A stretch of DNA of 64,000 nt from an uncultured bacterium (GTDB taxonomy: Bacteria > Myxococcota_A > Bradymonadia > Bradymonadales > Bradymonadaceae), in contig CALJNB010000005.1 of NCBI GenBank assembly GCA_937981985.1, positions 1 to 64,000 on the forward strand, in the 5' to 3' direction. The notes below the pieces were generated by a model that made no database searches, had not been told where the DNA came from, and worked only from the letters and a program-made list of their open reading frames with translations. A program made the position numbers and the translations under genes. The first letter of the stretch is position 1; every line of letters begins with the position of its first letter. Of the stretch, positions 1 through 64,000 are shown piece by piece.

Positions 1-3000
1 CCAGCTGCAACACCAACGCAAATTGTTTGGACGGTTTTTATTGCACCGACGACAATGTGTGTTCTGACGATCTTTGCTCAGATACCGTTTGCGATAACGG
101 TATTTGTGAACTCGGAACCGGCTCGTGTATCAACGCTGATACGTGTCGTAAAGAAACTCAGGCGCAAGATTGTTTGGCTGGATTTGGATGTGTTGCGGGT
201 TCTTGTGTAAACGAAGCTGATTTTTGCGAAGAACTCGATTGCCAACGCGGCGTGTGTTCATTCGAAGCGCAAGGTTGCATTGATGCCCCCGATTGCGGTG
301 GAGATGATATTAAATGTTTAAGCGGGAATTATTGTGACGCAAATAATGTCTGCGAAACGAATCGCTGCGATATCCTCAATACCAATTGCCCACGTGGTGT
401 TTGTGACCCAGCTCAGGGTGTTTGCGTTGATGCTGAAGAATGCTCGGGCTCAACCGATTGTGTTGACGGTAACGTTTGTCTGTCTGGAACATGTACTCCA
501 TTAGGTGAAGTTTGCGGCGAAAATGGTTGCAGTGGCAATCAAGAATGTTCTTTCAACGAATCGACTTCAATGGCGGCGTGCGAGGAAAGCGCCGCGGGCT
601 GTCTCGCGGCGCTCGATTGTTCTGGCGACCGTATTTGCGTTGCTGGTGCCTGCGCAGAACCTAGCGCATGTGGCGATGACGCTTTAGAGCCTAATAATGT
701 TACGGGTCAAGAATCAGAGATCGTTGGCGTTCATGAAGAGCTTTCTTTATGTGATGGAGATACTGATCTCTTTATTTTTGATACAACAAAAGACGCGGAT
801 CCTTTCGGAATGTTGAACGCCGTGGTTGAAATTGAGCCCGCAGATGTGGGTTTGGGCGAGGTAAAATTAGAACTCGTTAATCCGCTCGGAAATGTTGTCC
901 AATCTGGAAGTTCTGTCGTGAATGGGATTCAAACAGCAGTGATTGATCTCAGTCATCTCATTGATGTTATTACGCAAGGAAAATACATTGTGCGTGTGAC
1001 TGGCGATGGGATTTCTACCGCAGGCGTTCGTTACGCGCTTCGGACCGATGTTGTGGATCCTAATGTCCTTAACGCATGTGGTTTGGTGACGCCGATAGAT
1101 CCAACTATTCCCACTGCTGGCAACACCGCGATGGGAGGTTCGATTGAACTTAAATCATGCGGAGATAGTCAAGGAATTGCGAAAGAAAATATTTTCTCTC
1201 TCACAGTGGATGTACCTTCTTATGTGACGCTTCGGGCTTTACCCGCGATCGGAGTCGATGTGACTTTGTCGATGAGATCAATTTGCGCTCAGGATGATAC
1301 CGATTTGGGATGTGCAAATTCATCAGGTGAATCTGACCCAGAACAAATTTCGGGCGCGCTTTCTCCGGGCGTCTATTACGTAATCGTCGAAAGTGAACAA
1401 CTCACCGAAGGTGCTTATTCTATCATTACCGAGATCGAGCCGATCATTTGCCAGACCGCCGACAATACTTGCGCGGATGCCAATAACGCAAGCGTTTGTA
1501 ATGCTCGCGGAACGGCTTTTGAAAATGAAGTGTGTGAAAACGGCTGCGATATGGCGATTAATCGATGTACTCGCGATGCTGGCGACGTTTGTGGGACCGC
1601 TATTCCTGTCACCGGATCGTATTCCGGGACGATAGATTGGTCTTCTTTCATAGGTGATTATAATCCCGATGCTGCATGTGTTCCTTTGGATGGTACAGAC
1701 TCCGATGTTGATGGCGAAGATGTGGCTTTCGCCGTTACTATTCCGGATGGTAGCGCACTTGTCGCTTCACTAAGTCGAGCCTCTGGCGTTTATGTTTCCA
1801 TGTATTTCGTAACAGAATGTTTGGACGTGAGTTCATCATGTGTTGTCGGCGCAAATAACGGCCAGTTTTCTAACGAAGAATTATTTTACAAGAACGACAC
1901 CGGTGCAGAAATTTCGGGCTTCCTTATCGCCGATAGAGGAACCGAATCGACAAGTAATACTCCGTCTAATATCGAAATTTCCGTAGCGCCTGTAGTTTGT
2001 ACTCCCGCCGAAAAACGTTGTATTCTTAATCGTGAATCCCAATCTTGTAATGCCGCAGGAACTGCGTTTGATAGTTCTACGACATGTAACTTTGGGTGCG
2101 ATGACGCCACCGGCGAATGTGTGACCGCGCTTAATGATGTTTGCAGTGGCGCCGTCGTACTTTCATCCGGAGTCACTGAGTCCGGAGATATTGGGATACT
2201 TTCACCAAGTTATAATTCCGCGGGTTGTAATTCCCGCACCAATGGTCGTGATGCTTCTTACGTTTTAGAAAACGTTCCAGTTGGGTCTCTCATTGAAGTA
2301 GATATGGTTACTGATTTCGATGCGGTTCTTTGGGCTGCTCGAGAATGTACGATGGATGTATTGAGTGCCTGTACCTCGCGCTCCGATTCCGCTTTCTCTT
2401 CGGGAACCGAATCCTTAAGTTTCATCGCTTCGGACACCGGAGATTACTATTTCGTTGCAGACACTTATTCAGCATCGGGTTCAGTAGGAACCTTTACGAT
2501 AACGGCAACGGTTACCCCCCCACAGTGTAACTCTGGAGACCTCATCGGCTGTTCAGATGCGAATACGCTTCAGTATTGCGATAGTACCGGACAAATCACA
2601 AGCATCTCTTGTATGGGCGGTTGTGCGAGCGATCGATGTAATACACCCTCAGGCGATATTTGTTTGGATGCCAAACCCTTGTTGGCAACGCTTACCAATC
2701 AAAACGTTAGCGGCAGTACCGATGATGGCGGTAGTAATTCTATGACGCCAAACGGAAACTTGGGGAGCTGCAGTTTCACCAGTGCGCTCGACGAAGCCGA
2801 TCGATTCTTCACCGTTGATATCCCCGCTGAACACGCTTTGGAGATTTCATTCGACAGGGGATTTTACCCACAACTTTATATCCTCGATGACTCGTGTGAT
2901 TTGAATTCTTGTAAAGCTCAACTTACCGGTGATGGCGATTTAGATTACTACTCCTTGCTGGGAGAGACCGTAATCATCGTAGTGGATTCTAGTACCCTTG

Positions 3001-5213
3001 CCACTTTTGATCCCACTGATAACGAATGGGACTTCGACTACAAACTTGTTCCTCAACCTGGTCGTATTTGTACAGCAGGCGAGTCGGTCTGTAACGGAAA
3101 CGTTGCAGAAGTTTGCGATGCGTCCCAAACGACGACCACCGGCTTTATCTGTCCAAATGGATGCGCGAATGGTCTTTGTATTGACGACCCAGCGGTTTCC
3201 CAAACATGCGCAACCGCACCAGATGTAACAGGTGGATTCATCGGATCAATTAACGAAGATGATTACACGAATGATGTTGATGGAAGACCCTGTGGGTCAC
3301 GTTCGGCCGGCGCAGACTCCCATTTTCAAGTATCGCTTCAGGCCGGTGAGATCTTACATGCGACCGTGAGTGGCGGTACCTGGTATCCGCAACTTTATTT
3401 CTACACCGATTGCCTTGATCCTGTTGCAAGCTGTCAGGCAGGAAGTCCTTATGCTCGGGAAAGTGAACTATTTTATCAGGCCCCTGTTGCGGAAACCGTA
3501 TTCATCGGAATCGATTTCGAATCGTCATCTGCTAATGCATCACATGAGGCTCAAACCCTTATTGAGATTTTGCAACCGGAGTGTCTGGACGGCGACCCAC
3601 CGATTTGTAACGCGACTGGTGATGCTCTCGCCGTCTGTAATAACGGACGTTTTGAGGACATCGCTTGTGGCGGAAATGGGGTTTGTACCAATAATAAATG
3701 TGAAACACCGACTGGCGATGTTTGCTTCGATGCGATTCAACTCGACGGCGTTCCCGCAGGCGTACTCTCGGTTACGAGTACTTTTAGCGGCGCTACTAAA
3801 GCGTTCCAAGCCGATCAAACGACCCTCGCAGGCGCATGTCGCTTTAACGCAGCCGGAACTCGCGATCGAATTTTTGAAATTTCACTTAATCAAGGTGATA
3901 GCCTAAAAATCGATCACGATGGAAGCGATGATACCTATATTGCGCTGGTCGAAGATTGTACCGATGCCAACACGTGTCTGGCGGCGAATCGACTTGCAAC
4001 TGACGATGTATCCATTGAGTTTGTGGCACCCGCTACCCGAACCTATTTCGTGATCGTCAGAGCCGAGTTCAGCGCAAGCAGTTCGTTTTCTTTTGACTAC
4101 GAAGTAACATCGGCCGCCGGTAAGGTTTGTAATCCCAATACCTTCTATTGTTTGGATGGTTCAACCGTTGCAGCTTGTGATGGAAACGGTCAAATTAGAA
4201 CGCAATATAATTGCCCAGCAGGGTGTTCAAATGGTGCGTGTACCTCGTTACCGTCTTCTTCAACATGCGGTGGCGCACCAAGCATCGTTGGTGGGGGTTA
4301 TTTCTTAGAAAATCTTGGAACAGGAACTAAGGATCTCAATATGTCATCGTCAAGTTGTACTGGCGAATCTTCACCTGGGTCTGACTTTTTCTATGCGATC
4401 GATGTCGATGTAAATGAAACCATTGATCTTCGGGTTCAGGCATTTGATGAAATTGATGACCCGGTTCTTTACCTCTTCACAAGCTGTGCAGATGCGGAAA
4501 CAAGCTGTCTAGCGGCGACCGCTACCGGCGACGCTTCACAAAACCTAACTTTCCAATCTCCGATCGCTCAGACGGTTTACGTTGGATTGGATACGGACTC
4601 ATCGTTTGACAGTTCTTGGCTAGGACTTGAAATCGAAGTGCGTCAACCTGATTGTGTTCCAGGTACGACACCGCAAACGTGTACGGTTGATACTACGAGT
4701 TTTGAGTATTGCGACGATACTGGATTTTTGCAGAGCTACTATTGTGGTGGGCCGGGCATGTGTGATGCCGCTACGAATCGTTGTACTTCGCCACTTGGTA
4801 ACGTTTGTCGTGATCCGTACGAGGCTACGCCTGCAGCTCTTGCAACGCCAAATGTTATCGCGGGCTCAATGAGTGGTGATGATAATTATTCGTTAGTCAC
4901 CGGTAATATTTGTACCGGTTCGCAAACGCCAGGTAGAGATCAGGTCTACGTTGTGGACTTGATTGCCGGTCAAACGCTCACTGCTTCGCTTGTTAGTACC
5001 GATGCGACACCTGAAGATATTGCGATGTATCTGACAACCGATTGTGAAGCGCTTCCTAATAGTTGCGTTGCTGGCGCTGATGCTCAACCGGCAGGTTCGA
5101 CCCCAGAAGCACTTACTTACACCGCCACATCGGCTGAGACTGTTTTCATTATCGTCGATTCATTCTTTGCGAATGCGAACGGGACCTTCGATCTTAGCGT
5201 TGAAGTAAACTAA
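1..5213 (+). CDS. Giant secreted/surface-type Cys-rich multi-module protein (5' end outside window)
   Basis: The frame is open upstream of the listed TTG at 27 (SCNTNANC-LDGFYC...), so the gene is 5'-truncated by the window. N-terminal CxxGxYCx5C repeats; then seven Cys-rich modules alternating with ~100 aa PPC-like beta-sandwich segments (AD..F.V.L..G..L....YPQLYF...C). Confidence 0.85.
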   Translation, partial: SCNTNANCLDGFYCTDDNVCSDDLCSDTVCDNGICELGTGSCINADTCRKETQAQDCLAGFGCVAGSCVNEADFCEELDCQRGVCSFEAQGCIDAPDCGGDDIKCLSGNYCDANNVCETNRCDILNTNCPRGVCDPAQGVCVDAEECSGSTDCVDGNVCLSGTCTPLGEVCGENGCSGNQECSFNESTSMAACEESAAGCLAALDCSGDRICVAGACAEPSACGDDALEPNNVTGQESEIVGVHEELSLCDGDTDLFIFDTTKDADPFGMLNAVVEIEPADVGLGEVKLELVNPLGNVVQSGSSVVNGIQTAVIDLSHLIDVITQGKYIVRVTGDGISTAGVRYALRTDVVDPNVLNACGLVTPIDPTIPTAGNTAMGGSIELKSCGDSQGIAKENIFSLTVDVPSYVTLRALPAIGVDVTLSMRSICAQDDTDLGCANSSGESDPEQISGALSPGVYYVIVESEQLTEGAYSIITEIEPIICQTADNTCADANNASVCNARGTAFENEVCENGCDMAINRCTRDAGDVCGTAIPVTGSYSGTIDWSSFIGDYNPDAACVPLDGTDSDVDGEDVAFAVTIPDGSALVASLSRASGVYVSMYFVTECLDVSSSCVVGANNGQFSNEELFYKNDTGAEISGFLIADRGTESTSNTPSNIEISVAPVVCTPAEKRCILNRESQSCNAAGTAFDSSTTCNFGCDDATGECVTALNDVCSGAVVLSSGVTESGDIGILSPSYNSAGCNSRTNGRDASYVLENVPVGSLIEVDMVTDFDAVLWAARECTMDVLSACTSRSDSAFSSGTESLSFIASDTGDYYFVADTYSASGSVGTFTITATVTPPQCNSGDLIGCSDANTLQYCDSTGQITSISCMGGCASDRCNTPSGDICLDAKPLLATLTNQNVSGSTDDGGSNSMTPNGNLGSCSFTSALDEADRFFTVDIPAEHALEISFDRGFYPQLYILDDSCDLNSCKAQLTGDGDLDYYSLLGETVIIVVDSSTLATFDPTDNEWDFDYKLVPQPGRICTAGESVCNGNVAEVCDASQTTTTGFICPNGCANGLCIDDPAVSQTCATAPDVTGGFIGSINEDDYTNDVDGRPCGSRSAGADSHFQVSLQAGEILHATVSGGTWYPQLYFYTDCLDPVASCQAGSPYARESELFYQAPVAETVFIGIDFESSSANASHEAQTLIEILQPECLDGDPPICNATGDALAVCNNGRFEDIACGGNGVCTNNKCETPTGDVCFDAIQLDGVPAGVLSVTSTFSGATKAFQADQTTLAGACRFNAAGTRDRIFEISLNQGDSLKIDHDGSDDTYIALVEDCTDANTCLAANRLATDDVSIEFVAPATRTYFVIVRAEFSASSSFSFDYEVTSAAGKVCNPNTFYCLDGSTVAACDGNGQIRTQYNCPAGCSNGACTSLPSSSTCGGAPSIVGGGYFLENLGTGTKDLNMSSSSCTGESSPGSDFFYAIDVDVNETIDLRVQAFDEIDDPVLYLFTSCADAETSCLAATATGDASQNLTFQSPIAQTVYVGLDTDSSFDSSWLGLEIEVRQPDCVPGTTPQTCTVDTTSFEYCDDTGFLQSYYCGGPGMCDAATNRCTSPLGNVCRDPYEATPAALATPNVIAGSMSGDDNYSLVTGNICTGSQTPGRDQVYVVDLIAGQTLTASLVSTDATPEDIAMYLTTDCEALPNSCVAGADAQPAGSTPEALTYTATSAETVFIIVDSFFANANGTFDLSVEVN

Positions 5214-5238
5214 GTTAGCCACATACCCAATAATACTG

Positions 5239-5265
5239 GCCGACTCCGATGGAGTCGGCTTTTTT
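5239..5265 (+). terminator. Rho-independent terminator
   Basis: GCCGACTCC-GAT-GGAGTCGGC followed by TTTTTT, 26 nt after the stop codon. Confidence 0.9.
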
Positions 5266-5356
5266 GTACCCAAAACTAAGGGGAACCGAACTTTCTTGAC
5301 AAGATTAGACCAACGCGGTCTATTCTTGGTCTTCCATTTCAACGTGTGATTACAAA

Positions 5357-7102
5357 ATGATTTTTAGGCTTCTACTTCTTAGCTTTGTTTTTTCTTTTTC
5401 TTTTGCTTGCAAATCTAATAAGGCCGCGATGCCAAAAGATCCAACAGCGAGAGCAGCAGTATTCGCCGCTCATTTGCCCGCCGATGCGGAGTCTCTAGTC
5501 GTCATTGCGGAGGTCAAAACATTTCGAGAGAAAGTAAAAACCTTGAAGAAAAATCTCGGCGATTCAGCAATGGTCGATCAGGTTCAGAAGCAATTTCAAA
5601 AAGCATTTGGCATCGATCTTCTTGACGAGAAAAGTTGGGTGGACGCAGGACTCACACCCAACTCCTCGCTCGGTCTCGCCATTTATCGCGATCGCCCAAT
5701 CATCTACATGTATGTCGATAATCGACAAAAGTTCGAACAAACAATTATTCGCCGTATGGAGTCAACCTTTCAATTTAAAGGGGCCGCAAAGACTTCTAAA
5801 GTGGGAGATTATACCGTCAAATATATAAGTGACGATCCTACTAAGCAGATGTCATGGCTTTACAACGAAAAGCTTGTCATGCTCACGATGCCGTCGCTGT
5901 CAACAACTGGGGCGCTTGAGGCTGGTGGCGCATCTTTAGTGCTTACAGATGCCAGAAGTGTGAAGCCCGACGCGTCGTATAAATCACTAAAAATGTTTAC
6001 TAAATTCACCGATCGTTTTGTTAAAAAATATCCGGTTGCCGGAATTGTTCCGGTGGAAAATTATTTGAAAAATCCCGACGTTCAAAAACGAATTGGTGAA
6101 CAACCTAACGGTAAACAAGCCGAAGCAATGATTCGCAAATATGCCAAGCATTTCATTTTCGCCGCTGACATAAAAGCCGAACGACTTTCGGCTGAAGTTT
6201 ACGTGGCGGGTTCAGATCAACTCAACAGCACCGTGCAGATGTTGTCTAAACTCGAGCCTGAAGCTCAATTGCAAAATCTCGTAACCGAAAATACCGGATT
6301 AGGGGTTCGTTTAAGTATCGACCCTATGGCGGCTTTCGGTTTCGCGACAACTGTAATGCCAGAAGGTGAAGTTCGACGATTCAAGCGAAGATTAAAGAGC
6401 TTGGGCGATCAACTTGGTATCGATGTTGAGAAAGATGTCTTAGCCGCGCTAAACGGTCATGTCGGGATCTTCTTCTATGGCATTGCTGGAAATGCGCTTG
6501 AACTCGCAGGCGGTGACCCACAAACAATAGCCAATAAGTTAGGTTTGATGGCTTCGCTTTCATTTAAGGATCAAAAAGGACTCGATAACTTGGTAAATAA
6601 GTTAGTTAAAAAACCCATCGAAGGAGTAACCGGAGACGATGCTATTGCCGATGGCAATACGCCTCTGCCGTGGTCTGTCGACGAGGTAAAATCAGAAAGT
6701 GGTGTCCTGCTGGAAGGGATGCGTTCGGTGAAGCCGCCTTTGCCTTTGCCCGTTCGGATTCTTACTTATAAGGATAGGCTGGTCATCGCCGCCCCCGCTC
6801 TTGGCGAACAAACCGTCTACGATTATCTGACCGGCAAAAGAAGCAAAGATAAAAAGATAGGAGATGTTGAGGGCTTTGATCTTGGAAACGACTTTGCGAC
6901 AACCAAAGCTTTCAACGGCTTGTACGCGAATGTGAAACGTCTCAAGACCAACCCCGGTCAAATTCTCAGCATGATCGGCGCAGGTTTCCTTATCGATAAC
7001 TTCGATGAAATGTCACTGAAAATAGATCCTGATGAAATCGGCCTTAAAGTGTCGTTGACCGCGGATATGAAAAAATCCGAAAAAGCTGCTCCGAGTAAAT
7101 AA
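5357..7102 (+). CDS. Predicted lipoprotein of unknown function (DUF3352-like guess)
   Basis: 581 aa; signal peptide with lipobox-like FSFAC; TAA directly abuts the ABC ATPase ATG. Confidence 0.8.
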   Translation: MIFRLLLLSFVFSFSFACKSNKAAMPKDPTARAAVFAAHLPADAESLVVIAEVKTFREKVKTLKKNLGDSAMVDQVQKQFQKAFGIDLLDEKSWVDAGLTPNSSLGLAIYRDRPIIYMYVDNRQKFEQTIIRRMESTFQFKGAAKTSKVGDYTVKYISDDPTKQMSWLYNEKLVMLTMPSLSTTGALEAGGASLVLTDARSVKPDASYKSLKMFTKFTDRFVKKYPVAGIVPVENYLKNPDVQKRIGEQPNGKQAEAMIRKYAKHFIFAADIKAERLSAEVYVAGSDQLNSTVQMLSKLEPEAQLQNLVTENTGLGVRLSIDPMAAFGFATTVMPEGEVRRFKRRLKSLGDQLGIDVEKDVLAALNGHVGIFFYGIAGNALELAGGDPQTIANKLGLMASLSFKDQKGLDNLVNKLVKKPIEGVTGDDAIADGNTPLPWSVDEVKSESGVLLEGMRSVKPPLPLPVRILTYKDRLVIAAPALGEQTVYDYLTGKRSKDKKIGDVEGFDLGNDFATTKAFNGLYANVKRLKTNPGQILSMIGAGFLIDNFDEMSLKIDPDEIGLKVSLTADMKKSEKAAPSK

Positions 7103-7843
7103 ATGATTGACGTTAAAAACGTCTCAAAGTTTTACGGCGAAGGGGAGGGAAAAACGACGGTCTTAGACAAGGTTTCCCTTTCCATTGACGCCGGAGAATT
7201 TGTCGCGATCATTGGTACCTCAGGATCTGGGAAAACAACGCTATTGAATACCATCGGGACTTTAGATTCTCGTTTTGAAGGTTCGCTCGCGATTGATGGA
7301 AAAGAACTTTCAAATTTGGGCGATCAAGAGGCAGCAAAATTACGTAGCAAACACTTTGGCTTCGTGTTTCAACAATTTAATTTGCTCGACCACTTGAGTG
7401 CGATCGAAAATGTGATTCTCCCAAGATTTTTCGGTGAAGTTGTCCAGAGTCCAGAGAACTTGGGAGCCGAACTTCTAAAAAAAGTAGGTTTAGAGAAAAA
7501 GATTAACGCCCGCCCACCAGAATTATCTGGAGGGCAAAAACAACGTATTGCAATCGCGAGGGCGTTATTTCGTAAGCCCAAGGTTATACTCTGTGATGAA
7601 CCGACAGGGAGTCTAGACCGAAAAACAGGTTTGGAAATTTTGGACCTTTTTACCGAGCTTAACGATAAGGACAATATCACACTCATCATGGTTACTCATG
7701 AGGAACACATCGCAAAACTTGCCAGGAGAATTATTCGAATGGAAGATGGCAAAATCGTCTCTGATGAAGTGAATATTCCCGAGGTTGCAGATCGAGCATT
7801 GAAGTTGGATACGGTAACAAAGCGAGGAGACGAAAATGAGTAA
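7103..7843 (+). CDS. ABC transporter ATP-binding protein, LolD/MacB type
   Basis: Walker A GTSGSGKTT, signature LSGGQKQRIAIARAL, Walker B VILCDEPTGSLD. Confidence 0.95.
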   Translation: MIDVKNVSKFYGEGEGKTTVLDKVSLSIDAGEFVAIIGTSGSGKTTLLNTIGTLDSRFEGSLAIDGKELSNLGDQEAAKLRSKHFGFVFQQFNLLDHLSAIENVILPRFFGEVVQSPENLGAELLKKVGLEKKINARPPELSGGQKQRIAIARALFRKPKVILCDEPTGSLDRKTGLEILDLFTELNDKDNITLIMVTHEEHIAKLARRIIRMEDGKIVSDEVNIPEVADRALKLDTVTKRGDENE

Positions 7844-9194
7844 TCGTATTTTTTCGTTGGTAAGCCAATCTGTTAAAAGGAATAAGCGCGATTTTATTTT
7901 CTCAAGTATCGGGATTATCGTAGGAATCGGCACATTAATATTCTTCACCGCACTCGGTGCTGGCGTGAAAGAAACCGTTCTCGAAAAGATCTTTGTCATT
8001 GGCCAGCTCGAAGTTGTTAAGCCCAGTGTGGGGCTATTTGCGGGAAATCAATTAAGCGATAAAGATGTAAACAGGCTTACAGATATTGACGGGGTTAAAG
8101 GCGTTTTTCCTAAGATGAAGCTAACGTTCCCAACGAGTGCTCGCGGTGGGAAAGCGCTTATTGGAAAAGATATATGGGCCGAACTTATTGCCGACGGCAT
8201 TCCGCCGGAATTGGTCCAGCTTGATGACCCAAATGTTTTCCAAGATTTCGGCGCAATCGACGGCCCCGCTTGTGAAACGGGAAAGGATTGTAAAGATGGG
8301 ACCTATTGCTCGGAAGAAAAGAAGTGCGAGATGCCGATACCCGTCGTCATTTCGCCGACGCTTGTTGAAATTTATAACGGAAGCATTCACACCGCTATGA
8401 GCGGTGCATCGGGCGCGCTTTCAATGTTGCCCAAGCTGGAAAAGAAGAGTCTCATAGGTTTAGAGTTCGAGGGCGTTTTTGGGAAATCCTACCTCGGTCG
8501 ATCCTCTAAAGGAAAAACGGAAACCAAAAGAATGCGTCTGGTAGGTTTTTCAGATCAGGCGATCACGCTCGGTGCGACGATGCCGATAGGTTACGTAAAA
8601 CGACTCAACGCGAAATTTAAGGGACAGAGTGCGTCCGAGGAATATCATTCGATTTTGGTCGAAACTGAATCCAACGAATACGTTGCCGAGGTGTCAAGAA
8701 TTCTAAAAGACGAAATGGGGTATTCGCTTAGCGAAAAATTTGAACAAGCCGAACGAGCTGGCCTCCTGATCTTTTTGATGACCTTGGTATTCAATCTTAT
8801 TAGTCTCATCATCTTAGCGATCGCTGCCGTAAATATCATGCACACCTTCTTGATGTTGGTTCTGGAACGAAAGCGCGAGCTTGCGCTTATGCGCGCTGTA
8901 GGTGCAACGCGTTCTAATATACGGATGCTGGTACTCGGCGAAGCAGTATTGTTGGGACTCATTGGCGGCAGCGTAGGTACCCTATTGGGTTTTATAAGCA
9001 CGCTCGTTGTCGATCTGGTGTTTAAAAATTACGTGGTCGACTTTCCTTTTAAGCCCGACTCCTTATTTGCTTTTGAACCTTGGATGTTTGGTGCGGCGAT
9101 AGGGGTAAGTATCCTCTTCTGTGTTTTGGGGGCTGCGATACCTGCCATCCGCGCAAGTCGTATCGATCCAGCATCGGCCCTTTCTGGGTTTTAA
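7836..9194 (+). CDS. ABC transporter permease, MacB/FtsX type, with Cys-rich periplasmic insert
   Basis: N-terminal TM, large periplasmic segment, three C-terminal TMs with [22 protein letters not shown]; overlaps the ATPase gene by 8 nt. Confidence 0.93.
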   Translation: MSNRIFSLVSQSVKRNKRDFIFSSIGIIVGIGTLIFFTALGAGVKETVLEKIFVIGQLEVVKPSVGLFAGNQLSDKDVNRLTDIDGVKGVFPKMKLTFPTSARGGKALIGKDIWAELIADGIPPELVQLDDPNVFQDFGAIDGPACETGKDCKDGTYCSEEKKCEMPIPVVISPTLVEIYNGSIHTAMSGASGALSMLPKLEKKSLIGLEFEGVFGKSYLGRSSKGKTETKRMRLVGFSDQAITLGATMPIGYVKRLNAKFKGQSASEEYHSILVETESNEYVAEVSRILKDEMGYSLSEKFEQAERAGLLIFLMTLVFNLISLIILAIAAVNIMHTFLMLVLERKRELALMRAVGATRSNIRMLVLGEAVLLGLIGGSVGTLLGFISTLVVDLVFKNYVVDFPFKPDSLFAFEPWMFGAAIGVSILFCVLGAAIPAIRASRIDPASALSGF

Positions 9195-9211
9195 GTTCAG
9201 TTGAGGTGACG

Positions 9212-9913
9212 ATGTTCTTTCTACATGGCTTTTTGGGAAGCGACAGAGATTTCGATTTTTTTCCAGACACCTTCCAGGCACTTAGTTACTTTGATGTACC
9301 GCTCGCAACGAGCGTGCCGAAGCAATGGGACTTGCTTGGGCACCATTTGTGGGATCAGGTGAAAGGACAAGAGCCTATTTCCTTGTTCGGTTATTCGATG
9401 GGCGGTAGACTTGCGTTAGCGATGTTAGCGGCTGAACCTGGTCGCATCAAAAGTTTAGTCTTATGTAGCGCGCAGTTTCGACCGCCACCAAATTCTACAA
9501 AACGAAACGAACTCGATCATCAACGCGCGTTGTCTCTAGCAGAAAATCCAAGAACATTTTTGGAAACATGGTCGACTTTACCTCTTTTTGGTCCTCAGGA
9601 CGGACCGGCTTGGAAAGACTTGAAAGACCGTAGAGTTGAAGCCTTAAAAACCTCGTCGACGATTTGGGCATATTTACTCGAGGGTTTCTCCGTTTCTGTT
9701 CAACCGGATTTTTCGACTTTGATAAAAAACCACGCACAAAAAATCACATTTTTATACGGCGAACGCGACGAAAAGTATAAGGCTTTTGCCGATGATTACC
9801 GAACTTTGGGCGTACAGACGACAGAAATCCCCAATGCGTGGCACGCTGTGCATTTGGATAATCCTGACGGCCTCTTGTCGGCCCTCAAAAAGATCGCTCA
9901 ACGCGCAAAGTGA
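9212..9913 (+). CDS. Alpha/beta hydrolase, MenH-like
   Basis: MFFLHGFLGSDRDFDFFPD, nucleophile elbow GYSMGGRLAL, terminal WHAVHLDNP. The ORF listed from 9080 includes an upstream extension; ATG at 9212 preferred. Confidence 0.8.
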   Translation: MFFLHGFLGSDRDFDFFPDTFQALSYFDVPLATSVPKQWDLLGHHLWDQVKGQEPISLFGYSMGGRLALAMLAAEPGRIKSLVLCSAQFRPPPNSTKRNELDHQRALSLAENPRTFLETWSTLPLFGPQDGPAWKDLKDRRVEALKTSSTIWAYLLEGFSVSVQPDFSTLIKNHAQKITFLYGERDEKYKAFADDYRTLGVQTTEIPNAWHAVHLDNPDGLLSALKKIAQRAK

Positions 9914-9985
9914 CTCCGCGTTTACCATCTTGCCTACCGTGATGGTTTGTAGTTTATTGAGCTTTTATAAAATTCGAGTACCACT

Positions 9986-10957
9986 ATGAAAACACTCTCC
10001 AAAAAGTCCGTGGTGATGTTGGGAGCCATTTTTACTATTATAGCGGTGACGCTTTTGACGGATAATGGAGAGTTGAGACAAATGGCGATTTGTGCAACCG
10101 GAGAGGGGGTTGCCTACATCCCGGCCGAACGCGGAAAGTTCACACAAAAGTTTTATGGATTCGACTACTCAGGAACAACCCAAGATCTTATCGATATCAA
10201 AGTTTCAGCGTTTGGTTCCTACGAACCCAAGGTTCTCCACGCCATCGAAACACTTACGCTTCTCGTTGACGATAAGCCGGTCTTTTTGGACGTCGGCGCA
10301 AATACCGGCACGCATACGATGTTTGCATCTCGTTTTGCCTCGCAGGTGATTTCCATCGAACCTTGGCCAACCATGATCCAAAGATTGGAAGCTCACATTA
10401 AAACGAACAATATTTTGAACGTTGAGATTCATCCTGTGGGATACGCGTCCAAAAAAGGAACGATGCCTTTCAACGTGCCGCCGGATTTTAATCGCGGATG
10501 GGGCTCGTTTTCGAGTAGTTTCGCCGGTCTTTATAACGCAAAAGACGTGATCGATCTTCCTCTTGTAAGGGGGGACGATGATCTCGCCGGTGTTGCGAAA
10601 ATAAGTGCTATCAAAATGGATATCGAGGGTTATGAAAAACCCGCGTTAGAAGGTTTGAAGAAGACACTTGAAAAAAATAGGCCATTGGTATTTTTTGAAC
10701 TCAACGTTGTGGGTGTTGATGCCTTCAAAACCGTCGATGAAGTTCGCGCCGTCTTTCCAGAAAAATATAAGTTCTACTACATCGTTCCCGCGTTGGAGAT
10801 GACTTGGAATCTTAACGGACATCTTTTGTTGTGTGATGATGTCGCGTCGGACTTTGAGTTATTACCTTTGAAGTTACATGAATCCAATTTTGGACGAAAT
10901 ACCATCGCAATTCCGTCCGAACATCTTGAAAGGTTATCTAAATTCCTCCCTCAATAG
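9986..10957 (+). CDS. FkbM-family methyltransferase, N-terminally membrane anchored
   Basis: FLDVGANTGTHTMFAS, VISIEPWP, IKMDIEGYEKPALEGL; N-terminal hydrophobic segment. Confidence 0.87.
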   Translation: MKTLSKKSVVMLGAIFTIIAVTLLTDNGELRQMAICATGEGVAYIPAERGKFTQKFYGFDYSGTTQDLIDIKVSAFGSYEPKVLHAIETLTLLVDDKPVFLDVGANTGTHTMFASRFASQVISIEPWPTMIQRLEAHIKTNNILNVEIHPVGYASKKGTMPFNVPPDFNRGWGSFSSSFAGLYNAKDVIDLPLVRGDDDLAGVAKISAIKMDIEGYEKPALEGLKKTLEKNRPLVFFELNVVGVDAFKTVDEVRAVFPEKYKFYYIVPALEMTWNLNGHLLLCDDVASDFELLPLKLHESNFGRNTIAIPSEHLERLSKFLPQ

Positions 10958-11038
10958 AGAAAAGACCTATTTCTGGACTGATGCAACTTTAAAAAGAAGT
11001 CACAAACATGACGGCGCGTCGGGGAGGAAGCAAAGGTT

Positions 11039-11653
11039 CTAGAAGAAGGCCCAACCCATTCCTGCCGTCGCCGGAGATCTGAAGGAGAGACCGAGGCCGA
11101 AAAAAGTCATTTGATTGTTGCCGTAAAAAAACTGAGAGCCTTCGACAAAAATACCAAGGGCCGATTCACCGTATGCGGTTCCTTGACTACATCCCCTTCC
11201 AGTACAGCGATAGAAATCGTTATCCGAGAACTCAAATATCTCCATGCCGAGTTGTCCGGTTCCACCAAAACCAAATTCAGGACTATTAAGCAATACTTTC
11301 CCTTTAGCCGAGATGTAGCCCCTTATTGGAGTGGCAGAGTCGATCGGAAGAAAGTAAACCACGTCAACGTAGGGACCGTGAAGGTATTGGCCGAGTATTT
11401 GGTCTTGGTCGGGAGAAATATATAAAAGAGTGTATCCGACACCTGCGTCAAAGTTTCGTTCGTAATAGTCGGGAAAAACTTGAAGCGGGTAAACGCCGGC
11501 CGTTCCTTGGAAACCGGCATTAAAATCGCCGGCCTCGGAAACAGCTAGACCGCCGGCAAGCTCAAACTTTGCGGGAGGTGTTACCCAGGCGTAGGGAAAA
11601 CAGGCGAAAGAACACGTAACGGCGATAATGGGAATGAGTTTTAAGAGTTTCAC
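11039..11653 (-). CDS. Hypothetical secreted/outer-membrane protein
   Basis: Signal-peptide-like N-terminus (LLKLIPIIAVTCSFACF), Gly/aromatic-rich barrel-like sequence. Confidence 0.6.
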   Translation of the reverse strand: MKLLKLIPIIAVTCSFACFPYAWVTPPAKFELAGGLAVSEAGDFNAGFQGTAGVYPLQVFPDYYERNFDAGVGYTLLYISPDQDQILGQYLHGPYVDVVYFLPIDSATPIRGYISAKGKVLLNSPEFGFGGTGQLGMEIFEFSDNDFYRCTGRGCSQGTAYGESALGIFVEGSQFFYGNNQMTFFGLGLSFRSPATAGMGWAFF

Positions 11654-11691
11654 GCGTCAATGTTATCACTTTTTTACCGGCGCGGAGAAAC

Positions 11692-11725
11692 AAAAAAGCA
11701 CTTATGTTTCCATAAGTGCTTTTTA
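11692..11725 (-). terminator. Bidirectional-looking Rho-independent terminator
   Basis: AAAAAAGCACTTATG-TTTC-CATAAGTGCTTTTTA, immediately 3' of the minus-strand tRNA. Confidence 0.85.
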
Positions 11726-11799
11726 TCGGGGTACTCAGATTCGAACTGAGGGCCTCTTGTACCCAAAACAAGCGCGCTGCCAGACTGCGCCATACCCCG
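11726..11799 (-). tRNA. tRNA-Pro (anticodon TGG)
   Basis: Acceptor CGGGGTA/TACCCCG, anticodon arm CTTGT-TTTGGGT-ACAAG, T-arm GTTCGAATC; CCA not encoded. Confidence 0.95.
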
Positions 11800-12256
11800 A
11801 TTGGAAACAAAGAATTAAATTCGTTGGGTCCAGGTCGAGCCTTATAGGGTAATTTTGCTCAACAGACAATGAAATAAGCTCATTTTCACAAATTAAATTC
11901 CCGAAATTTGGTTTTTGAGGTGAAAATGCGTAAAATTGTCCATTCTCGTAGAGCGAATTTGCGGAGTAGCGGACAGGTTTCCTGTCTTTCCCCTATGGTG
12001 TTGGAGGTCTTACCCAGACCTTCCGCCAGCTTGGCATGAGTTGCGCGCGAGCCGCGAAGAATCGCACACAAAATCCGGGGCCGGCTTTTTGGGCATGATG
12101 GAACTCATAATTTGTTTGCTCCCGAAAGGTGATTATCCGAGAGTCAACTCGATCGGATTTCCAATGATCGTTTTGATCATATATGCGCCTCCGAATTGAA
12201 AAAACGGCTTAAAACCGCCAATTTTGCAGAAAAGCGGGCCTTTTCTTGCCGTTCTA

Positions 12257-12284
12257 TTGACATCAAGGGCCTGATTCCTATAAT
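12257..12284 (+). promoter_or_regulatory. Sigma-70-type promoter for the str operon
   Basis: TTGACA (12257-12262), 16 bp spacer, TATAAT (12279-12284). Confidence 0.8.
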
Positions 12285-12358
12285 CCCGCGGCTTCGGATC
12301 TAAAAATGTATTTAGATTCAGAAAATTGAATTGGAAGTACGGACGATTAGGAAATAAA

Positions 12359-12730
12359 ATGCCGACTATTAACCAGCTGATCCGAAAGGGTCGCAAAAAG
12401 CAAAACTCGAAAACAGATGCACCTGCTCTAAAAGGTTCACCTCAAAAACGTGGGGTATGTACCCGTGTTTATACAACTACTCCAAAAAAGCCGAACTCTG
12501 CACTCCGTAAAGTAGCGCGTGTTCGTCTTACTAATGGAATGGAAGTAACAAGTTATATTCCTGGTGAAGGTCATAACCTTCAGGAACACAGTGTTGTGCT
12601 CATCCGTGGTGGTCGTGTTAAAGATCTTCCGGGTGTTCGTTATCACATTGTTCGTGGAACTTTAGATGCGATCGGCGTTGCTGATCGTCGTAAAAGCCGC
12701 AGTAAATACGGAACTAAGAAACCCCGCTAG
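12359..12730 (+). CDS. rpsL: 30S ribosomal protein S12
   Basis: [15 protein letters not shown]...[41 protein letters not shown]-type sequence; ATG at 12359. Confidence 0.99.
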
Positions 12731-12754
12731 ATTGCGGTTTTAGGAGAATACAGA

Positions 12755-13225
12755 ATGCCAAGACGTAGAGAAATACAAAAGCGAATTCCGCTTCCAGATC
12801 CGAAATATAAAGATGTTTTATTGGCTCAGTTCATCAACGTAATGATGATTGACGGTAAAAAGTCTTTGGCTGAAAAGATTATGTACAATAGTTTGGATGC
12901 GATTGAAGCGAAAACAAGCGAAGAGCCTCTTCGCGTGTTCAAGAAAGCTATCGAAAACTGCCGTCCACAGGTTGAGGTTAAGTCTCGACGTGTTGGTGGT
13001 TCAAACTATCAAGTACCTGTTGAAGTGCGCGCTGAAAGACGTGACGCTTTGGCATTTAGATGGATCATTCAGTTCGCTAGAAAGCGTTCTGAAAATACGA
13101 TGACCGAACGTCTGACTCAAGAAATATTGGATGCATCCAATTTTCGTGGTGCCGCGATCAGAAAACGTGAAGAAGTACACCGAATGGCAGACGCTAATAA
13201 AGCGTTTGCTCACTACCGCTGGTAA
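12755..13225 (+). CDS. rpsG: 30S ribosomal protein S7
   Basis: [10 protein letters not shown]...[19 protein letters not shown]. Confidence 0.99.
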
Positions 13226-13240
13226 CTAAAGGATTTAATA

Positions 13241-15373
13241 ATGGCAGCACGCAAAACCCCACTTAATCGGGTTCGAAATATTGGAATTATGGCGCACATT
13301 GATGCTGGTAAAACCACCACCACTGAGCGAATTCTATTTTATACTGGAAAATCTCACAAAATTGGCGAAGTCCATGATGGCGCCGCTGAGATGGATTGGA
13401 TGGTTCAAGAGCAGGAGCGCGGAATTACGATTACGTCGGCCGCAACGACTTGTTTTTGGAATAAAGATAAGAAGCCATATCGAATCAATATTATTGATAC
13501 TCCTGGGCACGTTGATTTCACTATGGAAGTTGAACGTTCTTTGCGTGTTCTCGATGGTTCTGTCGCTGTTTTTTGCGGTGTTGCCGGTGTTCAGCCGCAA
13601 TCTGAAACCGTTTGGCGTCAAGCAAATCGCTACAAAGTTCCGCGTATCGCTTTCATCAACAAGATGGATCGTACCGGTGCAGATTTCGCAAATGCCGTCG
13701 AGACAATGATCGATCGTCTTGGTGCCGTGCCTGTGAAAATGCAGATTCCAATTGGCGCTGAAGATAAGTTCAAGGGAGTCGTTGATATCTTAACCAAAAC
13801 TGCAATCGTTTGGGAAAATGAAGATATGGGCGCCGAGTATACCGTTATCGATATGCCTGCCGATCTCGCTGAAGAAGTGGAAGTGCTTCATATTGAATTG
13901 ATGGAAGCGGCTGCCGAAGCTTCTGACGAATTAATGGAAAAATATCTCGAAGAGGGAACTTTGTCTGAAAAAGAGATGCTGGACGGGATTCGTACTCGCA
14001 CTCTTTCGATCGAAATTGTTCCGACTTTCCTTGGAACCGCTTTCAAAAATAAGGGCGTGCAGCCTCTTCTTGATGCTGTTGTGAATTATCTTCCTTCTCC
14101 GACCGATATCGGAGAAATTGAAGGTGTTACTGTTGACGCTGCAAGACGAATTGCAGACGGAAACAGTGAGCCACAAGCGGGTGACCAAATCATTCGTAAG
14201 TTTGACGATAGCGAGCCCTTCTCTGGACTTGCGTTTAAAATTATGACCGATCCTTTCGTGGGACAACTTGCCTTCTTCCGCGTTTATAGCGGTGTATTAG
14301 AAGCCGGGAGCCACGTTCTTAACTCGTCAAAAGGCAAGAAGGAACGAATCGGACGCATCCTCCTCATGCACGCAAATAACCGTGAAGATGTGAAGGAAGT
14401 TCGTACGGGTGATATCGCTGCAGCGGTAGGTCTACGTTCTACTACTACTGGAGACACGCTTTGTGACGAAGCAAATCCAGTTGTGCTTGAAGCAATGGAT
14501 TTCCCTGAGCCGGTGATTGAGATTGCAGTTGAGCCGAAAACCAAGGCTGACCAATCTAAACTCGGTGAGTCGCTTGCAAAACTTGCTGCTGAAGATCCAA
14601 GTTTCCGCGTTCACTCTGATGAAGAGACGGGTCAAACTATTATCGCTGGACAGGGTGAACTTCACCTCGAAATCATCGTCGATCGTTTGCTTCGTGAATT
14701 CAAAGTCGAAGCTACTGTTGGTAAGCCTCAAGTGGCCTATCGTGAGTGCATCACCAAAGGTGTTGAGCACAAAGAGACGTACAAGAAGCAGTCTGGTGGT
14801 AAAGGAATGTACGCCAAGATCGCCATTCAGGTTGAACCTGGTGAAAAAGGAACAGGAATCGTATTCGAACAGTCCATCAAGGGCGGCTCGGTACCACGTG
14901 AGTTTTTCAACGCGGTCGAAAAAGGCGTTAAAGAAGCGTCAGAAGGCGGCGTACTTGCAGGCTTCCCTGTTATCGATGTTAAAGTTAATTTATTCGACGG
15001 TGGATTCCACGAAGTGGATTCAAACGAGATGGCATTCAAAATTTGTGCTTCTATGGGTTTCAAAGCAGCGGTTCGCGCCGCCGCGCCGCAAATCCTTGAG
15101 CCGATGATGGAAGTTGAAGTCGTTACACCTGAAGAGTATATGGGTGACGTAATTGGCGATATCAACAGTCGTCGTGGAAATATAGCAGGTATGAATGAAC
15201 GCTCGGGTGTTCAGGTTATCGATGCGACTATTCCGCTTTCGTCGATGTTTGGTTACTCAACCGACTTGCGCTCTAAAACGCAAGGTCGTGCGACTTACAC
15301 AATGCATTTTTCTCACTATGATCCCGTTCCGAAAGCAATTGCGACCGAGATTATGGCTGAGGCAGGTAAATAA
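13241..15373 (+). CDS. fusA: Elongation factor G
   Basis: [45 protein letters not shown]. Confidence 0.99.
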
Positions 15374-15428
15374 TAATTTAACAATAATTTAGAAAATAGA
15401 ATCTAAAGAGATCATTTAGGAGATACAA

Positions 15429-16619
15429 ATGGCAAAGGAAAAATTCGAACGTAATAAACCCCACGTAAACATTGGAACTATTGGTCACGTTGATCACGGT
15501 AAAACAACGCTTACTGCGGCGATCACCAAAGTTCTCACCGAAAAATTCGGTGGTCAGGCTATGGATTTCACTGATATCGATAATGCTCCCGAAGAAAGAG
15601 AGCGTGGTATCACTATCTCAACTGCACACGTTGAGTACGAAACAGAAACACGTCACTACGCACACGTAGATTGTCCTGGTCACGCTGATTATGTTAAAAA
15701 CATGATCACTGGTGCGGCTCAAATGGACGGCGCTATCCTTGTTGTTTCTGCAGCTGACGGCCCAATGCCACAAACGCGTGAGCACATCCTTCTTGCTAAG
15801 CAGGTTGGTGTTCCAGCTATTGTTGTTTTCCTCAACAAAGCAGACATGGTTGATGACGAAGAGCTTCTTGAGCTTGTAGACATGGAAGTTCGTGAGCTCC
15901 TTGATAAGTACGAATTCCCAGATGACGGCCCGATCGTTGTCGGTTCTGCACTTATGGCTCTTGAAGGTAAAGACGGAAAATACGGTGTAGATTCTGTTCT
16001 TAAACTTATGGAAGAAGTTGATGCGTTCATTCCAATGCCTGACCGCGAAACCGACAAGCCATTCCTTATGCCAGTAGAAGACGTCTTCTCTATCTCAGGT
16101 CGTGGTACGGTTGTTACCGGACGTATCGAGCAGGGAATCATCAACGTTGGTGAAGAAATTGAAATCGTTGGTCTTGGCGGAAAAGCTGAAAAATCAACTG
16201 TTACTGGTGTTGAAATGTTCCGTAAGCTTCTTGACTCAGGTATGGCTGGAGACAACGTTGGTTGTCTTCTCCGCGGTATCAAGAAAGAAGACGTTCAGCG
16301 TGGACAAGTTCTTGCTAAGCCAGGAACAGTTAAGCCTCACACCAAGTTCAATGCTGAAGTTTACGTTCTAACTAAAGATGAAGGCGGACGTCACACTCCA
16401 TTCTTCAAAGGGTACCGTCCTCAGTTCTACTTCAGAACGACCGATGTTACTGGAGCTGTTGAGCTTCCGGAGAACGTAGAAATGGTTATGCCTGGCGATC
16501 GTATTACGTTCAAAGTTGAACTTATTACTCCAATTGCTATGGATGCTGGACTACGTTTCGCGATTCGCGAAGGTTCACGTACTGTTGGTGCCGGCGTTGT
16601 TACTGACATCGTTGAGTAA
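15429..16619 (+). CDS. tuf: Elongation factor Tu
   Basis: [62 protein letters not shown]. Confidence 0.99.
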
Positions 16620-16646
16620 ATAGTAACCTTTGTTACTTATCCAATT

Positions 16647-16673
16647 GGAGGCTCTAAGCCTCCTTTTTTTTTT
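16647..16673 (+). terminator. Rho-independent terminator of the str operon
   Basis: GGAGGCT-CTA-AGCCTCC followed by a long T run. Confidence 0.93.
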
Positions 16674-16733
16674 CTTAAAAACGAACCGCTAATACATGCT
16701 CACCAATGTTTCACAAATTCGATGATATTTATT

Positions 16734-17360
16734 ATGAAAATGATGCTACTGATTGCCAGTTTAGTGCTCGTCGCATGCGCCACCCCAAAGGTCAAGCAAC
16801 AGGAAGACAATCCCGACGAGGATAATTCCAAAGGCGCTACACACGCGTTCGCTGCTTTGGAACCGACGATCCTAATGGAAAAAACGAACTCCGAAAAATA
16901 GTTTTCGGCTCAGAAGGGTCTTCGATAAAAAACAAATCGCGATAAAATTTTGGAGTCAAGAGTCGATGACGCCAAGCCTTCGTCCATTGAGAAATTGATT
17001 GACCAAGGAGGTTATGGAGGGTTGGGAATAAGTTCAACCGCGGGCGATGCGTCGAACGGCAAGGCGGTACCGAAAAGAGGATTAACGAAAGCGGCGATAC
17101 GCAGGGTCATGAAAGTAGCCGTACCCGAAATAAGAAAATGTTACTTAGACGAGCTTTACGCTAATCCAAAACTTGAGGGGAGCTCAAAAGTCAAAATTCT
17201 TATCGCTAAGACGGGTAAGGTGACCGACGTCACGATGACTAAACTATTCCATAAAAACGTGGACGCGTGTTTAATCAAAATTGTTAAGGATTTAGAATTT
17301 CCTCCACCTTCTGGCGCCGGAGTTGTGATTATACATTACCCGTTCAACTTTTTTCGATAG
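16734..17360 (+). pseudogene. Putative AgmX/PglI-like lipoprotein gene interrupted by two in-frame stops
   Basis: ATG at 16734 gives MKMMLLIASLVLVACATPK... to TAG at 16899; same frame has TAA at 16926; then an open frame to 17360 encoding TKAAIRRVMKVAVPEIRKCYLDELYANPKLEGSSKVKILIAKTGKVTDVTM... (AgmX/PglI C-terminal-like). Confidence 0.5.
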
Positions 17361-17388
17361 GCCAAGAGCAAGTTTAGCGCAGGCGTTT

Positions 17389-18150
17389 TTACCAGTTTGT
17401 TGCGACCATTGCGCTAATATTAAACGGCGGAAACCCCTCGCCCCGAATTATCGCTAACTCGCCTCCAAGCCATATCTTTTCTACGAGTGCAAATTTTGCG
17501 CTTCCAACCAGTCCCGGGCGGATATCGGCGTTATCATGGATAAATTGTCCCGCAATTCTCCAATCGACTTCGGGCTGTTTGCGCCCGACGCCAAACTCCA
17601 TCAACGACGGACTCTCCAATAATAGTGGACGTTCCAAAATCGAGAGGAAGCCATATACACCCTTCGCGTTGCCAAACCAAATACCTAAAGATGGAATGAC
17701 CGGTAAGTCGTCGTTGTCTAGAGAATAGCTACTTACTGAAGCACCGACTTCGGCTCCGAAGTTCTTAAAATGCCAGCCTCCAGCGACACCAAGCGAGAGA
17801 TTAAGGTAGGTTTCTGATTCGCGGTTCCTCCCTGAGTCGAAGTCACCGCTAAAACCGGCATTTAGATTCGAGCTTTCTAAAACGGTTTCCGAAGCACCTC
17901 CGCCTTTTACTCCCAGAGAAGCGCCGTTCGCGAAGCGATGTTGTACCTCTGCGATAGCCTGGGCTTTAGCCGTCCTATGCAGATAGCGGGGTTGCTCGCA
18001 GCCGCCGGTTTGAAATTGGTCGAGTCCCCCGCCGATTTGCGCATCTGCGCTGGTGCCCCCTGGCGGCGGACCCACACCGACGAGCATGGACGCAACGAAA
18101 AGGGTACGAAAAACTACACTACATTTTCTCTTAATGAATCTGACCAACAT
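17389..18150 (-). CDS. Hypothetical secreted protein
   Basis: Signal-like N-terminus; Gly-rich barrel-like sequence. Confidence 0.6.
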   Translation of the reverse strand: MLVRFIKRKCSVVFRTLFVASMLVGVGPPPGGTSADAQIGGGLDQFQTGGCEQPRYLHRTAKAQAIAEVQHRFANGASLGVKGGGASETVLESSNLNAGFSGDFDSGRNRESETYLNLSLGVAGGWHFKNFGAEVGASVSSYSLDNDDLPVIPSLGIWFGNAKGVYGFLSILERPLLLESPSLMEFGVGRKQPEVDWRIAGQFIHDNADIRPGLVGSAKFALVEKIWLGGELAIIRGEGFPPFNISAMVATNW

Positions 18151-18230
18151 ATTTACCTGGGGGGGGCATCAATATTACCGAAACGAAACAGACAGACAAC
18201 CTTAATTTTCTCCGAGAAATATCGAGCTTA

Positions 18231-19148
18231 TTAATATTCTATGTTGATTTGTCGTCGCACGTCCTCAGAGTAACCCATATCAAGTAACTTGGCGGCCGCC
18301 TCTAGTTCTTCGCTATGCAAGTCCGGCGAGTGTATTTGGATTACGACGAAGAAGTCGCCTTGTTTGCCCTTGCGTTTGACGCCTTTTCCTTTGAGTCGAA
18401 GCTTTCCCCCGGAATGAATCCCAGACGGAACTTTAACGTTAAAGACGCCTTCGGGTGTGGGAACTTCTATCGTTGCCCCTATTATCGCCTCGGTCATCGT
18501 GACGGGAAGATCGAGATACAAATTGAGATTCTTTCTGCTAAGTTGAGGATGCTTGCGTATCTTTAGTTCTAATATGAGGTCCCCGGCAACCGCACCGCGC
18601 ATCGCCGGCCGATTGCCCTTGCCTTTAAGGCGTAATTTATCCCCATCTTCGGCACCGCTAGGAATCCTTACTTTTAATTCTCTTCCACCGACCGTCATTG
18701 AAACTTCTCCACCCATTAATGCTTTCAAAAAGCTTAAGGTAAGTTCGGCTTCGACATCACGTCCACGTTGAGGCCCGCTCTGAAAGCCACCGAAATTGCT
18801 GAAGTCACTGGTATCAAACGTCCCGCGACGTCCACCAAAGAGAGAGCTAAAGATGTCGTCAAAATTTGAACTTTGAAAAGCACCCGAGGATCCCCATTGA
18901 TGATGTTGCCCCGGGCGGACTCCGTCACGAAGCCCATCCACACCATAGGTGTCATAGGTTTTTCTTTTTTCCGGATCTGAAAGGACCTCAAATGCAAAAG
19001 ACGCTTTTTTAAAGCGTTCTTCAGCGGCCTCATCATCCGGGTTGCGGTCAGGATGGTTATCTCTCGCGATCTTTCTATACGAACTCTTTATGGTTTTCGC
19101 GTCCGCTGTGCGGGAAACCCCTAATATTTCGTATAAATCGGTATCCAC
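18231..19148 (-). CDS. DnaJ-class co-chaperone without zinc domain (CbpA-like)
   Basis: J domain LYEILGVSR...HPDRNPDD, G/F region, C-terminal substrate-binding domains; no CxxCxGxG repeats. Confidence 0.92.
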   Translation of the reverse strand: MDTDLYEILGVSRTADAKTIKSSYRKIARDNHPDRNPDDEAAEERFKKASFAFEVLSDPEKRKTYDTYGVDGLRDGVRPGQHHQWGSSGAFQSSNFDDIFSSLFGGRRGTFDTSDFSNFGGFQSGPQRGRDVEAELTLSFLKALMGGEVSMTVGGRELKVRIPSGAEDGDKLRLKGKGNRPAMRGAVAGDLILELKIRKHPQLSRKNLNLYLDLPVTMTEAIIGATIEVPTPEGVFNVKVPSGIHSGGKLRLKGKGVKRKGKQGDFFVVIQIHSPDLHSEELEAAAKLLDMGYSEDVRRQINIEY

Positions 19149-19167
19149 TTGGACCTCCTAAAGGGCG

Positions 19168-19962
19168 CTATTTTATGAATCCAGGACCCATATTCTCTGA
19201 ATTACCCTGTCGGCCGATCGACCAACCCGTGCACGGCTTCACCTCTTTACTTGGGGATTGGGTTTGACCTCGTCCGTGTCTTTCTACGCCAAAAGAAGCG
19301 CCGCCAAATTGTATTCCCATTCCTTGAGGTACCAGGCCAAGCCACCCGCACAGTTCGGGGGTGGTGATCTGGTTGGCCATGTTGTTTAACGAGGCGAGCC
19401 AGTCCGATGCTGTCTTTGTGAATGCGTCCACTTCTGCAAATATTTCAAATGAGGTCTGTTGCTCTTTAGGACGCATTTTTATTTCGCCTGTTTTGATAAG
19501 TCGAGCCAAGGCAGCGTTTCCTCGGGCAAGAATATCTTTCACGGCTCGTGGTTCACCCAGATGATTTGCAATCGTTGGATCGGTTGCAATCGTACTCAGC
19601 GCACGCATGACCTGGGCTACAACTGTTACGGTATGATCATGGGCATGTAGGTCTTTGGCCAAAACCATAGAAATTGTAGATTTTTCAACCTTCCCGCGTA
19701 ATTTCGAGCCGACTGTCTCAAGCCACATTTCCGCTTCGCTCGCCGCGAAGTGTAGCGCGTGTTCTCTAATTCGATCTTCGCCGCATTTATCGGTCTTCTT
19801 TTCGATTAACGATTCTCCACGATGATGCAGTTTTTCGGCGTTGTAGAGAAAGTCTTGGGTCCCGCCGGCGTTTTTAAGTTCAACAATAAGGTCGGTCGAA
19901 TACAAAAAACCGTTAAAAGCGACGGCGCAATGTCCGAGTAATCGATAAAATTGTGTGGCCAT
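19168..19962 (-). CDS. Hypothetical protein
   Basis: 264 aa ORF in a minus-strand gene run; no recognised motif. Confidence 0.6.
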   Translation of the reverse strand: MATQFYRLLGHCAVAFNGFLYSTDLIVELKNAGGTQDFLYNAEKLHHRGESLIEKKTDKCGEDRIREHALHFAASEAEMWLETVGSKLRGKVEKSTISMVLAKDLHAHDHTVTVVAQVMRALSTIATDPTIANHLGEPRAVKDILARGNAALARLIKTGEIKMRPKEQQTSFEIFAEVDAFTKTASDWLASLNNMANQITTPELCGWLGLVPQGMGIQFGGASFGVERHGRGQTQSPSKEVKPCTGWSIGRQGNSENMGPGFIK

Positions 19963-20112
19963 AGGTATTCCAAAAATAGTAATTCAAAAAGGAACGTATC
20001 CACCGTCTTGGTGCGCGTTCGCGTTGATCCCGAACCTATCCTTGGTTGGACTTTTCGTCAAATATGCTGGGTGGAAAAGGCGCAAAACTAGAACGGGTTG
20101 TAAGCGTACTTA

Positions 20113-20400
20113 CTACTTAAACAGCGCGTCGAGTTTGGCTTTTGCACTGTCTATTTCGTTGTCTGTCGCATCATTATCGAGGACGCGGACCGAATAATAG
20201 GCGCAAAAATTAGCGCGTTCCTTTTTGTAGACGTGTTCGGCCATGGGTTCTTTACATTCCGACGATGTATTGGGGTCGTAATGCCTGCATTGTTTGCACG
20301 ATTTTAGGTCTGCGTCGCATTTTGTGCAGTAATCTCCGCGATGTAATTCGTCGAATTCCCTGCGTTCGTTACAAGACCAACAATTTAAAACGTATGTCAT
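20113..20400 (-). CDS. Small Cys-rich putative zinc-ribbon protein
   Basis: CWSCNERREFDELHRGDYCTKCDADLKSCKQCRHY; 12 nt downstream of the xdhA-like gene. Confidence 0.75.
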   Translation of the reverse strand: MTYVLNCWSCNERREFDELHRGDYCTKCDADLKSCKQCRHYDPNTSSECKEPMAEHVYKKERANFCAYYSVRVLDNDATDNEIDSAKAKLDALFK

Positions 20401-20412
20401 AGGTAGCTCGAT

Positions 20413-21846
20413 TTATGAGGCGAGTAGTTCTCGATATTCAATACGATCGGCGAAAAGGCTCGTGAAATGACCGAAGTAGAGCTGACGCGCTAGTAGTCGT
20501 TTATAGTTCGCCGAACCGCGGACATCAGAGATGGGCGATATTTCAGATTGTAAAACCCGAGCGCCGTGCAGGACGGTTTGGGTATGGATCGGTTTTCCAA
20601 CGAGGTAGGCGTTGGTTTTCTTCAATAGAAGCGGCGTAGCAAACACACCGCCGAGAGAGATGGATGCTTCTAAAATAATTCCGCTCTTATCGACTTTGAA
20701 TCGTGCGCCTGAACATACCGTGGCAATATCGAGTTCTTTTCTTTTAGAGACTTTTTCAAAGTTAAAAACAGTATCGGCATCCAAAGAGAAGGAAATCTCT
20801 TTGACGAGCTCACCCTGTCTTAAATCGATTTTTTTATAGTCCAGAAAAAACTCATCTAATGGGACTTGGCGCGTCTTAGTCCCTTTTTCAATCGTGAGCG
20901 TTGAACCTAGCGCGAGTAGTATTTGGGTCATATCTCCGATAGGCGAGGCATTGACTATATTACCACTTAGGGTGGCTCGGTTTCGAATTTGTAGCGACGC
21001 TATCAACTGCAGGAAATCATCGATGTTTGGAATCAACTTTCGTATTTGCGGGATGGCTCCAAAGGATTCAAATGAGGTTAGTGCACCCAAAATAAGTTGA
21101 CCATCTTCGACCCGATAGCCTTTCATCCCCGGAATTCGATTGAGAATTTCTACGCTTTGAGCTGGGATTTTCTCGCCTTGTTGAACATATAAGTCTGTTC
21201 CTCCAGCGACAAATAAATCCGGATTCTGGACACGATCTAGCTCTTCTATTTTTTCTAATTCCTGCGGGATGCGGGGTAGATATTTCGGTAGAAAATCAAG
21301 ATCAACGAGTGCCTGTAATCGATCTTTGGACTCAAGTAGCTTGTGTGGTGATTGGGTTAAGATCTCGATGAGCTGTTCGCCGGCTCGCATAATAGACGCG
21401 TAACCCGTACAGCGACAAAGGTTACCGCTAATTGCCCGTTTAAAGCTATCTACAGTGGGACGTTTTTCGGTCATAAAGAACCACGTCATCGACATAATAA
21501 ATCCGGGCGTACAATAGCCACATTGGGAGCCACCAAACTTAACCATTGCCGATTGAACAGGTGACAAATTGTTCACACGTAAGCCTTCAATGGTCACGAT
21601 ATGTTTCCCGTGGGCTTCGCCGACCGGCATCAAGCATGAGGTTATCGCCTCATAATTGATGTGCCCCGCTTCGAGCTCTCCAACGAGCACCGTACAAGCG
21701 CCACAATCGCCCTCTTTACAGCCTTCTTTGGTTCCTTTCAGTGATTCTTTGCGCACAAAGTCCAATAAGAGTGTTCCGGGGCTGACACCGGTCGAAATCA
21801 AAGTATTATTAAGCCAAAACGTTGTTTGCAATTGAAACCTCAGCAA
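20413..21846 (-). CDS. Xanthine dehydrogenase small subunit-like (2Fe-2S + FAD domains)
   Basis: EGCKEGDCGACTVLVGEL, CGYCTPGFIMSM, GNLCRCTGYASI; FAD-binding VAGGTDLYVQ and LSGNIVNASPIGDM. Confidence 0.93.
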   Translation of the reverse strand: MLRFQLQTTFWLNNTLISTGVSPGTLLLDFVRKESLKGTKEGCKEGDCGACTVLVGELEAGHINYEAITSCLMPVGEAHGKHIVTIEGLRVNNLSPVQSAMVKFGGSQCGYCTPGFIMSMTWFFMTEKRPTVDSFKRAISGNLCRCTGYASIMRAGEQLIEILTQSPHKLLESKDRLQALVDLDFLPKYLPRIPQELEKIEELDRVQNPDLFVAGGTDLYVQQGEKIPAQSVEILNRIPGMKGYRVEDGQLILGALTSFESFGAIPQIRKLIPNIDDFLQLIASLQIRNRATLSGNIVNASPIGDMTQILLALGSTLTIEKGTKTRQVPLDEFFLDYKKIDLRQGELVKEISFSLDADTVFNFEKVSKRKELDIATVCSGARFKVDKSGIILEASISLGGVFATPLLLKKTNAYLVGKPIHTQTVLHGARVLQSEISPISDVRGSANYKRLLARQLYFGHFTSLFADRIEYRELLAS

Positions 21847-21955
21847 TCAGAAAGCGTATCTTATAGGAGCCGGTCGTTGAGTCAATCTTCGTCATAAAAG
21901 CTACGAAAACATGACTTTGTCTGATAGAAGTAAAAATCTCTCATTACGTGGAAAA

Positions 21956-22399
21956 ATGAAAGCACTCATTCAACGAATCTTAGAAGCCAGTGTAGAAGTC
22001 GAAGGCGAAATTGTCGGAAGCGTAAGTAAGGGTCTATTGGTTTTTCTTGGAGCTGGAGAGGGAGATGCCACTTCGGATCTAGAATATGTATTTAGTAAAT
22101 TGATTCATCTACGTATTTTTGAAGACGAAAATGGAAAAATGAATCTATCTTTGATGGATGTAAAAGGTGAGCTTCTTATAGTAAGTCAGTTTACGTTATA
22201 CGCGGATATAAAAAAGGGGCGTCGACCTAGTTTTAATGAAGCTATGAAACCTGGACCCGCCGAAGAAATGTATGAACGTTTTGTCGAAATGTCTAAGGCC
22301 GCTGGAATACGAACCCAGACGGGAGTGTTTGGCGCAGATATGAAGGTGTCCATTGTTAATGATGGACCCGTGACCATTATGGTCGAATCCCCAAAATAG
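21956..22399 (+). CDS. dtd: D-aminoacyl-tRNA deacylase
   Basis: MKALIQRILEASVEVEGEIVGSVSKGLLVFLG, LLIVSQFTLYADIKKGRRPSF, NDGPVTIMVES. ATG at 21956 preferred over 21911. Confidence 0.95.
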   Translation: MKALIQRILEASVEVEGEIVGSVSKGLLVFLGAGEGDATSDLEYVFSKLIHLRIFEDENGKMNLSLMDVKGELLIVSQFTLYADIKKGRRPSFNEAMKPGPAEEMYERFVEMSKAAGIRTQTGVFGADMKVSIVNDGPVTIMVESPK

Positions 22400-22424
22400 A
22401 ATGTTCAATGAAGGGCAGGTTAGT

Positions 22425-22757
22425 ATGACTTTATTCTCAAAAATAATCGCAAAAGAAATTCCCGCAGACATTGTTTACGAAGACGATGATATGATGGCGT
22501 TTCGGGACATCAACCCGGTTGCACCGGTCCATCTTTTATTAATACCTAAAGAGCCTATGGTGAATCTTCTTCACGTTGAAGAATGCGATGGGATTGTTTT
22601 AGGGAAGATGATGACCAAAGCCGGTGCTATTGCAAAAGCCGAAGGTTTGGATGATTTCAGAATTGTTGTAAATAATGGCGCGGGCGTGGGTCAGACCGTC
22701 TTTCATCTTCATCTACATATTTTGGGAGGGCGCGACTTTTCCTGGCCGCCCGGTTAG
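22425..22757 (+). CDS. HIT-family (HinT-like) protein
   Basis: SKIIAKEIPADIVYEDDDMMAFRDINPVAPVHLLLIPKE, HLHLHILGG. Confidence 0.95.
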   Translation: MTLFSKIIAKEIPADIVYEDDDMMAFRDINPVAPVHLLLIPKEPMVNLLHVEECDGIVLGKMMTKAGAIAKAEGLDDFRIVVNNGAGVGQTVFHLHLHILGGRDFSWPPG

Positions 22758-23206
22758 AGGAATTCTAATGATTCCAAGACTTGGCGTACGCCGGGTTCTG
22801 AATTTTGAAGTGTCTTCTCATTTCCGTCGACAACAACCCTTACCGAACGGTCGCCTTTTTCGACGAGATAGCGGGTTTGAAAGTCGCCCTCCGCCCAATC
22901 AAATGAAAGTTCACCCTTTACAACCTTGTCCAGAATAGTGGTTTGGACTTCTCTGATCTGTTCGTACTTGGGTGGTAAAGAGACCTCTGTTTCTAGTGAC
23001 AAGTTCAGGGTGGTATCGCCATCAAAAATTCCCAAAAAACGTTTTTCACGAATCATGATCTTTGTGCCAAGGTCTGAAATTTTCCAATTCCCCGGATAGG
23101 AAAATTTGATTGTTTTATTATCGTAGATTTTTGGACTATCAATCGCCGGTCCACAACCGACAAAGAAGAGTACGAAAATCAGCAGTATCACGGAGTACAA
23201 TCTCAT
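22754..23206 (-). CDS. Hypothetical lipoprotein
   Basis: Lipobox LFFVGCGPA; 4-nt convergent overlap with the HIT gene. Confidence 0.75.
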   Translation of the reverse strand: MRLYSVILLIFVLFFVGCGPAIDSPKIYDNKTIKFSYPGNWKISDLGTKIMIREKRFLGIFDGDTTLNLSLETEVSLPPKYEQIREVQTTILDKVVKGELSFDWAEGDFQTRYLVEKGDRSVRVVVDGNEKTLQNSEPGVRQVLESLEFL

Positions 23207-23285
23207 AGTTCAAATATCCGTCTATCTCATCTGACTGTCAAACCTGATAGGTCGTTTTAAGTACATAAAGTTGAACAAATTCCTA

Positions 23286-24365
23286 TCACACGGAGAGTCC
23301 AAAACGACGGAATAGTCGCATACTTTCATAGACCATTGGAGCACTTTTCGTCACGGTCAGGTAAGCGCCAAGGCCTAAAAGATTATCAAGGGATGGGTGT
23401 TCTAGAGGTGAAATCCTTTTGTCGTAAAATTTCAGGAAAGTAGGGTCGAATTGGGTTTCATCAGCCTCTATCACCTCTAAAACGAAGTCTAAAAATAAAA
23501 AAATCTGCCAGAGATTCTCTCGCGCAAACATTCCTACTTCTCTCCAAAGCCGTACCGAGCGTACCCAACCAAGGGTTTGGTGTAACTGTGCAAAGGTTTC
23601 GAAAAAGGGTCGCATATCCAATTTTCCCGCTTCATCTTGGTTTATATATAAAGTAGGCGCGAGTTCAAAAAGTTCTTCGGTCTGGGTATGATAAGCTCCC
23701 ATGATGATCATCATTAAATAATAGCGTCTTACAAACCCCTCTTCTTCGAATCGTCTAGCCGACGTTAAAAGCAAGTGAGGCAGAGTGAACATCTGACCCT
23801 TCTCCTGAATCTTAGCGGCGATGATTTGATCTTCAAGAAATGGAAGTTGCTCAGAAAAACCTTCGATTTCATCAAAGAATGTACTGGAAATCATTAATCC
23901 CTGATCTCCGTTTGTGGAGTTTTTTCGATTAAGTTGTGATTTTTTTTCTAAGAATCCAAGCATGAAACCAAGTTGAGGAATGTTTGTTTGAAACGATAAC
24001 CCAAAATGTCCGGCTATAAATGGCGTATCTTTTTCTTTCGATTTGATAACGTCAAGGGCGTCGCGGAGTTGGTGGTTTTTGGAAAGTTCGGAGTCGGCGT
24101 GCAGAAACAAAAGATAATCCGAACGCGCGTGAACGCGTCCAAGATTCATTTGTTTACCGCGTCCGGGTTCTGAATGGAAATAACGTAATTCGTTTTTACT
24201 ACAAATTCGTTTTGAAGCGGTGCTTTCGTTCGCTTTGGGTTTTCCGCCGTCGACGACGATGACCTCAAATTTTATTTTTTTCTGTGTAGATAAACTTTGG
24301 GCTAAGTTTTGAAGGGCTTCGCTGTCGTTAAGGACAGGAATAATTACCGACAGTTCTGGTTTCAA
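23286..24365 (-). CDS. Family 2 glycosyltransferase
   Basis: LSVIIPVLNDSEALQNLAQSL, VIVVDGGKP, YLLFLHADSEL, FLEDQIIAAKI. Confidence 0.85.
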   Translation of the reverse strand: MKPELSVIIPVLNDSEALQNLAQSLSTQKKIKFEVIVVDGGKPKANESTASKRICSKNELRYFHSEPGRGKQMNLGRVHARSDYLLFLHADSELSKNHQLRDALDVIKSKEKDTPFIAGHFGLSFQTNIPQLGFMLGFLEKKSQLNRKNSTNGDQGLMISSTFFDEIEGFSEQLPFLEDQIIAAKIQEKGQMFTLPHLLLTSARRFEEEGFVRRYYLMMIIMGAYHTQTEELFELAPTLYINQDEAGKLDMRPFFETFAQLHQTLGWVRSVRLWREVGMFARENLWQIFLFLDFVLEVIEADETQFDPTFLKFYDKRISPLEHPSLDNLLGLGAYLTVTKSAPMVYESMRLFRRFGLSV

Positions 24366-24370
24366 TAAAT

Positions 24371-24835
24371 TTAATGGGGGTCTGGGAAGTTCGGCGTGGA
24401 GAAATTAATATCCGACAGCAGCTCAAAAACATCTGAAGTACATTTGAGCCCACTTTGCGGAAATAAGATTCCCTTATCGCTAAATTCGGCAAGGAAGAGA
24501 ATGGGATCGCCGGCTCGGTTATAGCCAAGTTGGGCTAGGGTGCCAGACGGAATCATCTCTTCGTGCGATAGATGAATAGGTTCGTTAATGACATAGTAAC
24601 CTTCAGGTTTGAGCTTCATTAGGGAATCTAAAAACGATTCCTCTCTGATCAAATACCCTTTGTCTTGAAAGGACCATCTATTGGACATATTTACGGCCGG
24701 TAGCAGCAATAGGGGCAAACCCTGTTGCGAATGGTTATGAAAATATACCAACAAGTTTTCTCTAACCCATTCCTCTTTTCCAGGTAGTGCTTTCTGGGTT
24801 TTATATAATCCGCATGGAGGGTAGTTATTCATCAA
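24371..24835 (-). CDS. Hypothetical protein
   Basis: 154 aa, directly upstream of the glycosyltransferase. Confidence 0.6.
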   Translation of the reverse strand: MMNNYPPCGLYKTQKALPGKEEWVRENLLVYFHNHSQQGLPLLLLPAVNMSNRWSFQDKGYLIREESFLDSLMKLKPEGYYVINEPIHLSHEEMIPSGTLAQLGYNRAGDPILFLAEFSDKGILFPQSGLKCTSDVFELLSDINFSTPNFPDPH

Positions 24836-24900
24836 AATCCTTTTATTCCTAAATTACGATGTATAATCGTAGCCTTATTTATAACCAACTAAAATAGAAT

Positions 24901-26220
24901 TTATTTCCCTTTACGTTTGGTCGACAGGGTCTTTGCAGTACGACGAAGCGGCGTAGAGACGTTTCTGTCCGATGCAATTTTTTTGAGTTCTTTGGGTGTT
25001 AAGAAATTCATGAAACGTATTGCTGCTGCGAGCGGTGTTTTGGGGTTCAGACAGAGTAGAAATTTGATTTCTTTCTTTTTCGTGTACGGTTTGGAATCGG
25101 CAATGAATTTAATGACCGAATCAGGAATCGACTTATTTTTCGCCCATGACCGGATGTCAGGATATTTAACGCGGGGGCTTTGACAGGCGGCGCCGTGAAC
25201 CAGCGGATTGGGATCTTTTACCAAAATGTTGATCTCTTCTCTGGACCCCACGGTCGCAAGTCTGATTTTCTGAGAAATCGACATACGTCCAATTTTTGCC
25301 GAAATTGGCCCAGAATTCATATAGGTATCAAGAATTTGGAATGATCTAGCGATATCTTCGATATTGTCAGGCATCACTTCAAAACTAATCATTCGAATAT
25401 AGGCTTTTTCGATAGCTCCAAAACCCGCGCCATCGGGTTGTTGCAAGGTTTTCAATGCTTCTGTGATCATATCCTTAGTGATCGTTTTCATGTCGATGTG
25501 TATGTTTTCGTTGTAAAAGCGCCCGCGTTCTGACGGAGTCATGGATTCTGACTGCGCAAAAAGAGCATCTTGTTTATCGCCTTTATCTCCCACTTTTTTC
25601 AATAGAGTGTCAAAACCGATTTCTTCATCATTCGCGCTTTCAAAAATATTTTTGCCGGATTTCAGCGCATCGTTTAGACCTGGTATTCCCTTAAGCTGTA
25701 CCTTTTCACGTTGTGCGAGCTCAACAATTCTATCGACGGTTGCCATACGCGAGTTTGCGTTGAGATAAAGTTGTTCGATAATGACAGGGGATTCTAGGAG
25801 GCGAATTTGATTCGTCGCGATAATTTCAGTGAGTGCTGTTTTAGCTTTTCCGGCAAGTCTTGCGATGGTTATTGAGTTGATATTGGAGTTACTAACAAGG
25901 GTTTCGAGAACCTTATCAGAATCGCGTTTACGATCGGCAATCCAATCAAGAATACCCTCATGTTTTTCCGCTTTTACCACGGGTAGCAGAATGTCATCCG
26001 GTAAAGCATCGAACGATTTCACGGCGATACGTTGGGTATCAAGATCAGAAAAGTTAGCGAGTTCGTATAACATCGCGACATTTTGTTCGGATGAAACCGG
26101 TAGCATACCCTGGGCTGCCATCATTTTTAACGGTGGAGCCGCTTTAGGATCCAAATGCTTGTGAAGTTGCGCAGGAAGTATCGCAAGATCTATAGATGAC
26201 CGATCAAGGTTGAGTGACAT
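24901..26220 (-). CDS. Helical-repeat-like protein (HEAT/DUF2336-like guess)
   Basis: Repeated short helical units. Confidence 0.7.
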   Translation of the reverse strand: MSLNLDRSSIDLAILPAQLHKHLDPKAAPPLKMMAAQGMLPVSSEQNVAMLYELANFSDLDTQRIAVKSFDALPDDILLPVVKAEKHEGILDWIADRKRDSDKVLETLVSNSNINSITIARLAGKAKTALTEIIATNQIRLLESPVIIEQLYLNANSRMATVDRIVELAQREKVQLKGIPGLNDALKSGKNIFESANDEEIGFDTLLKKVGDKGDKQDALFAQSESMTPSERGRFYNENIHIDMKTITKDMITEALKTLQQPDGAGFGAIEKAYIRMISFEVMPDNIEDIARSFQILDTYMNSGPISAKIGRMSISQKIRLATVGSREEINILVKDPNPLVHGAACQSPRVKYPDIRSWAKNKSIPDSVIKFIADSKPYTKKKEIKFLLCLNPKTPLAAAIRFMNFLTPKELKKIASDRNVSTPLRRTAKTLSTKRKGK

Positions 26221-26319
26221 GTTCTACCGTGGATGTTGAGGTCCTAATAAATTATATTGAAGGCTTTGATATTACAACCCGTTTTTGGTGCGATCGAGCT
26301 CGAAGAAGAGAACACCCTT

Positions 26320-27081
26320 TTATTTTTCGCCGCTGCAGTTGTATTTGCGCGACCAACGTTGCGTAGCGTTACTGTTGGAGGCGCTTCGGGTCGTTTCGAT
26401 TAAGGATCCGCCTGCGTCATAGGTATATTGATATTCGAGTAAGGTTGCGTCTTGAAGCTCAACCACCGATTTAGTCTTCCTTGAATCTGTATAAAACGAT
26501 CGGTTAATCTCTAAGATTTTGTCATTTGAACGTGACGTTCTTTGTCGTTCCAAACCCGAATCGGAATATTCTACATTAACGAGAATAATCGGCATGTTTT
26601 CGCGTTTGATCGATATTTTTGTGAGTCGTGGTTCGTCGTTTTCTTTATTCGAGGGCGTATAGAAATAGGTTTCTTCCCGGTCCATCTTACCATCGGGCGT
26701 TAATTCGCCTTTTTCATTCGTATCGTCGATTTCGCGCCTCTTTAGTAAGCCATTTTCGTAGTGATATCGAATTTCAAAAATCGTTTTTTGTGCGTTTTTT
26801 CTTCGTTTTAAAGCTATTCGATCGCCTGACCATTCTGTCGTCTCAGTGAAAATAGATTCGCCTTCTGCGTTCAAGCGATCTGTTCTAACGAGGCGTTCAT
26901 TCTCGTAGGTGTATCTTTCGAGTGCGGTCTTCTCTGCGCTCTTAAATACCTGTTGGCAAAGTTGCGGATTAGCGCCGATTTCATCGGACGGCGAATGAGC
27001 GTTTAAATGGGTTGTTTTGCAGCCAATGACAATCGTTAGGAAAAGACTAAAAAGTGTGTAGACGAGCGTATGTTTCATCAA
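26320..27081 (-). CDS. Lipoprotein with YD/RHS-like repeats
   Basis: Lipobox FLTIVIGCKTT; repeated Y.YENG.L...E units (YTYENERLVRTDR, YHYENGLLKRREI, YQYTYDAGGSLIETTRS). Confidence 0.75.
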   Translation of the reverse strand: MMKHTLVYTLFSLFLTIVIGCKTTHLNAHSPSDEIGANPQLCQQVFKSAEKTALERYTYENERLVRTDRLNAEGESIFTETTEWSGDRIALKRRKNAQKTIFEIRYHYENGLLKRREIDDTNEKGELTPDGKMDREETYFYTPSNKENDEPRLTKISIKRENMPIILVNVEYSDSGLERQRTSRSNDKILEINRSFYTDSRKTKSVVELQDATLLEYQYTYDAGGSLIETTRSASNSNATQRWSRKYNCSGEK

Positions 27082-27179
27082 AATAACCTGAGTGTCTGAG
27101 ACGAGCTATGTTCCGAATGCTTGCGTAATCAGATCTAACTGTCTAGAGTCCCGCGGCGTTTTTAAAAAAGAATGGAGCG

Positions 27180-28688
27180 ATGATGTCCGACGATAAAAAG
27201 AAGAAAAAAAGTGTAGCAAACGACCTAGGTGGTATCTTTGGAGTTGCGGCATCGGGTAAGAAGAAAAAGAAGGTCGTTAAGGAGGTTGAACCCGTTTCTG
27301 AAGACCTATCAGCTGCAAAAAGTTCTGAAGAGCTCCCAGAAATTTCTGAGGCCAAGGACGGATCAATCGATGCGATTTCGGAGGCGATTTCGGAGGCCGT
27401 ATCCGAATCACAGGATATGTCGACATTGCGTGATACAGGTAGTCGACCGCTTCAAAAACAGCTTACCAAAGCGTCAAAGATTTCTTCTAAAAAGAACGCG
27501 GGTCTAGAGGGGATTCTGATGCCCGGTGGACCGCAGATCGATGCATCGGATTACCTAGGTGATGATGATTTAGGCGAAATAGTTGCCCCGGCTGCCAAAT
27601 CAAACTTTTTGATGATGGCGATCATCGGTCTTTTGGTTCTCGTAATTGCTGGAATGGCGATCATGATGACCGGAAGCGGCGACGATCTCATGTCCGTTTT
27701 TAAGGGCAACCTAAAAGAGAAGAAGCTTGCTGAGAAAAAAATGCTCGAGGAAGCTTACGCCAAGGAACAGAAAGAAAATCTTCGTTTATTCGGAAATATG
27801 CTCATTGATGGATATCCAAAATTTTCTGAAATTCGTATAAATGGAAAGAAGTACTACGGCAGAACATCAAAAGGTGAATGGAGAGAAGTTAGAATCGGAA
27901 CCACCAACGGGATTCAAGATTTGGAAATTAAAAAGACCCATAATTTGGAGGTCTCACTTCCGGGTTACGAATCTCGTAAGGACACTGTCAAACAAGACAT
28001 GTGGCAGCCCGCTACCGGCGCCGCTTTTGGATACGCATATAACGCAACGCTCACTCCAAAATCGGAAATCGAAAAATCTGAATTCGACGCACGTATGTCC
28101 CAGGATTCGGAAAATGAATTCTTTGGTAAGGTTACCTTAACTTCGAACCCCGCCGGTGCGACCGTACGTTTTGCCAATGAACCCCTGCTGGACGAAAAGG
28201 GAAATGCTTTAAAGACGCCCGTTACTTTTTCAAAATGGTACGCCAAGGATAAAAAGACCGGAAAACTCGTTGGGAACGATATACGGGTCGATAGCACGAT
28301 CGATCGCGGTCATAAAATTCAACTTTCAATGGAATACCCAAACAGTTGCCCGGATGCCCTTCCCGCTTGTGGTGTCTCAGATGGATGTTGCCCAAGTGAA
28401 TGTACCGTAGCAACAGATATGGATTGTAAGTCTCCGAAAATTGTTGATGCACTTAATCGCCAAATGTGGACATGCAACTGGAAAGACGGAGCTGCGCCCA
28501 AAGAGATAGCGAAAGGTAAATCAATTCAGCACTACTGCGATTATTCTTTTACCTATAACTACGATATCGACGCGATTAAAAATTTCATCGTTGAAGGCCA
28601 TAAAGAACGCGAGGCGATCAAAGCTGAAGCTAAAGCCTTCAAAGAAGCACAAAAACAAAAACGCTTAGATCAAATGAATAAAAAATAA
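27180..28688 (+). CDS. Single-pass membrane protein with PEGA-like domain and Cys-rich segment
   Basis: Lys runs at the N-terminus, TM FLMMAIIGLLVLVIAGMAIMM, PEGA-like VTLTSNPAGATVRF, CPDALPACGVSDGCCPSECTVATDMDC. Confidence 0.8.
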   Translation: MMSDDKKKKKSVANDLGGIFGVAASGKKKKKVVKEVEPVSEDLSAAKSSEELPEISEAKDGSIDAISEAISEAVSESQDMSTLRDTGSRPLQKQLTKASKISSKKNAGLEGILMPGGPQIDASDYLGDDDLGEIVAPAAKSNFLMMAIIGLLVLVIAGMAIMMTGSGDDLMSVFKGNLKEKKLAEKKMLEEAYAKEQKENLRLFGNMLIDGYPKFSEIRINGKKYYGRTSKGEWREVRIGTTNGIQDLEIKKTHNLEVSLPGYESRKDTVKQDMWQPATGAAFGYAYNATLTPKSEIEKSEFDARMSQDSENEFFGKVTLTSNPAGATVRFANEPLLDEKGNALKTPVTFSKWYAKDKKTGKLVGNDIRVDSTIDRGHKIQLSMEYPNSCPDALPACGVSDGCCPSECTVATDMDCKSPKIVDALNRQMWTCNWKDGAAPKEIAKGKSIQHYCDYSFTYNYDIDAIKNFIVEGHKEREAIKAEAKAFKEAQKQKRLDQMNKK

Positions 28689-28721
28689 TGCATCAAAAAC
28701 AAATCCAAAAGCAAGGTAGCA

Positions 28722-29528
28722 ATGAATACCGAAATTAAACTGGCTCGTATTCCGAATGGAACGAGCCCTTTTTATGTCGTCAAGAAGGGCAACGATTTTC
28801 GAAGACTCGAAATGCCAGTTGCAGATTTCTACGAAGCTTATTTTTCTGAGTCCGAAATTGTTCTGGGAGACCCTTTAGCTTTACCCGAAAAGTTACTTCC
28901 ACCCGTGGAACCGACAAAAATTATTTGCGTTGGATTGAATTACCGAGCTCACGCCGAAGAGCAGGGGAAAGCGCTACCGCCTGAACCGCTTATTTTTATG
29001 AAACCAACAAGCGCCCTTATTGGTCACGGTGGACAGGTCGTTCTACCTCCTCAATCCGAACTCATTCATCACGAAGCAGAGCTTGCGGTTATCATGGGTC
29101 GACAAGCGAAAAATATCGCCCCCGATTGTGTAAACGATTTTATATTTGGTTATACATGTGCCAATGACGTTTCTGCGCGTGATATTCAGCGTATGGAAAA
29201 TAAGTATACGCGTGGGAAGGGGTTCGATACTTTTTGCCCACTCGGTCCCTACGTTATCGATCGTGCATCGTTCAAACCCAGCGAAAATAATATCCATCTA
29301 AAAGTGAATGGAGAACTTCGCCAATCATGTGGCTTTGACGATTTTATTTTCGATATTCCGACCGCTATTTCATTTATCAGCAAAATAATGACCCTAAATG
29401 TCGGTGATGTTATTCTTACAGGTACGCCTGCAGGTGTTGCTCCGATCGTCGACGGAGATGGTCTCGAAATCAGTATTTCTAATATCGGAACGCTTCGTCA
29501 TAGCGTTTATCGTGAGTCTTCTCGATAG
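28722..29528 (+). CDS. Fumarylacetoacetate hydrolase family protein
   Basis: KIICVGLNYRAHAEEQG, HHEAELAVIMG, GYTCANDVSARDIQ, GDVILTGTPAGVAP. Confidence 0.95.
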   Translation: MNTEIKLARIPNGTSPFYVVKKGNDFRRLEMPVADFYEAYFSESEIVLGDPLALPEKLLPPVEPTKIICVGLNYRAHAEEQGKALPPEPLIFMKPTSALIGHGGQVVLPPQSELIHHEAELAVIMGRQAKNIAPDCVNDFIFGYTCANDVSARDIQRMENKYTRGKGFDTFCPLGPYVIDRASFKPSENNIHLKVNGELRQSCGFDDFIFDIPTAISFISKIMTLNVGDVILTGTPAGVAPIVDGDGLEISISNIGTLRHSVYRESSR

Positions 29529-29535
29529 GTCGTAA

Positions 29536-30465
29536 ATGAGTCAAACGAGTACAGCTTATAAAACCTTAGGCGAAGCCGAGCTACAGTTTGGAGTTTCCGA
29601 CGAAGACATTCTCTTTGGCGATTTGTTTAAGCAAGACCAACTATTTCTTGGCTATTACTCACAAGAAGGGCTCGATATCGCAATGGCCGAATACGGCATC
29701 AAAGATGATCTCGCCAAGCGCGGCTTTGCGGATACCCATTTAAAAAGCGGTCGACATCCGAACGGGTATCAGCTTCAAATTCTTAGCGGAACCGATGTGC
29801 TTATTGATGTCGTTCTCGACGTCGCGCACTTGAATCTTGGGGAGACTCTAAAGACCCAAGCACAATCGGCTTCTCACCGTGTTCTCTATGTTCATTGGTT
29901 GGAAATGTCGAATCCTCAACTTAGCTTTGATGAACAATTTTTGCCCTTGCCGGCGCAGCTTTATAGGGGCTTAGGTTTAGGGAGCAAAATATATAGTATC
30001 CTTAAAAATGTATGCAAGCGTTTGGGTTTGGACGCAATTGTAGCCGTTCCTATGTATTTCCATAACGCGATCTTCTACGCGAAGTGGTTCAAATATGCGG
30101 ACCCTAAGTTCGCAGGGAAATTTAAGGCGATTCAACGCGATAGTAAGCAAGTTTATAAAAAAGGGATGTTGATGTCGAAATGGAATTCGATTGCTGCAAC
30201 CTCTTGGTCTTTCGTTTTAGATCCACCATCAGAACGTTCAACATCAGAAGTTGAGACTTGGTTTACAGAGCCAATGATTTCTCCTTTTTCTAAACCCCTC
30301 AAGAAATTTATAGAATCGGACTGGTATGCGCATCGCAGGGACGTATCAGCGGACTTGAGTTCGCTTATTTTTCCTGAAGAGACCTTTCTTAAAATGCTTG
30401 AAGAACGAGGATTAAATCCTTTCAACGATGAAAAGTTTCGTCGACTAGTCCATCAGAAAGGCTAG
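29536..30465 (+). CDS. Hypothetical protein, possible GNAT-like core
   Basis: YRGLGLGSKIYSILKNVCKRLGLDAIVAVPMYFHNAIFYAKWF resembles an acetyl-CoA-binding loop and helix. Confidence 0.7.
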   Translation: MSQTSTAYKTLGEAELQFGVSDEDILFGDLFKQDQLFLGYYSQEGLDIAMAEYGIKDDLAKRGFADTHLKSGRHPNGYQLQILSGTDVLIDVVLDVAHLNLGETLKTQAQSASHRVLYVHWLEMSNPQLSFDEQFLPLPAQLYRGLGLGSKIYSILKNVCKRLGLDAIVAVPMYFHNAIFYAKWFKYADPKFAGKFKAIQRDSKQVYKKGMLMSKWNSIAATSWSFVLDPPSERSTSEVETWFTEPMISPFSKPLKKFIESDWYAHRRDVSADLSSLIFPEETFLKMLEERGLNPFNDEKFRRLVHQKG

Positions 30466-31605
30466 TCGATTCCGGATGTAATCCACGCGGAATAGGGAAC
30501 AACTCTCAAGAAGCTTTAGCGACAACGAGACGCTATTCTTTTGCAAAATTAATTCGATCGCACCGAGCGCCAAGAGACTATCTCCTAGAGCGGTCTGAAA
30601 AAGCGTTTCTTCATCTCCTAAGAATATAGCAACCGCATGATTGCTCCGGGGTAGATCACCCATTAATGCTTCTTGTTCATCAAAATCGGTAGTAATGATT
30701 TCCGAATATAGTCGGGCCCTTTGTACTTTTTCGGACGGTGTTTTATCACGTCGCCCGATAATATTTCGTGCTGAATCTAATTCAGAATCGTCATACTCGC
30801 TTCCCGATAAGGGGGCGCCGTCGATCGCAGGATGCTCAAAATTACGCCGCGTCAATATCTCAACAGAAGCACTTTGTACAAGCACCGCTTGCTCCTCAAC
30901 ATCCTCGATCGCCGCGTAGATAAGATCAAAGGTTGGGTCGTGGTCGAGGTTTCCTTCTGCCAAACGATAGTAGAAATCGTTACTATTTTCAGCGGTTGAT
31001 GCTGCTGCCGCGGAAAAGACGGCCGCCTCTGCGGCCATTTGAAATGCCTCGTGGTCATCGTTTTCCGATAGAATCGCAAGCGCAATTATCCACGATGAAC
31101 CGTTGAGTCTACAGAGTACATCAGCAACGGTCACAGGATCTTCAATCCATCCCAGTGTCCCTTCTCCGTGCCAAATCTGTTTGGCAAACTCCAAGGGATC
31201 CATCGCACATGCTATACTATAAGGGAGTTCCGCTGAGTAGTCCTCGCCTCTCATATGATAGGTTCTTTCGTCGTCGAGCGTCATCCACGAAAGAAGTTCT
31301 TCAGGCGCCTTTGAAAGGGCGTGATGCGTCCAATCTAGTCCAACTCGAATAAGATCGGAGAGTCGATCAAATGTCGACTTAGAAAATTCGGCATCGATAC
31401 GATCGGGATCACAATCTGCAATAACGCGTGTGTTCAGCAGTTTTGGTAATTCTTTAAGATGAGGTTCCAGAACGCTCAGATCATCTTCGTCGCCCGCGAG
31501 AACAAGGGTTGCTAGTATATGTTCTTCATTCTTAGGATCGAATCCAGAAAGTGCGGTGAACCCGTCGGTTTTTATAGCGCCAAAAAGGCTGTTTGTTTCG
31601 GTCAT
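30445..31605 (-). CDS. Hypothetical protein translationally coupled to the kinase gene
   Basis: MTETNSLFGAIKTDG start overlaps the kinase stop by 4 nt (31602-31605); listed ORF start at 31677 lies inside the kinase gene. Confidence 0.75.
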   Translation of the reverse strand: MTETNSLFGAIKTDGFTALSGFDPKNEEHILATLVLAGDEDDLSVLEPHLKELPKLLNTRVIADCDPDRIDAEFSKSTFDRLSDLIRVGLDWTHHALSKAPEELLSWMTLDDERTYHMRGEDYSAELPYSIACAMDPLEFAKQIWHGEGTLGWIEDPVTVADVLCRLNGSSWIIALAILSENDDHEAFQMAAEAAVFSAAAASTAENSNDFYYRLAEGNLDHDPTFDLIYAAIEDVEEQAVLVQSASVEILTRRNFEHPAIDGAPLSGSEYDDSELDSARNIIGRRDKTPSEKVQRARLYSEIITTDFDEQEALMGDLPRSNHAVAIFLGDEETLFQTALGDSLLALGAIELILQKNSVSLSLKLLESCSLFRVDYIRNRLAFLMD

Positions 31606-33263
31606 TTTTTTTGTAATTTCTTCAATTCTAATAGAGTTTTGCCCAACAATTCTGAGCCTGTATCTGTTGTATCCCAACGCACGAACGTCGTTCCAAACTC
31701 TACTGAATTCACATCACGTCCGTCGCTCAATTTTTTGAGTTCTTTCACTTGTTTGCCCGTTGTGCAAACGAAAACACTAATTGTTGCATCGAATTTCTTT
31801 TTATCGGCTTTAAGGGTTCGTAAGGTCACGCCATCTTGATAGGGGAGTACATCGCCCTCGCGCACTATCCAACCGGTAGCACGCAATGTAGTGGTAATAA
31901 AATGTGGATCAAGAGTTTGTTTTGTAAGCTCTTTGTCGTCTTCTTGCGCCGCGACTTTTTCTAATACTTCTTCTTTCATTGTCGGCGTGTTGGTTAGCAC
32001 AAAATAGACAAATCCGCCGATAATTAATAAAACGATCAATAAAGGAATAAATACGGTAACTTTCTTCGAGTCATTTTTATCTTCATGTCGATAATGTGGC
32101 TCTCTTTTTACGATGGGTTCGGGGTGAGCGAGCTCTAGGTTTTCAACTTCTGAAATAGGTTGCAGTTCGGAAATAAGAGATTCGGGTTTTTTCATTGTCT
32201 TTTTTTCGCGTTGAGGTTTTGGTTTTCGAACTTTTGGAACCGGACTGATATAACTATTAAGAAGCGGAACGTCGGAGTTGTGCTCTAAACCAGTGATATC
32301 TCCAAATAGATCATCTAAGGCTATATAGGAGTCCGATTCTTCAGTGATCGAGAAACGAAACTCTGATGGTTCGTGTTTGATTGCGCCTAAAAATATTAAT
32401 AGATCCTCCGATAGAGCCTCGACGTTTTGATAACGATCTTCCTTCTTCTTTTGCAATGCCCGGTGGACGATATCAGCAAAGGCAGGAGGCGTGTTGATGT
32501 GCAGCGGAAGTCGCCATGGTTCGGGCCCTAAGTGGGTTTCGATACACGACGCGTAATCCAGTGCTTTGACCGCAGGGTCGCCGACGAGCGCTTCCCACAT
32601 CACCATTCCCAGCCCATAAATATCAACGCGACTATCCACATCCTCCTGTAATAGTTGTTCAGGAGCTGCGTAACGGGGCGTACCGACAAAAACACCGTTA
32701 TGTGTCAATTTTTGTTTTGGCCGACCTTGGGATGTGTTCTCTATAGGGTCGTCGATGTTCGAATCTAGAAATTTGGCCGATCCAAAGTCGAGGATTTTAG
32801 CGGTAAATCCGTCTCCTGTTTCGGTTAACATAATATTTGAAGGTTTAAGGTCGCGATGGAGTACACCTTTTCCGTGTGCTTCTTGAAGAGCACCGCACAC
32901 GAAAAGAATAATATCGGCGATTTGCCGGGCCTGAAGAGCGCCGTACTTGCGAACTTGCCTAAACAGTGACCGGCCAGGAACGAACTCCATCACGATATAA
33001 TGAAACGCACTTTCTTCCCCGTAATCCAGAAGTCTAACGGTGTTTGGATGAGAAAAATTTTTGATAATCGAAGCTTCCCTTCTAAATCTAGCGACCCAAA
33101 TTGGATCCAATTTGTCGTTTTTCTCCAAAATTTTGACGGCGACTGGCGTATCTGTACCACGGAGCTTGCCGAGATAAACGACACTAAATCCACCACGCGC
33201 GATGGCAGTAACAATCTCAAATTGAGAACCTATGGAGGTTCCTCGTTCCAAAAATTTTGACAT
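31602..33263 (-). CDS. PknB-type serine/threonine protein kinase with TM and C-terminal domain
   Basis: IARGGFSVVYLGK, VAVKIL, GVLHRDLKPSNIMLTE, ILDFGSAKF, GTPRYAAPEQL, TM VFIPLLIVLLIIGGFVYFVLT. Start MSKFLERG at 33263. Confidence 0.95.
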   Translation of the reverse strand: MSKFLERGTSIGSQFEIVTAIARGGFSVVYLGKLRGTDTPVAVKILEKNDKLDPIWVARFRREASIIKNFSHPNTVRLLDYGEESAFHYIVMEFVPGRSLFRQVRKYGALQARQIADIILFVCGALQEAHGKGVLHRDLKPSNIMLTETGDGFTAKILDFGSAKFLDSNIDDPIENTSQGRPKQKLTHNGVFVGTPRYAAPEQLLQEDVDSRVDIYGLGMVMWEALVGDPAVKALDYASCIETHLGPEPWRLPLHINTPPAFADIVHRALQKKKEDRYQNVEALSEDLLIFLGAIKHEPSEFRFSITEESDSYIALDDLFGDITGLEHNSDVPLLNSYISPVPKVRKPKPQREKKTMKKPESLISELQPISEVENLELAHPEPIVKREPHYRHEDKNDSKKVTVFIPLLIVLLIIGGFVYFVLTNTPTMKEEVLEKVAAQEDDKELTKQTLDPHFITTTLRATGWIVREGDVLPYQDGVTLRTLKADKKKFDATISVFVCTTGKQVKELKKLSDGRDVNSVEFGTTFVRWDTTDTGSELLGKTLLELKKLQKK

Positions 33264-33385
33264 GAGGCATATTAACATCCTCCTTCGATGGCGCAAACTA
33301 ATCAGTTGATGAGGGTAAATAATGACCCGAGTTGTTATTTGGAGCTAGCTCCCTTAAAGTCGGCAACCGATTCGCGAGGAAACAA

Positions 33386-34018
33386 ATGTTCTCAAATGAT
33401 GAAATGAATTTTTCAGAACTTATCCAATCGTACTTTTTAAAAAGGACGGGTAAGGGTTTGATCTTTTCTAGCCGAGATCTCGATCTATTATTGAAATGGG
33501 AAGAGTCGGGTTGTTCTGTTGGAACGATTTGTAAAGGTATTGACGCGGCCGTGGAAAGGTCAAATCGGACTCCGCGAGACTTGTTCGCATGTCGAAAATT
33601 CATCGAAGAGATGATGGGCCCCAAAAAGCCTTTTAAGTTACACGCGTCCTCGCCTCAAATAATACCGTTAGAAGAAGCTTCCGTGCCACCTCCACCCGAC
33701 GATCGCGACGCGTTGTTAGTTATGGTCAAACGTTATGCCCAAAAAAGCTCAAACGATAGGTTTCAAGAACTCTATGCCCAATCTCTTAAGCTCTTAGGCG
33801 ATCCAAATGTCGAGATCGACGTTTTTGAGTTCGAAGACAAATTCTACCAGAACGCATTTTTTGCTTTGGCAGATCCGCTACAACGAGAAATAGACGAGGA
33901 AATCAATCGCACATTAGGTCCAGTACTTTCAACAATGTCGCCAAAAGCCCGAAAGGCCACAATTAAAGCAAAGCGCCGCGCCCTGCTTGAACGAAAAATG
34001 AGTCCGGCGAATGAGTGA
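33386..34018 (+). CDS. Hypothetical protein
   Basis: MFSNDEMNFSELIQSYFLKRTGKG start; overlaps the next ORF by 8 nt. Confidence 0.7.
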   Translation: MFSNDEMNFSELIQSYFLKRTGKGLIFSSRDLDLLLKWEESGCSVGTICKGIDAAVERSNRTPRDLFACRKFIEEMMGPKKPFKLHASSPQIIPLEEASVPPPPDDRDALLVMVKRYAQKSSNDRFQELYAQSLKLLGDPNVEIDVFEFEDKFYQNAFFALADPLQREIDEEINRTLGPVLSTMSPKARKATIKAKRRALLERKMSPANE

Positions 34019-34259
34019 TTGGAAGGATATCCAAGATATATTCGGTTTAAGCGATAGCGAAACGGATCATGTTTTGGATATAGTAAATTGGGTTACCGCT
34101 ACTTGGCTGCAAGAGAAATTTGGGTACGCAAAAGACACGCCTCAAAGTTTTCCGATTCGCGACCGCTTTTCAGATGAGACCTTTCAAATTCTATTCGAAA
34201 CAGCTCTGTTAGAAGCTGAATTTAGTTTGGATTGGAAAGGAATGTTCAACGTAAAATAA
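34011..34259 (+). CDS. Hypothetical small protein
   Basis: 82 aa, translationally coupled by ATGAGTGA overlap. Confidence 0.65.
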   Translation: MSDWKDIQDIFGLSDSETDHVLDIVNWVTATWLQEKFGYAKDTPQSFPIRDRFSDETFQILFETALLEAEFSLDWKGMFNVK

Positions 34260-34324
34260 TAAGACAACTTTGCAAACATAAGCTTGACGTTCTGGAAGTT
34301 CTCTATTAACTTCCCGGTCCCAAC

Positions 34325-34396
34325 GGGGTCATAGCTCAGTGGGAGAGCAGCTGCCTTACAAGCAGCAGGTCCCTGGTTCAATCCCAGGTGGCCCCA
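34325..34396 (+). tRNA. tRNA-Val (anticodon TAC)
   Basis: Acceptor GGGGTCA/TGGCCCC, anticodon loop CTGCCTTACAAGCAG, T-arm GGTTCAATCCC. Confidence 0.95.
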
Positions 34397-34465
34397 TCCG
34401 AAAAAGTTTACTTTTTAGGTAGACAACATCGGAAACTCGGTATACAAACCGGGTCCGAACTATCA

Positions 34466-34539
34466 GGGGTGGTAGTTCAGCTGGTTAGAATGCCGGCCTG
34501 TCACGCCGGAGGTCGCGGGTTCGAGTCCCGTCCACCCCG
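34466..34539 (+). tRNA. tRNA-Asp (anticodon GTC)
   Basis: Acceptor GGGGTGG/CCACCCC, anticodon arm CCGGCCTGTCACGCCGG, T-arm GGGTTCGAGTCCC. Confidence 0.96.
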
Positions 34540-34541
34540 CT

Positions 34542-34571
34542 AAAAAGCCATCGTTTAACGATGGCTTTTTT
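34542..34571 (+). terminator. Rho-independent terminator after tRNA-Asp
   Basis: AAAAAGCCATCG-TTTAA-CGATGGCTTTTTT. Confidence 0.9.
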
Positions 34572-34635
34572 GTTTCTTGTTGGTTTATTAAGTCGTACGA
34601 GAGGGGCAACCCCTAAAGTCTTGAAAGTCGGGTCT

Positions 34636-37038
34636 CTAGTGTACCGTTGGGGTGGTTTGCGCTGGCCGCTCGCTGATGAGATCGGGCGGCGTTATCGGCT
34701 GAGCTAATCGCTTTTTAAATTCTTCGGGTTCTTTTAATTCCAATGCATGCATTAAGACTTCGTCAGCATGCTCAACCGGAATCATAGTCATACCTTCTCG
34801 AATCTCTTCAGGGATTTCTGGCAAATCTTTTACGTTTTCAGCGGGAAATAAAAGCGTTTTGATTCCTGCGCGTTTTGCCGCAAGTGTCTTTTCTTTAAGT
34901 CCGCCGATCGGAAGCACTCTCCCCCGTAGTGTGATCTCGCCAGTCATAGCCACGTCACGTCGAACGGGGATATTGGTCAGCGCGCTGACAAGTGTCGTAA
35001 CCATGGTAATACCAGCTGATGGTCCATCTTTGGGCACAGCACCTTCGGGAAAGTGAACGTGAATATCTATGCGTTGATGAAATAACGGATTGAGCCCGAA
35101 ATTTTCGGCGCGTGTTCGGATGTAACTCATCGCTGCGCGGGCGGATTCCTGCATCACGTCACCGAGTTTTCCGGTAATAATTAATTTTCCATTTCCCGGC
35201 ATGATCGTCGCTTCGTTTACCAGCATCACGCCGCCGTATTGAGTCCAGGCGAGACCGTTTGTGAGACCGATTTGGTTTTTATCTTCGATGAGGGTGCGAG
35301 ACATTTTTTTCGGTCCGAGGAAATCCGGTATAGATTCTTCGGTGACTTTAAAAACGTTTTCGGTAGATCCTTCAACAACTTTACGGGCGATCTTGCGACA
35401 GATGCTTCCGATTTCGCGTTCCAAATTACGAACGCCGGCTTCGCGAGTATATTCTTCTACGACGCGATTAATGGCTTCTGGTTCGATGTTGATTTCCTTG
35501 TCCGCAATCCCGTTATTCGTGATTTGCTTCGGAATCAAATAGGTTTGTGCGATGGCAAGTTTCTCGTGGTCAAGATATCCACCAATTTGAATGATTTCCA
35601 TTCGATCACGCAGTGGGCCGGGGATTTTACTTAAATCATTCGCGGTGCAGATGAACATTACGTTCGAAAGATCGTAATCAAGATCAAGGTAATGGTCCGC
35701 AAAGGTCTCGTTTTGCTCTGGATCGAGAACTTCCAACATCGCGCTGGATGGATCGCCACGAAAGTCTGTCGACATCTTGTCAATTTCATCCAACAGGAAA
35801 ACCGGATTACTGCTGCCGGCTTTTTTCAGACTCTGAATTATTTTTCCTGGAAGGGCTCCAATATAAGTACGACGGTGACCGCGTATTTCAGCCTCATCTC
35901 GTACACCACCTAGGCTTAAGCGGACAAACTTTCGATTCGTGGCCGAGGCGATAGATTTACCCAACGAGGTTTTACCGACACCGGGAGGCCCGACGAAGCA
36001 TAGTATAGAGCCACGTTGTTTTTCGACCAGCTTTTGGACCGACAAATATTCAAGAATACGTTCTTTGGGTTTTTCTAACCCGTAATGATCGGCTTCCAGC
36101 GTTGCTTTAGCAGCGTCAATATCGAGTCGATCTTGAGTTTTTTCGTTCCACGGCAGCGATAGAATCCACTCAAGATAATTGCGTACGACGGTTGCCTCTG
36201 CCGACATCGGACTCATCATCTTGAGCTTTTTTAGCTCTCGTGCGGCGCGTTCCTGGGCATCGGCTGGAAGTTCTTTTTGATCAATGCGTTCTTCAAGTTC
36301 TTCTATTTCATTTCGAAATTCGTTCGGGTCACCAAGATCGCGCGCGTGAGCGTCATCCTTATCTGAGTTTTCCATTTGTTTTTTAACGCGTGAACGTATT
36401 TTCTTTTCGACTTGGAGAATTTCTATCTCTTCTGTCATGATTTTTTGAAGCAGTTCCATACGCGCGGAAACATCATTAATCTCTAGTATTTCCTGCTTGT
36501 CGCGCAGTTTGTTGATTGCCAGCTGGGCAACGATTGTATCCGATAAGCGCGAAGGGTCTTCAATTTTTGCAACCAATGAAAGTAACTCACGCGGAATGCG
36601 CTTATTAAGATCTACATAAGTTTCAAAGGTCTCACGTACGGTTTTGACAAGAGTCGCAAAATCGACTTCTTTATCCAGAAGATCGGGTACGACCTCTGCA
36701 TCCACTGAAAAGAACGCGTCGTCTTGTTTAAACTTCGTGATTTTTACGCGATCGGTTCCACGTACGACGACCTTTACTGTTCCGTCTGAAAATTGAAATA
36801 ACTGGCTAATGACTGCCACGGTGCCGATTTCAAATATTTCATCGGCAGCAGGGTCTTTTGTCTTTGCCTTTTTCTGCGCAGATAAGATAATTTCCTTATT
36901 TTCGTTTGCCATCGCTGCTTCCAATGCGGCGCGACTTTTTGGCCGTCCAACGAAGAGGGGAAGAACCATGTTAGGAAAGACAATGATGTCCCTAAGGGGA
37001 AGAAGGGGTATGTCTTCGAATCGTTTAACGTCGGACAT
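34636..37038 (-). CDS. lon: ATP-dependent protease Lon
   Basis: [22 protein letters not shown], proteolytic GPSAGITM; N-terminal [23 protein letters not shown]-like domain. Confidence 0.99.
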
Positions 37039-37056
37039 GTTTACTCTCGGTTGGGA

Positions 37057-38319
37057 TTACGCCGATTCGGCGGTGTTTGTATCAAATGGAAGATTATCAT
37101 TCTCAGGGTTTTGAATCATATCTTCGGTAATCGTAACTTCTTTAAGGTCAGTGCGCCCTGGTATTTCGTACATCAGATCTAGCATCGTACGTTCTAGTAT
37201 TGAACGAAGACCACGCGCACCTGTCTTTTGTGACGTTGCAGCGGTAGCAATGGCCTTTAGCGCTTTTTCTTCGAACGTCAGTTTGACGCCGTCCATCCTA
37301 AATAATCGTTTGTATTGTCGGATAAGAGCATTTTTGGGTTTTGTTAGAATTTGTATTAACGCAGTTTCATCCAGCTCTTCCAAAGTTGCGATAACGGGGA
37401 CACGCCCTACAAATTCTGGGATGAGACCAAAACGCATGAGATCTTCAGGTTGGATTTCGGCAAGGAGCTCTGATTGAGGACGTTCTTCGGTGTTCTTCAT
37501 CACATCGGCTCCGAACCCCATCGATTGCGTTCCGGATCGACCCTCAATGAGGTCGGTAATTCCTGAAAAAGCTCCTCCACAAATAAATAAGATATTCGTG
37601 GTATCAATTTGAAGAAATTCTTGCTGTGGGTGCTTACGTCCGCCTTTGGGTGGTATGGAGGCGATCGTCCCTTCTATGATTTTAAGCAGAGCCTGCTGAA
37701 CACCCTCTCCGGAAACATCTCTTGTGATCGATGGATTTTCTGACTTGCGTGCGATCTTATCGATTTCATCAATATAGATGATTCCACGACTTGCTGCTTC
37801 GACGTCGTTATCTGCTGCTTGAAGAAGATTCACGATAATATTTTCTACATCCTCACCGACATAACCTGCCTCTGTCAAACTGGTCGCATCGGCAATCGTA
37901 AAGGGAACATCGAGAAATCGAGCTAGGGTTTGCGCGAGCAAGGTTTTGCCGCTTCCGGTAGGGCCGATGAGCAGAATATTAGATTTCTCTAATTCTACAT
38001 CAGATTTTTCTACACCGCTTTCTACGCGTTTATAGTGATTGTGCACTGCGACAGCGAGGACTTTCTTTGCGCGCTCCTGACCGATTACGTATTGGTCTAA
38101 GACTTCTTTAATTTCAACGGGTTTTGGAACTTTGCGGACACCGGTTGCGATGTCTTCTCTTTCGAGTTCGGTATCGATGATGTTTCCGCACAGGCCGATA
38201 CACTCATCACATATATAGTCTGTAGGACCGGCGATCAGCTTTTGGACTTGTTTCTGGTTTTTATCGCAAAATGAGCATGATAAATTTCCCTGACTGTTTC
38301 CGCTTCCCTTTTTCGACAT
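37057..38319 (-). CDS. clpX: ATP-dependent Clp protease ATP-binding subunit ClpX
   Basis: Zinc-binding [10 protein letters not shown]...[34 protein letters not shown]. Confidence 0.99.
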
Positions 38320-38456
38320 CCTTTTTCTCTCAGCTTCTTAGGAATTCTTCTATGTAAGACAACAAATCTAAAACGCGAATGATTCCATTGATTTAATCAA
38401 ACTCTAACAGATAACCAAAATCTCCCAAAAAAAGAGTTGGCATTGCAGATCGTTTT

Positions 38457-39056
38457 CTATTTCTTCACGTCGTTTTTGCTTCCAATCACTTCGTCAATAA
38501 TTCCATACTCTTTGGCTTGGGCCGCGCTCATGAAGAAATCGCGATCCGTATCGGCTTTAATTTTCTCAAAATCTTGCCCCGTATGATTCACGAGAATTCC
38601 AGTTAACATTTTTCTCAGCTTTAGAATTTCCTGGGCTTGGATATCAATATCTGTAGCTTGGCCTTCGAGTCCACCCATGAGTGGCTGATGGATGAGAATT
38701 CGAGAGTTAGGAAGACTTAAACGCTTCCCGGGGCTTCCCGCCGAAAGAATTACAGCTCCCATCGAGGCCGCTTGGCCAAGACAGATCGTCGAGATGGGAC
38801 AACGGATAAATTGCATCGTGTCATAAATCGCAAGACCAGCCGTTACGCTGCCTCCCGGTGAGTTGATGTACAGATGAATCTCTTTTTCTGGATCAACACT
38901 CTCCAGGAATAGCAATTGGGCGATAATCGCATTCGCAACGGCATCGTTAACGGGCGTACCTAGAAAAATAATTCGGTCTTTTAGGAGACGACTAAAAATA
39001 TCCCATCCGCGTTCTCCGCGATGGGTTTGCTCAACTACATTTGGGATAAAGGCCAT
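38457..39056 (-). CDS. clpP: ATP-dependent Clp protease proteolytic subunit
   Basis: [57 protein letters not shown]. Start at 39056 rather than 39188. Confidence 0.98.
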
Positions 39057-39163
39057 TGTTATAACACTCTGTTCGGTAGAATAGATTAATAACCCAAGGC
39101 TTGTTTCCTTACAACCTTGGTCTGTCATAATGTGGTCACCGCTCCAAAAAAGTCCCGTATTTT

Positions 39164-39859
39164 TTACTTTTTTAAGCGAACTCGCCAAAGCCGCGTAACT
39201 GCTTCTAGAGCAATTCCCACATTCATTTTTGATTCACCACGCTGCCTATCCGGGAATACGATCGGAATCTCAACATGAGAACAGCCCATTTTTTTGGCTT
39301 TATATTTTAGCTCAATTTGAAATACGTAACCGGAAGCTTCAATGTTTTCGAACCGGAATTTTTCAAGGACATGTCGATTCCAAACAATATAACCGGCCGT
39401 TAGATCCCTAATTTCTAACCCGAGTAAGGTTCGTGCGTAGAGCCCACCGCCTTGCGAAATACATCGGCGAATCAGTCCCCAATTTTTAGTCCCACCACCT
39501 CGGACATAACGGGAGCCGATTACAAAATCATGTTTCTGGGCGGCAGCCAACATGACCGGCAAGTACATGGGCTGATGACTAAAATCAGCATCCATTTCTA
39601 CCACCAGATCGTAGTCCTGAGTTAGCGACCATTTAAAACCCGCTATATAAGCGGGTCCGAGTCCGTTCTTCTGTGTCCGATGAAGGACATGGATGCGAGG
39701 CTCTGACTCTGAAAGACGGGTTGCAAGTGCCCCCGTTCCATCTGGTGAGTTGTCATCGATGATAAGGATTTCGACGTCGACTTCTTCGAAAATAGCTGAA
39801 GTAATCGCCTCCAGATTATCGATTTCGTTATAAGTTGGAATGCAAATGAGCGTTTTCAT
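39164..39859 (-). CDS. Polyprenol monophosphomannose synthase-like family 2 glycosyltransferase
   Basis: [55 protein letters not shown]. Confidence 0.9.
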
Positions 39860-41238
39860 CAACCAAGGTCAGTTCGAGTAAGATCCAACTTTTTTAAAAT
39901 ATATTCAACACTCTTGCGGTGTACTCCTGCGATTCGCGCCGCTTTGGAGATGTTACCACCGGTATGTTCCAATAATTGTTTCCAATAGGCTTTCTCAAAC
40001 GATTCTATGAGATGATTTTTGGCTTCCTTAAAAGGAACATCTTCTGTGATTGCTTTGGTTGCAAGCGTTGACGAGCCATCGGTATCTAAATCTCGATCTT
40101 TGGGCGCAGAATTTACATTCAAAAATTTAGTTTCAATCTGATTGTCTTGAGTGAGAATTACGGCTCGTTCGACGAAGTTTTTGAGTTCGCGTACATTTCC
40201 TGGCCATGAATGACGTTTGAGTTTTTCCATCGTTTTATACGAGATGTCGACGGCTTTTTGTCCCGAGGCTTTTGATGCGCTCGCGATAAACGATTCGACC
40301 AAAGCGGCGATGTCATCGGTGCGTTCCCGGAGCGGCGGAATCGCAACCTTAATCACCGCGAAACGGTAATACAGATCTTCGCGGAAATTTCCTTCTTTAA
40401 CCTCGTGAATCAGGTTTCGGTTGGTTGCAGCGATAATACGAACATCGCATTTAACGGTCTCGTTACCACCGACCGGTTTTACGGCGCGGCTTTCCAATGC
40501 GCGAAGAAGTTTCGGTTGTAAATCGATGGGTAGCTCACCAAGTTCATCGAGAAAAAGCGTTCCGCCGTTGGCCGCGATAAAGGCGCCGTCACGGTCGGTG
40601 TTTGCACCGGTAAAAGCGCCCTTTTTATGGCCGAAAAGCTCTGACTCGATAAGTTCTCTCGCGATCGCTGAACAATCAACGATAATAAAAGGACCGTCTT
40701 TACGATTGCTATTTCGATGGATTGCGTCTGCGAATAGTTCCTTGCCCGTACCCGATTCCCCTTCGATGAGTACCGTCGCGTCAGTGGGCGCTACACGCTC
40801 CAACATCGCAAATATTTCTCGCATCTCCAGGCTGCTCCCTAAGAGGCTTCCAAAATGGGTTGAACCTGAAAAATGAACTTCAACTTCTTCGTCTGATAGT
40901 GAGAATTTAATTTCAGTTTCGCCCAGTTTAAAAACCGAACCATTGTCCAAATAGACTTCGTTTGCGCGCAACCCGTTGATATAGGTTCCGTTTTTCGATT
41001 CCATATCGATTAACGCGTATCCGTTTTCATCCACGAGTATTTTGGCGTGAATTCGGCTTACCGTCTCGTCATCTAGGATGAGTCCCGTATCGGGGGCGGT
41101 TCCGATTTCAACTTGTCTGGATTTAAATGATTTTGACAATCCCTCGTTCTGTCCGTTCTGAACGGTTAACGTATATTTTTGAAGTTCTAGGGTTTGTGCG
41201 CCGCTTTCCAAAAAAACGGTTCTCGTATTTTCGCTCAT
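39859..41238 (-). CDS. Sigma-54-dependent transcriptional activator with N-terminal FHA domain
   Basis: [36 protein letters not shown]+ [18 protein letters not shown]-terminal Fis-type HTH. Confidence 0.96.
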
Positions 41239-41498
41239 CTTATTTTTCCAGTTTCTGTGATCAAGAATACTGTAGTCTAAGAGCGAGGACTCCGAAACGC
41301 TAGTTTGTTTTCATCGAAGTTGAAAAAGTATTGGGATTTCATGTGTCTCGTCGGGAAATAATATACTCCGCTTGTCATGCTTGAGCTTTTAGTACCTCAC
41401 ATCATTAACCTTTTGATCAATTCTCGGAGAACCCGCAGGTTTTCAAGTTCGTGGATTTAGAGTAAATACCTTTATCGAATTCATTTAAAGGTTAGAAA

Positions 41499-42560
41499 AT
41501 GCGTATTGGAATTTTGACAGGTGGTGGAGATTGTTCTGGACTCAATGCAGTTATTCGCGCGGTCACAAAACATTTAATTATCTCAGAAAGAGCTGAAGTC
41601 TTCGGCTTTGAAAATGGATTTTTGGGGCTCATCGAAAATCGATATCGTAAACTCGATTACCTTTCGGTAAGTGGTATTCTCGCTCAAGGCGGAACTATCT
41701 TGGGTACGCACAACAAAGCGAACCCATTAAAGTACTTTGGGGCGGATAATGCCGACGTTTCCGACGTCGTCCTAAAGAACTACAATGATTTAAAGCTCGA
41801 CGGTTTGGTGGTCATCGGCGGTGACGGAACAATGTCGATTTCTTTCGCACTTCAGCAAAAGGGGATTAATATTATTGGAGTACCCAAAACGATTGATAAT
41901 GATTTGATGCAGACTGATCGGACCTTTGGTTTTGACACAGCAGTTGGCGTTGCGACCGATGCTGTTGATCGATTACAAACGACAGGGCAAAGTCATGATC
42001 GTGTCATGATCCTAGAGACCATGGGTCGCTATGCAGGTTGGATTGCGTTGGAAGCGAGTATTGCTGGTGGGGCGGACATCGTCTTGATTCCAGAAATTCC
42101 CTACGATATTGAGGTGGTTGCCGAAGTTTGTCGCAATCGAGCTAAAAAACAGCGCTTCACAATTATTGTAGTGGCCGAAGGCGCAGCTCCAAAGGACGGA
42201 AAGATGACCGTTCGTGAAACCATTGACGATTCGCCTGATCCTTTGCGTCTTGGTGGCGTTGCAAATGTGATTCGATACGAGCTGGAACAAAGAATTGATT
42301 CTGAAATTCGTGTTACCGTTCTGGGTCATATTCAGCGAGGCGGTACACCAACGCCTTTCGATCGCATTCTTGCGACCCGATATGGCAGTTTCGCCGCAGA
42401 CGTGGTCAAAAAGAAAGAGTGGGGTGTTATGGTTGCACTTCAGAACAATGAACTTGTGACCGTTCCACTTGAGTCAGTAGCCAACAAAACAAAAACCGTG
42501 CCCTTAGATAGCGATCTTATCCGGACTGCTAAATCGGTTGGCACATCGTTTGGTTCGTAA
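41499..42560 (+). CDS. pfkA: 6-phosphofructokinase
   Basis: LTGGGDCSGLNAVIRAV, VIGGDGTMSISFAL, GVPKTIDNDL, ETMGRYAGWIAL, LGHIQRGGTPTPFDRILATR. Confidence 0.93.
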   Translation: MRIGILTGGGDCSGLNAVIRAVTKHLIISERAEVFGFENGFLGLIENRYRKLDYLSVSGILAQGGTILGTHNKANPLKYFGADNADVSDVVLKNYNDLKLDGLVVIGGDGTMSISFALQQKGINIIGVPKTIDNDLMQTDRTFGFDTAVGVATDAVDRLQTTGQSHDRVMILETMGRYAGWIALEASIAGGADIVLIPEIPYDIEVVAEVCRNRAKKQRFTIIVVAEGAAPKDGKMTVRETIDDSPDPLRLGGVANVIRYELEQRIDSEIRVTVLGHIQRGGTPTPFDRILATRYGSFAADVVKKKEWGVMVALQNNELVTVPLESVANKTKTVPLDSDLIRTAKSVGTSFGS

Positions 42561-42566
42561 ACAAAA

Positions 42567-43694
42567 TCACGAGCTTCGAGTCTGCGTATAAATTCTCGTT
42601 CCCGCGCTCACAGACACCGTTGTTTCTCGCCAAGTGACGGTGTTATTGAACGCAGCTGTTGCCCAAATACCTATCAATAAAATTTCTTTTAGAGGCGAAA
42701 CGATTGCGACCTTGAATAATCCCTTTGGTCCCCGCAACATATACCAAGCAGCCATATCCCGAAATATTGTGATTAAAACGCCCAAGATTAGTGGGAGCAA
42801 AGATAAAGAAACGATGCTCAATATTGCGCCCATGAAGATCGAATAAGTGAGAACCTCAAAGGGGTAGGCGAGAGGTTTCAACTTGCTTCGCATTAAATTC
42901 CAACGCGCGTTTCTTTTCCAAAACGAACGAACGCTCATGTGAGTGCTGACATCATTGGCAACGCAGTTATCTACGGTAATTTTATACCCAGCGGCGAGGT
43001 AAATCCGCCCCAGTATATAATCTTCGGCGAGGACGTTCCCAAGCGATTCGAAACCGCCGAGTTCGAAGAATTCATCTCTACGCATCATGATTGATTTTCC
43101 GATAACAAAGGGTCGATCGCCCAAATTAGAAAGTCCGACACTTGGCGCCGTGTAGCCGTTCATGTGTACGCTGTTTAAAAGAGCTCCCAAAGTCCTTTCT
43201 CCTCGACCTCGCATGATATGGGTTACAAGACCGATATCAGGCATATTTAAGTGAGCGATAGATGATGCGAGGTAGTGAGAAGGAACGCTGACGTTTGAAT
43301 CGCTAATGACGAGGACGCTTCCAGTCGCGATTTTTGAAATCCCAGACAGGTTTGAGACTTTAGGATTCAATGTGTTTCCGCGTGGATGAATGTGTAACTG
43401 AGCATCCACTTCAGGATAGATTTTCATTAAATTTTCAACGATATAAACCGCGCTATCATCCGGGTCTTGGACGCCGAATATAATTTCGTAGTCGCCATAG
43501 TCTTGTTCGAAAAACGATTTTAGATTTTCTTCGAGTTCATCGTCGGAGCCACATAGAGGTTTGAGTAAAGAAATTTTTGGTTCATGGGTCGATCTCAAGA
43601 TGGGTTTGGGGCCGATCGTTTTTTTAAGACCAACCAAGCTCCAGACGGTATAGATGAATGAGACAAATAATCCTGTTAATGCGATAGCGAACAT
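42567..43694 (-). CDS. Ceramide glucosyltransferase/HpnI-like glycosyltransferase
   Basis: ISLLKPLCGSDDELEENL, VISDSNVSVPSHYL, LAEDYILGR, RNARW matching the (Q/R)xxRW motif; C-terminal TMs. Internal ATG at 43694 preferred. Confidence 0.85.
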   Translation of the reverse strand: MFAIALTGLFVSFIYTVWSLVGLKKTIGPKPILRSTHEPKISLLKPLCGSDDELEENLKSFFEQDYGDYEIIFGVQDPDDSAVYIVENLMKIYPEVDAQLHIHPRGNTLNPKVSNLSGISKIATGSVLVISDSNVSVPSHYLASSIAHLNMPDIGLVTHIMRGRGERTLGALLNSVHMNGYTAPSVGLSNLGDRPFVIGKSIMMRRDEFFELGGFESLGNVLAEDYILGRIYLAAGYKITVDNCVANDVSTHMSVRSFWKRNARWNLMRSKLKPLAYPFEVLTYSIFMGAILSIVSLSLLPLILGVLITIFRDMAAWYMLRGPKGLFKVAIVSPLKEILLIGIWATAAFNNTVTWRETTVSVSAGTRIYTQTRSS

Positions 43695-43807
43695 AAATAA
43701 TTCCTTTATCCGTTTTCTAAGCTCGCATGCTAAATGAGCAATCTTGATGCCAAAGCAACTGACTCGTATTTGTGCCCAATCATTGAAAGGTTGGAGTAGT
43801 AGCCCGC

Positions 43808-44242
43808 CTAATGTGGACGAACACTCTCCTCTTCCGAGGCAGGCCGACCAAAAACGTATCTCCAGAGAGGATAAGAAAAACAAACATAGACCAGCATTCC
43901 GACGCCTAAACGCGAAGTGATATACGGGAGGCCGTTAACGACGACAGCGAAGTGAAACAAAGCGGCGCTGACTAATAGAGCTCCGGTTTCTACGAGTGAA
44001 AAAAGTAGGCCTTGTTTTAGCCAGGCTTCGTCAGTATTTTGGAAGGCGTAGAATTTATTTCCTAAAAACTGAATTCCAATTCCAATGAAAAGCGCAGGAA
44101 CGTTGGCCCATTGAGTTTGTATGGAGAACCACTCCACCATAACAAAAAGCGCAAACAAATCCGCGGCGGTAGCGCTCAATCCAACTAATGCGCTTTTAGA
44201 AAAAGTCCAATGTTTATATTTCAATGATATCTTCGTGTTCAT
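43808..44242 (-). CDS. GtrA-like small membrane protein
   Basis: Four hydrophobic segments, FLGNKFYAFQNTDE. Confidence 0.8.
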   Translation of the reverse strand: MNTKISLKYKHWTFSKSALVGLSATAADLFALFVMVEWFSIQTQWANVPALFIGIGIQFLGNKFYAFQNTDEAWLKQGLLFSLVETGALLVSAALFHFAVVVNGLPYITSRLGVGMLVYVCFSYPLWRYVFGRPASEEESVRPH

Positions 44243-44371
44243 GGCGCGAAGTAGATACAAAAAGTGTGCCGCTATCGGATAATTGTTGTTAAACCCAAAC
44301 GACACGTCTATTCTCCGCAAGTTGAACATTTTCTAATTTTTGGCGTCTAAAATAGTGCCAAATGAACCCAA

Positions 44372-45421
44372 TTGGAGCCCGTAGTGAAAACTTGCTCGCT
44401 TATAAAAATACTAACCTTTTGTTTCGTCCTCATTTTTCCAAGTTTGGCGTTTTCGCAATCGGCGTTTGAGTTTCAAATAAAAAACAAAGTGCAGCGAGGT
44501 CAAGGAAAGCCGTCACTCGTTCTTCGCGCCACCGAAGGTGTAAAAACAGCCAAGGTTGTAATGGTGCGCTCTGACGGAAAGACGCGTACCGTGAAGATGG
44601 GTTCGATGGCCTCTGGAAAAACCAAAACGATTGTTTTTAAGCAGCCCAAAGGAATTTTCACTTACGACGTCACCGTCACAGGGACGACCCGCGGTGGGGA
44701 AAAAATGAGAACGACCTTTGGGACCGAGGTTGCATTCATCGACCCGATAAAAATTGGAATCAAAAAAGACAATGTAGACCTTGCTAAAGGCGAGCTTCTC
44801 TTATCCTCCAACGTTGCGCTTACTAAAATTGATATCGAAGTTTACGGAAAAGGCGGCGACGTCATTCATACATCTAGTCAGAAAATCGATGCGATGCGAG
44901 GCGACCTAGTGATCAATTGGAATCCTCCGGCTGGTGAGGTTGGGTCGGTTAAAATTACGGCAACGGACATTGCCGGTTTTTGGAGCGCCGTCGTCCTAGA
45001 ACCTTTTTTCGTCGATATTCCACACCAGGAGCTCGTTTTCGAGACAGGAAAAGCAACTTGGGTTGAAGCAGAGACTCCCAAATTAAAAGAAACCTTAGAA
45101 CGAATACTTGCGGAGATGAAAAAACATAAACGGAAGGGACTTTCTCTCCAGCTTTATATTGCCGGCTATACAGACACAGTTGGCACAGCTTCTTCGAACA
45201 TGACCTTAAGTCGAGCACGCGCTAAGTCCATTGCAAAATGGTTCAGGAAATCGGGCTTGCGTCTACAGATTTTTTATCAAGGTTTTGGAGAAACGGCCCA
45301 GGCAATTAAGACTGCTGACAATGTAGACGAAAAAAGAAACCGTCGGGCTGTTTATCTTTTGGGGAATGCGAAACCTCCAACTTCACCGCAGCTTCCTAAG
45401 TCAAATTGGGGCAAACTCTAG
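44372..45421 (+). CDS. OmpA-family C-terminal domain protein
   Basis: Signal peptide; LYIAGYTDTVGTASSNMTLSRARAKSIAKWF, GFGETAQAI...NRRAVYLL. Confidence 0.9.
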   Translation: MEPVVKTCSLIKILTFCFVLIFPSLAFSQSAFEFQIKNKVQRGQGKPSLVLRATEGVKTAKVVMVRSDGKTRTVKMGSMASGKTKTIVFKQPKGIFTYDVTVTGTTRGGEKMRTTFGTEVAFIDPIKIGIKKDNVDLAKGELLLSSNVALTKIDIEVYGKGGDVIHTSSQKIDAMRGDLVINWNPPAGEVGSVKITATDIAGFWSAVVLEPFFVDIPHQELVFETGKATWVEAETPKLKETLERILAEMKKHKRKGLSLQLYIAGYTDTVGTASSNMTLSRARAKSIAKWFRKSGLRLQIFYQGFGETAQAIKTADNVDEKRNRRAVYLLGNAKPPTSPQLPKSNWGKL

Positions 45422-45422
45422 G

Positions 45423-45980
45423 ATGTTAAAAACGAAATTTGACGAGCGTCTTCGTGAAATTCCGATCGATATTCAAGCCTTATATCTGGCAAGAAAAGGC
45501 GTAGAAACGGATCTGGCGACTGCATTGAGTTCGCTAGAAATGAGTCCAACAGAACTCGATAAAATGGACTATTATCGTCTGCTGAGTAGAGCTTCTGATT
45601 TGGAACGCTTTGAGTACAAATACGCTCCGGCTCTTAACGGTTTTGAACGTACTAGTAGATTTTGGACATCGGTCGATTGGGAGAAGGCTGCGTTTTTATG
45701 TGATCTAAAAGCTGAACTTTGTCGCGGGTATTTAGAAGTTGCCTATGGGATCTCTAGCCGATTCGCACCTCTTCTTGACCGTCTAGAAAACGACCCTGCC
45801 GCACTAGATATTTATCGTCTGTTTTTTTACCAATTTAGGGGACAGGTTTTCGCTTTTCATGAGGATTTTGAACGAGCCCGAGCCGATTTTAGTTTAGCTC
45901 TAAAACTTTCTGTTGACGCTGGGAAAAAAAAACAAATCGAACGCTTCACCTACTTTGTCGAAAGTGTACCCAAGATTTAG
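45423..45980 (+). CDS. Hypothetical protein
   Basis: MLKTKFDERLREIPIDIQ; ATG one nt after the previous TAG. Confidence 0.75.
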   Translation: MLKTKFDERLREIPIDIQALYLARKGVETDLATALSSLEMSPTELDKMDYYRLLSRASDLERFEYKYAPALNGFERTSRFWTSVDWEKAAFLCDLKAELCRGYLEVAYGISSRFAPLLDRLENDPAALDIYRLFFYQFRGQVFAFHEDFERARADFSLALKLSVDAGKKKQIERFTYFVESVPKI

Positions 45981-47251
45981 TTTACTTCGACGCTGTGGAT
46001 CGTTTCTTCAGCGATTTCAAGTTCGAGATCAAGTTCTGCCAAGATCGTATCAAGATCGTAATGACTTGAATCGCGATCGCGACGTTCTCGAATTTGCAGA
46101 AAGCGTGTTCGCAGGGCTTCCATTTTCAACGAGATAATTCGAAATTGCGCCTTTATCTTTTCCATCGCAATAATATTTTTTTCGGCAACGCGAACCTGCT
46201 TTTCAAATTCAGATATTTGGTTTTTGAACAACTCAGCATTGGGTCTCGACTTTAGTTCATGTACTTTTTGTTGAATTACTCTCGGATGTTCGAGTTTTTC
46301 AAGCTTGGAATAGGTTTCGCAAATACCAAAGATCGATTCGAGGAGTTCAGACAAATGGTTTCGAGCGTGCTCAAGGACATCGCCGTAAAGATTTTGTTCG
46401 GCGCGAAACCCTTGAGAAAGAGAATAATACTCCATAAGGCAAATCGATAAGAGCTCTTTTATTTCTGTATCTCTAATATGCTTAAGTAGATAAACAGATT
46501 CCTCTATCAGCATCTGGTTAAATCCGGAGGCATGATTGAGAGCGCGAGTCGTATCGATGGTGTACTTTTCCTGATACCATCGAAATTCTTGGGAACCTAA
46601 TCCAAAGGTGATCGCTAGGATCGGTAAAATAAGCATCGGGTTGAGGAAGAATAAAGTATAAATAATCGCAGCAGTTAAGACAATCATCACTCCCATTTTC
46701 AATGGTGAGCGAAGTGCCGATTCTCCCGTCTCACGCACCCAGTTCACGGGGGCGTCCTTCATGAGATATCCGTTGGCATAAATCCCTATATCGTTCATAC
46801 GAGCACATAAGGTTGAAACTTGGTCCCGTCTAGCGATTATGGAAAAAACGGCGGGTGGATCGGATAAGATCGATGCGATCTCGCTGCGATTTGTTCCGGG
46901 GATTGCCTCGGAGATCCAAAGGGCTGCTTCATCGATGGAAAAAGAGTCCTCACTTTGATTGACAACGATAGCAAACCTTTCGGATCTACGATCTGCACGA
47001 GGTGTCCCGCCACAATAAACACAAAAAGTGAGGTCTGGAGGAATCGCTTTGTTGCATTGAATACATCGGTGAAAGAATCCTAAGCCGATGGGACCTTGTG
47101 CGCGATCTAAAGCGCGTTTTTTACTCCAATCGAGTTGGTCAGAAAAGTCCTCGGGGGGATGGTCTGGTTGTTTAATTTCGTTTTCGTCGTTAAAAAACTC
47201 CCACCATTTTCCATCGCCGGTTAGTAATTTTTTTTCGAAATCGTCTGACAT
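45977..47251 (-). CDS. Zinc-ribbon and TM-segment protein with C-terminal coiled coil
   Basis: CIQCNKAIPPDLTFCVYCGG, TM MGVMIVLTAAIIYTLFFLNPMLILPILAITFGLG, long helical C-terminus. Confidence 0.8.
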   Translation of the reverse strand: MSDDFEKKLLTGDGKWWEFFNDENEIKQPDHPPEDFSDQLDWSKKRALDRAQGPIGLGFFHRCIQCNKAIPPDLTFCVYCGGTPRADRRSERFAIVVNQSEDSFSIDEAALWISEAIPGTNRSEIASILSDPPAVFSIIARRDQVSTLCARMNDIGIYANGYLMKDAPVNWVRETGESALRSPLKMGVMIVLTAAIIYTLFFLNPMLILPILAITFGLGSQEFRWYQEKYTIDTTRALNHASGFNQMLIEESVYLLKHIRDTEIKELLSICLMEYYSLSQGFRAEQNLYGDVLEHARNHLSELLESIFGICETYSKLEKLEHPRVIQQKVHELKSRPNAELFKNQISEFEKQVRVAEKNIIAMEKIKAQFRIISLKMEALRTRFLQIRERRDRDSSHYDLDTILAELDLELEIAEETIHSVEVN

Positions 47252-47351
47252 TCTTATTTCGCGAGCAGATAAAGGATCTAAATCGTTTGTGTTAAGTTTC
47301 CCGACGATTCATTTGAAGCGTGTCTAGATAATGTAGCATGAAATCGGTCGT

Positions 47352-48449
47352 TTAATAAAGAAAGGCGAACGCTAAAAATACCGTTTGGCGATTATAATCC
47401 TCGCCGACTCCGAATTCCTGGAGGAATAAACTATATCGTAATTCAGCTTCCCATTGTTCGCCGAAACTTCGCGCAAAAGACGCTACGATCGCGTTACGAT
47501 TATCCTCATCGACAATAAATGAAGCATCGATGAGGACGGGATCTTCGTAAGTAGTGCGTTGTAATTCTAGTTTTAAGGTTGCAAAAAAATCCCAAGGAAG
47601 CGGAACGGTCGCAGATGCATTAATGCCGTGCCGAAGTAATTTTTGTCCGAAGGAATTGGAGGTGTTCAATGATAACGCATACGATACAGTCGCGATAAAG
47701 GAGGCCGCGTAACGTCCTTGTACGAAGATCGAATGGAAATCATCTCGTCGGACGCTTCCTTCATCAACTTTGATTTCGTTACCGTCCTGAATAAATCGAT
47801 CGTTTTCAAAAAAGCGCTGAGTGAAGTTATAGCCACCACTCAACGTTAGCCGTTCTGACGGGGTCCAGACCGCATTCAGTTTAGCTTCTATGTTGGAACT
47901 TCCTGCCGTAGGGTTGGGTTTAAACGCAAAATAGCGGTATGCGCCGCCAGCTCTTAGTCGCATTTTTCCTAATGTTAGTGTTGCCCCCAGACCCACACCA
48001 CCGCGATTATAGTCTCGCAGGGGAACGCGCTCGGTACGATCCTTCATATCGATCGTCGCGTCCATTCCTAGTTCAGCAATAAGTTGGTGCTGTAAACCCA
48101 ATGACAAAAGGGTCACGAGAGTATCTGCTTTTGCGTTTTGATTTTCGATAAAAAATTTACCGCCGTGTTTAGCGTTGAAGGTGATTCTCGAGCGCGAAAA
48201 GGGTTGTGAGACTCTTAATGTGCCGAAGTATCGGGCCAAAAACCCCGCGCTGGGCGCCGTGCTTTCGCGATTTACGTTATCGTCATATTCGATGCCTGTA
48301 CGAAGAGACGCTTTGAGTTCGTCCGCCCATCCGTTTTCCGGCAGCAAAAACAACAGCAAAACAAATAAAAGAATACTAGAAAGGGAATTGCCGATCTTTA
48401 CAAGCTCACACACACAGTGTTCGTTTGAGCGGGCCAAATAGCCGTTCAT
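47352..48449 (-). CDS. Predicted outer-membrane beta-barrel protein
   Basis: Alternating aromatic/polar strands ending in aromatic residues (VFLAFAFLY). Confidence 0.75.
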   Translation of the reverse strand: MNGYLARSNEHCVCELVKIGNSLSSILLFVLLLFLLPENGWADELKASLRTGIEYDDNVNRESTAPSAGFLARYFGTLRVSQPFSRSRITFNAKHGGKFFIENQNAKADTLVTLLSLGLQHQLIAELGMDATIDMKDRTERVPLRDYNRGGVGLGATLTLGKMRLRAGGAYRYFAFKPNPTAGSSNIEAKLNAVWTPSERLTLSGGYNFTQRFFENDRFIQDGNEIKVDEGSVRRDDFHSIFVQGRYAASFIATVSYALSLNTSNSFGQKLLRHGINASATVPLPWDFFATLKLELQRTTYEDPVLIDASFIVDEDNRNAIVASFARSFGEQWEAELRYSLFLQEFGVGEDYNRQTVFLAFAFLY

Positions 48450-49745
48450 TTACTGATTCTTTTCGATAAAGGCTTGAAGAGTGGCTTTAGGATCGGTCTC
48501 CCGAATAGCGGATTGTAGTCGTACACGATCGACGGTCGAAAGGACCGAGAAGTCGGTCCGTTGAATCGCATCGGTGAGTCGTTCTAAACTCTTGAGAAAG
48601 GATACGAGTTCTTCGTTAGATGAGTCGGCCGAACCAGATTGAGCGTTCGACTCTAGTTCTTCTTTCTCTTTTCTAAGTTCATCGACAGTGGCTTGCAGTA
48701 CTTCCTTCTCATAGTTTTCGGCGGCGAATTTTGCTTCCCATTCGTTTTCAAGATTTTGCGCGTGAGAGTTACTGGACAATGACCCTGCGAGGACATTAAG
48801 TTCTGATTTTAGATCTGAAATTTCCGCATCGGCTGCTTCGAGCTTGGAAGTAATGTCGTTATTGAGGTTTCCAAGACGGGCGTTTTCTTGGCCGAGTTGG
48901 TCGAGCTCTTCTGTCTTCCGAGCGAGCAGCGACTCAAAGCTTGCTTTTATTTCATCGCGGCTTTGGGTTAGGTCCAAACGTAACTTTTCGTTTAATGCTC
49001 GTAATTCAACAACTTCTTTTTCCAGGTCGGCAACGGTGCTTTCAGACTTTTGCGCTGCTATTTGTTCTCTTAAGCGTTCTTTTTCCGCTTCGGTTTTATC
49101 ACATTGATTTTGAAACATCATAGCCGAGCTGGCGGCATTCTCTTGTACTGTTCCGACTAAAGTTTCTAAACGCTCAATCTCCGCTGCTTGTCGTGTTGCA
49201 AGCTCTTCGATGGAAGATTTTTCGGCCATCAGTCGCTCAATTTCTTCGATATCTGCCGAAAGTGGTTCAAAACCGCTCTGTTCTAGTAATCCTCTCGGTT
49301 CTCCTCCAAAAGCCGGTGGGTTCTGCGTTAGACCTGCTCCTATCGGTGGCGGGGGACTTGGCGCAGGTCGTGCCGACATGTTTAATTCGGGAGAGTTCGT
49401 AAAAGTCGGGATCGGCGGACGTTTTTCGGATGCGACATTGTCGTTGTGATAACGCAGGACGAAATCCCCACACCAGACTTCATCTCTGTCTGTTAGGGTG
49501 TGTTTTCCTGAAATGGGATGGCGCTGGTCATCGATGATGACGAAGGTTCCGTTGGAACTTTTGAGATCGACAACATGAACTTGGTTATTTTCAAGTTTAA
49601 ATTCAGCATGATGGCGAGAAACGGACTTCCGATTGGATCGGATGTCACAATCAACGGCCCTTCCGATAGTGACCAAAGGATAATTTGGACCGATGGTTAT
49701 GGTCTGTTCAATCCCCGACATATCCGTATAAATAATCCGTGCCAA
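48450..49745 (-). CDS. FHA-domain protein with extended coiled coil
   Basis: TIGRAVDCDIRSNRKSVSRHHAEFKLENNQVHVVDLKSSNGTFV; long Glu/Leu-rich coiled coil. Confidence 0.92.
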   Translation of the reverse strand: MARIIYTDMSGIEQTITIGPNYPLVTIGRAVDCDIRSNRKSVSRHHAEFKLENNQVHVVDLKSSNGTFVIIDDQRHPISGKHTLTDRDEVWCGDFVLRYHNDNVASEKRPPIPTFTNSPELNMSARPAPSPPPPIGAGLTQNPPAFGGEPRGLLEQSGFEPLSADIEEIERLMAEKSSIEELATRQAAEIERLETLVGTVQENAASSAMMFQNQCDKTEAEKERLREQIAAQKSESTVADLEKEVVELRALNEKLRLDLTQSRDEIKASFESLLARKTEELDQLGQENARLGNLNNDITSKLEAADAEISDLKSELNVLAGSLSSNSHAQNLENEWEAKFAAENYEKEVLQATVDELRKEKEELESNAQSGSADSSNEELVSFLKSLERLTDAIQRTDFSVLSTVDRVRLQSAIRETDPKATLQAFIEKNQ

Positions 49746-50157
49746 ATCATGCCTCTAGTTTGTTTCCTTTTGAATCTAAGCGCCAACTAAAGTGCCGTCA
49801 ATAATACTGCTACGAAAGTCACTTTCAAAACGGTTTTCTTGCTTTCATACGGGGCTCGTTGGAAGCCGAAAATACTCAAAGAGCAGTTTCGGTTCTATTC
49901 TAAGATATTGAGGAGATCGCTTTCTGATCTCAACAGGGTCGATGGCTACTGTTTTGGGACGTTAAATTGTGATCTCGTGACGAGATTTAGAGTTCACCAA
50001 TGTGAACAAGATGTTTCTTTCTTCTAGATTGGTTTCCTTGGCCTCACGTGCGCTTCTGGTACTTGTGGGAAGGAGAAGATCCAGTTAGTGAATAAGAACT
50101 TTGGAACTTTTTCTGATGAAAAGAGTCTGAATGTGTAGAGAAACGTGAGTGTATAAA

Positions 50158-50970
50158 ATGAGCGAAAAAAACGAAGAGATAGATCCAGAACTCCTAGCGT
50201 TGGCCGATCCGAAACACGATACGATTCTAAAGCCTTTTCTGATGATTACTGTCATTTTAATGGGGTTTTGGGTCATCAACGATTGGGAGCAAGAGTTACG
50301 ATATTTCTTCCAATCGGCTAAGCCAGTCGAGCTTGGCGATTCAATGGAGATGGAATCCAATGCGATCCAAATTCCTCACAATACTTTTGTGACCACCACC
50401 GGGATTCCGACACGCCGAAGTAATGCCGATCGCTATCGCTACTTTTCGTTGGTCGGCTCAAAAATATTTGTTGAACAAAAGCGCGATGACTACATTGAAG
50501 ATCCATTTGAGAGGGAGGTTAACGGAAATAAAGGCGATGTGGATCGGGTTTATTTCAGAGGAAGTGGACGGATTTTGCATTTTTCTAAGCTGGGTGGTCG
50601 ATATAACGGATTGCGAGAATATTATAGGAAACGATACAACACGGGGTTTTGCGAACAACTCTCACCGGCGGCCATTGAAGAGCTAAGACAACGCCAAGTC
50701 GATTCTTTGACGCTGTTTACCCAGAAGACCTATGATGCAGCCTCGCCGGAGACGCGAGTTAAGAAATCGCTTAAACCCAAACCTAGCGCCGAGGATATAG
50801 AAACGCTTGCTAAAGAAGAACCTGTTTGCATCGACGCCTATCTGTTGCAGGCTGATATCGAACCTAAAAACCATATTGGGTATCTTATTGGTTCCATCTT
50901 ATTCGCATTCTTCATGCTTTTTAATTTGTACTTATTGATCCGTTGGATCAGACGTTTTTTGGGAAAGTAG
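50158..50970 (+). CDS. Hypothetical membrane protein
   Basis: MSEKNEEIDPELL start; TM near both ends. Confidence 0.75.
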   Translation: MSEKNEEIDPELLALADPKHDTILKPFLMITVILMGFWVINDWEQELRYFFQSAKPVELGDSMEMESNAIQIPHNTFVTTTGIPTRRSNADRYRYFSLVGSKIFVEQKRDDYIEDPFEREVNGNKGDVDRVYFRGSGRILHFSKLGGRYNGLREYYRKRYNTGFCEQLSPAAIEELRQRQVDSLTLFTQKTYDAASPETRVKKSLKPKPSAEDIETLAKEEPVCIDAYLLQADIEPKNHIGYLIGSILFAFFMLFNLYLLIRWIRRFLGK

Positions 50971-51054
50971 GTTAACTAAGCTTCGTAGATAGTTGCCAGC
51001 GGCTGCAAATCAACGTAACCTAACACAAAATATTTCTTTTGTTATGAGTTTGCT

Positions 51055-52266
51055 GTGGAAAACGGAAAAGTACCGCCAGATTTGTTCTCGCTTTCAAATT
51101 CAGATGAAGATGACGATAGTAAATTTGTCATGAACAGCGGCGGACGTTTTGGAACGTCTGATGATGTCGTTGATCTAGCCACGAGTTTACCCGAAGAAGA
51201 TGAGGCCATCTCTAATCTTGCTTCTCGTTTTCGACAAAATCAGGTCGAAGTTTCAGCAACATCGCTAGACGAGGCGAGTCTTTCTGCGAACGTCTCTGAC
51301 GATGATTTGCAGGGCTTTATGCTCGACGCATTGGAAGCGCCAGCAGAGAAAGTCGAGGTGATTCAACCTCAAATTAAATCGAAGAAAACAGGTACCACTC
51401 AAAATATCGCTGAAGCCGAAACACCTCCAATCTCAGGAGAGAGTACCGATGAACAAACGGCATCAGGTGTACAGTGTGCGAATTGTCATGGCCTAAACCC
51501 GCCAGGGATGCGCTATTGTGTGCAATGCGGCGGTGGACTAGCAGTTCAATCCAAGGGCTTAGTTCAGGCTCCTCTCAAGGAAGCACCACCTGCATCCAGC
51601 CGTGCTAAAGAACCTAACCCATGGCCAATAAGTTTGGTTTCGATCAACGAAGATGGGAGTGATGGTGTCGAGGTTCCACTCGAGTTTCTTGAGACAACTA
51701 TTGGGCGCGAGGGTGATACTCGCTTTCCAACCGACGCTTTTTTGAGCCCAAAGCATGCGAGATTCCATGTTGAAAATGGGGTCCTTTCAATCGAAGATCT
51801 TAATAGTTTGAACGGTACCTTTCTTAAATTGAAAGAAGAGACGAAGCTTTCACCAGGTGATACTTTTTTAATGGGTCGACAAGTACTTCGTTTCGAGCCT
51901 TTCGAACAATCGATAAAAGCTAAAACGAAATCTACCGACGGTACCCGATACATGGGTAGCCCTTCACCCGGAGGAACCTACAAAATTCTTCAGATTGGGA
52001 TCGGTGGCGTTGTTCAGAATATCTACTGCTTCCCAGATTCAGGATCGGTCCTAGGGCGTGAAAAAGGCGATATCATCTTTCCCCAAGATAAGTTTATGTC
52101 CAGTCGTCATGCCCAAATCTATACCGGCGACGATGGGCACTGTTATCTCGTCGATCTCACTTCTTCCAACGGAACTTGGATGAAGATGTGGGAACGGACG
52201 AATCTCGGTAACGATGATTTCATCTTCATGGGCCAACAACTTTTTAGAGTCAATCAAAAAAAATAA
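51055..52266 (+). CDS. Zinc-ribbon protein with two FHA domains
   Basis: GTG start; CANCHGLNPPGMRYCVQCGG; FHA motifs TIGREGDTRF...SPKHARFHVENGVLSIEDLNSLNGTF and VLGREKGDIIF...SSRHAQIYTGDDGHCYLVDLTSSNGTW. Confidence 0.9.
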   Translation: MENGKVPPDLFSLSNSDEDDDSKFVMNSGGRFGTSDDVVDLATSLPEEDEAISNLASRFRQNQVEVSATSLDEASLSANVSDDDLQGFMLDALEAPAEKVEVIQPQIKSKKTGTTQNIAEAETPPISGESTDEQTASGVQCANCHGLNPPGMRYCVQCGGGLAVQSKGLVQAPLKEAPPASSRAKEPNPWPISLVSINEDGSDGVEVPLEFLETTIGREGDTRFPTDAFLSPKHARFHVENGVLSIEDLNSLNGTFLKLKEETKLSPGDTFLMGRQVLRFEPFEQSIKAKTKSTDGTRYMGSPSPGGTYKILQIGIGGVVQNIYCFPDSGSVLGREKGDIIFPQDKFMSSRHAQIYTGDDGHCYLVDLTSSNGTWMKMWERTNLGNDDFIFMGQQLFRVNQKK

Positions 52267-52325
52267 GAGATTGACAGACAGGTCAGCATAGCAAAAACTG
52301 CCTCGAGTAAAATCGGAGTAGTTAG

Positions 52326-52604
52326 ATGACCAAGTCAGAGTTAGTAGATGCCATTTCTATAAAAATTAATGTTCCTAAAAAGCGGGCTGAAGACGTCGTG
52401 AACGCTGTTTTTGAGTCCATGAAAGATGCACTTCTCGAAGATGATCGTATCGAAGTTCGTGGGTTCGGGAGTTTTTCGATTAGAGAACGTAAAGCTAAAA
52501 AGGGGCGCAATCCAAGAACGGGAGAACAAGTATTTGTTGATAAAAAGAAATCTGTTCATTTCCGCCCCGGAAAAGAACTTCGCGCTATCGTGGATGCTAA
52601 ATAA
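52326..52604 (+). CDS. HU/IHF-family DNA-binding protein
   Basis: MTKSELVDAISIKI..., RGFGSFSIRERKAKKGRNPRTGE...FRPGKELR. Confidence 0.97.
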   Translation: MTKSELVDAISIKINVPKKRAEDVVNAVFESMKDALLEDDRIEVRGFGSFSIRERKAKKGRNPRTGEQVFVDKKKSVHFRPGKELRAIVDAK

Positions 52605-52607
52605 ATC

Positions 52608-53231
52608 ATGCTCCGACTCATAGAAATTTTTTATAGTATTCAAGGCGAAGCAGCAGCAGCAGGACGTCCTTGCGTTTTCGTTCGGCTGGCCCGTTGTAAT
52701 CTAAGATGCACTTGGTGCGACACGACCTATTCTTTTAATGGGGGCGAAAAACAAAGTATCGACGAAATTATTAAGATTGTTGCCGACTACGGTTGTAATC
52801 TGGTCGAAATTACAGGCGGCGAACCGTTGCTGCAACCTGAGGTTCATACCCTCATGAAACGATTGTGTGATGAAAATTACGAAGTGATGATCGAAACTTC
52901 GGGGTCGTTGACGATCGGAGATATCGATCCTCGTGTTTCCATCATCATGGATCTAAAACCTCCAGGTAGCGGCGAGGTTGAAAAAAACCTTTATGAAAAC
53001 ATCCCGCTCCTAAAACCATCAGACGAAGTCAAATTCGTTTTACTTGATCGGACGGATTACGATTGGGCCAAAGAAAAAATGAAAGAGTATGCATTGACCG
53101 ATATTTCAGAGGTCATTTTGTCCCCTGTTCACGGTGAGCTTGATTCAGGAAAGTTAGCGGAATGGGTTTTGGAAGATCAGTTGAAAGTCCGTTTGGGACT
53201 TCAGATTCACAAATTTTTAGGCGTGGAATAA
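52608..53231 (+). CDS. queE: 7-carboxy-7-deazaguanine synthase
   Basis: IFYSIQGEAAAAGRPCVFVRLARCNLRCTWCDTTYSF (CX3CX2C), EITGGEPLLQ, DLKPPGSG. Confidence 0.93.
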   Translation: MLRLIEIFYSIQGEAAAAGRPCVFVRLARCNLRCTWCDTTYSFNGGEKQSIDEIIKIVADYGCNLVEITGGEPLLQPEVHTLMKRLCDENYEVMIETSGSLTIGDIDPRVSIIMDLKPPGSGEVEKNLYENIPLLKPSDEVKFVLLDRTDYDWAKEKMKEYALTDISEVILSPVHGELDSGKLAEWVLEDQLKVRLGLQIHKFLGVE

Positions 53232-53959
53232 AGAGATTCGATTCGCGCCGTTATGAGCTCAGCTGATTCCTCGACGCTCTTTAGTCCATCGATCGTAAAC
53301 AGGGTTGAACCAAATTCTTGGGCAAGTGCTCCTAATTGACGGGTGGTCTCATTCGAACGATTTAGAATTGCCTTATCTAAATCTTTCATCGAATCGATTT
53401 CTCCCGGAAAGTGTTTCAAGCGTTTAGCTCTTTCCTGCATCCGTTCCCAAGCCACGGCACCGTTGAGGTCAATATATACGGTCATGGTGGGAAGCCAGTC
53501 TTGGATGGATTGAAATAGAGGGCGCAACATTGCGTCACTTGCTTGCCGTAAATAGAGAACGCTCCAGATCTCTTGCAAAATATCTTGCTCGTGAATAACA
53601 AAATCAACATCTTTGCTTAGGTCTTGGGAATGAAAAATCGCAGCGTTCTGGCATTGCTTTATAAAAATAAAGCTCCGGCGAAGGCCAGCTCGATGTAGGG
53701 GTCTTAACGTACAACTTAATTTTGATAGATGAAAAACGAGAGCTTCGTTACTTTCACAAAAATCGAATAGTGATGCGAGACGTTCTTTTTTGGATATCCT
53801 CAGGTAATGATTGGCCACGCACTTTTGTTGATCACGACGGTTCATTACGCGGTAGTTTTTGTCCGCAAGTTTGTTGATGACCAGATCACTGATGGTAGAT
53901 TTTCCGGACCCCGGTAGACCTATAAATTCGATTTGTATGGACTTCAAAGTGCGTCCCAA
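53207..53959 (-). CDS. P-loop kinase, thymidylate-kinase-like
   Basis: IEFIGLPGSGKSTISDLV. Possible TTG start at 53947 gives a 4-nt overlap with the upstream gene. Confidence 0.8.
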   Translation of the reverse strand: MGRTLKSIQIEFIGLPGSGKSTISDLVINKLADKNYRVMNRRDQQKCVANHYLRISKKERLASLFDFCESNEALVFHLSKLSCTLRPLHRAGLRRSFIFIKQCQNAAIFHSQDLSKDVDFVIHEQDILQEIWSVLYLRQASDAMLRPLFQSIQDWLPTMTVYIDLNGAVAWERMQERAKRLKHFPGEIDSMKDLDKAILNRSNETTRQLGALAQEFGSTLFTIDGLKSVEESAELITARIESLYSTPKNL

Positions 53960-55377
53960 ATGACCTGTTTCGCATCATTTAATATCTTTTCGGCAGGTTC
54001 GGATGCATCGACCTCGATGACCAACGAATGCGCAAACTTCGCATCTTTTAGAGCTTCTGTTTTAGCCCGAATGTCTTCAAGGTTGTGATCTTGTTTTCTC
54101 GCCCAGGCGATCTCAGGCGAAATGGTGAGACGAAAGACGATATCGGGATTGAGGTTTAGTTTACTAAAAAAAGCCTTCTCGGCCGTTGAAAATATGTTTT
54201 GGGATGTCGATCCATCCACTTCGATAATAGCGCCGTCCATCAAATCGACATCGATGAGGGGAAATCGGTCAGTGACTATGATTGCGCCATTTTCTCGCGC
54301 ATCATTGACCCAATTAGCATCTCTAAGTTTGCGCTCCGCTAGAGCGATTCGGGAGAGATTTCGTACGACGCGTTTGATACCTTGTTCGTTGCCTCGTTTT
54401 TGGACCATTGTCATTTGTTCGCGTTGTTTCCCTTCACGAAGTTTCGAATCGGGAATGCCCCCGCGGAGTGCCCATTTTGCTTGGGCTAACGTCTGCCAGG
54501 TCGCCGAAATTGCGTCTCCTCTTCCGAAGTAAACTTTATGAACGTCAAAAAAGTCGATTAACCATTCTTCTAAGGACGCTGAAAGTGTTGATTTTCCTGA
54601 CCCGTCCGCCCCAACCACGGCTACGACCAAGCCTCTTTTTTCGGTGCTTAAACCTTTAGAAAGCGGGCGTAACTCAGGAAGTAGTTCGTGCTTAAGTTTG
54701 GAATAAGACAGACGCCCTATTCCTCTTAGGCTACGAGCTGCAAAATATCCGGACGAGAGTGTTGGTGACTTAACTTCTTCCAGGCCATTTTTTACAAGAC
54801 TCTGAATTTCATTTCTTGAAGGTATTCCTTTGCGGAGTTTCTTCCCTATTTTTTTCCCTCGTCTTTTTCCCAATACGAGTGAAGTGTGCTCTACAATTTT
54901 TTCAATTGTGGTTCGTTTCATGGATTCCCGAACAAGCTCTTCGGTAATTTTTTTCTCGAATGCATAACGCGTTAAAAGTAGTATGAAATCAACTTCCGGT
55001 ATCGGGATGGGAATGCCCGTTTCGGAATCGACTTCACAGTGATGAAGGATATACTCCACCCACGGAAGACGATGGGTGAGCGGTGCCGTGGTGCCGGTAT
55101 AGATCCGTTCATGAACGTGTAGGTGGCAAAATCCGCCTTCAACGGGCTTCACCCAATTGGTGACCCCACGAAGTTGGTGGCGTTCCTGCGCACGAAATTT
55201 TTTGAAACCAAGCTCAACAAGAAGTTCCGTAGGTTCCCTCTTACAAAGCAAATCGACATCCTTTTTGAGGATGTCTAAGGCGTCATTGAGTCCCTGAGGC
55301 GATTTCCAATAACAGGCTAATTGACCGCGTTTGTGAAACGCTTCAAAAACCTCGAGTACAGCTTCTCGTTTTTTCAT
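53944..55377 (-). CDS. Fusion: N-terminal nucleotidyltransferase-like domain + C-terminal thymidylate-kinase-like domain
   Basis: N-terminal KDVDLLCKREPTELLVELGFKKF; C-terminal VAVVGADGSGKSTLSASLEEWL, IIVTDRFPLIDVDLMDG. Confidence 0.82.
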   Translation of the reverse strand: MKKREAVLEVFEAFHKRGQLACYWKSPQGLNDALDILKKDVDLLCKREPTELLVELGFKKFRAQERHQLRGVTNWVKPVEGGFCHLHVHERIYTGTTAPLTHRLPWVEYILHHCEVDSETGIPIPIPEVDFILLLTRYAFEKKITEELVRESMKRTTIEKIVEHTSLVLGKRRGKKIGKKLRKGIPSRNEIQSLVKNGLEEVKSPTLSSGYFAARSLRGIGRLSYSKLKHELLPELRPLSKGLSTEKRGLVVAVVGADGSGKSTLSASLEEWLIDFFDVHKVYFGRGDAISATWQTLAQAKWALRGGIPDSKLREGKQREQMTMVQKRGNEQGIKRVVRNLSRIALAERKLRDANWVNDARENGAIIVTDRFPLIDVDLMDGAIIEVDGSTSQNIFSTAEKAFFSKLNLNPDIVFRLTISPEIAWARKQDHNLEDIRAKTEALKDAKFAHSLVIEVDASEPAEKILNDAKQVIWDAL

Positions 55378-55379
55378 AT

Positions 55380-57071
55380 TTATTCTATTTGAACCGAACG
55401 AACCAATCTAAATCCGGAGTTGTATATTCGTGTCCTGGCTCCTGGTCCAGTACGATATGCGATTCGCAGATATTGACCATGAGCATCAAAGGGGCCACCG
55501 CGCATTCGACGCACTCTGGAATCATCGGCTTGCGCTATGGTCGGTCCGGTCGGGTCTATGACCGTCGTACCAGGGTCAGGATAATTACCACTGATATCCC
55601 AAACTCTTTCCCAAATATTTCCCGTAATGTCATAGAGACCCCACATATTAGGCGCCTTCTGCGCCACAGGATGCGTGCCTATAGATTTATCTTCGGGAAG
55701 ATCGAGGCAGGAAATCCTTGCGTCTGGCATGAGACAATTTATCCCGCCTACGTAATTTACGGTTGCATTCCCGAAGTACCAGCCGATGGTATCCATTTCA
55801 GGTATGAGGGGTGATCTTGCAAAATGATCGAGCAACCCGGATGGAGTAATGAACGCGCTGGTTGTCCCAGCTCGGCCAAAATACTCCCACTCGGATTCGG
55901 TCGGTAGCCGATAGCCGTTACAATCTAATGCGGGGCTAATTGCATCATCATCACATACGAAAGTGTTCGCCGAACAAAGTAATCCCTCTCTACTCGTCGG
56001 TGGGCAGCCCTCATTATATTTATCGTTAGTGCAATTTACCAAATTATAACATGCATCCAAACCCTCGCTGACTGAAAGCCGATTGGCATATTCTAACATT
56101 TCATAGAAGTTAATCCGTTCTACGGGGCAATCGGGTCCGCAATTGATAAAGTAGGACGGATTTGCTCCGGTAATTGTTTCGTATTCTTGTTGAGTAACTG
56201 TTGTTTGTTTGACGAACAAGTTTCGCGTTAGGGTAACGTCGTGCTGACCGTTTTCTCGGGTAGGGTGCGCGCCCTTTTCTCCGATCGGGGCGCCCATCGT
56301 AAAGGTTCCTGCCGGTACGTGCGTATATCCGACGGGACTACAAACACCGAAAGAACAGTTTTCTGCAAAGCAGTCGCTTTGAAAACTGCATAACTCGCCT
56401 TCGGTCTTCGTGCATTTAAGTGCGTCCAAACTTTCATCGCAAACCCAAAGATTTTCCTCAGAATCCCCGCACGAGTCGCCGATATCTTCCATAATCGGTA
56501 AACATCCCCCGCAAATATTCACCCCCGGATCGATACACGACAACGCATTCAAGCCATCGCAAATATTTGTACCGCAATCTCCACATGCCTCTCCAGGCGA
56601 GTCAGTTAACACTTCACATCCCCCACAAAGATTTTTGTCGATCGTATCTAAACACGACACAGCTCCTTCGATGCACGCGAACGTTCCTGCACATCCACAT
56701 GCCTCACCGATAGACTCAAATTCAGGGTCATTTTCGCATGGAAGAAGACAACTTTCAGGTAGCTCTAGTGATTCGTCTTTTTTGCAGATCCAATTGAAAT
56801 CTTCACAGACGGGTTCTTCTAATTGGCATGGATCGCATTCGATCGACGACCCACCGCATGTTTTCATTGGGATCGCTGTAGTATTGTTGTCGGTTGGAAG
56901 AGTCGAATTGTTGGTTTTAACGATGGGAGTTGTATTATTAGGGTTATTATTGGACAGCGAGTTTTCATTTTCGCAGCCTGCTATAATCAACAAGACAGAA
57001 AGGAGTATTCGTTTCACAATTTTCCAGGATCGACAAAAATTTATGGTAGGGTGGAGATGCTTTTTGATCAA
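55380..57071 (-). CDS. Cys-rich lipoprotein with formylglycine-generating-enzyme/SUMF1-like domain
   Basis: Lipobox LLIIAGCEN; Cys-rich repeats; VPAGTFTMGAPIGE, NGYRLPTESEWEYFGRAG, RGGPFDAHGQYLRIAYRTGPGARTRIYNSGFRLVR. Confidence 0.9.
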   Translation of the reverse strand: MIKKHLHPTINFCRSWKIVKRILLSVLLIIAGCENENSLSNNNPNNTTPIVKTNNSTLPTDNNTTAIPMKTCGGSSIECDPCQLEEPVCEDFNWICKKDESLELPESCLLPCENDPEFESIGEACGCAGTFACIEGAVSCLDTIDKNLCGGCEVLTDSPGEACGDCGTNICDGLNALSCIDPGVNICGGCLPIMEDIGDSCGDSEENLWVCDESLDALKCTKTEGELCSFQSDCFAENCSFGVCSPVGYTHVPAGTFTMGAPIGEKGAHPTRENGQHDVTLTRNLFVKQTTVTQQEYETITGANPSYFINCGPDCPVERINFYEMLEYANRLSVSEGLDACYNLVNCTNDKYNEGCPPTSREGLLCSANTFVCDDDAISPALDCNGYRLPTESEWEYFGRAGTTSAFITPSGLLDHFARSPLIPEMDTIGWYFGNATVNYVGGINCLMPDARISCLDLPEDKSIGTHPVAQKAPNMWGLYDITGNIWERVWDISGNYPDPGTTVIDPTGPTIAQADDSRVRRMRGGPFDAHGQYLRIAYRTGPGARTRIYNSGFRLVRSVQIE

Positions 57072-57167
57072 ATTAAGCGGGCATATTTATCGGTTTTAGT
57101 TCACAACATCGTTTATCTTTCCTGAAAACGGAATTAAATTGTATCTCATTCGTCTTTATAAGTAGTT

Positions 57168-58922
57168 ATGGAAGAAAACCCCCAAAAAAATGAAGAAGAG
57201 GCAACAAGTCTGGTTGTGGCAAGGCTTCCGTGGCGAAAGCGATTTCTGATTCCAATGGTTTCTCTCATAGTTAGCGTTCTCCTACACGCTTTGGTTCTCA
57301 TACCTATCTTTTTGTCCGATTTTGCAGGTGTGGATTCGAAATTAGAATGGATGGAATCATTCGACGATTTGGAAGGATTAAGTACTGAAACGGGACGTTG
57401 GGCGAGCATTGAAACACCTCCGGAGGAGAAAGTGGAGGAGGAAGCGGAACTGGAGCTCGAGCCAGAATCTGAACCCGAGCCAGAACCAGAACCGGAACCT
57501 GAGCCGGAACCAGAGCCACAACCCAAGATTAAAAAGAAATCGCCAACGATAGCAAAGGTCAAGAAGCCCAAAAAGAACACCGAAAAGAAGAAAGAAAAGG
57601 TCGAAAAGAAGGAGCCCGTACCGAAGAAGAATAATAAAATTGCGTACGACAGAAGCGGTCCAAATGGTCTACCAGACATTGCGGGCTACGGTCCGGGTAA
57701 TGCTGTCTATTCCGCACTAATTCGAACGGATCGAATTCGAGGAACCAAATTTGCGCCGGTCATGACCGAGCTCATTGAGAAGATTCCCGACTACCGCATT
57801 ATTTTACAAGATACCGAAATCAACCCGATCTCGCATGTCGATATGCTATATGTAGCGTCGGCTAAACCGGCCAGTATTTCCTCAACGTTTTTGGCTATTA
57901 AACATCGCATGACCAATGGGATGATAATGAATAAGTTGGATCGCCGTTTTAAACATGTTCCCGAATGGCGAGCCTTTAAGAAAAAACCGATGCGAGATCT
58001 TCTTCCGGCCAACGATGTTTATCAGGACGAACGGAAAATCTTTTTGCCGAAACATGGGTTGGCGGTCTTGGGAAAGGAAAAGTGGATAAAAAGTCTTTAT
58101 CGTAAAGACTCGCGCTCAGATTCTTCTATGATGGAGACCTTAAATAAGATTCAAGAGGCGACCGAAGATGAACGAACTTTAATCTTGGTCACCGGTCGTA
58201 AAATGCGGATTCCTATCCCCGGTGTCGGCAGGCAGGTATTCGAAGCCGTGAAGCTCGAGATTTCAGATATTAAAAAGCCCAAGGTTTTAATCGAATTGAG
58301 TTTTAATGATGCAGCACACGCAAAAAGTTTTTCGTTGCAATGTGGTCGAATTAAGAAAGCGCTGACTTCCTTGGTACCTGGCTTATATGAGAATTTGGTT
58401 AAACGTTTAAATTGTAGCACTGAAGATAAATACGTTTTAGTCAAAGCGACATATGAACAAAAAGAGATTTTTCCGGTCCTCAAATTATTAGCCTTATTTA
58501 TGCCGAAGCCAAAAATGTTAGACCAACTTCCGGAAGCTGGTTCGCTTTCTGATCTCAGAAATCCGATCAGAAAGAATGCCACCGAAACGACACCTGAGAC
58601 GGGGACGAATGGTACCTTTATCTCAGAGGAGTTAGCCAAACCGGCAGAAGGTGCGTCGAATAATCCACCGGAGATCGTGATGCCGCAAGAAACTCAAACA
58701 CCACTTATTTCTAATCCTGGACTGGGGGCGGCAGGAGACGAACTTAAGAAAAAGACCGAAGAAAAATTAGAGAGCGCTAAGAAGAAAGCCGATGAGGCGA
58801 AACTGAAACTCGATGAACTTAAAAGAAAAGCCGAAGACCTAAAGAAAAAGGCAGAAGACGCCAATAAAAAAGCGTCGGACTTAGAGAAGAAAGCTCAGGA
58901 CGTTAAAACGAACGATGAGTAA
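57168..58922 (+). CDS. TonB-like architecture membrane protein: TM, EP-rich spacer, novel domain, heptad coiled-coil tail
   Basis: TM MVSLIVSVLLHALVLIPIFL; (EP)n spacer followed by KIKKKSPTIAKVKKPKKN; C-terminal heptads KRKAEDLKKKAEDANKKASDLEKKAQDV. Confidence 0.88.
   Translation: MEENPQKNEEEATSLVVARLPWRKRFLIPMVSLIVSVLLHALVLIPIFLSDFAGVDSKLEWMESFDDLEGLSTETGRWASIETPPEEKVEEEAELELEPESEPEPEPEPEPEPEPEPQPKIKKKSPTIAKVKKPKKNTEKKKEKVEKKEPVPKKNNKIAYDRSGPNGLPDIAGYGPGNAVYSALIRTDRIRGTKFAPVMTELIEKIPDYRIILQDTEINPISHVDMLYVASAKPASISSTFLAIKHRMTNGMIMNKLDRRFKHVPEWRAFKKKPMRDLLPANDVYQDERKIFLPKHGLAVLGKEKWIKSLYRKDSRSDSSMMETLNKIQEATEDERTLILVTGRKMRIPIPGVGRQVFEAVKLEISDIKKPKVLIELSFNDAAHAKSFSLQCGRIKKALTSLVPGLYENLVKRLNCSTEDKYVLVKATYEQKEIFPVLKLLALFMPKPKMLDQLPEAGSLSDLRNPIRKNATETTPETGTNGTFISEELAKPAEGASNNPPEIVMPQETQTPLISNPGLGAAGDELKKKTEEKLESAKKKADEAKLKLDELKRKAEDLKKKAEDANKKASDLEKKAQDVKTNDE
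57450..57529 (+). repeat. Glu-Pro coding low-complexity repeat
   Basis: Tandem GARCCN codons encoding EPEPEPEP; approximate bounds. Confidence 0.85.
58779..58904 (+). repeat. Six coding heptad repeats (42 aa)
   Basis: KKKADEA/KLKLDEL/KRKAEDL/KKKAEDA/NKKASDL/EKKAQDV. Confidence 0.9.
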
Positions 58923-58932
58923 CCGAAGCGTT

Positions 58933-59421
58933 CTACTCAATATTTTTTATCTGCATAGAAACCACTTTTCCATTTTTAAGTTCGGTTGAATCTAATGCGA
59001 TAAATCCGTTTTTATTATGGAAATTCAAAGAAATTTGGTTCGGTGGAATCAGATAGATTTCCGCTGCAAGAGTGGAAACGCCATCTTTTTCGCTTAACTC
59101 AGACAGATGATTGTAAAACTGAGTTCCAATTCCTTCTCCCCGTCCAGATTCGTCGATAACGATCCGATCGATATAAACGAAGTTTTTTAGACGTTCGGAA
59201 AACCACTTAAAGTTTTGATTTTCATAGGGTGCGCCCTCTTTCATCGCCAATATAAATCCCAAAATTTTCGAGTCACGTTCTGCGACGATACAATGATGAG
59301 AAATTTCGAAAAGGTTTTCAAAGCGGTTCAGATCCATTGGGCTGGTTGCATCTACAGCAGCGTCGTTCAGAGCGAGAATCGTCTTGGCATCTTTAATGGT
59401 AGCGGGGCGCAAATGTATCAT
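58933..59421 (-). CDS. GNAT-family N-acetyltransferase
   Basis: MIHLRPATIKDAKTILALN; VIDESGRGEGIGTQFYNHL; NFHNKNGFIAL. Start at 59421 preferred. Confidence 0.9.
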   Translation of the reverse strand: MIHLRPATIKDAKTILALNDAAVDATSPMDLNRFENLFEISHHCIVAERDSKILGFILAMKEGAPYENQNFKWFSERLKNFVYIDRIVIDESGRGEGIGTQFYNHLSELSEKDGVSTLAAEIYLIPPNQISLNFHNKNGFIALDSTELKNGKVVSMQIKNIE

Positions 59422-59493
59422 TTTTACTCGGACTTCGTTTATTGAAAAATTTCGATTATACTTTTCTTTATGCTTCATAGGAAAAGAGACCGA

Positions 59494-59838
59494 ATGGAAA
59501 GTACAGAAATAGGTATCGATAATCAAAATACGCGTAACGCGAAAATAATGGCAGGGCTCTACGGCGTCGCAATTTTTCTATTTTGTTTTATGGGTCTCGC
59601 TGGGCTGATCTTCGTTGCCTTGGGAAGTGAGAGCGATGGTGTACTTGCTGCGAAAATATTATCAGGACCTATAACTTTTGCGCTAACCGGTTTTGCCGCG
59701 TCAGTACTTTCGATGTTTTTTTTGAAGGGAAAAGCTCTCCTTCAAATTCTCGTTCCGATATTTGTAAGTATGGTAGCCGGGGTGCTTGGGATTATTTTTA
59801 CGTTTATCTTTTTTGGCGTAATTTGGCGTATGCTCTAA
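59494..59838 (+). CDS. Small multi-pass membrane protein
   Basis: MESTEIGIDNQN start; three hydrophobic segments. Confidence 0.75.
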   Translation: MESTEIGIDNQNTRNAKIMAGLYGVAIFLFCFMGLAGLIFVALGSESDGVLAAKILSGPITFALTGFAASVLSMFFLKGKALLQILVPIFVSMVAGVLGIIFTFIFFGVIWRML

Positions 59839-61058
59839 CTTCGCTTCCGAAAAAGTAGAAAACCAATCAGAAAAACGAGCGGGAAAGAAGGTGAAGCGGT
59901 GGTACTGCAGCCGGATTTTTCTACTGGCCCTTGTGGTGTTTTGGGTTCTTGGTCATTCCCGTCCGTATCTTTCACACCCATATCAGCGGTGTCGGGAGAA
60001 GGGTTAAGTTCGGCGACCTTACCAAAGTATGTTGCGGTATCTTTCCAAACGATAGGACAGATGGAACTCACATCCGATTCGTCCGGACAACTATTCTTCG
60101 GACCTTCTATATCAGTAAACTTACTTACGCCTTTGAGCGATCCCTTTTCGAGTTCAAAGATATCGTATCCATCACGGCGTTCTAGACCACAAATATAGAT
60201 TTTTTCACCAACTCGTTTGAGACAGTCGACCGCACGATCTTTCAATATGGTTTCGAATACTCCGGAACTTCTCGAACCCACGGCGATTCCAGACCCGTTC
60301 TCGACGCCGCCGATAAATATGTTTTGTCCATCTTCTGAAAGCGCAGCACCGATCGGCCATGATTTTGGTTCATACTGAATTTGGTCGGTTTCTGATCTTG
60401 TTCCGACAAAGATTGTTTGTGCTTCTAAGCGACCAAGCCAAATAAGCCCTTCCTCATTTGCGTCTAGAAGATAGGAAAATTTCACCTCGTCTGGAATGGC
60501 GAGGCTCGCCGATTCAAGGCTTTGCGTCGAAACGGAGATCAAAAATCCCTCTCCGGCTTGGTTCGTGTCGTATCCGCTAATAATCATGGTTGCGTTGTTT
60601 TCGAATCGAAGGGCGGTAATCTGTAACCCTTCGACTTCGAAATCTATTCGTTCGAAACTCTTACCACGATCCTTGCTTACCCAGATGCCAGGCTCTGAAC
60701 CACCATTGGCGTAATAAGCGACTGTTTTTTTATCGGGCGACACCCGAATATCACCGACGATCGAATCACTTTCTTTGATGGTTTGAAATGAACAACCGTC
60801 TTCAGTTCTCTTAATATTATTAGAGCCGTAAGTAATCCATTCTGTCTGGTCAAGCACAGCGACCTTCCATGAATCACCGCCTAGAAAGGCTTCCTCACAA
60901 ACATATCCGTCCGAGAAGTCGTCAATGATACCAAAATTAGCTTGTATCAATATTCCATTTTCGGTTTTAAAAATAGATTTAGCTGCCGGCTCTTCAGCAT
61001 GAGCGAAAATCTGAACCGGGACCAAAAGAAAAAGAACGATGAGGATACTTTTAGTCAA
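59835..61058 (-). CDS. Secreted beta-propeller-like protein with MYXO-CTERM-like tail
   Basis: TTG start at 61058 gives (M)TKSILIVLFLLVPVQIFAHA signal; SKDRGKSFERIDF BNR-like motif; tail GCSTTASPSFPLVFLIGFLLFRKRS. Confidence 0.78.
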   Translation of the reverse strand: MTKSILIVLFLLVPVQIFAHAEEPAAKSIFKTENGILIQANFGIIDDFSDGYVCEEAFLGGDSWKVAVLDQTEWITYGSNNIKRTEDGCSFQTIKESDSIVGDIRVSPDKKTVAYYANGGSEPGIWVSKDRGKSFERIDFEVEGLQITALRFENNATMIISGYDTNQAGEGFLISVSTQSLESASLAIPDEVKFSYLLDANEEGLIWLGRLEAQTIFVGTRSETDQIQYEPKSWPIGAALSEDGQNIFIGGVENGSGIAVGSRSSGVFETILKDRAVDCLKRVGEKIYICGLERRDGYDIFELEKGSLKGVSKFTDIEGPKNSCPDESDVSSICPIVWKDTATYFGKVAELNPSPDTADMGVKDTDGNDQEPKTPQGPVEKSGCSTTASPSFPLVFLIGFLLFRKRS

Positions 61059-61095
61059 GGGTTTCCGTGTTTGAAACTTTTCTTTCGATATGGAA

Positions 61096-61572
61096 TTAAT
61101 CGGGACAACCGTCTTCGTCGTCGACGCCGTTAACATCTTCGGCGTCTAGCGGGCATTGGTCGTCGATATCAAGGATTTTATCGTTATCATTATCAGGGTC
61201 CGGACAACCGTCTTTGTCCCTATAAGAATCGTAATCTTCAGGCTGGTCTACACATTCGTCTGCTCCGTCGTATATCCCGTCTTTATCTGTATCTACGCCG
61301 CCGCCTCCGATAAATTTGGCTCCTGGTTCACAGCATTTCGGGTCGCATGGGACGACTTCTATTTCAACAACTGCACCATCGGCTACGCGTGCTTCTATTA
61401 CGCACTGATCTTCATCGTTTGGCATACAGCCTTGAATGCACTCTGGGGATGATTCAACGCTCTCCTTTTCAACAACTGGCTTAGAATTTTGCGGCGTTTT
61501 GGAAGCGCAAGAAAAACAAATAGCCAGAAGACTAAGTGATAAAGTGTACCCGAATTTTAATCGTAGATTCAT
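61096..61572 (-). CDS. Lipoprotein ending in thrombospondin type 3-like calcium-binding repeats
   Basis: Lipobox LAICFSCAS; DTDKDGIYDGADECVDQPEDYDSYRDKDGCPDPDNDNDKILDIDDQCPLDAEDVNGVDDEDGCPD. Confidence 0.88.
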   Translation of the reverse strand: MNLRLKFGYTLSLSLLAICFSCASKTPQNSKPVVEKESVESSPECIQGCMPNDEDQCVIEARVADGAVVEIEVVPCDPKCCEPGAKFIGGGGVDTDKDGIYDGADECVDQPEDYDSYRDKDGCPDPDNDNDKILDIDDQCPLDAEDVNGVDDEDGCPD

Positions 61573-61645
61573 TGAAGACCTCTTGTATGATTCAAGCTTA
61601 GTCTTCGTTTAACAGAGGGTCAAACTTTTTGATAGGTTTGGTAGG

Positions 61646-63673
61646 TTATGGGAAATCATCGAATTGTTGATCTACTGCAAAGATGCGTGCCGACGGCCAT
61701 TCGATGGTGGCTACTTTCCAAAAGGTTCCCGTGGATGGAAGAAAGACATCTTTCTTCTCAAATCTTTGCTGACCCTGAATAAAGATTCGAACCGTCGCAT
61801 AACTTACACCGAAGGCATAAGCGTTGAAATAATAAACACCAACAGAATAACTAATACCTGCTTCTGGATTATTTAGATTGATATTCTCTGGTCCAGCTCC
61901 GTTGGTATCATCAGCATCCAGACTTGGATCATCATCGGGTCCAAGCGCTCCCCATTCTCCAGTTTTATTCTCGTAGAAAATGTCCCAAGGCTCGTTGTTC
62001 CATGTTCCGAGCGGGTGAAGGAGATGGAGATCCATATCAGTTCCTTCGCTATCGGTTTGGTCCTGATCCGCAGGTGTATTCCATACAAGTTGAATATGAA
62101 TATCTTCATCCGGCGTTGCTCTAATAGTAACAAGAGCTTGTTCGCCACAACTTGCCGTTCCCTGATCGTCGTATGCTACGAGTTCAACGACATAATCACC
62201 GGCAAGGTCTAGAAATAGGGTTGGATCCTGAATTTCACCTGAGGGTTCAAGCCGGGCGGTCGAATTCGGTGGTTGGCTCACGATTGTCCAAACGTAACGT
62301 GCAATAGACCCATCAGTGTCCGTCGAGTTGGAACCACGGAATTGAACTGATTTAAGCGGTATAGTGTTGATTACGGTTTGGTAGCGATTTGTTTCCGTTA
62401 ACTTCGCCTCGGCGATCGCGGTAGGACATCGATTGTCAGTACCTCTCGCTGTTAAAGGAATTTCGAGACGTGATTTAGAGGGATCATCGCTCTGAATAGT
62501 GAGAAGGCCAGTAGAAACGGACTCATCAATAGGGGTGTAAACAATCACAAAACTACGCGTTTCTCCTCCAGGAATAATATCGGGAAGGGTAGGGAGAGAA
62601 TTTTCTTTTATTTGGAAAATTTGATTGAGTTCGCAGGCGTTGCTCTCATCGGTACAAACTTTAACATCCTTTAGCTCGAGGTCTCCGGTGCTACAGTTTC
62701 TAATCGTAATTGTTTTATTGTTGGCAAATCCGATCCCGCCTTCACCAAAGTTAATTTCATCTTCACCGGTAATCACTTCGATACATGGTTCACCACTATT
62801 TCCGATAAGATCGACTTTATATGTTGGTGCCTCCGGATCGTCACTATAGATGAAGAGTTCGGCTTCAGAGCCTTCTGGTGTCGTAGGATTGAAGAAAATT
62901 CGAGCGGGTAGAGTTTCGGTTGGTCCCAAAACAAGTGGAAATCCGGGATCGTCTTTGTCGTTTTCTACCGAATCATCGGTGGGATAAACGATGCGAAAAT
63001 CAGACAATTTTGGTGAAATTTCGACGCGGCTAATTTTAAGTGGAGATTGACCAACGTTGGAAATGTCGGTGAGTTCCCAAGCTGAATCAACGGTTGCTTC
63101 GGTCACCGGAGAAACTCGACCGAATGAAATTTGGGGTCGTGAGAAAACGCGTGGTGCTAAATCTCCAGAACGAATTGGAACACGGAGTGTTCCGTTATCG
63201 GGGTCATTACTAATGATCTCAATATATCCGGTATCTATATCGGTATCACGAGGCGTGTATTTAAGATCCAATTCAAGAATTTCATCCTGTTTAAGACTCG
63301 CGCTACGTTTCCAGTTTAAACCTTCTGAAATTTCTCGTCCGCCGCCATCATTAAGGGTCTCTTCAACGAGTCTGACGTCTGAGATGATCAACGTACCGTC
63401 GCCATTATTGGAAATGATAAGTGTTTGAACATCGGTTTTAAGGAGATCAACTTGCGCGAAAACAACTTCGGCCGGATCGACTAATATAACACCAGGATTG
63501 ACTGCTGTGAGGCCATCCTTATCGATTGGATCAACCTCGGATCCCGACGTTTTGTCGATACACTTCTCACCTGTTAAGGTCGCCGTATCTGGACAGAGAA
63601 TTTCGTCATCGCCGCAAGCGACTAGAAGAGACGTGGTCATCAGTATTGCGAATAGGGCTTGGAACGTTTTCAT
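61646..63673 (-). CDS. Lipoprotein with choice-of-anchor-D/HYDIN-like repeats, PKD-like and C-terminal DUF2135-like region
   Basis: Lipobox LLVACGD; repeated I.NNGDGTL.I.DV...DP.NGTLRVP units; C-terminal TDMDLHLLHPLGTW. Confidence 0.85.
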   Translation of the reverse strand: MKTFQALFAILMTTSLLVACGDDEILCPDTATLTGEKCIDKTSGSEVDPIDKDGLTAVNPGVILVDPAEVVFAQVDLLKTDVQTLIISNNGDGTLIISDVRLVEETLNDGGGREISEGLNWKRSASLKQDEILELDLKYTPRDTDIDTGYIEIISNDPDNGTLRVPIRSGDLAPRVFSRPQISFGRVSPVTEATVDSAWELTDISNVGQSPLKISRVEISPKLSDFRIVYPTDDSVENDKDDPGFPLVLGPTETLPARIFFNPTTPEGSEAELFIYSDDPEAPTYKVDLIGNSGEPCIEVITGEDEINFGEGGIGFANNKTITIRNCSTGDLELKDVKVCTDESNACELNQIFQIKENSLPTLPDIIPGGETRSFVIVYTPIDESVSTGLLTIQSDDPSKSRLEIPLTARGTDNRCPTAIAEAKLTETNRYQTVINTIPLKSVQFRGSNSTDTDGSIARYVWTIVSQPPNSTARLEPSGEIQDPTLFLDLAGDYVVELVAYDDQGTASCGEQALVTIRATPDEDIHIQLVWNTPADQDQTDSEGTDMDLHLLHPLGTWNNEPWDIFYENKTGEWGALGPDDDPSLDADDTNGAGPENINLNNPEAGISYSVGVYYFNAYAFGVSYATVRIFIQGQQRFEKKDVFLPSTGTFWKVATIEWPSARIFAVDQQFDDFP

Positions 63674-63886
63674 TATCTACCTGTACAGATCTCAAAAAAA
63701 AAATTTAGGTTCGGACTATAGGTAGTTAGCAAATTTAGGTCAACGAGTCAGGGATTTTATTGCTTTGTTTCAAAATAGCGCAAAAAAGATCCAAAATTGT
63801 CGCATTTGATTGAATTTCGTTCGTTATCACACGTTAAAAACACTATGAGTAAACGAAATATACTAATTGGAACGTTGGAGTCCTCG

Positions 63887-64000
63887 ATGAAACGCAAAAA
63901 CTTACTAAGCGCTTTAACAATATTAATGGTCGGGTTCTTCTCGTCCGGGTGTCTGGTCGTGTCCGAAAATGGCCATTACGAGACACAGTGTCGTGATGAA
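63887..64000 (+). CDS. Lipoprotein, 3'-truncated by window end
   Basis: MKRKNLLSALTILMVGFFSSGCLVVSENGHYETQCRDE...; GGAG upstream of ATG; frame open to the end. Confidence 0.75.
   Translation, partial: MKRKNLLSALTILMVGFFSSGCLVVSENGHYETQCRDE

Follow-up and report, generated by a model that had tools for sequence, protein, structure and literature searches.

A giant predicted lipoprotein of alternating six-Cys modules and PPC-like β-sandwiches in Bradymonadaceae, a putative disulfide-stiffened contact fibre

A giant protein encoded by an uncultured member of the Bradymonadaceae contains seven tandem units, each composed of a six-Cys module and a four-Cys β-sandwich, which repeat with a period of about 519-567 nt. 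Together with the lipoprotein signal, the 8-Cys repeats and the two PPC-like domains that precede them, the units may well form a disulfide-stiffened fibre with an N-terminal lipid tether and a conserved distal PPC-like tip, probably serving contact or adhesion at a putative surface location. The window, i.e. the whole stretch of 64,000 nucleotides that was analysed, starts at base 1 of contig C5 of this genome (G000), which is a contig end. The open frame at this end contains 112 Cys (6.5%) and just 1.0% Lys. Its parts are:

3..5213, + strand: giant lipoprotein ORF, 1736 aa, open from base 3 to the stop at 5213
24..671, + strand: N-terminal Cys-rich tandem array, the part within the window (Cys spacing, leave-one-out profiles)
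24-170, 171-314, 315-458 and 459-617, + strand: 8-Cys repeats of this array
618-671, + strand: partial repeat of this array
681..1070, + strand: first PPC-like β-sandwich, with an EPNN motif (AlphaFold2 model, Foldseek)
1071..1439, + strand: second PPC-like β-sandwich, four Cys, no preceding Cys module (AlphaFold2 model, Foldseek)
1440..1988, + strand: unit 1, six-Cys module to about 1580, then four-Cys PPC-like sandwich
1989..2516, + strand: unit 2
2517..3053, + strand: unit 3, its sandwich missing (with the unit 4 Cys module) in the same-genus orthologue
3054..3572, + strand: unit 4
3573..4112, + strand: unit 5, its sandwich being the sole Pfam PPC match of the ORF (22.9 bits)
4113..4643, + strand: unit 6, modelled together with the following Cys module
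4644..5210, + strand: unit 7, C-terminal (distal), best conserved across genera

An earlier note, made from the letters of this DNA, had listed seven Cys-rich modules. All of them were found, with starts at 1440, 1989, 2517, 3054, 3573, 4113 and 4644, and their regular alternation with sandwiches is confirmed by profiles, by a common ten-Cys scheme and by the lag between cysteines. Exactly ten Cys are present in each unit, with the spacing C7-9 C8-10 C10-13 C4-6 C5-7 C8-10 C28-38 C40-47 C5-8 C. The Cys lag signal amounts to 43 pairs, compared to 22-23 ± 3 (maximum 35) after shuffling either the residues or the order of the gaps, 2000 times each. A profile built from any six units recovers the seventh with an E-value of 1.1e-18 to 2.8e-33. 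The controls of this leave-one-out test were a shuffle, a Cys-fixed shuffle and a reversal, one each per unit, and the best of them, with Cys in place and the other residues shuffled, reached 1.4e-4. Identity of the other units to unit 1 is only 18-31%. The array is therefore old and not the product of a recent duplication, and for the same reason a plain BLAST self-comparison gives the main diagonal alone. The period expected of a self-alignment is thus absent as an off-diagonal BLAST match, but it is present in the profiles and in the Cys spacing. The 'YPQLYF' string said to follow the modules is found literally in units 3 and 4, but not in the other units.

All ten Cys columns are kept in 225 of 238 units from the family, and exactly ten Cys occur in 234 of them, the rest having 11 or 12. 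Of 32 complete proteins, 29 have an even number of Cys after the lipobox, and one of the odd cases is due to a mis-picked lipobox. Ten Cys per unit and even totals would result from five disulfides in each unit, and the even, invariant count supports the disulfide stapling proposed earlier. Co-loss of cysteines is uninformative on pairing, because Cys loss in units is almost absent; in one lineage C7 and C9 were lost together and two other Cys were gained. Near-invariant over 238 copies, the ten-Cys unit offers a model for disulfide frames that hold while the sequence drifts.

The fold of the unit was predicted with AlphaFold2 from an alignment of 36 units. The model of unit 6 with the next Cys module is confident (pLDDT 91.7, pTM 0.82) and has a defined Cys-sandwich-Cys arrangement, in agreement with the β-sandwich that had been suggested to follow each module. 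With Foldseek the unit model matches the PPC domain 5sv5 (TMt 0.70), the ColG collagen-binding domain (about 0.67) and GOLD domains (0.77), and the N-terminal model matches 5sv5 with a TMt of 0.77, at its first PPC-like domain. The two PPC-like domains, which occupy about 681-1439 between the N-terminal array and the seven-unit array, are matched as a pair by the tandem ColG collagen-binding domains 5iku (E 5.7e-11). The cysteines of the second are ORF residues 359, 386, 428 and 437. As to the PPC family (PF04151), to which the sandwiches had been likened, the identity holds at the level of the fold (5sv5 and the ColG collagen-binding domain, TMt 0.67-0.77) and a paralogue from the same genome scores 63.8 bits, above the Pfam cut-off, but the ORF itself lies just under the gathering cut-off (22.9 vs 25.9 bits). 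PDB sequence searches gave no match. The resemblance of the modelled sandwich to the PPC/collagen-binding fold is thus supported. The other families that the earlier note had named for a profile search gave no such support: no Dickkopf or EGF-like family matches the window ORF at E≤1 in Pfam, and among the 36 units, scanned with family profiles at E≤0.1, a single member has one weak EGF_Tme5 match (E 0.056).

Collagenases bind collagen through their PPC domains (PMC6168687). It could be imagined that the protein is an accessory of extracellular digestion, in which the PPC domains bring secreted hydrolases to collagen or other macromolecular substrates, and the Foldseek match to collagen-binding domains agrees with such a role. 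The identity to the solved collagen-binding domains is, however, only 11-15%, and Pfam scans of the window ORF and of close homologues detected no catalytic domain, which makes this role improbable.

The 5' part of the gene is cut off by the contig start. The first 97 codons are found on another contig of the same genome (G000:C19:3-293, minus strand), at whose left end the minus strand encodes MKRSLLILMTFCSFFVLTACGDGNDSNLCDEVTC...NPT before the frame leaves the contig. The last bases of C19 (...CCAACCAG) and the first bases of the window (CCAGCTGC...) have CCAG in common, the frame is continuous and the register at the junction is that of the same-genus orthologue (...NPTTCNTNSNCLNGFYC). The two contigs, C19 and C5, very probably meet within the gene, with a 4-base overlap at a repeat-rich junction. 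The full-length protein would then have 1833 residues, of which the window ORF represents residues 98-1833. From the N-terminus it consists of a signal peptide and lipid-bearing Cys, the 8-Cys repeats, the two PPC-like domains and the seven units, and the stop codon directly follows the last strand of the final sandwich.

The N-terminal Cys-rich region noticed earlier is present and is, in addition, a tandem repeat of its own, with 8 Cys per 46-53 residues. C19 holds one more full and one half repeat, giving about six repeats of about 48 residues in total. Leave-one-out profiles recover these repeats with E-values of 4e-4 to 5e-10. The Cys-fixed shuffles reach 7e-5 to 4e-2, so that the array is largely a repeat of the Cys pattern. 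The AlphaFold2 model of the N-terminal third (479 residues) has a pLDDT of 82.3, mostly 75-93 over the array, and a pTM of 0.53; the parts are folded, but their relative placement is uncertain. A single Cys motif, CETGKDCKDGTYCSEEKKC, with the CxxGxYC signature of these repeats, is also found in the extracytoplasmic part of the MacB/FtsX-like permease encoded nearby at 7836-9194 (motif at 8271-8327, + strand).

The N-terminus encoded on C19 is a bacterial lipoprotein signal peptide, which ends in a lipobox Cys (MKRSLLILMTFCSFFVLTAC, followed by GDGN). This signal is evidence for an anchoring of the fibre in a membrane. A lipoprotein signal also starts a paralogue of 1543 residues on C19, and one is recognised in 30 of the 33 complete homologous genes examined. 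Acidic residues follow the lipobox Cys in 13 of 14 family members and in 10 of 19 other lipoproteins, a contrast too weak to establish a signal for export to the surface.

The periplasm provides disulfide formation. The main rival to the surface fibre, which we regard as possible though rather unlikely, is a periplasmic lipoprotein, i.e. a rod confined to the space between the membranes, or lying beneath the outer one, that serves as a structural spacer, contacts the cell wall or senses the envelope. The oxidizing machinery would be at hand there, and the protein has only its N-terminal lipoprotein signal, no C-terminal sorting tag being found in the profile scans. The size and distribution of the family would rather point the other way. 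The 33 complete genes encode proteins of about 960-2986 residues with 2-14 units and often form tandem clusters. The longest of them, with up to 2986 residues and 14 units, would be hard to fit into a periplasm of fixed width, and the numbers of paralogues and units vary widely between genera, which would be more like surface repertoires.

In a protein search 41 of 58 relatives match, and the unit profile matches all 21 genomes of the same family (Bradymonadaceae), with weaker and fewer matches elsewhere in the phylum. The family is a large, length-variable set common to the relatives of the predatory Bradymonas. One same-family genome has at least ten tandem paralogues (about 950-1360 aa) in one cluster (G003:C4:185000-243000), most of which are overlain by long antisense open frames. 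In another member (L053:2892-7523, genome G012) the fibre runs on into HYDIN/BACON-like and repeated PEGA-like β domains, and its end is not a PPC unit.

Taken in order, the window units are the counterparts of units 2-8 of the homologue in G005. The same-genus orthologue, G001, lacks one whole period: in its unit 3 the Cys module matches that of window unit 3 (57% identity), whereas the sandwich matches that of window unit 4 (57%). The break thus falls on the module boundary and keeps the register. Since every window position has a unit in G005, a loss in G001 is more likely than a gain in the window gene. The sandwich of unit 7 is 50% and 46% identical to those of G004 and G005, respectively, compared to 24-42% for the other units. 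Between genomes, last-unit sandwiches are 31.6% identical and middle units 24.3% (random middle sets reach at most 27.0%), the kinship of paralogues being ignored. Likewise, the best match of 22 of 28 last units is another last unit, in a test that ignores the relatedness of paralogues. By sequence comparison, the last unit is a distinct and better conserved lineage.

This lineage bears on the idea of a passive coat or matrix, i.e. a surface brush, spacer or biofilm matrix made of equivalent beads with no specific ligand. The middle units are strongly divergent (about 24% identity), with the Cys frame and the core alone kept, and the units lack the EPNN motif of the first PPC-like domain, as might be expected of such beads. 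However, neither a conserved last-unit lineage nor unit positions that are orthologous across genera would be needed in a purely passive polymer, and we consider this explanation unlikely.

The genes downstream of the fibre gene in the window are:

5357-7102, + strand: lipoprotein-like gene (SFAC followed by KSNK), 581 aa, no Pfam match, the immediate neighbour
7103-9194: ABC transporter

The product of 5357-7102 is an uncharacterised conserved envelope protein, present in 19 of the 20 genomes searched (relatives and own), other families of the class included. Upstream, in this genus, a PilX/PilY1-like pair and a small lipoprotein precede the giant lipoprotein gene. This position, which is the same in G001:C452 and, across the ends of C19 and C5, in the present genome, would be in accord with a role as an accessory protein of type IV pili or of a tip adhesin resembling PilY1. 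In genomes G003-G007, however, the PilY1-like gene is on another contig or, in G005, about 1.5 Mb from the fibre gene, and the PilY1 Pfam match is below its cut-off; such a role is most improbable. Comparison of the relatives' loci showed that the order of the neighbours is not kept outside the genus, and they therefore carry little functional weight. On the same ground, neither PilY1 nor the downstream ABC transporter was accepted as a general operon partner.

For the surface fibre, the favoured reading, the following assembly is proposed. The protein of about 1833 residues would be exported as a lipoprotein and lipidated at the Cys after ...FFVLTA, and the lipid would anchor the N-terminus in a membrane, most likely the outer one. 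A rod of roughly 300 residues, made of the 8-Cys repeats, would raise the two PPC-like domains and then the seven units, each a six-Cys clasp with a four-Cys PPC-like sandwich, off the membrane. All cysteines are probably paired in disulfides, so the fibre would be stiff and protease-resistant, and perhaps, by a rough estimate, tens of nanometres long. Its length would change as whole units are gained or lost in register. The divergent middle units would mainly space the distal tip, probably the last unit, which may bind to prey, kin, matrix, a glycan or some other partner, and the distal end would be kept by selection. A contact or adhesion role suits both the whole-unit length change and the conserved distal end. 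We infer disulfide pairing, a location at the outer membrane and the surface, and a binding function; profile scans of the ORF and the units gave no match to a known adhesive domain family.

Bradymonabacteria kill prey only on cell contact, and their discrimination of kin depends on contact as well (PMC7188933, PMC11509652). They also prefer certain prey, and a type VI secretion system is reportedly absent (PMC11509652). Long, contact-capable fibres found family-wide are a concrete candidate for this contact step. A more far-reaching and doubtful proposal is that the Bradymonadaceae possess a diversifying repertoire of lipid-anchored, all-disulfide PPC fibres of variable length for prey contact or kin recognition, whole units being gained or lost to adjust the reach of the fibres, with the tip retained. 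If true, the repertoire would account for contact and recognition, a step so far unexplained in these predators, in which a type VI secretion system is reported to be missing. The modular rod is probably very stable and might also be used as a design scaffold.

Several candidate identities were discarded. The Por_Secre_tail match, which would indicate type IX secretion cargo, scores 19.0 vs 23 bits and covers residues 285-336, not the C-terminus. The PEP_CTERM match is below the cut-off and internal. TIGR04201 and MYXO-CTERM gave no match in the ORF and four homologues in NCBIfam scans, and PA14 has no Pfam match in the ORF and none in the whole genome; lacking these three, the protein is not TraA. 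TIGR04201 does match other ORFs of the genome, at 64883-65176 (+ strand) of C5, just past the window, and at 358663-358725 (- strand).

Three known systems are comparable. Fibrillar adhesins (PMC9210967) have, like this protein, a very long, repetitive, β-rich stalk and are exported and membrane-anchored; the inferred 1833 residues with seven units and the N-terminal array, and homologues of up to 2986 residues, agree with the great length and the repetitive, rod-like stalk described for them. Here, however, the anchor is an N-terminal lipid and not a sortase signal or an autotransporter, the repeats are 18-31% identical and alternate between Cys clasp and PPC sandwich, and the tip has no known adhesive domain. 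The PPC (PF04151) and collagen-binding domains of clostridial collagenases (ColG s3a/s3b, 5sv5) share the jelly-roll-like sandwich (TMt 0.67-0.77), and four conserved Cys are present in the PPC domains of Grimontia/Vibrio-type collagenases, too (PMC6168687). Unlike the collagenases, this protein is a lipoprotein with no peptidase, in which 2 + 7 copies occur, the seven alternating with a six-Cys module; its units no longer have the EPNN motif but have acquired four invariant Cys. In TraA of Myxococcus xanthus, the Cys-rich tandem-repeat region has been proposed to be a rigid stalk that presents a β-sandwich domain (PMC3325183). TraA is a surface protein of the Myxococcota and shares the Cys-rich repeat stalk and the β-sandwich, but the polarity is reversed here, the lipid being at the N-terminus. 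By analogy, the protein would work like a fibrillar adhesin and like the stalk and receptor proposed for TraA. No description of the alternating six-Cys/four-Cys PPC-fold architecture of this family was found in the literature searched.
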